Origin: Methylophilales bacterium
Lineage (GTDB): Bacteria > Pseudomonadota > Gammaproteobacteria > Burkholderiales > Methylophilaceae
Direction: 5' to 3'
Length of the DNA stretch: 54,475 bases
Assembly: GCA_021414145.1 (NCBI GenBank)
Contig: JAIOOY010000061.1
Location: 1 to 54,475, forward strand
Below are positions 1-54,475 of this stretch, one piece after another (position 1 is the first letter of the stretch; each line of letters opens with the position of its first letter). Under the pieces are notes generated by a model. That model was not told the origin of the DNA. It ran no database searches and saw nothing but the letters and a program-made list of their open reading frames with translations. The position numbers and the translations under genes are program-made.

Positions 1-872
1 GCGTCAAAGAACAGGCTTTGCAGTTTTTCTGTGATCGGGCCACGCGTACCTTTGCCGATGGCGCGGTTATCCAACTCACGGATGGGCGTGACTTCAGCGG
101 CGGTACCGGTAAAGAAGGCTTCATCAGCGGAATATACCTCGTCGCGGGTGATGCGCTTTTCAATGATCGTCAGGTTCAGTTCGCTCGCTAACTGGATGAT
201 CGTGTCGCGCGTGATGCCTTCCAGCGCGCTGGTCAGGTCTGGCGTGATCAGCTTGCCATTGCGCACGATGAACACGTTCTCGCCCGATCCTTCGGCAACA
301 AAGCCGTCCACATCGAGCAGCAGCGCTTCGTCGTAACCGTCGTGTGCGGCTTCCTGATGGGCAAGGATGGAATTCATGTAATTGCCGTTGGCCTTGGCCT
401 TGCACATGGTGATGTTCACGTGGTGGCGGGCAAATGATGAGGTCTTGACGCGGATGCCGTTTTCCAAAGCTTCCTTGCCCAGGTAAGCGCCCCATGCCCA
501 AGCCGCCACGATGACGTGCACCGATAGGGTTTTGGCGGAGATGCCCATGGCTTCAGCCCCGTAAAACGCCATCGGGCGTAGGTAGCCGGACTCTAGTTTG
601 TTCTCACGCACGGCTGCTTTCTGCGCTTCCATCAAGGTTTTCTTGTCGAACGGAATCTTCATGCCGAGGATGTGCGCGGAGCGCAGCAAGCGGTCGGTAT
701 GCTCTTGCAGACGGAAAATCGCCGTGCCCTTTTCTGTCTTGTAAGCACGCACACCTTCAAACACTCCCATGCCGTAGTGCAGGGTGTGGGTGAGTACGTG
801 AGTGGTGGCATCGCGCCAAGGCACCATTTTGCCGTCATACCAAATAAGACCATCGCGGTCTGCCATAGACAT
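1..872 (-). CDS. ilvE: Branched-chain amino acid aminotransferase (3' end cut by window edge)
   Basis: PLP-dependent transaminase that exchanges the amino group between glutamate and the keto acids of valine, leucine and isoleucine in the cytoplasm. My translation of the minus strand from ATG at 872 begins MSMADRDGLIWYDG and contains the class IV aminotransferase hallmarks HYGMGVFEG near the N-terminus and VAEGSGENVF and FFTGTAAEVTPI in the second half. About 290 codons are visible; family members are about 305-310 residues, so roughly the last 17 are missing beyond base 1. An AGGAAA ribosome-binding site precedes the start. It is divergent from the cox operon and separated from it by about 380 bases. 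Confidence 0.93.
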   Translation of the reverse strand, partial: MSMADRDGLIWYDGKMVPWRDATTHVLTHTLHYGMGVFEGVRAYKTEKGTAIFRLQEHTDRLLRSAHILGMKIPFDKKTLMEAQKAAVRENKLESGYLRPMAFYGAEAMGISAKTLSVHVIVAAWAWGAYLGKEALENGIRVKTSSFARHHVNITMCKAKANGNYMNSILAHQEAAHDGYDEALLLDVDGFVAEGSGENVFIVRNGKLITPDLTSALEGITRDTIIQLASELNLTIIEKRITRDEVYSADEAFFTGTAAEVTPIRELDNRAIGKGTRGPITEKLQSLFFD

Positions 873-1252
873 CTTAAAGTTTCCTATCGAGTGAATTGCT
901 AAAGCGTAATTGTAACCTTTGATGTCTAAATACAGGAAGCTTCCGTTGAGCCATGAGTATTGGGAGCATTCTGACGAAACCAGAAAGCTAGGAGTTTTCT
1001 TTGATGTAGCGCAAAGGAAGTCTTGTTTTCCATTTTTCGATATGCTAAATTTCGTCCACTGCGACAGTTGGTCGCAGTTTTTTTGGTTAGTGAATGTCTT
1101 GATTGAAGGGGGTAGCGCAATAACCCCCACCCGACGTTGCGCTGCTAACCAACAAATTAAAAGTGCGGTTTTTCTGCTGGGTGTAAGCTTTGCTGCCAAG
1201 TGGATGTGCCGTCGGTGGATGACAAACTATTTACAATGGGGTGGGTTTAGTT
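873..1252. other. Intergenic region between ilvE and coxB
   Basis: About 380 bases without a convincing protein gene. It must carry the ilvE promoter (minus) and the coxB promoter (plus). It also contains an intrinsic terminator in plus orientation at 1058-1084, which no annotated gene explains. An open frame running through the region (about 922-1260) passes straight through that hairpin and has no recognisable homology, so I do not call it a gene. Confidence 0.6.
1058..1084 (+). terminator. Orphan intrinsic terminator upstream of coxB
   Basis: Perfect 8-bp stem ACTGCGAC / GTCGCAGT with a 5-base loop (AGTTG), followed directly by a run of seven T on the plus strand. The only upstream gene, ilvE, points the other way. 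The hairpin must therefore end an unannotated short transcript or act as an attenuator in the coxB leader. Confidence 0.75.
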
Positions 1253-2365
1253 ATGAATAAGAGAACCATTCTCTCTTTTTGCACAGTGTTTTTATCTTTC
1301 CTTGCTAGTAGCAGTGTGCAAGCGGAATATGCACTGAATCTTAGGGCTCCGGTAACCGAAATCGCTACTCAGATTTACGATTTGCACATGCTGATCATGT
1401 ATGTGTGTATCGCAATCTTTATCGTAGTGTTCAGTATCATGTTTTATTCGCTGTACAAGCATCGCAAGTCAGCGGGTCATAAGGCAGTTCAGTTCCATGA
1501 GCATCATATGCTCGAAGTGGTGTGGACTATCATCCCTGCGCTGATTTTGATTGGCATGGCAGTTCCCGCAACCAAAACCATCCTCGCCATGAAAGACACC
1601 CGCGAAGCCGATATGACCATCAAGGCTACCGGGCATCAATGGAAATGGGAATATGAGTATTTAGGCAAAGATGTGCGTTTCATCAGCACGCTGGCCACTC
1701 CACAAGAACAAATTCATAACACAGCACCAAAAGGCGAACACTATTTGCTGGAAGTTGATAATCCTGTAGTAGTGCCTGTCGGCAAAAAAGTACGTGTGTT
1801 GCTGACCGCTCAAGACGTGATTCACGCTTGGTGGGTGCCATCATTCGGTGTCAAGCAAGATGCCATCCCCGGTTTCATTAAGGAAACTTGGTTCAGGGTG
1901 GAAAAAGAAGGTACTTATCGCGGTCAATGTGCCGAGCTTTGCGGTAAGGATCACGGATTTATGCCTATCGTGGTAGAGGCCGTTTCTGAAGAAAAATACA
2001 ATGAGTGGATTGCCTCTAAGAAGGCTGCTGCTGCTGAAGCCGCCGCTAGTGGCGACAAGGAATGGAGCAAGGATGACCTGATTGCGAATGGTAAAACGGT
2101 ATATGAGAAGAACTGTGCAGCTTGTCACCAAGCTAATGGCGCAGGCTTGCCACCAGCATTCCCGGCGTTGACTGGAAGCAAGATTGCTAATGGTCCGATT
2201 GCTGACCATCTGCATATTGTGCTGAACGGTAAGAATGTGATGCCACATTGGAAGGAGTTGTTGAACGATGTGGAGATTGCTTCTGTCGTTACCTATGAGC
2301 GTAACGGGCTTGGTAATTCGGTCGGTGACGTGCTGCAACCAGCTCAGGTCAAGGCTGCACGCTAA
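1253..2365 (+). CDS. coxB: Cytochrome c oxidase subunit II with fused C-terminal cytochrome c domain
   Basis: Subunit II of an aa3/caa3-type terminal oxidase; it carries the CuA electron-entry site in the periplasm. The 370 residues show a signal/first hydrophobic segment (about 5-23), two membrane helices (about 45-68 and 88-112) and a cupredoxin domain with CuA ligands H191, C226, E228, C230, H234 and M237. A c-type haem domain follows (C288-A-A-C291-H292, axial Met about 330), joined by an Ala-rich linker at 256-266. ATG at 1253 is preferred over an upstream GTG at 1241; its ribosome site is weak. First gene of the coxB-ctaD-ctaE group. The haem domain suggests direct electron delivery from a soluble or membrane cytochrome c. 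Confidence 0.96.
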   Translation: MNKRTILSFCTVFLSFLASSSVQAEYALNLRAPVTEIATQIYDLHMLIMYVCIAIFIVVFSIMFYSLYKHRKSAGHKAVQFHEHHMLEVVWTIIPALILIGMAVPATKTILAMKDTREADMTIKATGHQWKWEYEYLGKDVRFISTLATPQEQIHNTAPKGEHYLLEVDNPVVVPVGKKVRVLLTAQDVIHAWWVPSFGVKQDAIPGFIKETWFRVEKEGTYRGQCAELCGKDHGFMPIVVEAVSEEKYNEWIASKKAAAAEAAASGDKEWSKDDLIANGKTVYEKNCAACHQANGAGLPPAFPALTGSKIANGPIADHLHIVLNGKNVMPHWKELLNDVEIASVVTYERNGLGNSVGDVLQPAQVKAAR

Positions 2366-2413
2366 GACATTTACTATTAGATTTGAACACGCTGTAGTTT
2401 TAAGGAGAAATTG

Positions 2414-4000
2414 ATGAGTACCGCAACCGCAAAACACGACGACCACGGACACGATAGCCATGGTCACCCTACGGGGCTAATGCGTTGGGTTAAATCCACC
2501 AACCATAAAGACATTGGCACCATGTATCTTTGGTTCAGCTTCACCATGTTCTTGTTCGCAGGTGCAATGGCTATGGGTATTCGTGCTGAACTGTTTCAGC
2601 CCGGGTTACAGTTTTTTCAACCACAAGTGTTCAATCAGCTCACCACCTTGCATGGTCTGATTATGATCTTCGGTGCCATCATGCCGGCCTTTGTGGGCTT
2701 TGCTAACTGGCAGGTGCCGTTGATGATAGGCGCACCGGATATGGCCTTTCCACGGCTCAATAATATGAGTTTCTGGTTGCTGATCCCTGCGGCACTGTTG
2801 TTGGTGGCCTCGATTTTTGTTCCCGGTGGAGCGGTTGCCGGTGGCTGGACGATGTATCCGCCGCTTGCGATTCAAGGTGGTTTGTCCATGGATATGAGCA
2901 TTTTTGCGCTACATATTCTGGGTGTGTCATCGATTGTCGGCTCCATCAACATCATAACCACCATCTTTAACATGCGTGCTCCTGGCATGACCTTGATGAA
3001 AATGCCAATGTTTGTATGGACATGGCTCATCACCGCTTATCTGTTGATTGCGGCGATGCCGGTGTTGGCTGGTGCATTGACCATGATGATTACTGATCGT
3101 CACTTCGGCACTCACTTCTTCAATGCTGCCGGTGGCGGTGACCCTGTGTTGTTCCAGCACGTGTTCTGGTTCTTCGGACACCCAGAGGTTTACATCATGA
3201 TTCTGCCGGCTTTCGGCATTCTGTCCACCATAATCCCCACCTTCTCACGCAAGCCATTGTTTGGCTATGCTTCCATGGTGTACGCGACAACGGCGATTGC
3301 AGTACTGTCCTTCGTCGTATGGGCACATCATATGTTCACCACCGGTATGCCAGTCGCAGGTCAGCTGTTCTTTATGTACAGCACTATGCTGATTTCCGTG
3401 CCTACCGGCGTGAAAGTGTTTAACTGGGTAGCTACCATGTGGAAGGGATCCATGACCTTTGAAACCCCAATGTTGTTTGCTGTGGCTGTGGTATTCCTGT
3501 TTACCATCGGCGGCCTTAGCGGCTTGGTGTGCGCGATTTTACCAGTGGATATTCAGGTGCAAGATACCTATTACGTGGTAGCACACTTCCACTATGTGCT
3601 GTTCTCCGGCGCTGCAATGTCTATCATGGGTGGCGTGTATTACTGGCTACCAAAATGGACTGGTCATATGTATGACGAGACCTTGGGTAAATGGCATTTC
3701 TGGTTGACCACGATTGCTTTCAACGTCACCTTCTTCCCGATGCACTTCACAGGATTAGCTGGTATGCCACGTCGTATCCCTGACTATTCACAACAGTTCG
3801 CCGAGTTCAATATGATCTCCTCATATGGTGCATTCGCTCTGGGACTAAGCCAACTGCTGTTCCTGTATGTGGTGATTAAGTGCATCAAGGGCGGTGCAAA
3901 AGCGCCAGCTAGCCCATGGGAAGGCGCACATGGTTTGGAGTGGACTGTGCCATCACCTGCACCGTTCCATACTTTTGAAACACCGCCAGTTGTGAAGTAG
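2414..4000 (+). CDS. ctaD: Cytochrome c oxidase subunit I
   Basis: Catalytic haem-copper subunit reducing O2 to water and pumping protons. The 528-residue protein has the expected twelve-helix hydrophobic pattern. Visible ligands: H80 (haem a), H256 with cross-linked Y260 in the FGHPEVY motif, H305/H306 (CuB), H391 (haem a3) and H393 (haem a). The glutamate in GHPEV marks an A1-type (mitochondrial-like) oxidase. ATG at 2414 follows AAGGAG and is preferred to the adjacent TTG at 2411. The N-terminus is unusually His-rich (residues 8-18). It lies 48 bases after coxB and is probably cotranscribed. Confidence 0.97.
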
Positions 4001-4028
4001 GCTTAAGCAAATCTAATTAGGAGCGAAC

Positions 4029-4856
4029 ATGAGTCAGAGTACAAAAAATTATTATCTGCCAGGCCCATCCTTTTGGCCGCTGATAGCTTCAATCGCCTTG
4101 TTTTTGATATTTGGCGGTTTTGCTTTAGCCTTAAACCAGATTGGTTCAGGTAAACCGTTGATGATTGCTGGCGTGCTGGTTTTTGTCTACTTGCTGCATG
4201 GCTGGTTTGGTGAGGTTATCAAGGAAAGTGTTAGCAAAGTTTATAACAAGCAAGTTGATCTCTCTTTTCGCTGGGGTATGGGCTGGTTCATCTTCTCCGA
4301 AGTCATGTTCTTCTTCGGTTTCTTCGGTGCCTTGTTCTACGCACGTAACGTGTCTTTGCACTGGATAGCTGATGCCCAATTGCTGTGGCCGGGATTTGTG
4401 GCATCTTGGCCTAGCGCTGGCCCTAAACTAGTGTTAGAAGGTTCTATTGGACCTTGGGGTCTGCCAGCGATTAATACTTTATTGCTGCTAACATCTGGTG
4501 CAACCCTGACTTGGGCACACTGGGGTTTGATGAAAAACAATCGTAATCAACTTACCATAGGTTTAGTTTTAACCATTCTGCTGGGCTTTGCCTTCGTCTT
4601 GCTTCAAGCACACGAGTATGGGGAAAATGTCTTCACTATCAAATCCGGAATCTACGGTGCCACCTTCTATATGTTGACAGGTTTCCACGGTCTGCATGTG
4701 ACCATGGGCGCTATCATGTTGACCATCATTCTGCTACGTGTAAGGAGTGGCCATTTTGATGCGCACAACCACTTTGGTTTTGAAGCGGTGGCTTGGTACT
4801 GGCACTTTGTGGACGTGGTGTGGTTGTTCCTGTTCATATTCGTTTATTGGTTATAG
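4029..4856 (+). CDS. ctaE: Cytochrome c oxidase subunit III
   Basis: Membrane subunit III, which stabilises subunit I and its proton uptake path. The 275 residues form a hydrophobic multi-helix protein with family signatures WGMGWFIFSEVMFFFGFFGA (about 82-101) and a C-terminal WHFVDVVWLFLF segment. An AGGAGCG ribosome site precedes the ATG. Third structural gene of the oxidase; a strong terminator follows at 4876, so the structural genes may be transcribed at higher level than the assembly genes downstream. Confidence 0.96.
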   Translation: MSQSTKNYYLPGPSFWPLIASIALFLIFGGFALALNQIGSGKPLMIAGVLVFVYLLHGWFGEVIKESVSKVYNKQVDLSFRWGMGWFIFSEVMFFFGFFGALFYARNVSLHWIADAQLLWPGFVASWPSAGPKLVLEGSIGPWGLPAINTLLLLTSGATLTWAHWGLMKNNRNQLTIGLVLTILLGFAFVLLQAHEYGENVFTIKSGIYGATFYMLTGFHGLHVTMGAIMLTIILLRVRSGHFDAHNHFGFEAVAWYWHFVDVVWLFLFIFVYWL

Positions 4857-4875
4857 ATATTAGTTAGATTCACCT

Positions 4876-4911
4876 AACGCCACAGGGTGCATCCTGTGGC
4901 GTTTTGTTTTT
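4876..4911 (+). terminator. Intrinsic terminator after oxidase structural genes
   Basis: Perfect 11-bp stem AACGCCACAGG / CCTGTGGCGTT around a 6-base loop (GTGCAT), followed by TTTGTTTTT. It sits 20 bases after ctaE and 22 before the next plus-strand gene, so it should reduce read-through from structural to assembly genes. Confidence 0.9.
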
Positions 4912-4932
4912 AAGCTTCCGAATCGGGGGGTT

Positions 4933-5409
4933 ATGACCTTATCTGTAGTAAACGCCGGCGCTAGTTACAAAGCCATCTCAAAGCCTAATAGCTCATTGAG
5001 CTCCTCTGGTAAGATCAGGGTGGTATTGTTGTTGACGGTGATTCCATGTTGCATTGCAGTTGGTTTTGCATGGTTAGGCGCGTGGTTGGTGTTACCTTTT
5101 GTGGGGTTGGAAATTTTTGCGCTAGGGTTTGCGTTTTATCACGTCAACAGCCACACAGAGGACTATGAAAGTATTTGCATAGACGGTGACAGCCTAGTGG
5201 TAGAGCGGCGCACTAGGCAACAGTTTAGTCAATTTGTGCTCAGTCCTTATTGGGCAAAACTGGTTCGACATGAATTGCCGAACGGGGAATTGCGTTTAGG
5301 CCTACTTTCACACGGTAAGGAATTTGAAATTGGGCGTTATTTAACTAAAAAACAACGTGAACTTTTGGCGGGACAGATATACAAACGTATCGGTACGCCA
5401 TATAAATAG
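4933..5409 (+). CDS. DUF2244 family membrane protein
   Basis: 158-residue protein of the DUF2244 type often found in cox clusters; biochemical function unknown. It has two closely spaced hydrophobic segments (about 29-45 and 50-72), followed by a soluble C-terminal half (CIDGDSLVVERR... GRYLTKKQRELLAGQI) that fits the family. The location directly after ctaE and before the small assembly protein and cox11 suggests a role in oxidase assembly or regulation, which is inference. A G-rich stretch before the ATG may be the ribosome site. Confidence 0.8.
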   Translation: MTLSVVNAGASYKAISKPNSSLSSSGKIRVVLLLTVIPCCIAVGFAWLGAWLVLPFVGLEIFALGFAFYHVNSHTEDYESICIDGDSLVVERRTRQQFSQFVLSPYWAKLVRHELPNGELRLGLLSHGKEFEIGRYLTKKQRELLAGQIYKRIGTPYK

Positions 5410-5417
5410 AGAAAATT

Positions 5418-5531
5418 ATGGAACAAGACAATCAGAAAAAACGCCGTAGAAATTTGCTGGTAGGTTGGTCAATAGGGATATTGGCGGTAGCTTTGTACTT
5501 CATTTCTATCTTCTACGGCATGGGTAAATGA
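5418..5531 (+). CDS. Small cytochrome oxidase assembly-type protein (37 residues)
   Basis: Starts MEQDNQKKRRRNLLVGWSIG and has a charged N-terminus followed by one membrane helix (about 13-33), ending FYGMGK. Single-helix proteins of this size occur between DUF2244/ctaE and cox11 in many betaproteobacterial cox operons, and databases name them cytochrome oxidase small assembly protein. The stop overlaps the cox11 start (ATGA at 5528-5531), which implies translational coupling. Confidence 0.75.
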   Translation: MEQDNQKKRRRNLLVGWSIGILAVALYFISIFYGMGK

Positions 5532-6088
5532 AGTTACAAGAAGTCGCTTTAAATAAACGTTTAGCTTGGAAGTTGAGTCTGATTGTGCTCGCAGGCTTAT
5601 TGTTCGGGTTCGCCATCGCGCCTATTTATGACGTGATGTGTAAAAAATTCGCCTTGAATGGTAGGGCGGATAGCAGTGCCACCTTGATGGCTAGTGGACA
5701 AAAAATAGACAAAGCGCGTTGGGTCACGGTTATTTTTACTGGAAATACCATGCCCGGCTTGGACTGGAGCTTTCATCCAAAGCAAGAAACTATGCGCGTA
5801 CATCCTGGCGAAATGAATCTCACCACTTATGTGGCCAAAAATAATGGAGAGGCAGGGGTAATGGGGGTTGCAGTGCCTAGTGTCACGCCAGAATTGGCCG
5901 CGCTCTACTTCAAAAAAATTGAATGTTTTTGTTTTAAGCAACAAACTCTGAAAGCTGGTGAAAGTAGAGAAATGCCGGTGTTGTTCTACGTTAAGACTGA
6001 TTTGCCTGAGGATGTAAATACCGTGACTTTGTCATATGCGTTCTTCAATGGTACGGCCAATAACGTAAAGCTGAGAGCGACCAACTAG
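5528..6088 (+). CDS. ctaG: Cytochrome c oxidase assembly protein Cox11/CtaG (CuB insertion)
   Basis: Copper chaperone that delivers Cu to the CuB site of subunit I. 186 residues: one N-terminal membrane anchor (about 14-34), then a periplasmic immunoglobulin-like domain. The copper-binding pair C133-F-C135 lies in the diagnostic CFCF motif, and the conserved cysteine C38 follows the membrane helix. Its ATG overlaps the preceding stop, and its 3' end overlaps the opposite-strand DUF2909 gene by four bases. Confidence 0.95.
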   Translation: MKLQEVALNKRLAWKLSLIVLAGLLFGFAIAPIYDVMCKKFALNGRADSSATLMASGQKIDKARWVTVIFTGNTMPGLDWSFHPKQETMRVHPGEMNLTTYVAKNNGEAGVMGVAVPSVTPELAALYFKKIECFCFKQQTLKAGESREMPVLFYVKTDLPEDVNTVTLSYAFFNGTANNVKLRATN

Positions 6089-6291
6089 AGCGGCGTGGGG
6101 TTAGGATGACCGATGACACCGAGATAAAAGCCTAACATCAGCAACAGGAATAACCCCAGAGACAAGGAAATGCGCCAAGTAAGGGCTTTGACTGTTTTTT
6201 CGCTGTTGTCGCCCTTCATCAAGTAGTACAAAGCGGAAAATAGGCTGCCAGCGATGAGCAGCAGCATGATAACAATGAGAAGTTTAACCAT
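6085..6291 (-). CDS. DUF2909 twin-transmembrane small protein
   Basis: A 68-residue protein beginning MVKLLIVIML, with two membrane helices (about 3-22 and 40-62) separated by a short charged loop (KGDNSEKTVK). It matches the DUF2909/twin-transmembrane type found in cox clusters of Beta- and Gammaproteobacteria; function unknown. I chose the ATG at 6291; a TTG two codons upstream (6297) is possible. It is encoded against the direction of the cox assembly genes and tail-overlaps ctaG. surf1, starting 66 bases away in the other direction, therefore probably has its own promoter. Confidence 0.75.
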   Translation of the reverse strand: MVKLLIVIMLLLIAGSLFSALYYLMKGDNSEKTVKALTWRISLSLGLFLLLMLGFYLGVIGHPNPTPL

Positions 6292-6357
6292 GACCAATCC
6301 TAGTTGGGCGTATGCAGATGATTATGCGGGGTCAGTCGCCAGATTGCAATCCACAAT

Positions 6358-7071
6358 ATGAAGGTGATGTTTCGCCCTAGTCTGTTCATGACTGTCGCAA
6401 TGTTGTTAACAGCTACGCTGTGCATCAAAGCAGGGTTATGGCAATACGGCAAGGCGCAGGCCAAACAGGCTTTACAAGCGCAGCTCGAACTAAGTCTGAA
6501 GCAAGCACCGGTAGCACTCCCACAGAAGATTGTGGATGTAGAGCCTTGGCGCTATCGTCGCGTCAAGTTCGCCGGTATTTACCAGCCGCACTACCAAATT
6601 TTGCTCGATAATCAGGTGGAAAACACTATGGTTGGTTACCATGTGTTGACCCCGATGCAAGTGGAAGGTGGCGCGGTAGTATTAGTGAATCGTGGTTGGA
6701 TTCAAGGTTCGCCTGATAGACGCGTGCCAGTGGTGGACACTCCCTCAGGCAGGCAAGAGGTAGAGGGCGACATTATGTTCCCATCAGCAAAGTTTTTCGC
6801 GCTGGAAACGCCACCGACTAAAGATGAAAACTGGCAGCCGGTTTGGCAAAATCTGGATATGATTCGTTATCTCAAAGCCGTGCCGTTTGCGGTGCAGCCT
6901 TTTGTAGTGCGCTTGGATGCTAAAAGTGAGGCGGGAGGATTCGTGCGAAACTGGCCGCCACCGGGCAATAACATCGCCATGCACTTGGGATATGCTTACC
7001 AATGGTTTGGTTTCGCGCTGACCTTGTTAGTAATTTATATTGTATTGAATGTTAAGAAAGTGGAGTCTTGA
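6358..7071 (+). CDS. surf1: SURF1 family oxidase assembly protein
   Basis: Haem a insertion/assembly factor for subunit I. 237 residues with the SURF1 layout: N-terminal membrane helix (about 8-27), a large periplasmic domain containing WRYRRVKFAGIY and VLVNRGWIQ, and a C-terminal helix preceded by NNIAMHLGYAYQWFGFAL. The ATG at 6358 could be replaced by the in-frame ATG at 6367. Divergent from the DUF2909 gene and one base upstream of the next gene start. Confidence 0.92.
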   Translation: MKVMFRPSLFMTVAMLLTATLCIKAGLWQYGKAQAKQALQAQLELSLKQAPVALPQKIVDVEPWRYRRVKFAGIYQPHYQILLDNQVENTMVGYHVLTPMQVEGGAVVLVNRGWIQGSPDRRVPVVDTPSGRQEVEGDIMFPSAKFFALETPPTKDENWQPVWQNLDMIRYLKAVPFAVQPFVVRLDAKSEAGGFVRNWPPPGNNIAMHLGYAYQWFGFALTLLVIYIVLNVKKVES

Positions 7072-7072
7072 A

Positions 7073-7645
7073 ATGCAGTCTAGTCAGTCCAGTTCAGGTA
7101 GAAAAACCCTGCTCATTCTTGCGGTGGTATTTTTGATGCCCTTCACCTTGGCCGCCACCCTTCATTTAGTGGGCTGGAGAGCAAATGTTCATAGTTATGG
7201 TGAGTTGGTGCAGCCGCCTCAGGGCTTACAATTCCGTAATCTACAGGATGTTCAAGGTAAACCATTCAGCGTTAAACAATGGACGAAGAAGTGGACCATA
7301 GTGATGGTGGCGAACGAATGTGAAGCCACTTGCCAATCACAACAGCAATTGCTGCAGAATCTGCGTATTTCCTTAAATAAAGACGCGGATCGTGTTCAGC
7401 AAGTTTTGCTGCTCACCGCTGACAACAAAAATATTCCATCGTTGCAGGTTACCGTGCTGATGGGTACTGATGTGGCAGAGTTTTCCAGTCAATTTAAAGT
7501 CGCAGGCCAGACTACGCCAGAAGCGGGGCGTGTCTATCTGGTGGATCCATTGGGAAACTTGATGATGAGTTATGCGCCGGGTTTCGAACCTAAAGGTTTG
7601 CGCCATGACTTGGAGCGTCTATTAAAGAATTCATGGTCGGGTTAA
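7073..7645 (+). CDS. SCO/thioredoxin-like membrane protein of the cox assembly cluster
   Basis: About 190 residues: one N-terminal membrane helix (about 12-33), then a thioredoxin-like domain (GKPFSVKQWTKKWTIVMVANECEATC ... VYLVDPLGNLMMSY). The ECEATC cysteines sit where SCO proteins carry their CxxxC copper site. The characteristic SCO histidine is not obvious, so this looks like a divergent SCO relative. The ATG at 7073 follows the surf1 stop by one base; an upstream in-frame ATG at 7049 would overlap surf1. A role in maturing the CuA site or its thiols is inference from position. Confidence 0.75.
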   Translation: MQSSQSSSGRKTLLILAVVFLMPFTLAATLHLVGWRANVHSYGELVQPPQGLQFRNLQDVQGKPFSVKQWTKKWTIVMVANECEATCQSQQQLLQNLRISLNKDADRVQQVLLLTADNKNIPSLQVTVLMGTDVAEFSSQFKVAGQTTPEAGRVYLVDPLGNLMMSYAPGFEPKGLRHDLERLLKNSWSG

Positions 7646-7649
7646 GAAT

Positions 7650-8603
7650 ATGTATAAGAAACTAATTTTAGCCGCCGCTGTGCTGGCTTTGTGTGTAGTG
7701 GTGTTGGGTGCTTATGTGCGCTTATCGGATGCCGGATTAGGCTGTCCGGATTGGCCGGGATGCTATGGTCATATTACTGTGCCGCACAGCAGTGTCGCTG
7801 AGACTGCTTTTCCAGACAAGCCATTGGAGACACACAAGGCGTGGAAAGAAATGGCGCATCGGTATTTCGCCGGCACTTTGGGTTTGTTGATTTTGGCGAT
7901 TTTCGTGAGTGCTTGGCGTAATCGCCACGTAGCCTCTCCTGTATTACCGAGCGCCTTGCTGATATTGGTGATATTCCAAGCGGCACTGGGCATGTGGACA
8001 GTGACCTTACTATTGAAGCCGGTGATTGTGAGTTTACATTTGATTGGAGGCATGGCTACGTTGGGTTTGTTGACCTGGCTCAGCAGCCGTCGTTTGGCAA
8101 CGGTTTTTCATCCTACCATACGACCTTGGGCGCTGTTGGCGCTGCTGGTGTTGGCCTGTCAGATTATATTGGGCGGCTGGACTAGTACCAATTATGCTGC
8201 GCTGGCTTGCCCTGATTTTCCCGTATGCCAAGGCATGATGTTGCCACCAACTGATTTTGCCAATGCTTTTCATCTCGTACGAGAGTTGGGCGTGAATGCC
8301 GATGGTAGCCAGCTTTCACTGGCCTCGCTCACCGCTATTCACCTCATGCACAGACTGGGAGCGCTGATTACTTTCCTCTATCTGGGTTGGTTTGGTAGTA
8401 AATTACTGAAAATATCAGGCTTGGTGATTTGGGGGCGAGTGCTATTGGGTGCACTGTTGGTGCAGATTGCTTTAGGCATTAGTAATGTGGTGTTTAGCCT
8501 GCCTTTAGCTGTGGCCGTGGGGCATAATGCGGGTGCAGCGATACTCTTGGTGACCCTAGTAGTGATAAACTCGAAATTGATACGTAAAGACGGATTTGCA
8601 TGA
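7650..8603 (+). CDS. ctaA: Haem A synthase
   Basis: Converts haem O to haem A by oxidising the C8 methyl group; integral membrane enzyme of the COX15/CtaA family. 317 residues with about eight hydrophobic helices. The protein starts with the typical [17 protein letters not shown] and contains the repeated-half motif [12 protein letters not shown], so both CtaA cysteine pairs are present. Haem-ligand histidines occur in [24 protein letters not shown] and VGHNAGA. The stop overlaps the ctaB ATG (ATGA at 8600-8603), indicating coupling of haem O and haem A synthesis. Confidence 0.95.
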
Positions 8604-9511
8604 TGACCACAGCCACTAAGCTCATGAGCCAACAAAGTTTCGGTGATAGTTGCCGTAATTTCTTGACCATGTGCAAACCGCGTGTGACCGGCTTGATTGT
8701 TTTCACCGCCGTGATAGGCATGTTCCTCGCTACGCCGGGCATGGTGCCGTTGAATATCTTGCTCGCTGCCTCGCTGGGTATAGGATTGGCCTCTGGTGCG
8801 GCTGCTGCTTTTAATTGCTTAATCGAGCAAAAGATTGATGCGCGCATGGCACGCACTCGTGCGCGACCACTGCCTACGGGGCAAGTCACTTCTGCCCAAA
8901 CCGTGGTATTCGCCAGCGTTGCCGGCTTGAGTGGCTTAGGCATCTTGTATGCCTTCGTCAACCCGCTCACCATGTGGCTGACTTTGGCTACCTTTGTGGG
9001 CTACTCAATCATCTACACCGTATTCCTCAAGCCTGCCACGCCCATGAATATCGTAATCGGTGGCCTGTCCGGTGCTATGCCCCCCGCACTGGGTTGGGCG
9101 GCGGTGACCGGTACGGTGTCACCGGAAGCGTGGATTTTGGTATTGATTATTTTCGCTTGGACCCCCCCGCATTTTTGGGCGCTGGCCCTGTATCGCCGCG
9201 AAGAATACGCAGCGTCAGGCTTACCTATGCTGCCGGTAACCCATGGCGAGGAATACACACGCCTGCAAATTCTGCTCTATACCATCATCCTGGTCGCGGT
9301 GACCTTACTGCCGCTGGCGTTGGGGATGAGTGGCTGGATTTTTGTGGCAGGCTCTGCAGTGCTCAACACCATGTTCATGCGCTACGCGATCGCCATCTAT
9401 CGTGGGTATAGCGACGAGCTGGCCAAGCGCACCTTCCGTTTTTCCATCTGGTATTTGATGTGGATTTTCGCCGCTTTGCTCGTAGACCACTACTTTTATT
9501 TTGCTATCTGA
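8600..9511 (+). CDS. ctaB: Protohaem IX farnesyltransferase (haem O synthase)
   Basis: Membrane prenyltransferase that attaches farnesyl to haem b to give haem O, the substrate of CtaA. 303 residues with repeated hydrophobic helices. The UbiA-type Asp-rich motifs are visible: [17 protein letters not shown] (about 73-89), containing the NxxxDxxxD-like site, and the second loop [16 protein letters not shown]. Start codon overlaps ctaA; the stop overlaps the sco1 start (TGATG at 9509). Confidence 0.96.
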
Positions 9512-10095
9512 TGATGCGCCGCGCCCTATTGTTGTTCTTGTTATTGGGTTTGTCCGCATGCTCTAACAGCCAATCCCCTGACGCCTCTCAGTTCGTCGGT
9601 TCGGATATGACCGATGTCACGCTTAGCAGCGATTTCGTGCTGCCAGACCACAATGGTACGCCACGTAAGCTGGCAGATTTCCACGGCAAAGTGGTGGCCT
9701 TATTTTTTGGGTATACTCATTGCCCGGATGTGTGTCCCACTACCATGACCGACTTGGCAGGAGCACTCAAGCTCATGGGAGAAAAGGCTAACGACGTGCA
9801 AGTGCTTTTTATTTCGCTAGATCCGGAGCGTGATAGCGCCGAAGTGCTGAAGAAATTCGTCCCCTCGTTCAATCCCACTTTTTTAGGTCTGAGCGGCGAC
9901 TCGGCGCAAACCATCAAGGTCACGCAGGATTTCAAAGTGTATTTCGCCAAACAGGAATCCAACTCCAAGGCAGGATATACCATAGACCACAGTTCCGGCG
10001 TGTACGTGTTTGATAAAAAAGGTGTATTACGTGTCATCATGAAAAGTGGGCAAAGCCAAAAAGAAATAGCCCATGATTTGAGTTTATTGCTCTAA
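9511..10095 (+). CDS. sco1: SCO1/SenC copper chaperone lipoprotein
   Basis: Delivers copper to, and reduces, the CuA site of CoxB in the periplasm. 194 residues from ATG at 9511, with a lipoprotein signal ending in lipobox LSAC (C17). A thioredoxin fold follows with the Cu-binding C71-PDV-C75 and histidine H160 ([11 protein letters not shown]). The start overlaps the ctaB stop by one base, making this the last gene of the assembly run. Confidence 0.94.
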
Positions 10096-10115
10096 TTTTT
10101 CCACAAGCAGTAACC

Positions 10116-11039
10116 ATGTCCCAATTCCTCACCGCAGCACTATATAAATTTGTCACATTACCCGACTTCGTAGTGCTTAAAGCACCGCTGCTGGCGTGTT
10201 GCGAGGCGAATCATGTCAAAGGCACAATTTTATTGGCGGAAGAGGGTATCAACGGTACTATCTCCGGCTTGCCAGCGAATATCAATGCGGTACTTGCCTA
10301 TCTGCGTAGTGACCCACGCTTGAGCGATTTGGTGCATAAGGAATCTTACGCATACAAACTGCCTTTCTACCGCATGAAGGTACGGCTGAAGAAGGAGATC
10401 GTCACCATGGGTGTGCCCGAAGTGAAACCCAGCGAGATGGCAGGTGAGTACGTAAAACCTGAAGATTGGAACGCGCTGATTAGCGACCCGGATGTAATCC
10501 TAGTGGATACACGCAACGACTATGAGGTTGCTATTGGTACCTTCAAAGGTGCCATCAACCCGAAAACTACCAATTTCAGAGAGTTGCCAACGTGGGTAAA
10601 AAACACTCCGGAAATTCGCCAAAAACCCAAAGTGGCGATGTTCTGTACCGGTGGTATCCGCTGCGAGAAATCTACCGCTTATCTACGAAGTGAGGGTTTT
10701 GAGCAGGTATATCACTTGCAGGGTGGAATCTTGAAGTATCTGGAAACCATACCCAAGGAAGAGTCGTTATGGGAAGGGGAGTGCTTTGTATTCGATGAGC
10801 GCGTCTCTGTGGATCACGATCTCAAACCCGGTACTTTCCAGATGTGTCGTGCATGCAGGCATCCTTTGGGGACTGAGGATTTAGCTTCAGAGTTCTACGA
10901 GTTGGGTGTGAGCTGCCCACACTGCTATGACAAAAAAACCGAAGAAGAAAAAAAGGCCTACGCTGAGCGACAGAGGCAAGTGGAACTGGCTGAAAGACGC
11001 CAGCAGATGCATATTGGCGCGAAGTTTGAAACTAAGTAG
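10116..11039 (+). CDS. trhO: tRNA uridine(34) hydroxylase (rhodanese family)
   Basis: O2-dependent enzyme forming 5-hydroxyuridine at the wobble position of tRNA. 307 residues in the TrhO/YceA layout: N-terminal acylphosphatase-like domain (about 1-95, [12 protein letters not shown]), a central rhodanese domain with catalytic loop C177-TGGIRCEK, and a C-terminal Cys-rich segment (CRAC... CPHC) that may bind metal. It follows sco1 by 20 bases without a visible terminator and converges with the methyltransferase gene downstream. Confidence 0.93.
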
Positions 11040-11066
11040 GTTTAGGCTGGAGTTGCTTCGTTTAAG

Positions 11067-12191
11067 CTAGGATTTCAGCAGTTCGCAGCTTTTTCTATTC
11101 ACCCATATCATGTTGCGGTAGCTACCCGTTACATCGCTTATAGCTTTCAGCGGATCGTAGGCAATTTCCTGCGAAATCATCTCGAATTTATCTTCCAAGA
11201 ATGCTTTGTAGTGTGCCATAACGACCGGTTCAACGGCACCATAATCATTCTCGTTGATCTTTTTTGGGATGCCTGTGGTTGATTGTAAAAGATACATGGC
11301 TTGAGCATGGGGAATAACAAATTTCAGGTAGTTTTCTACGATGTTTGGCTCCATCTCTTGAAAGCTGGCGGTATTCACAAACAACACACGACCTTGAGGT
11401 TTGATGTGTTCGACTTGCCAATTTCCCAAGACTGCAAACTTTCCCTGTGGGACTTCAATGTTTTTACTGTCTCGAAGGTCGCTGTAGTTGAGAATCGCAT
11501 CATCGCCAAAAACGCCTTTTAGGTACTGGTGACAAATATAAGATTGTGGGGAAATCTCCAGCAAATAAAAACTCAAATGCGGATGAGCTTTCTTGAGGAC
11601 TTCAGCAAACTTGCCAGCACCAGCACCAATTTCAATGATGGTATCAACCTTGTTAAAGTCTATGAATTGGCAGCAATAGGCATAACGCATGTAGTAGCGT
11701 AAAAATATCTCGGTGTAGTTTTTCCCCCATACAGAGAATGCATAGGCAGGGGTTCCAGCCATTGAGATTTCGAGATTTTCCAAGGGCGTCGCGCCATTGA
11801 CCCGGCCGTAGAGGGAGGTGAGGCGAAAGGCTGATTCGCAGAGATCAAGGAGCGAAATGCCAAATGGCAATCCGGGGTATTGTGGGATTTGTTGCCATCG
11901 ATTTAATAAGGAACTAAAAGCGTTGACCAGATCAGGTGATAGATCAGCGGTCTTGTTGATAACGTCTATTGCATAGTACATTGGAGGGGGATCGGTTGCC
12001 CCAAAACCTTGTAAAGGCAGGCAGCCTGTTTTCGATCTCAGGTCGTGCAAGCCGTTTTCACGTAAGAATTGGATGGTGAAATTGGCCTCGCGCTCCCAGC
12101 ATGCGCTAGCATGATAAATTAATGGCGCGGAGATCTGATCTTGAATCATTTGCTCCAGCAGTTCTGGAGCATCTTGTAGTTGTTGTGTCAT
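11067..12191 (-). CDS. Putative sugar O-methyltransferase (NanM-type)
   Basis: 374 residues; resembles the family annotated as putative sugar O-methyltransferase. The SAM-binding motif I is clear (IIEIGAGAGKFAEVL, about 185-199), with an acidic residue after strand beta-2 (LLEIS) and a C-terminal region typical of the family. Substrate unknown; relatives occur in polysaccharide and O-antigen loci. Last of the minus-strand series argB-slmA-this gene, 18 bases after slmA. There is no other polysaccharide gene immediately beside it; a glycosyltransferase fusion lies about 15 kb away. Confidence 0.7.
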   Translation of the reverse strand: MTQQLQDAPELLEQMIQDQISAPLIYHASACWEREANFTIQFLRENGLHDLRSKTGCLPLQGFGATDPPPMYYAIDVINKTADLSPDLVNAFSSLLNRWQQIPQYPGLPFGISLLDLCESAFRLTSLYGRVNGATPLENLEISMAGTPAYAFSVWGKNYTEIFLRYYMRYAYCCQFIDFNKVDTIIEIGAGAGKFAEVLKKAHPHLSFYLLEISPQSYICHQYLKGVFGDDAILNYSDLRDSKNIEVPQGKFAVLGNWQVEHIKPQGRVLFVNTASFQEMEPNIVENYLKFVIPHAQAMYLLQSTTGIPKKINENDYGAVEPVVMAHYKAFLEDKFEMISQEIAYDPLKAISDVTGSYRNMIWVNRKSCELLKS

Positions 12192-12209
12192 GCCAGATGG
12201 CTTAAAAGC

Positions 12210-12788
12210 CTATTCCTCCAGTCCGTATAACAGGGTCAATTGTGGCTGCACATATTCCATAGGTTTTCGCTTGAAGCCGCTCTTGGCGAACTGATGCCAA
12301 CGCCCTGCCACGTAACAAAGCAATAAATTGGCTTGAGCTTCTGGATCCAATTTGCGCTTGCTTTGAGTCTCAGCGATGCGTAAGGACTGTTTCAGCGTGG
12401 ATTCCACACGATCAAACAGTTGGTTGATTCTTAGTTGTAATTTAGGGTCTTCATTCACTAGTGCGTCGCCAATCAATACGCGTGTCATCCCCGGATTTTT
12501 CTCCGCGAACAACAGCAATATGGTGATGATACGACGCACTTGCTTGAGGCCTTCTGTTTCCTCTGTGGTGATTTTGTTGATTAAGGTAAACAGCGATTGC
12601 TCAATGAATTCAATCAAGCCTTCAAACATCTGCGCTTTGCCAGAAAAGTGCCGATATAGTGCGGCCTCGCTTACATCCAGCTTGGCGGCCAGCCCGGCAG
12701 TAGTGATTTTTTCATGCTTGGGGGTCTCCAGCATTTTTGCTAGTGTTTGAAGAATTTGTTGTTTACGTTCACCGGGTTTTGTTGCCAT
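12210..12788 (-). CDS. slmA: Nucleoid occlusion factor SlmA (TetR family)
   Basis: TetR-fold DNA-binding protein that blocks FtsZ polymerisation over the nucleoid. 192 residues with the SlmA-type N-terminus KPGERKQQILQTLAKMLE and helix-turn-helix ITTAGLAAKLDVSEAALYRHF (about 28-48). The C-terminal ligand/FtsZ domain includes LLLCYVAGRWHQFAKSGFKR, typical of SlmA. Located 24 bases downstream of argB and probably cotranscribed with it. Confidence 0.93.
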   Translation of the reverse strand: MATKPGERKQQILQTLAKMLETPKHEKITTAGLAAKLDVSEAALYRHFSGKAQMFEGLIEFIEQSLFTLINKITTEETEGLKQVRRIITILLLFAEKNPGMTRVLIGDALVNEDPKLQLRINQLFDRVESTLKQSLRIAETQSKRKLDPEAQANLLLCYVAGRWHQFAKSGFKRKPMEYVQPQLTLLYGLEE

Positions 12789-12812
12789 GATTTCAGTCCT
12801 TATCCTTAAAGT

Positions 12813-13721
<909 letters not shown>

Positions 13722-13845
13722 TTAGCGGACATTTTACTCGAATGCGTGGTTCTGGTGTCATGTGCATCAAGAGATTGCATGCGAAACTGGGGCAATATAG
13801 AGTGTGCTTTGTTAAGATTGAGTCATCGCGAATCAGGGAGCCGCT

Positions 13846-15513
13846 ATGCTGAGTGATATAGAGATTTCGCAACAAACTTCCATCAAGAAAATAACTGAGG
13901 TTGCCAAAACACTTAGAATCAATGCTGAGGGCTTAATTCCTTATGGGCATTACAAAGCCAAAATCGATTTGGCCTCGCTTAATCTAACTAATAAGCCGGA
14001 TGGCAAGCTGATACTGGTTACCGCCATTTCACCAACTCCGCCCGGGGAGGGTAAGACGACCACTACCGTGGGGCTGGGCGATGCATTGAATCACATCGGC
14101 AAGCAAGCAGCCATCTGCCTGCGTGAACCCTCAATGGGCCCAGTGTTCGGCATGAAGGGTGGGGCAACTGGCGGCGGCTATGCGCAAGTGGTGCCGATGG
14201 AAGACATCAACCTGCACTTTACTGGCGATTTCTCTGCCATCGCGCTTGCACATAATCTTTTGTCAGCATTAATAGACAACCATATCCACCAAGGCAACGC
14301 ATTGGGGATAGACCCTCGCCAGATTACCTGGAAACGGGTGATGGATATGAATGACCGTGCACTGCGACAAATTGTGGTGGGGCTAGGTGGTAAGGTAAAT
14401 GGACAAACCCGCGAAGATGGTTTTGATATTGTCGTGGCTTCGGAGGTCATGGCCATCTTTTGCTTGTCAAATTCACTCAAAGATCTGAAGCAACGCTTAG
14501 GTAATATTGTTATTGGATATGGGTTTGACGGTCATGCAATCCATGCTCGTGAACTCAAGGCGCACGGGGCAATGGCAGTGCTGCTGAAAGATGCCATCAA
14601 GCCGAATCTGGTACAAAGCTTGGAGGGAACGCCAGCGCTCATTCATGGCGGCCCATTTGCCAATATCGCGCACGGTTGTAATTCTGTGATTGCCACAAAA
14701 TTGGCGCTCAAACTTGCGGATTATGTAGTGACCGAGGCAGGATTTGGTGCTGACTTGGGTGCTGAAAAATTCATAGACATCAAATGTCGCAAATCCGGTC
14801 TGCAACCAGCAGTGTGCGTCATTGTGGCGACTGTGCGAGCGCTCAAGTATCACGGTGGAGTAGAGGTTAGAGATTTGACACCGGAGAATCTCGTCGCAAT
14901 CAAAGCGGGCCTCGTCAACCTAGAAAAACATGTGGAGAACATCACGCAGCATTACAACTTGCCCTGCGTGGTGGCGATTAATCGCTTCACTACGGACACG
15001 GAATCTGAAATCGCGCTCATCGAGGCCAGTATGGGTAAGCGTGGAGTAAAGGTAATATTGGCAGAACATTGGGCTAAAGGCGGTGCTGGTGCTGCGAATT
15101 TAGCGCATGAGGTCGTTCGGTTAGCCGAATCAACCATCTCAAGTATGCATTTCGTCTATGAAGATGCCGACCCCTTGTGGGAAAAGATGCGCAAGGTCGC
15201 GACCAAAATCTACGGAGCCGCTGATATCATCGCTTCGCGCCGCATTCGTGCATTAATCGATGAGTTGCAAAATGACTATGGTCATTATCCTATCTGCGTG
15301 GCCAAGACGCAGTCATCGTTTTCAACTGATGCCACGCTCAAAGGTGCACCCAAAGGACATACAGTGACGATACGAGAAGTACGTTTGTGTGCCGGGGCAG
15401 AGTTTATCGTGATGTTATGCGACGACATCATGACCATGCCTGGACTTCCTAAAGACCCTTGCGCTACACGTATTGATATCGATGATGATGGAGTAGTTTC
15501 CGGCTTGTACTGA
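13846..15513 (+). CDS. fhs: Formate-tetrahydrofolate ligase
   Basis: ATP-dependent formation of 10-formyl-THF from formate and THF. 555 residues. The P-loop [12 protein letters not shown] (about 63-74) is followed by family motifs [30 protein letters not shown] and [22 protein letters not shown] ribosome site precedes the ATG. Its stop overlaps the glcD start by one base, so it appears to lead a single fhs-glcDEF operon. This suggests a link between glycolate/glyoxylate oxidation and C1 units (inference). Confidence 0.96.
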
Positions 15514-16973
15514 TGACTGGACTGCCATCTTCCTTTCTCAAGGCTTTGCGCAACACGCTTGCAAGCGATGGTCTATTGACTGCGGCTGAACAAATGGTGG
15601 CCTATGAGAGTGATGGGCTTTCGGCTTACAGACAGATTCCCGCCGCGGTCGTTTTACCGCAAAATGAAGAGCAGATATCCAAGATACTGCGGCTTTGTCA
15701 TCAATTTCAGGTGCCGGTGGTGGCGCGCGGCCATGGCACCGGATTGTCTGGCGGGGCATTGCCCATCCCCAATGCCTTGTTGTTGTCTCTGGCCAAGCTC
15801 AACAAAATTATTTCTGTAGACCCTCTTGCTAGAACTGCCAAGGTTCAACCTGGGGTACGCAACCTTGCCATTTCTCAAGCCGCTGCAACGCATGGTTTGT
15901 ACTACGCACCTGATCCCTCTTCTCAGATCGCCTGCAGTATAGGTGGAAATGTAGCGGAGAACTCAGGAGGCATCCATTGCCTGAAATACGGGTTGACTGT
16001 ACATAACGTTCTGGAAGTACGCATCATTACCATGGATGGCGAACCGCTCACTCTCGGCAGTCAGGCACTGGATACTCCGGGCTACGATATGCTCGCGTTA
16101 ATCAATGGTTCTGAAGGAATGCTGGGGGTGATTACAGAGATCACAGTGCGTCTTCTACCTAAACCAGAACGAGCGCAAGTGATGCTGGCAGCCTTCGACA
16201 ATGTGGAAAAGGCCGGTCAGGCTGTAGGTGAAATTATTGCTGCTGGCATCATTCCTGCAGGGCTGGAGATGATGGACAAGTTGGCGATACGGGCAGCAGA
16301 AGCCTATGTACATGCTGGCTACCCTGATAACGCCGAAGCTTTGCTACTAATAGAAATTGACGGAGTAAATGAAGAGGTATCGGACGGTATCCGTGTGGTA
16401 CATGATGTGGTGCAGCGCTGCGGTGCAATAGAGATACGCACTGCCACGGATGATGAGGAGCGCGCTACTCTGTGGGCGGGCCGCAAGGCTGCTTTTCCTG
16501 CAGTGGGGCGCATCTCGCCCGATTACTACTGTATGGATGGCACTATCCCGCGCAGTAAGCTCCCTGAAGTTTTGCGTCGTATAGCAGAGCTTTCCAAGGA
16601 ATACGGCCTCCGCGTGGCGAATGTATTTCACGCGGGGGATGGCAATCTACATCCACTGATTTTGTACGATGCTAACAAGGCGGGCGAGCTGGCAAAAACA
16701 GAAGAAATGGGGGGTAAAATTTTAGAGTTGTGCATCGCTGTGGGTGGCACGATTACTGGAGAGCATGGTGTGGGGGTAGAAAAAATCAACCAGATGTGCG
16801 CTCAGTTTGCTACGCCGGAATTGGAGATATTCCATGCGCTGAAAGCCGCGTTTGATCCCTTGGGTTTACTCAATCCCGGCAAAGCCGTGCCTAGTCTCTA
16901 TCGCTGCGCCGAGCTGGGAGCGATGCATGTGCATCATGGGCAGTTGCCGCACCCTGAGTTACCGAGGTTTTGA
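15513..16973 (+). CDS. glcD: Glycolate oxidase subunit GlcD (FAD-linked)
   Basis: FAD subunit of the membrane-associated glycolate dehydrogenase oxidising glycolate to glyoxylate. 486 residues: PCMH-type FAD-binding domain (VVARGHGTGLSGGALP about 70-85; IGGNVAENSGG), then the FAD-oxidase C domain (VANVFHAGDGNLHPLI, GTITGEHGVGVEK). GlcD-type rather than D-lactate dehydrogenase is inferred from the adjacent glcE and glcF. Both ends overlap neighbours by one base. Confidence 0.93.
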   Translation: MTGLPSSFLKALRNTLASDGLLTAAEQMVAYESDGLSAYRQIPAAVVLPQNEEQISKILRLCHQFQVPVVARGHGTGLSGGALPIPNALLLSLAKLNKIISVDPLARTAKVQPGVRNLAISQAAATHGLYYAPDPSSQIACSIGGNVAENSGGIHCLKYGLTVHNVLEVRIITMDGEPLTLGSQALDTPGYDMLALINGSEGMLGVITEITVRLLPKPERAQVMLAAFDNVEKAGQAVGEIIAAGIIPAGLEMMDKLAIRAAEAYVHAGYPDNAEALLLIEIDGVNEEVSDGIRVVHDVVQRCGAIEIRTATDDEERATLWAGRKAAFPAVGRISPDYYCMDGTIPRSKLPEVLRRIAELSKEYGLRVANVFHAGDGNLHPLILYDANKAGELAKTEEMGGKILELCIAVGGTITGEHGVGVEKINQMCAQFATPELEIFHALKAAFDPLGLLNPGKAVPSLYRCAELGAMHVHHGQLPHPELPRF

Positions 16974-17989
16974 TGGACATTGCTGCTCAAATTCAACAAG
17001 CCATCGCCGAGAAACAAACGCTGACCATACGCGGCAGCGGTAGCAAAGCGTTTTACGGTAATGTTCCCACAGGAGAGGTGCTTTCTACACAAGGTTTGAC
17101 TGGGATTGTGGCCTACGACCCACGAGAACTTACCATAACTGCGCGGGCTGGTACTACGCTCAAAGAAATTGAAGCGACACTTGCGGCAAATAAGCAAATG
17201 CTACCGTTTGAGCCGCCGCATTTTGGCGATGGAGCAACATTGGGGGGCTGTGTCGCTACGGGCCTTGGTGGGCCTCGTCGGCCCTATGCGGGTGCGGTGC
17301 GGGATGCGGTGTTAGGAGTTGAGTTGATTGACGGGCGCGGTCAGTGTTTGCACTTTGGCGGGCGGGTGATTAAGAATGTGGCGGGTTATGACGTGTCGCG
17401 TTTGGTGGTGGGGTCACTGGGCATCTTGGGCGTATTGACTGAGGTCACGATTAAACTGTTGCCCCAGCCCTCTTGTGAGCGCACGCTTTCGCTGGAGATT
17501 AATGAATTAAAGGCTATTGAAATCATGAATCAATGGGCGGCTAGGCCATTACCATTGTCAGCGACTGCGTGGTTAACCGGGAGTTTGGTGGTAAGACTTT
17601 CCGGTGCCGAGAGTGCGGTCAATGCTGCGATTGTGAAGTTAGGTGGAGAAAAGATTGCCGATGGCGCTGGTTTTTGGGCTGCGCTCAGAGAACAAACTTT
17701 GCCGGAGTTTGGAATGTCGCCGCTGTGGCGACTCAGTGTGCCCTCCACTACACCGCCAATAGCGGGAACAAGCTGTGTCGAATGGGGAGGTGCCGTGCGT
17801 TGGGTGGTGGATAGCAGCGATGCACCGAGACATCAGGCAGTATCGGCGGGTGGGCATGCCACTTTGTTCCGTGGGATCGGTTACCCGGCTTTTGCGTCTC
17901 TGTCTGCACCGATGAAAGCGTTACACCTACGCATCCGCCAGATTTTTGACCCGCACGGTGTGTTTGATAGTGCTAGGCTGAATCCATAA
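16973..17989 (+). CDS. glcE: Glycolate oxidase subunit GlcE
   Basis: Second FAD-domain subunit of glycolate dehydrogenase, shorter than GlcD. 338 residues with the PCMH fold (LTIRGSGSKAFYG, FGDGATLGGCVATGLGGPRRPYAGAVRD, FGGRVIKNVAGYDVSRL) and a C-terminus ending RIRQIFDPHGVFDSARL. ATG at 16973 overlaps the glcD stop (TGATG). Needed together with GlcD and GlcF for activity in characterised systems. Confidence 0.94.
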   Translation: MDIAAQIQQAIAEKQTLTIRGSGSKAFYGNVPTGEVLSTQGLTGIVAYDPRELTITARAGTTLKEIEATLAANKQMLPFEPPHFGDGATLGGCVATGLGGPRRPYAGAVRDAVLGVELIDGRGQCLHFGGRVIKNVAGYDVSRLVVGSLGILGVLTEVTIKLLPQPSCERTLSLEINELKAIEIMNQWAARPLPLSATAWLTGSLVVRLSGAESAVNAAIVKLGGEKIADGAGFWAALREQTLPEFGMSPLWRLSVPSTTPPIAGTSCVEWGGAVRWVVDSSDAPRHQAVSAGGHATLFRGIGYPAFASLSAPMKALHLRIRQIFDPHGVFDSARLNP

Positions 17990-17992
17990 ATA

Positions 17993-19192
17993 ATGCAAAC
18001 CCAACTTTCCCCTGAATTTATCAACACTGCGCAAGGCAAGGAGGCCGATGCGATCTTGCGTAAATGCGTGCATTGCGGTTTTTGCAATGCCACTTGTCCG
18101 ACTTATCAGGTCAAAGGCGATGAACTGGATGGTCCGCGTGGTCGTATCTACTTGATTAAACAGATGCTGGAAGGCGCACCCAGCGGTGGCAGTACCCACA
18201 CCCATCTGGATCGCTGCCTGACTTGCCGGAGCTGTGAAACGACTTGTCCTTCGGGTGTGGAATACGGTGAATTGCTGGAAATCGGTCGTGAAATGGCTGA
18301 TAGCACAATCAGGCGCCCATTGCGCCATCAGTTGAGTAGATGGATGTTGCGCAAGGTGCTGACACAGCCCAAGCTTTTTTCAGTGATGTTAAAAGCTGCG
18401 CGCTGGGTCAAGCCAGTTTTATCCAAAACGCTCCAAGACAAAATTCCCGCGCAACAGCAAGTTCAGCCTTGGCCTACCATCCAACATCCACGCCAGATGT
18501 TGATATTAGAAGGTTGCGTACAACCCCAGCTTGCCCCCAACATCAACGCCACTGCTGCAAAGGTGCTGGATAAATTAGGCATCAGCTTGATTCGTGCGGA
18601 GAAGGCAGGCTGCTGTGGCGCACTTCCCCAGCACTTGTCTGTGCCAGAACATGCCATGAAGATGATGCGACAAAACATAGACTCATGGTGGCCGTATATT
18701 GAAGCCGGTGCAGAAGCGATTGTGATGACGGCGAGTGGCTGTGGGGTACAGGTCAAAGACTATGGTCGCCTGCTCAAAGACGATGTGGCCTACGCGGCAA
18801 GAGCCGCGAGTGTCGCAGCCTTGACCAAAGACATTGCAGAAGTTTTGCTCCATGAAAACCTGTCAAACATCACTAGTGTCCCGCGCAAAATCGCTTACCA
18901 TCCGCCATGCACCTTGCAGCATGGGCAAAAATTACCGGGTTTGGTCGAGGGGATACTAGTCAAACTGGGACATCAGTTAACGAAAGTCGAAGATGCTCAT
19001 CTGTGCTGCGGTTCGGCGGGGACTTATTCCTTACTGCAAAACAAGATTGCGGGGGAATTGCGAACCAATAAGCTGGTGGCGCTGAATGCTGGAGAACCGG
19101 AGTTGATTGCTACTGCGAATATTGGCTGCATCTGTCATTTGCAAAGCGGTTCTGGTAAGCCAGTGATGCATTGGCTGGAGTTGCTGGAATAG
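17993..19192 (+). CDS. glcF: Glycolate oxidase iron-sulfur subunit GlcF
   Basis: Fe-S subunit passing electrons from the GlcDE flavin sites to quinone. 399 residues: two 4Fe-4S ferredoxin motifs (CVHCGFCNATCP about 25-36 and CLTCRSCETTCP about 75-86) and two CCG-domain cysteine clusters (EKAGCCGALPQH; DAHLCCGSAGTYS). It starts 3 bases after the glcE stop and closes the operon; no clear terminator follows. Confidence 0.95.
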   Translation: MQTQLSPEFINTAQGKEADAILRKCVHCGFCNATCPTYQVKGDELDGPRGRIYLIKQMLEGAPSGGSTHTHLDRCLTCRSCETTCPSGVEYGELLEIGREMADSTIRRPLRHQLSRWMLRKVLTQPKLFSVMLKAARWVKPVLSKTLQDKIPAQQQVQPWPTIQHPRQMLILEGCVQPQLAPNINATAAKVLDKLGISLIRAEKAGCCGALPQHLSVPEHAMKMMRQNIDSWWPYIEAGAEAIVMTASGCGVQVKDYGRLLKDDVAYAARAASVAALTKDIAEVLLHENLSNITSVPRKIAYHPPCTLQHGQKLPGLVEGILVKLGHQLTKVEDAHLCCGSAGTYSLLQNKIAGELRTNKLVALNAGEPELIATANIGCICHLQSGSGKPVMHWLELLE

Positions 19193-19302
19193 TCTGCTTT
19201 TCGCCAACAGTGGATGTTAAATTTAACAGATTGAACCGCATCTTGTCGTTCCAAGATTCAGCATATAAGTAAACCTCAGCCTGTTAAGCCAAAGTTATTT
19301 TA

Positions 19303-19491
19303 CTAAAGAAAAGACAATTTTCTGAATGAATGCAGTGCTGCTACTGCCATTACGAAATAAATAATGCAAAAGTAGTCAGCCGATTGATTGATTTGAATCT
19401 TACCGTGTGCCTGAAGGTAATACATGGCACCTTGCGACAAGATAGAAATCAAATACACACAAAATAGAAAGATACCATCTTTGATTTTCAT
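19303..19491 (-). CDS. Hypothetical small two-helix membrane protein
   Basis: 62 residues, starting MKIKDGIFLFCVYLISILSQ, with two hydrophobic helices (about 6-24 and 40-56). I do not recognise a family. The case for a real gene is a good ribosome site (TTAGGAGA, about 8 bases before the ATG) and the coherent membrane-protein composition. The case against it is short length and no operon partner. Confidence 0.45.
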   Translation of the reverse strand: MKIKDGIFLFCVYLISILSQGAMYYLQAHGKIQINQSADYFCIIYFVMAVAALHSFRKLSFL

Positions 19492-19835
19492 GAGAGTCTC
19501 CTAATTAACATTTAAAGACTCCTCCCATTGCATGCACTTTTTCTTATGACCGCTGGTATTGAACAGTACTAACTGTAAATTTATCAGATGTACTATAGAT
19601 GTTACTTTCGTGAAATTTATATGATGTTGAATCTTTTTTCGTCATCGGATATATATACAACATGCACCAACAGTAGGTGTTGTGTTTAGTACAGTTCGAA
19701 TTAATGATGCAATAAAATTTAGCATCCTTTTGACGGATCTATGAGCCAGATTGGTGCGCATCACAACGGTATCTCATCACTGTAAGCACGAGTCCTGCCG
19801 CGTAGCATTGATGGCTTGCCTAGCCGCGCGGCTGC

Positions 19836-20024
19836 TTATAAATCGTCATATATGATGTCGTACCACTTGTAAAAGGCCTGTTCGAATTCCTCGAACTGCT
19901 CGTGTTCCGGCACCTCCGAACCTTCAGACAAGTCACCAACTGCATAGTGGCCATTCATCAGTTCGGCTATGACTTGATTGCCTTGTTGTGTGGCAACATT
20001 TCCAAGGATTTTGTTGACTGTCAT
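19836..20024 (-). CDS. Hypothetical small acidic protein
   Basis: 62 residues beginning MTVNKILGNVATQQGNQVIA; the second half is strongly acidic (SEGSEVPEHEQFEEFEQ) and ends YDIIYDDL. No family recognised. An AAGGGG ribosome-like site lies 5 bases before the ATG. A non-repetitive hydrophilic sequence with a plausible start makes it a reasonable candidate gene, but conservation would have to confirm it. Confidence 0.45.
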   Translation of the reverse strand: MTVNKILGNVATQQGNQVIAELMNGHYAVGDLSEGSEVPEHEQFEEFEQAFYKWYDIIYDDL

Positions 20025-20149
20025 GTTAGCCCCTTCATCCAGTTATGAATTCATCATCATTTGTAGGAAAGCAAAATTAATACCAAATGATATTAAGGGG
20101 GATTTGTTACATTGATGTGTTATTAGCTGCTTATGACTTTAAAAGATCA

Positions 20150-20875
20150 CTAACAGCCCTTCAAGTTCTTCACATGGCATTGCGCCATCCTCTGCTTGGC
20201 CGCAGCCACTTGTTCCGCGGACATCTTGAACTCTAAGAACCTGACGTAGTCTTTGCGTTTCTTGGTGCCTGGTTTGTTTTTTCTGTCTTCTGCGGCCAAA
20301 GCGACCCACATATAACCGCGCTCTAAATCCTCAGCCACTCCTTCACCATGGATATACATATTTCCCAAGTCAAACTGGGCTTCAGCATTGTCTTGCTCGG
20401 CAGCAATAGTGAGCCATTTCAGCGCAGCTTCTAAATCTTGCTGCACGACTTCACCTTTCAGGTAAATCACGCCCAGATTGACTTGAGATTTAACATGACC
20501 TTGCAGTGCGGCGAGTTGGTAGTACTTGAGTGATTCTGTGTAGTTTGGGGCGGCGAACTGGTTGGTGAGGTAGATGACGCCTAACTCGTACTGCGCTTCG
20601 CTGAGTCCCTGATCTGCCGAAAGCCGGAACAGATGTTCGGATTCTGCATAGTTCTGTTCTACCCCATCGCCGAACTGGTACATCAGTGCTAGGTTGTACT
20701 GGGCTTTAGCGTTGCCTTCTTTAGTGAGTTTCTCGTAGATAGTTTTAGCTTTGGCAAAATCTTTGGTATCAATGGCGGCCTTGGCTTCTGTTAGTAAGGT
20801 AGAAACGTCGGCCAGTGTAGCCGTGGCTGAGAAGGCCAGCAGGCAAGCGAGTAGCAGTGATTGCAGAGTTTTCAT
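20150..20875 (-). CDS. SEL1-repeat (TPR-like) secreted protein
   Basis: 241 residues from ATG at 20875 (a GTG four codons upstream is an alternative). A signal peptide (MKTLQSLLLACLLAFSATATLA) is followed by about four to five SEL1-like repeats of roughly 36 residues, for example AQYNLALMYQFGDGVEQNY, AQYELGVIYLTNQF, SQVNLGVIYLKGEVVQQD and AQFDLGNMYIHGEGVAED. Such proteins are periplasmic scaffolds; partner unknown. Two cysteines lie near the C-terminus (AQCHVKNLKGC). Same strand as the cyclophilin, about 80 bases away. Confidence 0.8.
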   Translation of the reverse strand: MKTLQSLLLACLLAFSATATLADVSTLLTEAKAAIDTKDFAKAKTIYEKLTKEGNAKAQYNLALMYQFGDGVEQNYAESEHLFRLSADQGLSEAQYELGVIYLTNQFAAPNYTESLKYYQLAALQGHVKSQVNLGVIYLKGEVVQQDLEAALKWLTIAAEQDNAEAQFDLGNMYIHGEGVAEDLERGYMWVALAAEDRKNKPGTKKRKDYVRFLEFKMSAEQVAAAKQRMAQCHVKNLKGC

Positions 20876-20955
20876 GTGGGTGGTCACGGTTTATGTATTG
20901 ATGTATGTGACCACCTGTCGCAGATTAAGTTACATGCGTATTTACATCGGCCGCT

Positions 20956-21501
20956 TTATTTCAAAACCACAGACTCAATCACAATGGCCTGAGTCGGAAC
21001 ATCGCCGGGCCATGTCGGCGACTTGGCAATCTTGTTGACCACATCCATGCCTTGGGTAACCTTGCCGAACACGGCGTAGCCCCAGCCCTGTGCGTCCTTC
21101 AAGGTGTGGTTGAGAAAAGTATTGTTGGCGACATTGATGAAGAATTGTGAAGTGGCTGAGTGCGGATCGTTGGTGCGTGCCATAGCGATAGTGCCAATGT
21201 CATTGATCAGTCCGTTATCCGCTTCGTTCTTGATCGGTGCGCGGGTAGGTTTCTCCTGCATGTCCTTGGTCATGCCGCCACCCTGGATCATGAAACCGGG
21301 AATCACGCGGTGAAAGATGGTGCCGGAGTAGTGTTTTGTTTTTACGTAATCCAGAAAGTTGGCTACCGTCTTGGGTGCTTTCTCGCTATCCAGCTCCACC
21401 ACAATAGCGCCCAGATTGGTGTTGATCTGCACTGTGGGTTGAGCATGAACCTGAGCCGAAAGTAAACAGGCGATGAAGGTAATGGCTAGTCTGAGATACA
21501 T
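20956..21501 (-). CDS. Periplasmic cyclophilin-type peptidyl-prolyl isomerase
   Basis: Catalyses cis-trans isomerisation of proline peptide bonds in exported proteins. 181 residues from ATG at 21501, which has an AGGAAA ribosome site. Signal peptide up to about residue 20 (VHAQP), then a cyclophilin domain with [18 protein letters not shown] (catalytic Arg), [12 protein letters not shown] and GYAVFGKV. PpiA-type by size and signal sequence. Followed by the SEL1 gene on the same strand. Confidence 0.92.
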
Positions 21502-21579
21502 GGGGATTTCCTGAGATTTGAAGAGGTCCATAGCATAAGGGGTTTCGCACAATCTGGACAGTTGGCAAGTGAAAAGTGC

Positions 21580-22869
21580 TTAGAACTCAATTTCAGTGCG
21601 CAAGCCCAGCACCCAAGCATCGTCCACAGTTTTGTCCATATTAGGATGGACGATGACCTGTAAGCTGGGTTGCAGTGCAAGCCAGGGCTTGATTTGAGCG
21701 CGATAAGTCAGTTCTAGGTCAGTTTCATGACTTTCAGAGGTGTTCAGTAATTTGTATTTGTCACTCGCGTGATTCAATGTGATAGCAGCACCCGCGATAT
21801 CGTCGTCGCGCCCTTCAAATAGACCGTGGTAGCGAAACCCAATACTGCTTGTCCAATCGACTTGATGTATGTCTTCAGAAGCAAAACCTAGGCGGAAAAA
21901 GCCTGATAGTCCTTGCGCTGGGTGGTCAGGCTCAGTGTACAAGCTATGTTCAGTGAGTAAATACGCGCCTTGGCTGTGGCGACGTACAGGGTTGCCGTTA
22001 CCATCAATGTCGCTCAAGTCATCAAAACGGCTGCTATATCGCCAAAATCCAACGGCAGTTTTGTGGAAGGTTTCAGCAACTTCCACCTCTTCTTCAGCCT
22101 TGGCGACAGGAGTTTCTGATTGCGGTGTCCAGCCAAATTCTACAATTTTCAGACTGCCATCCAGCTTGATTTGTGTGCCGCTATGGCTGTTGGGGTTGCC
22201 CGGCATCCCGTTGGTCACTGCACCCTGCACGTAAAAGTTTTTATCTGGGCTGGTGAGTTTAACGCGTACTGCAGGTGTACCTAGAGGGAACACTGGCGGG
22301 CCATTTTTGCCGGTTTGCGCGAGTTCATTTGCCATGCCGTAAGACGGCCCTAAAAATAAGCCTGAGGTCTCGGTGACATAGAATTCTGAATCGATGGGAT
22401 AGATCCCTGCCAGCAAGGAAATACTATCATCAGCGAAATTTTTCTGTATCCATGCGTGATAAAACTGCGCCGTGTTTTCCGCGACTTCAATATTATCCAC
22501 GCCCAAAAATGAACCCACGTAATAGTTGTTGAATTTTGAGCCTAAGTCGCTGTGATAGTGCAGATAGATAGTGGTGGCGTTTAAGCCCAGGACTTTCTCC
22601 AAATCAAGTGTGAGCCGAGCTTCGGTGTGGCCTTCCCAAGCAGTGCCACGCTTAATGCCGCCGTTTATGTTGCTCAGCACATCGCTTTTGTGCGTCAAGC
22701 CAATGTCTATGCCTTTTTTATAAAGTTCCGCACGCGAGCCGCCCCAATCGCCAGTGAGATTCTCTCCCGCCCAGTTTGGGAGTTTTTCCGCGAGAGTGTC
22801 TTCAGCATAAGCTGCAATACTGACGAAAGAAAGTAGGACAAAGACGTAGGTTCTAATTAAGTAATTCAT
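21580..22869 (-). CDS. oprB: Carbohydrate-selective porin, OprB family
   Basis: Outer-membrane beta-barrel of the OprB type. 429 residues from ATG at 22869: signal peptide to AYA-ED, then the OprB N-terminal signature LTGDWGGSRAELYKKGIDIG and a C-terminal barrel ending in aromatic GLRTEIEF. An insertion rich in Glu (VAKAEEEVEVAE, about 255-266) interrupts the barrel. It lies 68 bases downstream of the di-haem peroxidase on the same strand. Cotranscription from the Fur-box promoter region is likely, although sugar specificity cannot be read from sequence. Confidence 0.87.
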   Translation of the reverse strand: MNYLIRTYVFVLLSFVSIAAYAEDTLAEKLPNWAGENLTGDWGGSRAELYKKGIDIGLTHKSDVLSNINGGIKRGTAWEGHTEARLTLDLEKVLGLNATTIYLHYHSDLGSKFNNYYVGSFLGVDNIEVAENTAQFYHAWIQKNFADDSISLLAGIYPIDSEFYVTETSGLFLGPSYGMANELAQTGKNGPPVFPLGTPAVRVKLTSPDKNFYVQGAVTNGMPGNPNSHSGTQIKLDGSLKIVEFGWTPQSETPVAKAEEEVEVAETFHKTAVGFWRYSSRFDDLSDIDGNGNPVRRHSQGAYLLTEHSLYTEPDHPAQGLSGFFRLGFASEDIHQVDWTSSIGFRYHGLFEGRDDDIAGAAITLNHASDKYKLLNTSESHETDLELTYRAQIKPWLALQPSLQVIVHPNMDKTVDDAWVLGLRTEIEF

Positions 22870-22937
22870 ATTTTTCCATACGATTAAAATTTGTTTATCG
22901 CTGACACAAGCGCACAGTAATTTCCATATTTCCAAGG

Positions 22938-24125
22938 TCAGCGTGTGCTTGATGATCTCTTTTGTGTCGAGGTGGTTTGCAATGTTGGTTTATAGCCGTC
23001 GGTGAGAGTTTTCATAAAAGCGATGATGTCTTCCATCTGGCTTTCAGTAAGCTTCAAGTTTCCCATCTCGTCACAATTGCGGCCTTTTTCAACTTCTGCT
23101 GCTGGCCAACGATCAGGATTCCCTTTTGTGCAAGCCGTGTTATAAAACCGCATCACGTCCTTAAGATTTGTGAATACGCCGTTATGCATATAGGGGGCTG
23201 TCACAGCCACATTCCGCAAAGTAGGGACCTTGAATTTCCCAACATAGTCTTCAGGTGTGCGCTGCGCTTTGATGAGAATTTTCTGCGCCAATTCACTATC
23301 AGCCAGACCTCGGTCTATGTAGCCGCTTCCTGCTGGATTGTGGGGAGTAGGCATCGCATAAAACGGATTTTTTGTATTTCTAGGTACGCCAAGATTGTCA
23401 TTGGTGAAATCGGTAAACAATGGCAGCTTGCCGTGATCAAGTGCACTGGGATGGCACGCAGCACAATTGCCAGCTTTTTCGCTGTTGAATAATTTAAGCC
23501 CGCGCAACTCCTGGGGTGTCAGCTTAGCTTTTTTTAGCAAATAGGCATCGTATTTTGAACTGAATGCATTGACTTCAACGCTACGTTCATAAGCAGCAAT
23601 GGCTTTGGTCATTGCGGAGAATCGGCTTTCTACATCGCGGGTGGCTTGTTCGCCAAAAGTGGAGCGCAGCTCTTGTTCATAGCCGGCAGCAGTCAACTTT
23701 TTGACCACTGCTGCTTTGTCTGGATTGGCCATTTCTAATGGGTTAAGCAATGGTTTGCCTGCTTGCGCTTCCGCGTCAGGTTCCCGCTGATCCACAAACA
23801 AACCACCTACTACCGTGTCGGGCTCCTTGTCAAAATAGGGTTTTGGACTAAGCACGTTGTAGGCAATAGAGGGTGCATTGCGGGAGGTGAAAGATTTACC
23901 ATCTGCACCGCGTGCAATGCCATTCAGCATATTGCCAGCCGGTGTTGCAAAGCCGGAGTCAGGGTTATGGCAACTGGCGCAGGACTGGCCGACCGGCTGG
24001 GAAAACCTAGGGTCAAAGAACAATTTTTTTCCTAGTCGCACTATTTGGGGTGAATCTTGTGGAGGCGCGGCATAGCAGCCGAGCGACATGGTGAAGAAAA
24101 TTACTATCAGTAGATATTTTGACAT
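22938..24125 (-). CDS. Di-haem cytochrome c peroxidase (CcpA/MauG family)
   Basis: Periplasmic di-haem enzyme that reduces H2O2 with electrons from cytochrome c, or a MauG-like oxidase. 395 residues from ATG at 24125: signal peptide (ending CYAAPP), haem site 1 C49-AS-C52-H53, haem site 2 C221-AA-C224-H225, and PTLRNVAVTAPYMHNG in the C-terminal domain as in the family. The in-frame extension to 24242 is rejected because it runs through the promoter region. A Fur-box-like site lies 21 bases upstream of the start, so iron regulation is probable. Precedes the OprB porin. Confidence 0.9.
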   Translation of the reverse strand: MSKYLLIVIFFTMSLGCYAAPPQDSPQIVRLGKKLFFDPRFSQPVGQSCASCHNPDSGFATPAGNMLNGIARGADGKSFTSRNAPSIAYNVLSPKPYFDKEPDTVVGGLFVDQREPDAEAQAGKPLLNPLEMANPDKAAVVKKLTAAGYEQELRSTFGEQATRDVESRFSAMTKAIAAYERSVEVNAFSSKYDAYLLKKAKLTPQELRGLKLFNSEKAGNCAACHPSALDHGKLPLFTDFTNDNLGVPRNTKNPFYAMPTPHNPAGSGYIDRGLADSELAQKILIKAQRTPEDYVGKFKVPTLRNVAVTAPYMHNGVFTNLKDVMRFYNTACTKGNPDRWPAAEVEKGRNCDEMGNLKLTESQMEDIIAFMKTLTDGYKPTLQTTSTQKRSSSTR

Positions 24126-24145
24126 TGCTGAGAATCCATTACGAT

Positions 24146-24164
24146 GTAAATGAGAATCATTATT
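24146..24164. promoter_or_regulatory. Fur-box-like operator between peroxidase and MFS genes
   Basis: The sequence GTAAATGAGAATCATTATT matches the 19-bp Fur consensus GATAATGATAATCATTATC at 15 positions, including an uninterrupted AATCATTAT core. It lies 21 bases upstream of the peroxidase ATG (minus) and 76 bases upstream of the MFS ATG (plus), so it could repress both under iron sufficiency. Confidence 0.75.
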
Positions 24165-24240
24165 ATATGGAAGACTGTTTTTCTTTGCAAGATTACGATG
24201 TGTTATCTTCCGTCCTATATGAATAACCGATTTCTGATGC

Positions 24241-25458
24241 ATGAAAAAAACTCCCCTGATTAGCCCTGCTTTTGCCGAGCTTCTGGCATTTCGTATATTG
24301 ATTGTCTTGTCTTACCAAATGGTTGCAGTCATTGTCGGTTGGCATATTTACGAGTTGACGCACGATCCGTTGGCTTTGGGCTTGATAGGATTGGCAGAAG
24401 TGATTCCCTATTTTTCTTGTGCTTTGTTTGCGGGATACGCAGTAGATCATCATTCGCGACGAATGTTTGCAGTGTTAGCCTGTGTTTTATTGGTGATGAA
24501 TTCGGCGTTGCTGGTGGCGGTTTCTATGGGGCTTTTGCCGGGCGATGCTACACATTGGATTTATTGCTCTGTCATGTTGATGGGCGCTGCCCGGGCCTTT
24601 ATTGGGCCATCGTATAACGCCTTATTTGCACTGATCTTGCGGCGCGAACAATACGCACGGGCATCCGGTATCAGCAGTTCAGTGTTTCAAATTGGCGCTG
24701 TGTTAGGTCCCGCACTGGGGGGGGTGTTGGTCGCTGTGACGGGGAAAGCTGTGGCGTATAGCGTTGCTACTGCATTAGCACTTTTGGCAACTATAGCTCT
24801 GCTCTTGTTGCGCATCAAAGAGCCTCCCTCTGCGGCGAGTGTTCCCGTATTCACGAGCATCTACGAAGGTTTACGTTTCGTATTCAGCAACAAGTTGATG
24901 TTGAGCGCGATGTCGTTGGATATGTTTGCCGTACTATTTGGTGGAGCGGTTTCCATGTTGCCTGCGTTCATCCATGAAATTTACCACTATGGCGCGGAAG
25001 GATTAGGTTTGTTGCGAGCTTCTCCTGCTGTGGGTGCCATGCTCGTGGGCTTGGTGCTTGCTAAACACCCCATCAACCGTCACGCTGGACGCTGGTTGCT
25101 CGGATCAGTAGCTGGCTTTGGTGTGTGCATTATTGGTTTTGGCTTGAGCCAGCACTTTTGGCTGGCAGGTCTATTGCTGATGTTCTCGGGCATATTTGAC
25201 GGCATTTCTGTGGTGATGCGAACCACCATTTATCAACTCATTACGCCAGATGATATGCGTGGCCGCATATCCGCCATCAATGGAATCTTTATCGGGTCTT
25301 CCAACGAGTTGGGAGCTTTTGAGTCTGGCCTAGCTGCTAGATTAATGGGTCTGGTACCATCGGTGATTTTTGGAGGCGTGATGACCTTGCTAGTGGTGGG
25401 AACAGTAGCGAAAGTGTCGCCAAAGTTGCGTAAGCTGGAACTGCACCTGCTTCATTGA
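24241..25458 (+). CDS. MFS exporter, EntS-like
   Basis: Major facilitator superfamily protein, 405 residues with about twelve membrane helices; resembles the EntS/transmembrane-secretion-effector branch. Visible motifs: LAFRILIVLSYQMVAVIVGWHIYELT at the first helix (given 20+ residues only in part elsewhere), the loop-2 motif GYAVDHHSRR, and the internal repeat loop TPDDMRGRISAING. EntS-like proteins export siderophores; the Fur-like site upstream supports an iron link. No siderophore biosynthesis gene is visible here, so the substrate is unknown. Confidence 0.8.
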   Translation: MKKTPLISPAFAELLAFRILIVLSYQMVAVIVGWHIYELTHDPLALGLIGLAEVIPYFSCALFAGYAVDHHSRRMFAVLACVLLVMNSALLVAVSMGLLPGDATHWIYCSVMLMGAARAFIGPSYNALFALILRREQYARASGISSSVFQIGAVLGPALGGVLVAVTGKAVAYSVATALALLATIALLLLRIKEPPSAASVPVFTSIYEGLRFVFSNKLMLSAMSLDMFAVLFGGAVSMLPAFIHEIYHYGAEGLGLLRASPAVGAMLVGLVLAKHPINRHAGRWLLGSVAGFGVCIIGFGLSQHFWLAGLLLMFSGIFDGISVVMRTTIYQLITPDDMRGRISAINGIFIGSSNELGAFESGLAARLMGLVPSVIFGGVMTLLVVGTVAKVSPKLRKLELHLLH

Positions 25459-25473
25459 ATGCTCAGGTTACTC

Positions 25474-25500
25474 CGAAAAAAGAGGGCGGCAAAGCCGCCC
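25474..25500 (-). terminator. Intrinsic terminator of hsp20
   Basis: Stem GGGCGGC / GCCGCCC (25484-25500, loop AAA). On the minus strand it is followed by TCTTTTTTC, making a Rho-independent terminator 33 bases after the hsp20 stop. The hairpin may also serve the converging MFS gene, although no T-run follows in plus orientation. Confidence 0.85.
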
Positions 25501-25533
25501 AATGAGGAGAGTATAAAATGCCTTACAGATTTC

Positions 25534-25965
25534 TCAATTGACGGTGAGTCGTTTGGAAGTGGTGATGGTTTTCTTGGGTAACACCAGTTCCAACACGCCA
25601 TCGTTGTACTTGGCTTCAGAGGCGGCCTCATCAATGTCGGTCTCGACAGAGAAGCTTCGGGCAACCTTGCCGTAGTAGCGTTCTGAGCGCAATACTTTTT
25701 CACCTTCTTTCACTTCATTTTCCTGCTTTGTTTCAGCGCTGATGGAAACCACATTGCCATCAATGGTGATGTGAATGTCTTCCTTCTTAGTACCTGGGAT
25801 TTCAGCATGAACCTTATAGTTCTTGTCATCCTCGGTAACATCCATCTTCAATTGAACTTGCGCGACACCCTCTGTCCTTACAGGACGGAAAAACCCTCTG
25901 AAGACGTCATCAAACGGGTCGGTTGCAGAAACCTGAAATGGGTCAAAACGTGTTAAATGAGCCAT
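25534..25965 (-). CDS. Small heat-shock protein Hsp20/alpha-crystallin
   Basis: ATP-independent holdase chaperone. 143 residues with an alpha-crystallin domain from about 37 to 133 (KMDVTEDDKNYKVHAEIPG ... RSFSVETDIDEAASEAKYNDGVLELVLPK) and the C-terminal I-x-I/V-like tail. A TAGGAGAA ribosome site lies upstream of the ATG. A sigma-32-type promoter is visible at 26011-26038 and an intrinsic terminator follows, so it is a monocistronic heat-shock gene. Confidence 0.94.
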   Translation of the reverse strand: MAHLTRFDPFQVSATDPFDDVFRGFFRPVRTEGVAQVQLKMDVTEDDKNYKVHAEIPGTKKEDIHITIDGNVVSISAETKQENEVKEGEKVLRSERYYGKVARSFSVETDIDEAASEAKYNDGVLELVLPKKTITTSKRLTVN

Positions 25966-26010
25966 GATAGTTCTCCTATAGTTAAAGCCATTTACTGGCC
26001 GATGACTACA

Positions 26011-26038
26011 AGATAGGGGCTTTTAATAACATTTCAAG
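26011..26038 (-). promoter_or_regulatory. Sigma-32 (heat-shock) promoter of hsp20
   Basis: On the minus strand the -35 element CTTGAAA (26038-26032) matches the sigma-32 consensus exactly. It is followed after 11-12 bases by a GCCCCTATCT -10 element (26020-26011), close to CCCCATnT. The predicted transcript start lies about 35-40 bases before the hsp20 ATG. A perfect palindrome GTTGTTAACAAC (26040-26051) abuts the -35 element and could be an additional operator. Confidence 0.8.
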
Positions 26039-26145
26039 GGTTGTTAACAACATTTTTTGATGATGTGATGTTGCACTCCATCGTTGATAGAGATAAATAT
26101 ATGGGCGAATGCTCATTTTTCCAGAGGCAAGGAAAGGAATGCCGC

Positions 26146-27768
26146 TTAAGTTGAGATAAGCAAGTTGTTGCTCATGGGTGTTGCGCGCAATTTATCCGCT
26201 TGCAATCTGTAGCTGGCCGGTATGTTAGTTAGTAACTCTTGTGTCACAGAGGGTAGTTTTTTACTTTCGATCAGGGTCTGCGCCAAACCACTCACACCCA
26301 GATTTTTACATATGTCCATAACGAGATTTTCAAAGGTTGCGGGCAGTACATTGTTTTTACCAGAGTAAGCAATTTCCCCGCTTAATCGCACTTCGATTTC
26401 TGTTGCAAGCGCGATAAGGATTACCTCGGCATCAAGAATATTGAGGTGGGTGTAAGGAAAGTCCAAGGGTGCATCAAGACCTTTGGCACGTAGCTTGGTG
26501 TAGGCGCGTACCCTTGACTCAACCGGACTGCCTACTCCACCCAGCATATGTTCTGTCGCTGTGACGGCAGCTTGTACTCCGTTAGGGTGCCGAATACCAT
26601 GGCTATAAAAAGTGTGCAACATGCCCGCCAGCAGTGTTTCGATCTTAAAGCCGTAATGCATCAACACGCTGCTAACCCCGATTAAATGATTTATGAACGG
26701 CCTGCCGCAAGGCCTGTAGCCACCATCCGTGAGAGCTTGTGCCAGTCGGTAGGCATCAGACAACTGTTTCAATTCTTGAGTGGTATAACCAGCTTCAGCA
26801 GCTTGATCCAGAAGATCTGAACGGGTTTGTTTGAGCTCTGATTTTTGCATGGGAGTGTGGCATGCAGTACTTCCAAGAAAAGTGGCGAGAATAGGGTCTA
26901 TTTCCGCAGCAAGTTTTTTCAGGTGTTTCCTCAGTAAATCAAATGCCTTGGGATGGTCTAGCACTTGCCATTTTTCACAATAGGCTTGAATGCTGGTCTC
27001 GACTGCTGCGACAGAATATCGCCAACGATAAACGGCAAGATCTTCCAGCCGATATGGGGCATAGTGCAGAAAATCCACACGAGACGTGGGTTCTAAATAA
27101 ACCTTATAGCCCTGTTGTTTAATGGCGAGAGAGATATCTATATGTTTGTGGGCATTCAATAAGCGCTCGTCAAATCCACCTATTTTTTTGAGTACCTCGG
27201 TTCTTATCAGCATGCAGTGGAACTCCATAAAATCGCACTCGCTACGTGTGAGTTTATGCCTGACAATATCAAGATTTACATTTTCAAAAAGATGCTCTTG
27301 CAGTTCTATAATACCTTCGGGGGTGGTTACTTTCTTGATATAACCCGCCGCCATATGGATGACGGATAGCTTATTGCCATCACCCCACATATACAACGGC
27401 CCCACGATGCCGGCGTTGGTTTCGTCGGCACAAGAGACTAGTGGCTCCAGCCAGCCAGGCGAAACCATTACATCGTTATCAATGCACACAAGGTAGTCAG
27501 TAGTTATGGAACCCAGCACATGGTTGCGCAGTTGGTGTGGCCATAGCGGTTCGTCGTGGCGTACTAGCTCCAACCCCCATTCTGCCGAGCGTTGCTCAAG
27601 ACGTTGCCATAGCCATTCCGGGGTTTGCCCGTCGGTATAAATGAAACGATACGGCATGGATGTGTTGGCTACTACACATTCAATTGCTGCCTCGGTTAGA
27701 GCGTGGCGTTCACGCGCAATCATCAGTATGGTTACGCGGGGCTGTGATGTTGTAAGCAGGTTCATCAT
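26146..27768 (-). CDS. GT2 glycosyltransferase fused to an HD-like (DUF6817-type) domain
   Basis: 540 residues. The N-terminal half (about 10-240) is a GT-A glycosyltransferase of family 2: VTILMIARERHALTEAAIE, nucleotide-sugar/metal motif IDND (96-99), and acceptor region GGFDERLLNAHKHIDISLAIKQQGY. The C-terminal part (about 335-480) resembles HD-domain/DUF6817 proteins: GGYRPCGRPFINHLIGVSSVLMHYG and AGMLHTFYSHG. The Asp expected in a canonical HD phosphohydrolase is Thr here (LHT), so hydrolase activity is doubtful. The start is 8 bases after the XRE-ArgA stop, so the two are probably one operon. Sugar donor and acceptor unknown. Confidence 0.7.
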   Translation of the reverse strand: MMNLLTTSQPRVTILMIARERHALTEAAIECVVANTSMPYRFIYTDGQTPEWLWQRLEQRSAEWGLELVRHDEPLWPHQLRNHVLGSITTDYLVCIDNDVMVSPGWLEPLVSCADETNAGIVGPLYMWGDGNKLSVIHMAAGYIKKVTTPEGIIELQEHLFENVNLDIVRHKLTRSECDFMEFHCMLIRTEVLKKIGGFDERLLNAHKHIDISLAIKQQGYKVYLEPTSRVDFLHYAPYRLEDLAVYRWRYSVAAVETSIQAYCEKWQVLDHPKAFDLLRKHLKKLAAEIDPILATFLGSTACHTPMQKSELKQTRSDLLDQAAEAGYTTQELKQLSDAYRLAQALTDGGYRPCGRPFINHLIGVSSVLMHYGFKIETLLAGMLHTFYSHGIRHPNGVQAAVTATEHMLGGVGSPVESRVRAYTKLRAKGLDAPLDFPYTHLNILDAEVILIALATEIEVRLSGEIAYSGKNNVLPATFENLVMDICKNLGVSGLAQTLIESKKLPSVTQELLTNIPASYRLQADKLRATPMSNNLLIST

Positions 27769-27776
27769 GGTCTGTT

Positions 27777-29333
27777 CTAAAGTTGCTTTATGAACACTTT
27801 AGACCGCCGCTGCAAGTTGTACAACTGCTGCCGTGCTTCGGGCAGTGCTGATACATCAGCCTCCACAAAACCGCGTTCGATGAACCAATGCGCGGTGCGA
27901 GTGGTGAGTACGAACAGGGATTTAATCCCGCGTTCAATGGCTTGTTCCTCACAGTAATGCAGCAGTTTCTCGCCGCGACCACCACCACGCATGGATGCAT
28001 CCATTGCCATGCAGGCGAGCTCGGCTTTCTGTTCACCTGCAAACGGATACAGTGCGGCACAACCGATGATGCGTTTATCGCGCTCCATCACCACAAAATG
28101 GTTGACTTCCATTTCTATGCGTTCACGTTCACGCCTCACCAGCACGCCTTCGTTTTCCAGGGGTTCGATGAGTTGCAAGATACCTCCCACATCGTCAATC
28201 TGCGCAGGGCGCATGGATTCAAGTGCGATTTCGGTCACCATCGTACCTATACCGTCGTGAGTGAACAGTTCTTGAATAATGGCACCGTCGGTATGGCGAC
28301 TGATGAGATGGGTGCGCGCCACGCCTTGGTCGCATGCCTTGATGGCGGCGGGTAAGTAGTAGGCTTCATCTTCGCTTATTGTTTTTTCAGCGTTAGTTTC
28401 AACGTGACGCAGCAGATTTCTTGCCTTGTCCGCGGTCATCTCGCGCAAAAGTTCGCCGCGCAGATTATGAACGCCAGAGGCATCCATCAGAAAAATCAGC
28501 TTATCTGCATCCAACGCAATCGCCGCGTTCACTGCCACATCTTCCAGCGACAAATTGAATACCTCGCCTGTAGGCGAGTAACCAAGGGGTGAGAGCAGCA
28601 CCAGTTCGCCATCATCCAACCGCTTCTGTATGCCGACAGCGTCTACTTTGCGGACTTCTCCAGTATGTTGCAAATCTACGCCATCCAGCACACCCACTGG
28701 CTTGGCAGTCACAAAATTACCGCTGGCGACACGAATATCCGAGCCTGCCATCGGCGAATTAACCAAACCCGTAGAAAGCAACGCTTCAATTTCTACACGT
28801 ATCGCGCCATTAGCTTCTTTGACTGCTTCCATAGCGATGTCATCGGTAACGCGTAACCCTTGTACCAGCTTGGTTTCAAGTTTGCTACGTTTGAGCTTGG
28901 ATTCAATCTGTGGCCGTGCTCCATGCACTAACACCAGCCGAACCTCCAAGCTGGCAAGCAGATTGAGATCGTGCGACAGTGCAACAAATTGGCCATCAGC
29001 GATAACCTCTCCACCAAAAGCGATGACGAAAGTACGTCCGCCAAACGCGTGGATATACGGTGCGACAGAACGAAACCAGCGCACGAATTCCTGTGGTTGC
29101 GTGAGGCTTGGCCTTTTATTTGCGTTATACGCATTTTCTGATTGTGCGTAAAGTTGCGATGGAGTGCAATGTAGCGCCCCGCAAAGCTTGTGCAACAAGG
29201 TTTCTGAAAACCCCTGAACGCCACGTTCTATACGTGATAAGTTGCCGCTATCGGCTTCAACCAGTTGTGCAAGTTGTTGCAGGGTAAGGTTTAGCGACTT
29301 GCGTTTTTTACGTATGACATGGCCGAGTTGCAT
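27777..29333 (-). CDS. argA: N-acetylglutamate synthase (ArgA) with N-terminal XRE helix-turn-helix fusion
   Basis: 518 residues. Residues about 5-62 form an XRE/Cro-type helix-turn-helix (IRKKRKSLNLTLQQLAQLVE, then SGNLSRIERG). From about 80 on, the protein follows ArgA: FVRWFRSVAPYIHAFGGRTFVIAFGGE, RLVLVHGARPQIE, the amino-acid-kinase-like domain to about 370, then a GNAT domain (about 375-510, MRGGGRGEKLLHYCEEQA; RTAHWFIERGF). Classical ArgA is about 440 residues, so the extra about 75 residues are the DNA-binding part. The enzyme acetylates glutamate from acetyl-CoA to start arginine synthesis. The frame is continuous with no alternative start close to the ArgA domain. Upstream lies an AT-rich repeat-bearing stretch. 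Confidence 0.88.
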   Translation of the reverse strand: MQLGHVIRKKRKSLNLTLQQLAQLVEADSGNLSRIERGVQGFSETLLHKLCGALHCTPSQLYAQSENAYNANKRPSLTQPQEFVRWFRSVAPYIHAFGGRTFVIAFGGEVIADGQFVALSHDLNLLASLEVRLVLVHGARPQIESKLKRSKLETKLVQGLRVTDDIAMEAVKEANGAIRVEIEALLSTGLVNSPMAGSDIRVASGNFVTAKPVGVLDGVDLQHTGEVRKVDAVGIQKRLDDGELVLLSPLGYSPTGEVFNLSLEDVAVNAAIALDADKLIFLMDASGVHNLRGELLREMTADKARNLLRHVETNAEKTISEDEAYYLPAAIKACDQGVARTHLISRHTDGAIIQELFTHDGIGTMVTEIALESMRPAQIDDVGGILQLIEPLENEGVLVRRERERIEMEVNHFVVMERDKRIIGCAALYPFAGEQKAELACMAMDASMRGGGRGEKLLHYCEEQAIERGIKSLFVLTTRTAHWFIERGFVEADVSALPEARQQLYNLQRRSKVFIKQL

Positions 29334-29339
29334 ATATAT

Positions 29340-29390
29340 AAAAATAATGTAAATAATGCATAAATGTAATATAAATATGTATATATTGCA
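29340..29390. promoter_or_regulatory. AT-rich promoter/operator candidate upstream of the XRE-ArgA gene
   Basis: Very AT-rich stretch in the gap between the XRE-ArgA gene and rpiA. It contains two direct copies of AATGTAA (29346-29352 and 29363-29369, 17 bases apart). It also has an imperfect inverted repeat GTAATATA / TATATTGC (29366-29373 and 29382-29389, seven of eight pairs). The position immediately before the XRE-fusion start fits an autoregulatory operator, but this is unproven. Confidence 0.4.
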
Positions 29391-29514
29391 AATTAATGGA
29401 TGTGCTCGGTGTTTCGGGTATTTACCCAGTGTTTTAACTTGAGCCTCAACTCAAAAAAGAGGTAGCCTGTGCATTTCGCATAAGGCGATTTTTTTTGTGG
29501 TGAAGGAGAGCGTT

Positions 29515-30192
29515 ATGAGTGATAAAGAATTGGTGGCGCTACACGCTGCGAATTTGGTGAAAGATGGTATGGTGGTAGGCTTAGGCACGGGTTCTACTGC
29601 CAATTTGTTCATCGAGGCGCTAGCTAGGCGGCGCAATGAGCAAGGCTTAAAGGTGACCGCGGCTTCAAGTTCGGTAGTGAGCACCATCAAAGCCCAATCA
29701 CTAGGTTTGCCGCTGATTTCTATCGAGCATTTCTCGCGTCTGGATTTGTATGTGGATGGTGCGGACGAAGTTACGCCTGATATGACTTTGCTTAAAGGTC
29801 GCGGCTCGGATTTGGTGCGTGAAAAGTTAATGGCGAAAGCAGCGGATCAGTTTTTAGTGCTGGTGGATCAAAGTAAGCTGGTAAGCCGTATCGGAGAGAA
29901 GTTTGCGATTCCTATTGAAGTGATTCCTTTTGCTTGGCAGTTGGCAAAACGCAGTTTGGAAGCTATAGGTGGGCGTGGGGATTTACGGCAAAATGCCAGT
30001 AAAGACGGCTTAGCTATGACCTCACATGGTAGCTTGGTTTTGGACATGACGTTTGATGCTGGCATGAGCGCAGAACAACTGAATGCGGCGTTAAACGCTA
30101 CTCCTGGTGTGGTGGAACACGGAATTTTTCTGGGGCTGGCCAGTGCGGTTATCATTGCTACCGATGGCAAAGTTGAGGAACGTCGGGGCTAG
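29515..30192 (+). CDS. rpiA: Ribose-5-phosphate isomerase A
   Basis: Interconverts ribose-5-phosphate and ribulose-5-phosphate in the pentose phosphate/Calvin pathways. 225 residues from ATG at 29515, chosen for the AAGGAG ribosome site 8 bases upstream. The protein begins MSDKELVALHAANLVKDGMV. Family motifs: GLGTGSTANLFIEAL, DLYVDGADEVTPDMTLLKGRG (catalytic Asp cluster) and a C-terminal PGVVEHGIFLGLA. Confidence 0.95.
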   Translation: MSDKELVALHAANLVKDGMVVGLGTGSTANLFIEALARRRNEQGLKVTAASSSVVSTIKAQSLGLPLISIEHFSRLDLYVDGADEVTPDMTLLKGRGSDLVREKLMAKAADQFLVLVDQSKLVSRIGEKFAIPIEVIPFAWQLAKRSLEAIGGRGDLRQNASKDGLAMTSHGSLVLDMTFDAGMSAEQLNAALNATPGVVEHGIFLGLASAVIIATDGKVEERRG

Positions 30193-30286
30193 TCTTGACG
30201 CACATATCAGTTGCTAGACTTAGAAATTGCTAAACTGCCCCAATTCGCGGTACGATTGGAAAAACTAATCTCGTGTATTAAGAAAT

Positions 30287-32098
30287 ATGAATCCAACAGT
30301 ATTGACCGTCACTAATCGCATCCGCGAGCGTAGTGAAGACTCCCGACGCACCTACTTGAAACAGCTTGGCGCTATGGCCAATCGGTTTAAAGGTGTTGAT
30401 CGTATGGGTTGCGCCAACGTGGCACATTCTTTTGCCGCGATGCCCACTAATGACAAACTGAGAGTGGTAACCGAACGTGCGCCAAACGTGGCGATTATCA
30501 CTGCTTACAACGATATGTTATCAGCGCATGCACCATTTCAGGGTTACCCTGATCTGATTAAGGCTGAAGCGCGCAAGCATGGAGCCACTGCACAAGTCGC
30601 GGGTGGGGTTCCAGCGATGTGTGATGGTATTACGCAAGGTATGCCGGGCATGGAGCTGAGCCTTTTCAGCCGCGACGTGATTGCGATGGCAACTGCTGTG
30701 GGCTTGAGTCATGATGTATTTGACGCGACTTTGATGCTGGGCGTGTGCGACAAAATCGTACCGGGGTTGCTGATAGGCGCTCTGCATTTCGGTCATCTGC
30801 CTACCGTATTTGTCCCTGCCGGACCGATGACAACAGGCCTTTCCAATAGTGAAAAATCGCACATGCGAGTGCTGGCGGCAGAAGGCAAGGTGGGTCGTCA
30901 AGAGCTGCTGGAAGCAGAGTCCAAAGCTTACCATGGGCAAGGTACGTGTACCTTTTACGGAACCGCAAACAGTAACCAAATGCTACTTGAAGCAATGGGC
31001 TTGCACGTGCCGGGCACAGCCTTTGTTAATCCCGGCAGCGAGTTCCGTGCAGAACTCACGCGTGAAGCGGTACGTAGCGTACTCAATATTACCCAAAGTA
31101 AAACTTACACCCCGATAGGACGTTTGGTTGATGAGAAATGCATCATCAATGCCATGGTGGCATTGCTGGCGACAGGCGGCTCTACCAATCATCTGATTCA
31201 CTGGGTAGCGGTTGCTCGCGCGGCTGGTATTGATATCAACTGGGATGACTTCTGTACCTTATCCGATGTGGTGCCGCTGATTGCCCGCGTATACCCCAAT
31301 GGTGAGGCTGATGTGAACGCCTTCCAGGAAGCGGGCGGACCTGGCTATGTGATTCGTGAATTGCTGGATGCGGGGCTGATGTACGAAGATGTATTGACTG
31401 TGCGGAAGGGTGGCATACGTGAATACACGGCTATTCCAGAGATGCAAGATGACATGATCATTTGGAACACTACGGGAGTCTCCAAAGATGATTCCGTGGT
31501 GCGTCCTGTCAAAGACCCATTCAGCTCCAACGGTGGTATCAAGGTATTGCGTGGCAATTTGGGACGTAGCGTGATTAAGATTTCTGCCGTGCCATCCGAA
31601 CTGCACGTGATTGAAGCGCCCGCGCGCGTATTCAATTCGCAAGAAGAGCTCCTTCATGCGTTCTCTACCGGGTCACTCAATAGCAGCGCGGTATGCGTGG
31701 TGCGCTGGCAAGGACCTAAGGCCAACGGGATGCCGGAATTACACAAACTCACACCGCCACTGAAAGCTCTGCAAAGTAAAGGTTATGACGTGGCATTGGT
31801 GACCGATGGTCGAATGAGTGGTGCATCGGGTAAGATTCCGGCGGCGATACACGTATCACCAGAAGCTGCTGCGGGCGGACCTCTGGCCAAAGTGCGCGAT
31901 GGCGATTTGATTCGCTTGGATGCGCTGACTGGTCGTTTGGAAGTATTAGTAAATGCGGATGAGTGGGATTCCAGAGAGTTGGTAGAGATGCCCAAGGAAC
32001 TGCGCGAGGCCAATGGCATCGGCATGGGGCGTGAATTGTTTGCTGGTATGCGCAGCAACGCGCTGACCGCCGAAGAAGGCGGATGCACTTGGTTATAG
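30287..32098 (+). CDS. edd: 6-phosphogluconate dehydratase
   Basis: Fe-S dehydratase converting 6-phosphogluconate to 2-keto-3-deoxy-6-phosphogluconate, the first committed step of the Entner-Doudoroff pathway. 603 residues of the IlvD/Edd family: [60 protein letters not shown] (cluster cysteines) and [19 protein letters not shown]. Followed 13 bases later by eda, forming the classic pair. No zwf or pgl is present in the window. Confidence 0.97.
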
Positions 32099-32111
32099 GG
32101 ATGGATATAAA

Positions 32112-32741
32112 ATGAAATTGACCGCATTAGAAGTGATGCAAGACGCGCCGGTAATCCCGGTGATCGTACTAAACGATGAGGCGCATGCAGTGCCTATGGC
32201 CAAAGCGCTAGTGGCCGGTGGCATCCGGATGCTGGAGGTCACCATGCGTACTTCGGTGGCGCTGGCTTGTATACGCGCTATTGCTAAAGAAGTACCGCAA
32301 GCCATTGTTGGTGCGGGTACTGTGCGTAGTGCCCAAGATGCTGAGGCTGCAGCCGCTGTAGGCGCCAAGTTTATGGTGAGTCCTGGATACACCAGATCTG
32401 TTGGCCACGCTTGTAAGGATATGCGAATTGCTTTGTTGCCTGGTGTAGCCACCAGTAGCGAAATTATGTTGACGCAAGAAGATGGCTTTCAACAGCTTAA
32501 ATTCTTCCCCGCGATGCAGGCTGGAGGACCCGCCTTACTAAAGGCTTGGGGCGGCCCGTTTACAGATGTTCAGTTCTGCCCCACTGGTGGCGTGTCGCTG
32601 GAAAACGCACCGCAATTGCTTTCACTGAATAATGTGGTGTGCGTGGGCGGCTCATGGCTTACTCCTGCCGCGCTTATGCAGCAAGGTAACTGGGCAGAAA
32701 TTACCCGTATGGCCAAAGAGGCTTGCGCCTTGCCGCGTTAA
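32112..32741 (+). CDS. eda: KDPG aldolase (2-dehydro-3-deoxy-phosphogluconate aldolase)
   Basis: Cleaves KDPG to pyruvate and glyceraldehyde-3-phosphate through a Schiff-base lysine. 209 residues: catalytic Glu in RMLEVTMRT (about 42), Lys in LKFFPAM (about 130), and the TVGAGTV-like motif IVGAGTVRSAQDA and FCPTGGVSLENA phosphate-binding loop. Directly downstream of edd, with the VOC gene 3 bases after its stop. Confidence 0.96.
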   Translation: MKLTALEVMQDAPVIPVIVLNDEAHAVPMAKALVAGGIRMLEVTMRTSVALACIRAIAKEVPQAIVGAGTVRSAQDAEAAAAVGAKFMVSPGYTRSVGHACKDMRIALLPGVATSSEIMLTQEDGFQQLKFFPAMQAGGPALLKAWGGPFTDVQFCPTGGVSLENAPQLLSLNNVVCVGGSWLTPAALMQQGNWAEITRMAKEACALPR

Positions 32742-32744
32742 ATA

Positions 32745-34780
<2,036 letters not shown>

Positions 34781-34935
34781 TCTTTAAGAACCCTCAATGT
34801 ATTAAATTAATTTGCAGCAATTTGAATGTAGCAGATGAACTACCATTATTAAGCCATTGCAGACATTGAAAAAATCCAAAATTAGAACTCTCCAGCATGG
34901 CTGAGAGCCAAGATTGGTGCGGGGTTACGACGGTA

Positions 34936-34965
34936 TTTATGGTTTCTTTATGGTGTCTTTATAGG
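34936..34965. repeat. 11-bp tandem repeat in the amgK-lptD divergent promoter region
   Basis: The unit TTTATGGTTTC (34936-34946) is followed by TTTATGGTGTC (34947-34957) and a partial TTTATAGG (34958-34965). The period is one helical turn. The array sits 51-80 bases upstream of the lptD start. The function is unknown; spacing like this suits a regulator that binds direct repeats. Confidence 0.6.
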
Positions 34966-35015
34966 TAGAATCTGAAGCGATTTTATCACTACAATAACTA
35001 AGCGACTGTTCTATT

Positions 35016-37286
35016 GTGTTTTGTCATCTTCTATCGTTGAGGAGCGCATGCTATTCGCTGCTGATTTTGCTCAGCGCGGGGTTGCCTCTGCATGCCGACG
35101 AAGCTCTTGTGGCAGATGATTCGGCAAGAGTACAAACTCCTGATTCATCGCCGGGAGTCACCACCATAGAAGGGAATCGCATGGAAATTTATTTAGGTCG
35201 CGAAATGCGCGTTTTTGGCGATGCTGAAATGCACCGTGATGGCGATTATGTCAAAGGTGACCGCATAGATATTGACACCCTCAACGACGAGCTCCATGCC
35301 ACCGGCAATGTACACGTGAAACAGGGTAGCACTCTGGCCGAAGGCCCTGAGCTGCGTTTAAAAATGCAAGATCGTGTGGGTGAAATGCAAGATCCCGTGT
35401 TTCATCTCAAGAGTGGAGCCCAAAATGCCCGCGGCGATGCCAGAAGTATCCTGTTTGAAGGGCCCACCAAAGAGACTCTGAAAAAAGCACGCTACACCAC
35501 ATGTGAAGACGGCAATGACGACTGGTTTTTGAACGCAGGGGAATTGGAGCTTGACCACTATGCCGAGACCGCAACTGCTACTCACGCCAGTATGGAGTTT
35601 AAGGGAGTACCGTTTGTGTATACGCCCTGGATGTATTTCCCCTTAAATAAGGAACGCAAATCCGGCTTTATGAAACCACTATTTGGCACAACGACCAAGA
35701 GCGGACTTGAACTTAGCATCCCCTATTATTGGAATATTGCGCCCAAACGAGATGCCACGTTGACTCCACGTTATATGAGCAAGCGTGGTGTGCAATTGCA
35801 GAGTGAATATCGTTACTTGAGCGAGAAATATTCGGGTACGGCCAATGTGGATGTGCTACCTAATGATGACTCGACTGATAGCACGCGTTATTACGTCAAT
35901 TTTGAGCACTCGCACGATTTTCAGAATGGCTGGACTGGCAACATACAGTACGAAAAGGTCTCGGATAACCAATACTTTATTGACATGAGCAATCGTATTG
36001 CCAGTACCAGTCGTGCCAACTTACCGCAACAAGTGAGCGCGAAATATGATGCTACTAACTGGCATTTTTCGGCACTGATGCAGCAATATCAAACCATAGA
36101 TAACGTTTCGTATGTATACCAGCGCTTGCCGCAGTTGACACTATCGGGCTCTGAGGAATTGGCTGAATTGAGCTCGCAAGATACTGACTTTGGCACACTG
36201 AATGCCAGTCTTTATAGCGAGTTTGTAAGGTTTGACTTAAATGACCGCGCACCAGTAGCTGTTACGGGTAATCGTTACACTATTTACCCCAGCCTAAGTC
36301 TGTCCATGTCGCAATCCTATGGCTACGTCACGCCCAAGATAGGTGCGCATTACACCAAATATAGCTTGAGCAACACGGGCGGAGCGTTTGATAGCGACAC
36401 GCGCGCACTGCCAATTTTCAGCGTAGATAGTGGTTTGTATTTTGACCGTGACATGCGCGTGGTGAAAAATCACTATACACAAACCATAGAGCCACGTTTG
36501 TTCTATGTGTATGTTCCGCATCATGATCAGAGCCGAACTCCCAATTTTGATACCGGATTGAGTGACTTAAATTTGGCAACCATCTTCTCTGAAAATCAAT
36601 TCAGTGGTGGTGACCGCGTTAATGACGCGAATCAAGTCACGCTGGCGGTGACCAGTCGCTTGATAGACCAGAAAACTGGCGCACAGCGGCTTTCTGCTAC
36701 GCTGGGGGAGCGCTTCTATTTTAGCGATCAGAAAGTAATTTTACCCGGTGGCACGCCGCGTACCAGCGCGCAGTCAGATATTTTGACAGCACTCAGTGCG
36801 CAGTTGACTAATGGTTGGAACGCAGACGCAGCTTGGCAGTTTGATACCAATCAGAGTAGAACTGTGAAGAGCAATATCGGTGCGCGCTATCAGCCTGAGG
36901 TTGGCAAAGTACTCAACTTGGGTTATCGTTTTACCAAGGATAGCTTGGAGCAAGTAGACTTTTCTGCTCAGTGGCCGTTAGGTGGTCGCTGGTATGGCTT
37001 GGGGCGCTTGAATTACTCTTTGCGTAATCACCCTCCCACTGACGTGAGTGGTCCCATTGAATACTTGGCGGGTGTAGAATACGACGCTGGCTGTTGGCAA
37101 GGTCGCGCCATATTTCAGCGCCTTGCTACTGCAACTGCCACGGCTACGGCCGACTCGGCCTACGCATTTTTCTTTCAGTTAGAGCTAGGAGGCTTCAGCA
37201 AGATAGGGTCTAATCCGCTTGAAATCATCAAACGCAACATCCCTGGTTACATCAGTTCCAGCGAAATTTCGAACGCTACTCGTTAA
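35016..37286 (+). CDS. lptD: LPS-assembly outer-membrane protein LptD
   Basis: Beta-barrel translocon that inserts lipopolysaccharide into the outer leaflet with LptE. 756 residues: signal peptide to about residue 27 (PLHA-DEA), periplasmic OstA/jellyroll domain (RMEIYLGREMRVFGDAEMHRDGDYVKGD), then the large barrel. Only one cysteine pair is evident in the mature protein (C163 and C693), fewer than in E. coli. The start is GTG at 35016 because it gives a proper signal peptide; it has no strong ribosome site. A short (Ala-Thr)n run (RLATATATATAD) lies near the C-terminus. First of lptD-surA-pdxA-rsmA. Confidence 0.92.
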   Translation: MFCHLLSLRSACYSLLILLSAGLPLHADEALVADDSARVQTPDSSPGVTTIEGNRMEIYLGREMRVFGDAEMHRDGDYVKGDRIDIDTLNDELHATGNVHVKQGSTLAEGPELRLKMQDRVGEMQDPVFHLKSGAQNARGDARSILFEGPTKETLKKARYTTCEDGNDDWFLNAGELELDHYAETATATHASMEFKGVPFVYTPWMYFPLNKERKSGFMKPLFGTTTKSGLELSIPYYWNIAPKRDATLTPRYMSKRGVQLQSEYRYLSEKYSGTANVDVLPNDDSTDSTRYYVNFEHSHDFQNGWTGNIQYEKVSDNQYFIDMSNRIASTSRANLPQQVSAKYDATNWHFSALMQQYQTIDNVSYVYQRLPQLTLSGSEELAELSSQDTDFGTLNASLYSEFVRFDLNDRAPVAVTGNRYTIYPSLSLSMSQSYGYVTPKIGAHYTKYSLSNTGGAFDSDTRALPIFSVDSGLYFDRDMRVVKNHYTQTIEPRLFYVYVPHHDQSRTPNFDTGLSDLNLATIFSENQFSGGDRVNDANQVTLAVTSRLIDQKTGAQRLSATLGERFYFSDQKVILPGGTPRTSAQSDILTALSAQLTNGWNADAAWQFDTNQSRTVKSNIGARYQPEVGKVLNLGYRFTKDSLEQVDFSAQWPLGGRWYGLGRLNYSLRNHPPTDVSGPIEYLAGVEYDAGCWQGRAIFQRLATATATATADSAYAFFFQLELGGFSKIGSNPLEIIKRNIPGYISSSEISNATR

Positions 37287-37298
37287 GGTTTTCAGTTT

Positions 37299-38594
37299 AT
37301 GAACAAACTATTATATGGCAGCCTGCTGCTGTTGGTGTTTATGCTATCGGCGCAGGCTGCTGACAAGGTGTTGTCGCTGGATCGTATTGTCGCAGTGGTA
37401 GATAGCGATGTCATCACTCGTAGCGAACTGAATGACCGTTTGGCCACGCTCGCTCAGCAGTTTGAAAAGCAGGGCGCACAGTTACCACCGCGTGAAGTGT
37501 TGGAAAAGCAAGTGTTGGAGCGCATGATACAAGAGCGCTTGCAGTTACAACAAGCCGCGCAAACCGGACTGCGGGTGGATGATAACCAGCTGGATAAAAC
37601 CATGGAGCGCATCGCCGAGCAGAACAAACTCACCCTAGAAGAGTTTCGCGCCAGACTGGCTGAGGAGGGTATCAATTTCCGCAGTTTCCGCGAAGATATA
37701 CGTCACGAAATTATCATTGCTAGGCTCAAAGAGCGTGAGACTGAACGCCGCGTAACGGTAACCGAGGCTGAGATTGATAACCTGCTCACCACTCAGTCTT
37801 CCGCACAAGCCGATACTGACGAGTACGATGTTGCACATATCTTGATTCGCACGCCGGAAGAAGCTACCCCAGAAGATTTACAAAAGTTGCGTGCCAAGGC
37901 CGAAGATGCCTATAGAAAATTGCAAGAGGGAGCCGATTTTGCTCAGATTTCAGCAGCGGTATCTGATGCGCCGAATGCCTTGGAAGGTGGGCGGATTGGC
38001 TGGAAAAAGGCTACCGAATTACCGGAGATGTTCCAAGCCGCGTTAAAGCCACTCAAAGCGGGCGAGTTGAGCGAGATTTTGCGTAGTTCCAACGGTTTTC
38101 ATATCCTGAAAATGGCCGACAGACGGGGTTTGAGCACGCCATTGATGATTACTCAGACACACGCACGACACATCCTCATCAAACCCAGCGAAGTGTTGTC
38201 TGACGAAGAAGCGAAGCACCGTATGGATGATATTAAAGAGCGCTTGGACAACGGTGGAAATTTCATTGAACTGGCGCGTCAGTATTCCGAAGATGGTAGT
38301 GCCAACAAAGGTGGTGACCTTGGTTGGGCAAACCCCGGCGACATGGTGCCAGAGTTTGAAAAAGCTATGAATGAACTCAAGCCTAATCAGGTGAGTGAGC
38401 CTATTAAGTCGCGCTTCGGCTGGCATATCATTGAAGTGCTGGAGCGCCGAGTGCAAGACTTAAGTCATGAAGCCGCCAGACTTAAAGCACGACAGGAAAT
38501 CCGTGGACGCAAGGCGGAAGAGTTTTTCCAAGATTGGGTACGTGAGCTACGTGATAGGGCTTACGTAGAATATCGCTTAGAAGATAAGGATTAA
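37299..38594 (+). CDS. surA: Periplasmic chaperone/peptidyl-prolyl isomerase SurA
   Basis: Chaperone for outer-membrane proteins, including LptD encoded just upstream. 431 residues: signal peptide (to about residue 20), SurA N-domain (LDRIVAVVDSDVITRSELNDR), and two parvulin domains (about 175-275, YDVAHILIRTPEE, and about 285-385, THARHILIKPSEV ... YSEDGSANKGGDLGW). Starts 12 bases after lptD. Confidence 0.96.
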   Translation: MNKLLYGSLLLLVFMLSAQAADKVLSLDRIVAVVDSDVITRSELNDRLATLAQQFEKQGAQLPPREVLEKQVLERMIQERLQLQQAAQTGLRVDDNQLDKTMERIAEQNKLTLEEFRARLAEEGINFRSFREDIRHEIIIARLKERETERRVTVTEAEIDNLLTTQSSAQADTDEYDVAHILIRTPEEATPEDLQKLRAKAEDAYRKLQEGADFAQISAAVSDAPNALEGGRIGWKKATELPEMFQAALKPLKAGELSEILRSSNGFHILKMADRRGLSTPLMITQTHARHILIKPSEVLSDEEAKHRMDDIKERLDNGGNFIELARQYSEDGSANKGGDLGWANPGDMVPEFEKAMNELKPNQVSEPIKSRFGWHIIEVLERRVQDLSHEAARLKARQEIRGRKAEEFFQDWVRELRDRAYVEYRLEDKD

Positions 38595-38606
38595 GTGTTT
38601 TAAGCC

Positions 38607-39551
38607 GTGACCGCCAGACTTCCCCGCATCGTTATCACCGCTGGAGAACCTGCCGGTATAGGGCCTGATTTGTGCGTCATGCTAGCAGCGCACGCGCTAG
38701 CGGCTGACATCACCATCATCGCTGACCGACACTTGCTGCAAGCGCGTGCCGCGCAATTAGGACTATCCCTAGGAAAATTAAAAATCCAACACGTGTCGTT
38801 GGCTAATCCATGCCAAGCTGGCCAACTCGACTCAAGTAATAGCCACTATGTACTAGAGACGTTGACCCTTGCTACTCAAGGCTGCATACATGGGCAATTT
38901 GATGCTTTTGTTACCGCACCTGTACATAAGGGGGTCATCAACGACGCAGGCATCGCTTTTACCGGTCACACCGAGTTTCTGGCTGAACTCACCAATACTA
39001 AGCAAGTCGTGATGATGCTGGTCGGTGGCGGTATGAGGGTGGCTCTAGCCACTATCCACTTGCCGTTGAAGGATGTGCCTGCCGCTATTACGCAGTCCAG
39101 CCTAGAAGCTATTCTCCGTGTCACCCATCATGACTTGGTGTCTCGCTTCGGAATTCCAAATCCAAACATTTTTATTGCTGGGCTCAATCCCCATGCTGGT
39201 GAAGGCGGCTATTTGGGGCATGAGGAAATCGAGACCATCATTCCAGTAATAGAGAAACTGCGTACTGAAGGGATGAGTCTCATCGGCCCACTTCCTGCCG
39301 ACACTATGTTTTCGCAAAAAAATTTGGCACTCGCTGATTGCTTCCTTGCGATGTATCACGACCAAGGCTTGACCGTACTCAAACACGCCAGCTTTGGAGG
39401 CGGGGTGAATGTAACGCTGGGCTTGCCTATCATCCGTACGTCGGTGGATCATGGCACGGCGCTAGATCTGGCGGGGTCGGGGAAAGCGGATTGCGGAAGC
39501 TTGCTGGCGGCTATTGAATTGGCGATTGAGTTGGTATCAAAGCAGCAATGA
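38607..39551 (+). CDS. pdxA: 4-hydroxythreonine-4-phosphate dehydrogenase
   Basis: NAD-dependent oxidation of 4-phosphohydroxythreonine in the DXP-dependent pyridoxal phosphate pathway. 314 residues: ITAGEPAGIGPDL at the N-terminus, metal-binding FTGHTEFLAE, FIAGLNPHAGEGGYLG, MYHDQGLTVLKH and TSVDHGTALDLAGSG. GTG start at 38607. Stop overlaps rsmA start (ATGA). Same order as in E. coli surA-pdxA-rsmA. Confidence 0.95.
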   Translation: MTARLPRIVITAGEPAGIGPDLCVMLAAHALAADITIIADRHLLQARAAQLGLSLGKLKIQHVSLANPCQAGQLDSSNSHYVLETLTLATQGCIHGQFDAFVTAPVHKGVINDAGIAFTGHTEFLAELTNTKQVVMMLVGGGMRVALATIHLPLKDVPAAITQSSLEAILRVTHHDLVSRFGIPNPNIFIAGLNPHAGEGGYLGHEEIETIIPVIEKLRTEGMSLIGPLPADTMFSQKNLALADCFLAMYHDQGLTVLKHASFGGGVNVTLGLPIIRTSVDHGTALDLAGSGKADCGSLLAAIELAIELVSKQQ

Positions 39552-40309
39552 GGCATGTCCCCAAAAAGCGCTTCGGCCAGAATTTTCTACAAGATGCCGA
39601 CATCATTCGTTCATGTATAGCCGCAATTCATCCGCAGTCGGACGACGCGATGGTGGAAATCGGCCCAGGGCTTGGCGCGCTTACTCAGCCTTTGTTACAA
39701 ACTCTGAACCATCTGCATGTGGTGGAATTGGATAGAGATATTATCAGTTGGATGCAAAGACATTATCCGGCGGATAAACTCACCATCCACAATAGTGATG
39801 CGCTGAAATTTAACTTTGCAGAGTTGGGAAAAATTCGTGTCGTTGGCAATTTGCCCTATAACATTTCAACACCGCTGTTATTTCATCTTTTGCAAGGCGC
39901 AAAAAACATTATAGATATGCACTTCATGTTGCAAAAAGAGGTGGTGGAACGGATGGTGGCAGTGCCTTCAACCGCAGCCTATGGAAGACTTTCTGTCATG
40001 TTGCAATATCGTTTGCACATGGAGTATTTACTTACCGTACCGCCAGAATCATTTGATCCTGCACCCAAAGTAGAATCAGCTTTCGTGCGTTTGGTTCCGC
40101 ATGCAATCCTAGCTGATGTGGCGGGCGATGAGGCGATATTCGCCAAGGTGGTCACGGCGGCTTTCGGGCAGCGCCGTAAGACTTTGCGTAACACCTTGAA
40201 AGGTTTGCTGGATGATGCAGGATTTAAATCGCTGGATATTGATCCTCAACTCCGCGCAGAAAATCTGCAAGTAAGCCAATTCATCGCCATCGCCAACCAT
40301 CTAGCCTGA
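39548..40309 (+). CDS. rsmA: 16S rRNA (adenine1518/1519-N6) dimethyltransferase
   Basis: KsgA family enzyme dimethylating two adjacent adenosines near the 3' end of 16S rRNA during 30S maturation. 253 residues: KKRFGQNFLQDADII at the N-terminus, SAM motif MVEIGPGLGALTQPLL, catalytic NLPYNIS, and the C-terminal QRRKTLRNTLKG. Coupled to pdxA by a 4-base overlap. Confidence 0.96.
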   Translation: MRHVPKKRFGQNFLQDADIIRSCIAAIHPQSDDAMVEIGPGLGALTQPLLQTLNHLHVVELDRDIISWMQRHYPADKLTIHNSDALKFNFAELGKIRVVGNLPYNISTPLLFHLLQGAKNIIDMHFMLQKEVVERMVAVPSTAAYGRLSVMLQYRLHMEYLLTVPPESFDPAPKVESAFVRLVPHAILADVAGDEAIFAKVVTAAFGQRRKTLRNTLKGLLDDAGFKSLDIDPQLRAENLQVSQFIAIANHLA

Positions 40310-40314
40310 TATAA

Positions 40315-42507
<2,193 letters not shown>

Positions 42508-42527
<20 letters not shown>

Positions 42528-43731
42528 GATTGTTGTTTTTTTGTTGGTAGCGGGGGTCGCACACGCCGCCCCATCCAAAGAATCGCTACAAGAGTTGCAA
42601 GAAAAAATCCAAAACCTGAAACAGGAACTAGGCCGTAATGAAGGCGCACACCACGAGGCTGCCGATGCCCTCAAGCAGAGTGAACAGGAGATTAGCGAAA
42701 CCAACCGCAAGCTCAATGAACTGCGCCAGCAACAAAAAGCGAACGCCGCCACGCTCGGTCAACTTGGCCAGCAGCAGAGCCATTTGCAGACCACCATACA
42801 GCAACAGCAGCAGCTCCTTAGCACCCAGTTTTATCGTCAGTATCTGAACGGCCAGCAAGGCTATTTACGGATATTGCTGGAACAGCAAGACCCCAACGTG
42901 GTGGAGCGCAATCTGCAATATTTTCGTTATGTGGCGCAAGCCCGTAGCAAGCTCATCACCAGTCTGCGCCACAATCTTGGGCAAGTGACAGAACTCAACA
43001 CCAAGACAGAAGCCACCCTGAATAAAGTGGCGCTGCTGAAAAATGAGCAGGAAAAAAACAAACAGGATTTGAAAAAACAACAGGCTGAACACAAAGCGGT
43101 GATGAGCAGCTTAGCCCTTCAGATTCAAGCGCAGCGTGGTGAAATCACCAAGCTGCAACGCGATGAAAAACGCATTACCGAGTTGTTGCAGCGCTTAGCC
43201 AGAATTGCAGCGGCCACGCCTAAAAAGAAAACCACGAAAAAATCTCTTACTAAAGACACCTCCGACAGCAAAACGGAAAGCAAAGGAGAAGCACGTAACG
43301 AGGTCGTGCCAGAACCACTAGACGACAATGGCGTATTTGCGGCATTGCGGGGCAAGCTGCGCTTGCCGACCAAGGGTGAATTGACAAACAAATTCGGTGC
43401 AGCGCGCCCAGATAGCGGCATTTCGTGGAAAGGAATATTCATCCGCGCTAATGAGGGTAACGAAGTGCGCTCCATCGCCAATGGTCGTGTAGTGTTTGCC
43501 GATTGGTTGCGAGGTTTCGGCAACTTGCTCATCGTGGATCACGGAGAAGGCTATATGAGCTTGTACGGCAACAATCAGGCGCTATTCAAGAAAGTTGGCG
43601 ATGAGGTACAAGCGGGTGACCATGTGGCTGCCATCGGCAACAGTGGGGGCAACCCGGAATCAGGGCTATATTTTGAGTTACGTCACAAGAGCAAACCGCT
43701 CGATCCACTTTCCTGGTGTGCTCTCAAATAA
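42508..43731 (+). CDS. envC: EnvC-type murein hydrolase activator
   Basis: Periplasmic activator of AmiA/AmiB-like amidases at the division site. 407 residues: signal peptide to AHA (about 21), long coiled coil (about 25-230, very Gln/Lys rich), a basic linker, and a C-terminal LytM domain (about 285-405). The LytM domain lacks the zinc-binding His/Asp set (WKGIFIRA, FELRHKSKPLDP instead of HxxxD and HxH), so it is a regulator, not an enzyme. The start appears to be TTG at 42508 inside the end of gpmI. The usual ctp protease gene does not follow. Confidence 0.88.
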
Positions 43732-43741
43732 ATTCTGTGTT

Positions 43742-44980
43742 TTAGAAAAGCCACCATCCCATCCAGGTGGCTGAAACCTGGACGATCAAGCCTAGAATCA
43801 CCCACTGTGAGTATGTCCGGCTTCCGCTGGTGAACGCCATCACCGCCTTTGCCAGCGAATTGGACGAGAATGCAGCCAATATTGGGATCACCGCTGCTTC
43901 CGTGGTCAAATGCCCAGACGCCACCATTGAGGCGACCGAGATGGTCGAGGCATGGGCATCAGCCAGACCGGTCACCCCGGAGGCAATGACCAGCCCCGCT
44001 TGCCCAAACCAAGATTTCAGGGCTGCGGATACGATAATCACCGCAGCAATGAGGCTAGCGAAAACCAATGCCGTTTTGACGCTGACTGCCTGACTGCTTG
44101 TATCGGTTGATCCGCTATTTTCATGCAGAGACTTCAAGGTCACGACAGAACCATAGATGGCAATGACTGCCCCACCGCACAGCAAAGGTATGGCAAGCTT
44201 CAGCAGTGTAGGGGGGTGAATAGTCACAAGCAGCAGTGAGAATTGCAGGATTGTCGCCAGATTTGACAGTGTCGCACCCGCCACGGCGGCGCTGGTTAGA
44301 TTGGGCGTTTCCTTGGCACGTACCCCCAAGGAGGCGATGGTTGCCGTGCTGGAAATGAAGCCGGAGACCAGGCCCACGATAGGCAAGCCGATACGTCCAC
44401 CCAGCCAGCGCAGGGTGACGTGACCCAAGGCGCCGATCAACATCACCAGAATCACGACCAGCCACAAGTTTCGAGGATTAATCGCGTCGTATGGCCCCAT
44501 AAAGCGGTTGGGTACCAGCGGCAAGACGATGAGCGTCGCTGCCGCGAGGATCAGTAAGTCGTTCAATTCATCCTTGGTGACTATGCCGCTGACGAAGCCG
44601 TGGATGGGTTCCTTGGCTGCAAGCAGTATGGCGGTGCACACGGCAAGTCCGGCTGCTAGGGGTACTGAACGCATCGCCAGTGCCCCCAATATTACGGTGA
44701 AGAGCAAGGCGATCTCTGTTGTCAGCCCGGGGTCATCATTTCTTTTGGTGAAATAAGCGGTGGTGGCAAATATCGTCACGCAGACGAGCGAGGCGACAAG
44801 TAGCCAGAAATTGAGGGTGATACTGATTGCCCCCAGCAATGCGGCGATGGTGAATGTACGTATCCCGGCAGAGGATCGGTCTGGCCCGCTCCCTTTGTTG
44901 CGTTCACGTTCGATACCAATGAGCAGACCGATACCCAATGCAACCGTTAAATTGATCCATTGTGCGTAATCTATACCCAT
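43742..44980 (-). CDS. MgtC/SapB-DUF4010 family membrane protein
   Basis: 412 residues, almost entirely hydrophobic. The N-terminal part has the MgtC/SapB-like signature ALGIGLLIGIERERNKG ... SAGIRTFTIAALLGA; the rest fits DUF4010 (NLWLVVILVMLIGALGHV, GFISSTATIASLGVRA). Function unknown; ion transport or sensing is possible. It begins 18 bases after the ACR3 stop on the same strand, so it is likely cotranscribed with arsenite efflux. The region looks more GC-rich than the neighbouring ACR3 gene by eye, hinting at separate origin. Confidence 0.8.
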   Translation of the reverse strand: MGIDYAQWINLTVALGIGLLIGIERERNKGSGPDRSSAGIRTFTIAALLGAISITLNFWLLVASLVCVTIFATTAYFTKRNDDPGLTTEIALLFTVILGALAMRSVPLAAGLAVCTAILLAAKEPIHGFVSGIVTKDELNDLLILAAATLIVLPLVPNRFMGPYDAINPRNLWLVVILVMLIGALGHVTLRWLGGRIGLPIVGLVSGFISSTATIASLGVRAKETPNLTSAAVAGATLSNLATILQFSLLLVTIHPPTLLKLAIPLLCGGAVIAIYGSVVTLKSLHENSGSTDTSSQAVSVKTALVFASLIAAVIIVSAALKSWFGQAGLVIASGVTGLADAHASTISVASMVASGHLTTEAAVIPILAAFSSNSLAKAVMAFTSGSRTYSQWVILGLIVQVSATWMGWWLF

Positions 44981-44998
44981 GGCCTCAACTGTAAGCGT

Positions 44999-46021
44999 TT
45001 ATTCTCGTTCGTACCAGCCCTTACTGGAGTTGACGATTTTTACCACAGTCAACATCACCGGAACTTCAATTAACACACCAACCACTGTGGCTAGCGCCGC
45101 GCCTGAATTGAGGCCAAACAAGCTAATCGCAGTTGCCACTGCCAGCTCAAAAAAGTTACTGGCACCAATCAAAGCAGACGGCGCCGCTACGCAATGCGCG
45201 ACGCCAAAGTGACGGTTAAGCCAGTAGGCCAGGCCAGAATTAAAAAAGACCTGGATCAGGATAGGCACCGAGAGTAAAAGGATGATAATGGGTTGCGCCA
45301 GCATCTGTTTGCCCTGAAAACCGAAAAGCAAAACTAATGTGGCTAGTAAGGCACTAAGAGATAATGGTTGCAAGCTTTTTAGTAATTTCTTCAGTGATGT
45401 TTCATCACCATCCTTAAGCAAAATCCCCCGAATCAGCTGACTTCCAATGACTGGAATCACGATGTATAACAATACTGATAGCAATAATGTTTGCCAGGGG
45501 ACGGTAATGGATGAGATGCCAAGAAGAAGCGCCACGATGGGGGCAAAGGCAAATATCATGATGGCATCGTTCAATGCTACTTGGCTAAGGGTGAAATGCG
45601 GTTCGCCATCGCAAAGGTTGCTCCATACGAAGACCATGGCAGTGCAGGGGGCAGCTGCCAACAGGATGAGGCCGGCGATATAAGAATCTATCTGGTCTGC
45701 AGGTAGCCAGTCGGAGAATAGGATACGGATGAAAAACCAACCCAGTAATGCCATCGAAAATGGTTTCACTGCCCAGTTGATGAACAGGGTTACGCCTATG
45801 CCACGCCAATGCTCTTTGACTTGAGATAGTGCTTTGAAGTCGATTTTGAGTAGCATGGGTATGATCATCAACCACACCAGTACGGCTACAGGTAGATTAA
45901 TTTCTGCGATTTTCATGCTGCCCAGCATTGCAAAAGGTTGAGGTAGCCAATAACCTAGCGCCACACCTGCGACCATACAAAGAAAAACCCAAAGGGTTAA
46001 ATAGCGTTCAAAGAATCCCAT
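44999..46021 (-). CDS. acr3: Arsenite efflux transporter, ACR3 family
   Basis: Secondary transporter expelling As(III), and in some cases Sb(III). 340 residues with about ten membrane helices and the ACR3 signatures LLAAAPCTAMVFVWSNL (the essential Cys of helix 4) and GASNFFELAVA near the C-terminus. Divergent from arsR; the 51-base gap carries the operator, so it should be induced by arsenite through ArsR. Confidence 0.92.
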   Translation of the reverse strand: MGFFERYLTLWVFLCMVAGVALGYWLPQPFAMLGSMKIAEINLPVAVLVWLMIIPMLLKIDFKALSQVKEHWRGIGVTLFINWAVKPFSMALLGWFFIRILFSDWLPADQIDSYIAGLILLAAAPCTAMVFVWSNLCDGEPHFTLSQVALNDAIMIFAFAPIVALLLGISSITVPWQTLLLSVLLYIVIPVIGSQLIRGILLKDGDETSLKKLLKSLQPLSLSALLATLVLLFGFQGKQMLAQPIIILLLSVPILIQVFFNSGLAYWLNRHFGVAHCVAAPSALIGASNFFELAVATAISLFGLNSGAALATVVGVLIEVPVMLTVVKIVNSSKGWYERE

Positions 46022-46037
46022 TAATGAAGCCTCTTGG

Positions 46038-46071
46038 TTGACAAGATTCTATTTTTCCATAATTATGGAAA
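46038..46071 (+). promoter_or_regulatory. arsR/acr3 divergent promoter with perfect palindromic operator
   Basis: A consensus -35 TTGACA (46038-46043) is followed at 17 bases by AATTAT (46061-46066). The -10 lies within a perfect 18-bp palindrome TTTCCATAATTATGGAAA (46054-46071), which ends one base before the arsR ATG at 46073. A third half site TATGGAAA spans the ATG itself. A minus-strand TAGAAT (46051-46046) may serve acr3. ArsR binding here would block both promoters. Confidence 0.7.
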
Positions 46072-46072
46072 T

Positions 46073-46411
46073 ATGGAAACTAAAAATATTATCGAAGCAT
46101 TAAGTGCTTTGGCGCAGGAGACGCGTCTAAGTATTTTTCGTTTGCTGGTACAGGCTGGCGAAGAGGGAATTACGGCAGGAAAGTTGGCCGAAACCTTAAG
46201 CGCACCTGCACCTACATTGTCGTTTCATCTGCAACAATTACGTCATGCAGGTCTGATAAATTCGACCCGTAAAGGTACGCAAATTATTTATAGCGCCAGT
46301 TATCCAGCCATGAATGATTTAATTTCGTATCTGACTGAAAACTGTTGTCAGGGCAAGGCTTGTGGCGACAACAAAATTTGCTCTCCATTGATGGAAAGGA
46401 AATCTGCGTGA
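46073..46411 (+). CDS. arsR: Arsenic-responsive repressor ArsR
   Basis: SmtB/ArsR winged-helix repressor. 112 residues from ATG at 46073: helix-turn-helix GKLAETLSAPAPTLSFHLQQL (about 36-56). The As(III) ligands of the well-known helix-3 type are absent. Instead there is a C-terminal cysteine cluster C91-C92-x4-C97 plus C103, as in the Acidithiobacillus-type ArsR. A longer reading from TTG 46034 would put the operator in the coding region, so the short start is preferred. Stop overlaps the arsC start. Confidence 0.9.
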   Translation: METKNIIEALSALAQETRLSIFRLLVQAGEEGITAGKLAETLSAPAPTLSFHLQQLRHAGLINSTRKGTQIIYSASYPAMNDLISYLTENCCQGKACGDNKICSPLMERKSA

Positions 46412-46905
46412 TGGAAAACAGAATTTATAATGTACTTTTTCTATGCACTGGTAATTCGGCTCGTAGCATCATGGCTGAAAAGTTGATGGAACACTGGGGT
46501 AGAGGGAAATTCAAGGCCTATAGTGCGGGCAGTCATCCTACTGGCAAGGTCAATCCATTCGCCATACAGACACTACAAGCCCGTAAGCTTTCAACTGAAG
46601 ACGTGCGCAGTAAAAACTGGGACGAATTTGCGGTAGAAGGTGCACCTCATCTCGATTTCGTATTTACTGTGTGCGACAACGCGGCAGGGGAAGTCTGTCC
46701 ATACTGGCCAGGCCAGCCAATGACTGCACACTGGGGAGTAGAAGATCCCGCAGCAGTCGAGGGATCTGACGAAGAAAAGCTGAATGCGTTCCGCAAAATA
46801 TGTAGTCATCTGGAAAACCGTATCAAGCTATTTGTTGCTCTCCCCATACAAAAACTCGATAACATGGGCATTAAGAAGGAAATTGAGGCTATTGGTAAAG
46901 CTTAG
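46411..46905 (+). CDS. arsC: Arsenate reductase, thioredoxin-coupled (LMW-PTP fold)
   Basis: Reduces arsenate to arsenite for export by ACR3. 164 residues: P-loop C12-TGNSA-R18 (CX5R) with the two further redox cysteines C88 and C95, seven residues apart as in thioredoxin-dependent ArsC enzymes, and catalytic Asp in WGVEDPA. ATG at 46411 overlaps the arsR TGA, so the two are coupled. Confidence 0.94.
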   Translation: MENRIYNVLFLCTGNSARSIMAEKLMEHWGRGKFKAYSAGSHPTGKVNPFAIQTLQARKLSTEDVRSKNWDEFAVEGAPHLDFVFTVCDNAAGEVCPYWPGQPMTAHWGVEDPAAVEGSDEEKLNAFRKICSHLENRIKLFVALPIQKLDNMGIKKEIEAIGKA

Positions 46906-47026
46906 CAATTGGCTAGACTTAATCAGCTAAACCCTTGCAGGGATTGGTAGGATTACATAAGAACGCTTGCGGCGATTACCCTAATTGAGTAATCTTGCAA
47001 ACTCGTAGGCAAGGGGATAAAGAATA

Positions 47027-48427
47027 ATGAGTCAACACTATGACATGCTCGTCATCGGCAGCGGACCGGGTGGCAAGCGCGCCGCCATTCAAGCGGCCAA
47101 ATTGGGCAAATCAGTTGCCATTATCGAAAAGCTCAGCATAATTGGCGGTGTCACCGTCCACACCGGCACTATCCCCAGCAAAACCTTACGCGAAGCTGTG
47201 CTTTATCTCACAGGTTGGACACAGCGTGGCTTGTATGGACATAGCTATCGCCTCAAACAACATCTCACCATAGACGATCTGATGCAGCGGTTGGAGATCA
47301 CCATCCGAAACGAAGTAACGGTAATTGAGCATCAGTTGGCGCGTAACGGTGTAGTCGTCGTTAAAGGAATGGCATCTTTTCTGGATGCTAATACTCTTGA
47401 AGTGGCTACATTGGATGGTGAATTAGAAAAATTCTCTGCGGATCGCATCGTGATTGCTGTGGGGACTGCTCCTATGCGTCCAGCTAGCGTGCCGTTTGAT
47501 GACGAAACTATTATTGATAGTGACGGCATCCTCAAACTCAAGAAGATTCCCAAGAGTCTCACCATTGTGGGTGCAGGGGTGATTGGTGTGGAATACGCCT
47601 CTATTTTCAGCGCCATGGATGTACACGTCACCCTGATTGACGGTCGTCCAAATATGTTGGAATTTCTGGACAGAGAAATCGTGGATGAACTGGCCTATGG
47701 CTTGCGCCATCGTGGTGTTGCTTTGCGTTTGGGCGAGACGGTGGCCGAAATTAAAAAGACCGATGGTGACATTGAAGTGCACTTGGAAAGTGGAAAAATT
47801 GTGCGTTCCAATCTGGTGATGTACGCCGCAGGGCGCACTGGGGTAACCGCAGGGCTTAAGTTAGAGAATGCTGGTTTGGCCGCAGATAATCGTGGACGCA
47901 TCAAAGTGGACAAAAACTACTCAACGGAAGTGCCGCACATCTACGCGGTGGGTGACGTGATTGGCTTCCCTAGTCTAGCTTCTACCTCCATGGAGCAAGG
48001 GCGTGTGGCCGCCTGTCACGCTTTAGGGCGACCTATCGCTGCCGTTCCTGAGCATTTCCCTTTTGGAATCTATAGCATCCCCGAAATCAGCATGGTGGGG
48101 GCAACGGAGCAAGAACTCACCGCCGCTAATATTCCCTATGAAGTCGGCATCGCTCGCTTTAGAGAAACCGCGCGTGGGCAGATTTTGCGGCTGGAAGAAG
48201 GCTTACTCAAATTGCTATTTGGGTTGAAAGATAGAAAATTACTTGGAGTACACATCATAGGTGAAGCCGGTACCGAACTGGTACACATAGGTCAAGCTAC
48301 GTTGGCACTTGGCGGCACACTTGATTACCTAGTCAATACCGTATTTAACTACCCTACGCTATCCGAAACCTACAAAATTGCCGCTTTAGATGCATGGAAC
48401 AAGATGCCCGCTGAAAACGGACATTAA
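47027..48427 (+). CDS. sthA: Soluble pyridine nucleotide transhydrogenase
   Basis: FAD-dependent interconversion of NADPH/NAD+ and NADP+/NADH. 466 residues of the flavoprotein disulfide reductase fold: GSGPGGKRAAIQAA, second dinucleotide site IVGAGVIGVEYASIF, and C-terminal VFNYPTLSETYKIAALD. The redox cysteines of lipoamide dehydrogenase are replaced (GGVTVHTGTIPSKTLRE); this is normal for SthA and not a defect. Preceded by a 121-base gap after arsC with no gene seen. Confidence 0.94.
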   Translation: MSQHYDMLVIGSGPGGKRAAIQAAKLGKSVAIIEKLSIIGGVTVHTGTIPSKTLREAVLYLTGWTQRGLYGHSYRLKQHLTIDDLMQRLEITIRNEVTVIEHQLARNGVVVVKGMASFLDANTLEVATLDGELEKFSADRIVIAVGTAPMRPASVPFDDETIIDSDGILKLKKIPKSLTIVGAGVIGVEYASIFSAMDVHVTLIDGRPNMLEFLDREIVDELAYGLRHRGVALRLGETVAEIKKTDGDIEVHLESGKIVRSNLVMYAAGRTGVTAGLKLENAGLAADNRGRIKVDKNYSTEVPHIYAVGDVIGFPSLASTSMEQGRVAACHALGRPIAAVPEHFPFGIYSIPEISMVGATEQELTAANIPYEVGIARFRETARGQILRLEEGLLKLLFGLKDRKLLGVHIIGEAGTELVHIGQATLALGGTLDYLVNTVFNYPTLSETYKIAALDAWNKMPAENGH

Positions 48428-48450
48428 AAAAAGCCCGCAACAAGCGCGGG
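48424..48450 (-). terminator. Intrinsic terminator of the olsB-like gene
   Basis: Stem GCCCGC / GCGGGC (48432-48437 and 48445-48450), followed on the minus strand by a run of seven T (complement of 48425-48431). It lies about 27 bases after the stop of the minus-strand acyltransferase. It may also help end the converging sthA transcript. Confidence 0.8.
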
Positions 48451-48476
48451 CGAGGGGGGAGGAATAGTGGAAAGAG

Positions 48477-49250
48477 CTACTTCATAAAATGATTGGCGTA
48501 GCGGGGATTCATGCGTGAAAGTGGCATCAGCATCAGCAAATCGGCACAATTGAAATCGGCATCCCAATGAGGTTCACCACATATATAAGCGCCTAGGCGA
48601 AGATAACCCTTGAGCAAAGGTGGACAGTTGGTGGTGCTTTGCTGTTCGAAAGCTTCGAATGGCAACGGGCAATGTGGGAAGACGCGGTATTCAATTGGGG
48701 CGAGATGTTTATCTCTGAGGTCACGATACAGGCTTGCCGCGTTTTGACCGCCATCTCCCATAGGGATACTGGCACAGCCAAGTGCATATTCATAATTATG
48801 AGTCAGCATGTATTTGGCCAAGCCTGACCACAGCATCGTAATCGTCGCGCCATTGCGATAGTCTGGGTGCACGCAGGACCGCCCCAACTCCACCATGGAC
48901 GGTGCTAAATGCATCAGCCGACTCAGATCAAACTCGCCTGCTGAGTAATATCCCCCAGCCTCGCTCGCCATATGTGGATCAAGAATACGGTAAGTCCCTA
49001 CGACTTCACCACTCTCGGTATCACGTACTAATAAGTGGTCGCAAAAAGCGTCAAATCCATCTTGATCCAAGCCGTCGTTTGCCTGGAGATCGGCACCCAT
49101 TTCCTCACTAAAAATTTTAAAACGCAGGCGTTGTGCCTCGGCCACCTCTGAAGGGTTTCTGGCGAAGCTATAAGCCAATTTTGGTCTTTCTAAACGGGTA
49201 GATGGGGCAACAGACTCTTGGTGTGGCATGGTGAACAGTTCGTCTAGCAT
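48477..49250 (-). CDS. OlsB-like N-acyltransferase (ornithine-lipid synthesis type)
   Basis: 257 residues of the GNAT-related OlsB/hemolysin-like acyltransferase family: AEAQRLRFKIFSEEMGA, DHLLVRDTESGEVVGTYRIL, MVELGRSCVHPDYRNG, GYLRLGAYICGEPHWDADFNCADLLMLM. OlsB transfers an acyl-ACP fatty acid to the alpha-amino group of ornithine, the first step to phosphorus-free ornithine lipids. No olsA partner lies beside it. AAGGAAGGA precedes the ATG. The upstream region carries several Pho-box-like repeats, which suits induction by phosphate starvation. Confidence 0.82.
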   Translation of the reverse strand: MLDELFTMPHQESVAPSTRLERPKLAYSFARNPSEVAEAQRLRFKIFSEEMGADLQANDGLDQDGFDAFCDHLLVRDTESGEVVGTYRILDPHMASEAGGYYSAGEFDLSRLMHLAPSMVELGRSCVHPDYRNGATITMLWSGLAKYMLTHNYEYALGCASIPMGDGGQNAASLYRDLRDKHLAPIEYRVFPHCPLPFEAFEQQSTTNCPPLLKGYLRLGAYICGEPHWDADFNCADLLMLMPLSRMNPRYANHFMK

Positions 49251-49290
49251 TTGGCATTCCTTCCTTTAACATTGCCGCCACTTTAGTGAG

Positions 49291-49334
49291 GAAGGATGAC
49301 AGTTACGCGACTTTTTTATGAAATTTCAATGACG
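49291..49334 (-). promoter_or_regulatory. Pho-box-like array upstream of the OlsB-like gene
   Basis: Four exactly 11-bp-phased units on the minus strand: CGTCATTGAAA, TTTCATAAAAA, AGTCGCGTAAC, TGTCATCCTTC. The PhoB half-site consensus is CTGTCAT plus four A/T-rich bases. The array ends about 40 bases before the start codon, a suitable activator position. Confidence 0.6.
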
Positions 49335-49403
49335 TGGAGGGTGTGAAAATGTCATTAAATTGAAACAAATAATTCACCAAGCCGCGTTTCCATAGCATTT
49401 ATT

Positions 49404-49421
49404 ATGACAGCCTGATGACAA
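49404..49421 (-). promoter_or_regulatory. Near-consensus Pho box between the OlsB-like and KPA-rich genes
   Basis: On the minus strand TTGTCATCAGGCTGTCAT: two TGTCAT half sites 11 bp apart, an almost perfect PhoB box. It lies 24 bases before the plus-strand KPA-protein ATG and about 150 bases upstream of the OlsB-like start, so it could affect either gene. A further single half site ATGTCATTAAA is at 49349-49359 in plus orientation. Confidence 0.65.
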
Positions 49422-49444
49422 TCGCCACTTAAAGGAGAATTTTT

Positions 49445-49831
49445 ATGGCCGAAACCCCTAAACCCGTACCTAGTAAACCAGCTGCAAACAAGGTGGTAGC
49501 TAAACCCAAAACATCTGCGGCGAAACCAGCAGCGAAGATCGCTGCCAAACCGGAGAAGAAAGTGGTAGTAAAGCCCGCGGTGAAGCCGGTGGCTAAGAAG
49601 GTGGCTACACCTAAAGTTGCAACTAAGAAAGTGGCCAAACCCGCCAAAGCTCCCAAAGTCAAAATGATACGTGATAGTTTCTCACTACCTGCGCCAGACC
49701 ATGCCTTGCTTACGACGCTGAAAAAATCCTGCCAAGATCAAGGACGCAAAGTGAAAAAGAGTGATTTGTTACGCGCCGGTATAAGTTTGCTGAGCAAGCT
49801 GTCTCCTGGTGAACTTGCCAAACTAGTCTAG
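49445..49831 (+). CDS. Lys/Ala/Pro-rich histone H1-like protein
   Basis: 128 residues. The first about 75 are a low-complexity K-P-A-V repeat region (AKPAAKIAAKPEKKVVVKP and similar), strongly basic as in histone-H1-like proteins. The C-terminal about 52 residues (MIRDSFSLPAPDHALLTTLK ... KKSDLLRAGISLLSKLSP) form a compact conserved module seen in similar betaproteobacterial proteins. DNA or polyanion binding is likely, and exact role unknown. A clear AAAGGAGAA ribosome site precedes the ATG. It is divergent from the OlsB-like gene across a Pho-box-bearing gap. Confidence 0.8.
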   Translation: MAETPKPVPSKPAANKVVAKPKTSAAKPAAKIAAKPEKKVVVKPAVKPVAKKVATPKVATKKVAKPAKAPKVKMIRDSFSLPAPDHALLTTLKKSCQDQGRKVKKSDLLRAGISLLSKLSPGELAKLV

Positions 49832-49854
49832 TTTGATTTCCCCTCAAAACGAAT

Positions 49855-49883
49855 GAAAAAAAGCCCGCTACGAGAGCGGGCTT
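49855..49883 (-). terminator. Intrinsic terminator of the OprO/OprP-like porin gene
   Basis: 9-bp stem AAGCCCGCT / AGCGGGCTT (49861-49869 and 49875-49883) with loop ACGAG. On the minus strand a run of T follows (complement of 49856-49862). It sits about 60 bases after the porin stop and also lies 24 bases after the converging KPA gene. Confidence 0.8.
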
Positions 49884-49942
49884 GTGAGGTGTGCACGGCG
49901 AACCGTGCAATGGAGTGATTTGTTAAACGTTCCGTGTTGCTT

Positions 49943-51496
49943 TTAGAACATGATTTGGGTGCGCATCAACAAAGCATCTTCACCATTTTCAAGCTTGTTG
50001 TTGACTGTTACGCCACCAGTTGCAGTGTAAGGATTTGCAAATTCCGTTTTAACATAGTTCAACATGACGCGGAAGTTCGGATTCGGCAGGAATTTAATAC
50101 CGACAGTCCATTCATTTGCCTCGGTATAGCCCGAGCCACGAGTAACGCCATTTGTGGTTCCGGCTGCAGCCACCGTAGTACCTAAACCTTGTGTAATGAA
50201 ATCGCTGGCGTCGTATTTGTCGAAACGCACACCCAATTCCCACAAGCCCCAGCCGTCCGTAGAGGCTGCAACCATTGGGTGAACAAACTCATTCTTAGGT
50301 TTGAGTGCACCCATAACGCCGTTTTTGTAGAAGTCGGCATATTTCTCGCCAGTGAGTATCCACATGGCTTCCACATACCATGCATCTTGGTCGACACTAG
50401 TGCTAGCGCTAGTAGTTGTATCGTAATCGAAGCTTGTGCGCAACCATTCACCTTGAATCTTGAATGGACCATAGGCAGCAATACCTTCCAAACCTACGCG
50501 CTGACGATCGATTGAACGACTAGGACCAGATCCAGCGGTTGTAGCGGCAACGAGGACTGGTAATGTATGGAACCTAACGCCTGATTGTGTTTGAACGGTA
50601 CCACCAGCACCTATATTTCCAACAGGAACGTCTCCTTTGGAAAAGGCAACGCCGCCATGCAGAATCATAGTCTTATCATCCATCCACTCTGCAGCGTTGG
50701 CGGTCACGCGGCCGATAAAGTCTTTATCATCAACTCTGTTATCAACATCGCCACTGTTTTGACCGGCGCCATTAGATACAGCCAAAGCATAGGTCCAGCC
50801 TTTGAAAGGAACGCCATGAACCATGGCACCGAGTTCTTCGTTTGGTGCCATTTGATTGACGAATGAGCGCTCCATGAAGTCGATATTATTGGAACTGGTC
50901 ATTTTTTCCTGAGTCATCGGCATCTTGAATTGACCGAAACGGAACTGCGCTTCTTCCCACCAGTTGACGTTCAAAAACGCTACGTCATCGGTAGCTCCAA
51001 CGCCACCAGAGCCAGCAGCATTGCCGTTAGCTTGTTGAAGATTGGTGCTGATTTCATATTCGTAGCTGTTGTAGAACTTACCTTTAACAGCAATCCGTGC
51101 GCGACGCAAAGCAAAATTGTTAGAACCAACAGCGGTTCCGTTAGCTACGCCTGCAAAACCAGCAGGCGCTGCGTTACCAAGATCATTTTTGTCGTAGCCA
51201 AAAGCACGGCCATCTAACTGTACACGGCCACTTATTTGCATACTGTGCTGCTTGTCACCACTTTCCCAGACGATGCCGTCTTTGAATGAAGCCTTGATTT
51301 CGCTTTGTTTCTTTACTTTCTCAGTATCACGAGTTGCATTGAATTCGTCATACTCTTGTTCGGTCAGAATGCCCTTGTCTTTCAGTTTCTTGAGCAGGTC
51401 ATCGGATGAGTCTGCCAATGCGACTTGGCTGCATGCCAGCATAAGAACGCTGGAAACTGCCAATGCAATGACGCGTGGCTTCATAGTACGTTGCAT
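49943..51496 (-). CDS. OprO/OprP-type phosphate-selective porin
   Basis: Outer-membrane porin, 517 residues: signal peptide to ALA-DSSD (about 29), a short N-terminal oligomerisation coiled coil (DLLKKLKDKGILTEQEYDEF), then the barrel with QISGRVQLDGRAFGYDKND, FALRRARIAVKGKFYNSYEYE and FRFGQFKMPMTQEKMTSSNNIDFMERS. It ends in aromatic MRTQIMF. These are porin O/P family signatures; anion specificity cannot be read from sequence. The ATG at 51496 has an AGGGGA ribosome site. A Pho-box-like pair lies about 63 bases upstream and an intrinsic terminator lies downstream. Confidence 0.87.
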   Translation of the reverse strand: MQRTMKPRVIALAVSSVLMLACSQVALADSSDDLLKKLKDKGILTEQEYDEFNATRDTEKVKKQSEIKASFKDGIVWESGDKQHSMQISGRVQLDGRAFGYDKNDLGNAAPAGFAGVANGTAVGSNNFALRRARIAVKGKFYNSYEYEISTNLQQANGNAAGSGGVGATDDVAFLNVNWWEEAQFRFGQFKMPMTQEKMTSSNNIDFMERSFVNQMAPNEELGAMVHGVPFKGWTYALAVSNGAGQNSGDVDNRVDDKDFIGRVTANAAEWMDDKTMILHGGVAFSKGDVPVGNIGAGGTVQTQSGVRFHTLPVLVAATTAGSGPSRSIDRQRVGLEGIAAYGPFKIQGEWLRTSFDYDTTTSASTSVDQDAWYVEAMWILTGEKYADFYKNGVMGALKPKNEFVHPMVAASTDGWGLWELGVRFDKYDASDFITQGLGTTVAAAGTTNGVTRGSGYTEANEWTVGIKFLPNPNFRVMLNYVKTEFANPYTATGGVTVNNKLENGEDALLMRTQIMF

Positions 51497-51558
51497 GTTT
51501 ATCCCCTAAATAAATGAATCGGAAAGCGCTTATTCGCTTGACGGAGATTCTGGTGGGG

Positions 51559-51580
51559 AAATATGACAACTATATTACAA
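51559..51580 (-). promoter_or_regulatory. Pho-box-like repeat upstream of the porin gene
   Basis: Two consecutive 11-bp units on the minus strand, TTGTAATATAG then TTGTCATATTT, resembling a PhoB box. CAGAAT (51552-51547) follows 6 bases later as a possible -10 element. The gene downstream is a phosphate-porin relative, which fits Pho control. Confidence 0.6.
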
Positions 51581-51632
51581 AGAGTGATTTTTACTAGAGA
51601 ATGTTGCGCAAATACAACAGTTTGGGAAGCTG

Positions 51633-51649
51633 TAGGAGCGACGCTCCTA
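51633..51649. repeat. REP-like perfect palindrome
   Basis: TAGGAGCGACGCTCCTA: 8-bp arms around a single A, between lysS and the porin promoter. No T-run follows on either strand, so it does not look like an intrinsic terminator. It resembles dispersed REP-type elements in other Proteobacteria, but no second copy was found in this window. Confidence 0.45.
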
Positions 51650-51675
51650 GAGGTAGTTGGAAATGGCTATTTTTA

Positions 51676-53181
51676 TCAGGTTTCGGGGCGCATATGAGGG
51701 AATAAAATCACGTCGCGGATACTGGGAGAATCAGTCAGCAACATCACCAAGCGGTCTATTCCTATGCCGCAGCCACCAGTAGGTGGCATACCGTATTCCA
51801 AGGCGCGGATGTAGTCAGCATCGTAGTACATGGCTTCAGCATCGCCTGCTTCTTTGGCTTGTGCTTGCTGCATAAATCTTGCAGCTTGATCTTCGGCATC
51901 GTTTAACTCGGAAAATCCATTCGCGATTTCGCGACCAGTGATGAAAAGTTCAAAGCGCTCGGTAATACCGGGGCGGGTATCAGAGCCACGTGCGAGCGGC
52001 GAGACTTCAACCGGATAATCAATAATATAAGTCGGTTGCCACAGATGTGCTTCAGCAGTTTCTTCAAACAAAGCCAGTTGCAATGCGCCCAAGCCGACAT
52101 GCGGCAGCGGCTCAACACCAAATTTTTTCAGTGCTTGACGTAACAAACTGGCATTTTCTAATTGTTCTAGCGTGTATTCAGGCGCATATTTTTGTATCGC
52201 ACCCACAATAGTTAAGCGTTGAAATGATTGGCTTAGATCTACTTCGCGGCCTTGATACATTACGGTCGCTGTGCCGAGCGCCGCCACCGCCGCAGCACGC
52301 AGGCAGTTTTCGGTAAAATCCATCAGCCATTGATAATCGGTATAAGCAGCGTAGAACTCCATCATGGTGAATTCGGGGTTATGGCGAACGGAGAGTCCTT
52401 CGTTACGGAAGTTGCGGTTGATTTCGAACACGCGCTCAAAACCCCCTACGACAAGCCGCTTCAAATAAAGCTCAGGCGCGATACGCAAAAACATTTGCAT
52501 ATCCAGCGCATTGTGATGCGTGGCAAAAGGCCTTGCAGAAGCGCCACCGGGGATGGGATGCAGCATAGGTGTTTCAACTTCTAAAAAGCTGTTTTCCAGC
52601 ATGAAGCCGCGAATGGCTGCAACGATTTTACTGCGTGAGATAAAAGTCTTGCGAGTCTCCTCACTGACGATTAAATCCACATATCGCTGGCGATACTTGG
52701 TTTCTTGGTCACTTAGCCCATGGAATTTTTCGGGCAGAGGACGGATGGACTTGGTCAGGATACGTAGCTTGTCTACTTTGATAGAAAGCTCGTCCGTCTT
52801 GGTTTTGAACAGTACGCCTTCTGCACCGAGAATATCGCCCAAATCCCATTTTTTGAAAGCATCGTAGAGTTCTTCGCCGATGTTGTCGCGGGTGATAAAT
52901 AACTGGATACGCTCGCTGGGGTCTTGCAGAGTGGCAAAACTGGCTTTGCCCATCACGCGTTTTAACATCATGCGGCCAGCCACGCTGACACGCACGCCTT
53001 CGGCTTCTAAGGTTTCAGCAGTTTTAGCATCGTGCGCAGTGTGTAAATCACCCGAAAAGTGGCTGCGGCGGAAGTCATTGGGGAAAGCCACGCCTTGCTC
53101 ACGCATGGTTTTGAGTTTTTCACGGCGTTCTGTAATGACGTGACTCTCGTCTTGTTGAGATGATTCTACTTGTTCGCTCAA
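51676..53181 (-). CDS. lysS: Lysyl-tRNA synthetase (class II)
   Basis: Charges tRNA-Lys. 501 residues: N-terminal OB-fold anticodon domain (about 60-160, [21 protein letters not shown]), class II motif 2 [20 protein letters not shown], and motif 3 [21 protein letters not shown]. The start is TTG at 53181, supported by AAGGAG 7 bases upstream; the SD lies at the end of prfB. prfB and lysS are separated by 1 base and form the classic prfB-lysS pair. Confidence 0.96.
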
Positions 53182-53182
53182 T

Positions 53183-54287
53183 TTATACTCCTTGCTTCAA
53201 ACTTTCACTGATAAACGGGTCAAGATCGCCGTCCAACACGCCTTGCGTATTGCCGATTTCTACATTGGTTCGTAGATCTTTAATGCGCGATTGATCCAAT
53301 ACATAACTGCGAATCTGATGTCCCCAGCCGATGTCGGTTTTGGAGTCTTCCATGGCTTGTTTTTCTTCGTTACGTTTGCGTAACTCAAGCGCATAGAGTT
53401 GGGCTTTCAGCATTGCCATCGCTTCGGCACGGTTGCGGTGTTGCGAGCGGTCATTTTGGCATTGCACCACAGTATTGGTGGGGATGTGGGTGATACGTAC
53501 TGCCGAATCAGTCTTGTTGATGTGCTGACCCCCCGCACCGCTGGCGCGGTAGGTATCGATGCGTAAGTCTGCGGGGTTGATGTCCACCTCGATGGAATCA
53601 TCCACTTCTGGATAAGTGAATACACTGGCAAACGAGGTGTGGCGGCGGTTGCCGGAGTCGAAAGGGGATTTGCGCACCAAACGATGTACGCCACTTTCGG
53701 TGCGTAAATGACCATAGGCGTATTCACCACTGATTTTTAAGCTGGCGCTCTTGATGCCCGCCACATCACCTTCGGATTCTTCCAGCACTTCCACCTGGAA
53801 CCCTTTACGTTCGCAGTAGCGCAAATACATACGGAGCAGCATGGATGCCCAATCCTGGGCTTCGGTGCCGCCGGAGCCGGATTGAATATCCAGAAAGCAG
53901 GCATTGGCATCCATTTCGTGCGAAAACATGCGGCGGAATTCTAATCCAGCGACTTGTGTTTCTAGGTTGTTGGCATCGGTTTCTATGGCGATGAGCGTGT
54001 CGTCGTCATCCTCTTCTTTAGCCATGTCAAAAAGTTCTAGTGCATCTTCCAAACCAATGGAGATGTTTTCCAGCGTCAGCACTATGGCTTCTAAAGTTTT
54101 TTTCTCGCGGCCGAGGGCTTGTGCTTTTTCTGCATCGTTCCAAATGTTTGGATCTTCAGCGAGCTGGTTGACTTCGATGAGACGCTCTTGCTTGCCGTCG
54201 AAGTCAAAGATACCCCCGTAAGTCAGCACAACGGGTTTGCATGCCTTGCAAATGATTGGAGATGGCGTTGAGTCTTTCGGCTTCCAT
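53183..54287 (-). CDS. prfB: Peptide chain release factor 2 with programmed +1 frameshift
   Basis: Releases peptides at UGA and UAA. Translation starts at ATG 54287 ([15 protein letters not shown]) and reaches an in-frame UGA as codon 28 (54206-54204), within CTTTGAC. An SD-like GGGGG lies just upstream (54216-54212), so ribosomes shift +1 and continue in the long frame ([14 protein letters not shown]). The product is about 367 residues with SPF-type recognition motif [15 protein letters not shown] and catalytic GGQ in [15 protein letters not shown]. Not a pseudogene: this is the autoregulatory frameshift known from prfB. Confidence 0.96.
54203..54220 (-). promoter_or_regulatory. prfB programmed frameshift site
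   Basis: Minus-strand TACGGGGGTATCTTTGAC: an internal SD-like G-run, a short spacer and the slippery CUU followed by UGA-C, as in E. coli prfB. When RF2 is scarce, the ribosome slips +1 at CUU and reads GAC. Confidence 0.93.
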
Positions 54288-54390
54288 AACACTTACTGTG
54301 CTCAGATTTGTAAAGGGAGCGATTATAACAGCCTCAACAAGGTCTACTCACAAGCGCGCCCTATGAAATTATTGTGGTGCAATGTGAGAT

Positions 54391-54412
54391 TTTTCACAAA
54401 AGTGTCATAATT
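54391..54412 (+). promoter_or_regulatory. Possible Pho-box-like repeat before the right-edge gene
   Basis: Two consecutive 11-bp units TTTTCACAAAA and GTGTCATAATT, each matching the CTGTCATAAAA half site at eight positions. Located 50 bases upstream of the ATG at 54462. Weaker than the other Pho-box candidates. Confidence 0.4.
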
Positions 54413-54461
54413 GAGTACTAAGATTCGGAGCGTCATGAACCCTGACTAATCGGAGATATAA

Positions 54462-54475
54462 ATGCTGAACACAAC
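54462..54475 (+). CDS. Start of an unidentified gene, cut by the window edge
   Basis: ATG at 54462 (MLNT...) preceded by CGGAGATATAA, a plausible ribosome site. Only four complete codons are visible, so no function can be given. The Pho-box-like repeat upstream suggests a phosphate-regulated gene. Confidence 0.4.

Follow-up and report, generated by a model that had tools for sequence, protein, structure and literature searches.

PutA and BirA are enzymes with a DNA-binding domain of their own, albeit other enzymes, with other DNA-binding folds, than the protein considered here, HTH-ArgA, in which a helix-turn-helix (HTH) of the XRE type precedes an N-acetylglutamate synthase. To our knowledge, the closest natural parallel to HTH-ArgA is NadR. 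NadR of the Enterobacterales is a trifunctional enzyme with an N-terminal HTH that occurs in one lineage only and acts as a metabolite-responsive repressor of the genes of its own pathway (PMC12421817), and HTH-ArgA is likewise a metabolic enzyme with a lineage-restricted N-terminal HTH. NadR represses several genes, whereas the putative operator pairs of HTH-ArgA were found mainly at its own gene, and the enzyme domains are unrelated; neither the 13 Pfam matches of HTH-ArgA nor the 25 of its 28 NCBIfam matches that were listed include the NMN adenylyltransferase and ribosylnicotinamide kinase domains of NadR.

In architecture, the closest parallel appears to be a laboratory-built protein, the Q1 chimera of the BzdR type, which joins an HTH-XRE domain to a shikimate kinase and which reportedly keeps its enzyme activity and binds operators (PMC3602430). 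Natural BzdR is a regulator of benzoate catabolism without enzyme activity, the active form having been made in the laboratory (PMC3602430). HTH-ArgA shares with BzdR and Q1 the order of XRE HTH, linker and kinase-fold metabolic domain. By contrast with natural BzdR, HTH-ArgA appears to have kept its enzyme, and it looks like a natural counterpart of the enzyme-to-regulator intermediate engineered for BzdR (PMC3602430).

Like classical ArgA (TIGR01890; N. gonorrhoeae NAGS 2R8V), HTH-ArgA has an amino-acid-kinase-like (AAK) domain, a GNAT domain and an arginine motif, together spanning about residues 79-518; unlike it, the classical ArgA proteins of the other families sampled had no HTH that we could see. 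Like ArgR/AhrC, HTH-ArgA would provide arginine-dependent repression of arg genes, but ArgR/AhrC is a separate protein of another family (PF01316), which is absent from the Pfam matches of HTH-ArgA. In a published survey, ArgR is highly conserved in many gammaproteobacterial groups and absent from other proteobacterial classes (PMC5343134), which raises the question of how transcription of the arginine pathway is controlled in betaproteobacteria. Consistent with that survey, no ArgR (PF01316) match exceeded the cut-off in the 100 genomes described below, two weak sub-cut-off matches occurring in G018 and G025. The open-access full-text literature, to which the search was confined (subscription papers lay outside its scope), yielded no description of an HTH-ArgA fusion; the two domains may well appear in automatic database annotations. 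We propose that HTH-ArgA is probably a bifunctional trigger enzyme, that is, an N-acetylglutamate synthase that doubles as a dedicated autorepressor of its own promoter, with arginine most likely the co-repressor. As such it offers a concrete, testable answer to the question of arginine-synthesis control for one family of methylotrophs, the methanol-eating Methylophilaceae.

Reading frame and domain architecture

The window (the whole 54,475-nt stretch analysed) is the entire contig C53 of a source genome of 1.45 Mb in 104 contigs, estimated to be 72% complete. Within it, hth-argA forms one uninterrupted frame of 518 codons that begins with the ATG at 29333 and has no stop codons or frameshifts (Table 1). 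The first-pass annotation had put the upper end at 29390, which is the edge of an operator rather than the start of the gene; its claim that an HTH and a full ArgA are joined in one frame is confirmed by the ORF, by Pfam and NCBIfam and by the family-wide frame. Pfam places HTH_31/HTH_3 above cut-off at residues 2-60, AA_kinase at 101-345 and Acetyltransf_1 (GNAT) at 401-479, and the ArgA equivalogs of NCBIfam cover residues 79-518 (PRK05279, 682.9 bits against a cut-off of 344; TIGR01890, 577.8 against 202.85). HTH-ArgA has the domain content of a classical ArgA, AAK plus GNAT across the full equivalog model, and also the HTH_3 family match and five-helix fold of an XRE (Cro/C1) domain. The full-length AlphaFold2 (AF2) model was of poor quality, chiefly in its AAK part (mean pLDDT 65.2 with 43 sequences), and the fold search with Foldseek therefore used only the model of HTH residues 1-72 (pLDDT 86.6), which superposed at 0.7-1.9 A rmsd on ClgR, C.BclI, SinR, P22 c2 and 434 Cro.

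Table 1. Features of the hth-argA locus (positions in the window)
Feature	Position	Strand	Basis or remark
hth-argA (XRE helix-turn-helix + N-acetylglutamate synthase, 518 aa)	27777..29333	-	ORF, domains, family-wide conservation
Cro/C1-type HTH, residues 1-62	29148..29333	-	Pfam, AF2 model, Foldseek, omega
Recognition helix, about residues 28-37			D-x-GNLSRIER
Variable linker, residues 63-79	29097..29147	-	pairwise identity 0.22, omega 0.34
Amino-acid-kinase-like, putative arginine-sensing domain, residues 80-368	28230..29096	-	Pfam, alignments
GNAT acetyltransferase domain, residues 372-518	27780..28220	-	Pfam, NCBIfam
Putative promoter: -35 TTGCAA (29391-29386), 17 bp, -10 TACATT (29368-29363)	29363..29391	-	family conservation
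Putative operator 1 core, TGCAATATATACA	29378..29390	-	overlaps putative -35; best window matrix score
Putative operator 2 core, TGCATTATTTACA	29348..29360	-	30 bp downstream of operator 1, over putative start site; second-best matrix score

That the fusion is an artefact of annotation or assembly, two genes having been joined via a frameshift or ArgA starting internally, is hardly credible. One locus (L046, in G033) does have its HTH and ArgA parts in different frames, but this break, the sole one, falls on a run of N, and the frame is open in the window and in the other family loci read, on which grounds the artefact was rejected. A separate ArgA start near residue 75, raised in advance as a way in which the fusion might fail, finds no plausible codon either: residues 63-83 contain no ATG, GTG or TTG, and the first candidate past the linker is the GTG of V84, within the conserved FVRWFR segment.

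Distribution of the fusion and conservation of the HTH

The spread of the fusion was examined in 100 genomes, comprising the window's own, 59 others of the same family (Methylophilaceae) and 40 from other families of the order. ArgA carries the HTH in all 59 relatives sampled. The match begins at residue 1-3 of HTH-ArgA in 53 of these and at residue 8-9 in four genomes of one small-genome genus; in G009 the alignment runs from residue 1 once the locus is read directly, and in G033 the HTH is present, in another frame, across the run of N. ArgA was matched in 38 of the 40 genomes from other families (two had no match), with alignments starting at residue 58 or later, so that the check on phylogenetic spread called for at the outset gives an aligned HTH in 59/59 family relatives and in 0/38 ArgA matches from other families. 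Seven of the 38 N-termini were read directly and contained no HTH; the other 31 were judged by alignment start, where a quite different HTH is formally possible. A class-level search matched 157 of 229 genomes (own included) at E up to 1e-40. Among the matches listed, the HTH was reached solely by the window's own; the matches in G236 and G310 start further in, at residues 31 and 46, and run through stop codons, and apart from these three none of the listed matches starts before residue 55.

The nearest named relative of HTH-ArgA (95% identity) comes from a Methylophilaceae MAG, and further named relatives belong to Methylotenera, Methylobacillus, Methylovorus, Methylophilus and Methylopumilus. 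Of 209 related stretches the best 80 were kept, and every one of these aligns from residue 1 or 3; a single alignment stops at residue 474, where its contig ends. A MAG labelled Sulfuritalea (L123) also carries the fusion and may be either a mislabelled Methylophilaceae bin or a case of transfer. In a tree of 51 ArgA domains, the 7 unfused sequences are separated from the 44 fused with support 100/100, which is compatible with a single fusion event. The sample was a random 35 ordinary family members, the window, two distant lineages and 7 outgroups; the root is the midpoint, and the outgroups and two small-genome lineages have long branches and odd composition, which leaves finer placement unsure. 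In one small-genome lineage (L038, L047, L053 and L059, from G016, G034, G045 and G055), ArgA has diverged to 37-40% identity and the linker is very short, yet the HTH persists, as do paired operator-like sites 41-42 bp apart.

Pairwise identity, averaged over 43 family members, is 0.67 in the HTH, rising to 0.90 over residues 27-38, against 0.22 in the linker, 0.83 in the AAK domain and 0.72 in the GNAT domain, and the distance from Y62 to F83 ranges from 20 to 51 aa. For one species pair (the window and the 95%-identical L071), dN/dS is 0.058 in the HTH, 0.34 in the linker and 0.032 in ArgA. These figures indicate that the HTH is under purifying selection and that the linker alone drifts; a DNA-binding domain would thus appear to be kept by selection within an enzyme chain, as is expected of a trigger enzyme.

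Paired palindromes at the hth-argA promoter

Upstream of hth-argA, the family loci have two TGYN7RCA palindromes around the -10 region, usually 30 bp apart. The units in the window are two direct copies of TGYA-N5-TRCA (29390-29378 and 29360-29348). The first-pass annotation had drawn attention to AT-rich repeats upstream of the start, and these are real, but the half-sites that it named, GTAATATA and TATATTGC, are not the conserved units and were rejected as the operator, the family alignment giving TGYA-N5-TRCA instead. Its broader idea of an autoregulatory operator gains support from the conserved tandem operator here, the family-wide fusion and the conserved recognition helix, a stronger case than a single sequence can make. 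The putative palindromic operator thus lies at the presumed target promoter, as would be expected for an XRE regulator.

For counting, we took the 148 loci with an ArgA match, removed L046 (run of N) and the 7 outgroups and merged identical coding sequences, which left 104 non-redundant loci; these share ancestry, so that the counts are not independent, and that for L034 is blurred by an assumed start that is probably too far downstream. In 69/104 loci, the 120 bp before the start hold a TGYN7RCA pair spaced by 28-32 bp, the spacing being exactly 30 bp in 58 of the 76 such pairs; over 300 rounds of dinucleotide-preserving shuffling, a mean of 0.04 loci (maximum 2) had a pair of this kind. At least a single site was found in 100/104 loci, against a shuffle mean of 13.8 (maximum 23). 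The 35 loci that lack a pair of this spacing divide into 9 with a wider pair (40-43 or 50-53 bp), 22 with one site and 4 with none. Two distant lineages (38-58% identity) keep site pairs 41-42 or 50-51 bp apart, spacings that are, like 30 bp, near whole turns of the helix. The TGYN7RCA pattern is post hoc, since it was relaxed from TGYA-N5-TRCA after the sequences had been seen; it is controlled by the shuffled loci and by the remaining sequence of the 104 loci. That remaining sequence amounts to 591,966 bases and holds 7 pairs of the 28-32 bp kind, and none of 139 AT-rich segments (120 bases, at least 70% AT) holds one. With the strict pattern and up to 220 nt upstream, 57/104 loci have a site and 38/104 have two (shuffle means 2.6 and 0.045). 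The TGY and RCA bases are invariant by construction in the aligned operator set.

Among the 58 loci with an exact 30-bp pair, a T-A-N3-T lying 17 bp past the TTG of operator 1 is 97-98% conserved. Such conservation would befit a -10 element, which would place operator 1 across the -35 element and operator 2 across the start site. The window promoter matches 8 of 12 consensus bases, and a generic promoter scan of the window (threshold 9) gave nothing above threshold.

A further clue comes from residue 30 of the recognition helix, which is Gly in 99/104 loci, every one of which has at least one TGYN7RCA site. The remaining five loci (L039, L048, L146, L148 and L150, from Methylophilus and close relatives) have Ser30; four are without a site and one has a single distant site at -117. 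Their promoters keep TTTGCA-like half-sites but have lost the partner halves, leaving the operator region non-palindromic. The coincidence of palindrome loss with Gly30 to Ser is suggestive rather than statistical, as the substitution was probably a single evolutionary event. The helix also shows less frequent substitutions (Ile35 to Val or Met, Arg34 to Lys, Arg37 to Gln), in loci that have kept their sites.

To look beyond this promoter, an operator matrix and a tandem profile (R1) were built from 43 promoters including the window's; matches at those promoters are by construction, and the information added lies in the scarcity of matches elsewhere. Across the window, the two top matrix scores, 19.6 at 29376-29392 and 18.4 at 29346-29362, are the two operators. 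The third (13.4, at 29119-29135) falls in the linker-coding part of hth-argA and may be an auxiliary operator or chance. R1 matched the hth-argA promoter with E 2.3e-10, along with two weak overlapping matches on the opposite strand of the same stretch, and no other place in the window's genome. R1 was also run against 60 genomes, 37 from the family (the window's own among them) and 23 from other families; 27 of the 60 gave a match at E up to 0.1. The hth-argA promoter was matched in 22/37 family genomes and was always the best match there; G014, G015 and G034 had a single weak match away from it (E 0.03-0.09), and 12/37 had none at E up to 0.1. The genomes without a match include lineages with degenerate, differently spaced or single sites, and absence is weak evidence because at most 99 candidates per genome were scored under strict filters. 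One extra weak match each was found in G006 and G029, inside ORFs that by eye seem unrelated to arginine, and two genomes of other families had one weak match each (E 0.02 and 0.07), away from argA. The argG and argC loci, 30 for each gene at about 4 kb per locus and 24 of either set from the family, contained no operator pair. With these null counts and the G006 and G029 matches lying in unrelated-looking ORFs, a wider arg regulon is so far unsupported. Upstream of unfused argA in the 7 outgroup loci there is no pair, and one loose single site, in L064.

Probable autorepression, arginine and genomic context

HTH-ArgA probably switches its own gene off, since two likely binding sites that match each other lie at the promoter of that gene; it is from the position of these operators that we infer repression, and DNA binding by the HTH, oligomer geometry, arginine dependence and enzymatic activity are likewise predictions. 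The ArgA oligomer would bring XRE domains together in pairs, and the paired domains would bind the two palindromic operators, whose 30-bp spacing amounts to about three turns of the helix. With operator 1 over the -35 element and operator 2 over the start site, bound HTH-ArgA would exclude RNA polymerase, and argB would be repressed too where it adjoins hth-argA downstream.

In N. gonorrhoeae NAGS, arginine is bound by K201, E270 and the motif E-(L/I)-(F/M)-(T/S)-XX-G-X-G-T; it shifts the N-terminal helix and makes the hexamer ring about 10 A wider (PMC4490483). Alignment gives K278 and E355 as the equivalents of K201 and E270 in HTH-ArgA, the latter within E355LFTHDGIGT; both are invariant in 26/26 aligned sequences, the most distant lineage included. 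HTH-ArgA therefore possesses the arginine-binding motif and key lysine of classical ArgA, and it is because this site is conserved that arginine is the likely co-repressor. It would bind the AAK domain beside the N-terminal helix that carries the HTH; this helix is predicted at residues 80-90 of the AF2 model, with low confidence, and the HTH precedes it. The link from arginine to transcription proposed in the first-pass annotation fits these features, and coupling of arginine to DNA binding is plausible. More tentatively, the autorepressor may be gated by arginine, with arginine-driven helix movement setting the spacing of the paired HTHs to fit two operators whole turns apart and the enzyme ring serving as the allosteric machine. 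If true, one arginine site would control both catalysis and transcription, locally taking the role of ArgR, across a whole bacterial family.

The alternative that departs least from this proposal keeps the autorepressor but has the HTH sense enzyme concentration, as homeostatic negative feedback, with arginine acting on catalysis alone. The long, variable linker (20-51 aa) could uncouple the HTH from arginine-induced movement, its weak constraint argues against tight mechanical coupling, and operator pairs are present at hth-argA and at neither argG nor argC. We nonetheless regard this alternative as possible but rather unlikely. The HTH directly precedes the N-terminal helix that responds to arginine, and the hexamer of E. 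coli NAGS is stabilised by arginine (PMC4490483). Nor does the linker exclude coupling, because the synthetic BzdR-type chimera reportedly needed its linker to transmit the signal (PMC3602430).

Two further readings would take repression away from HTH-ArgA. HTH-operator binding is predicted from sequence and XRE folds can have other roles, so the operator pair might belong to a separate regulator, the fused HTH being an oligomerisation module or a relic; this is improbable given a nearly invariant recognition helix, an HTH apparently under purifying selection, operator pairs that are concentrated at the hth-argA promoter and missing upstream of unfused argA in the 7 outgroup loci, and the loss of the palindrome together with Gly30. 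That the HTH instead activates argA or a wider regulon is very improbable. Operator 1 touches the -35 element, a position used by some activators, and the limited depth of the R1 search leaves room for a single-site regulon, but operator 2 covers the putative start site, the argG and argC loci hold no pair, and the extra R1 matches in G006 and G029 lie in ORFs that by eye look unrelated to arginine.

In 6 of 8 relatives inspected by eye, argB is the next gene, in agreement with the argB places found by genome search where the genome is shared, and would thus share the hth-argA promoter. In the window, a glycosyltransferase gene follows and argB lies about 14 kb away. ArgJ exceeded the cut-off in 24/26 genomes; the two in which it did not, the window's own and G002, are both incomplete. 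In most relatives ArgA may therefore serve chiefly to replenish the acetyl pool. Divergent from hth-argA is a gene (29497-30192, plus strand) whose product by eye resembles ribose-5-phosphate isomerase, and several relatives have an RsmE-type-looking gene upstream in the same direction, also by eye. The glycosyltransferase gene (26146-27768, minus strand) follows hth-argA after an 8-nt gap and encodes a family-2 enzyme whose C-terminal region (about residues 320-424) is weakly like DUF6817/HD_4 and SpoT, DUF6817 and HD_4 both scoring below cut-off, an unusual combination with a glycosyltransferase.
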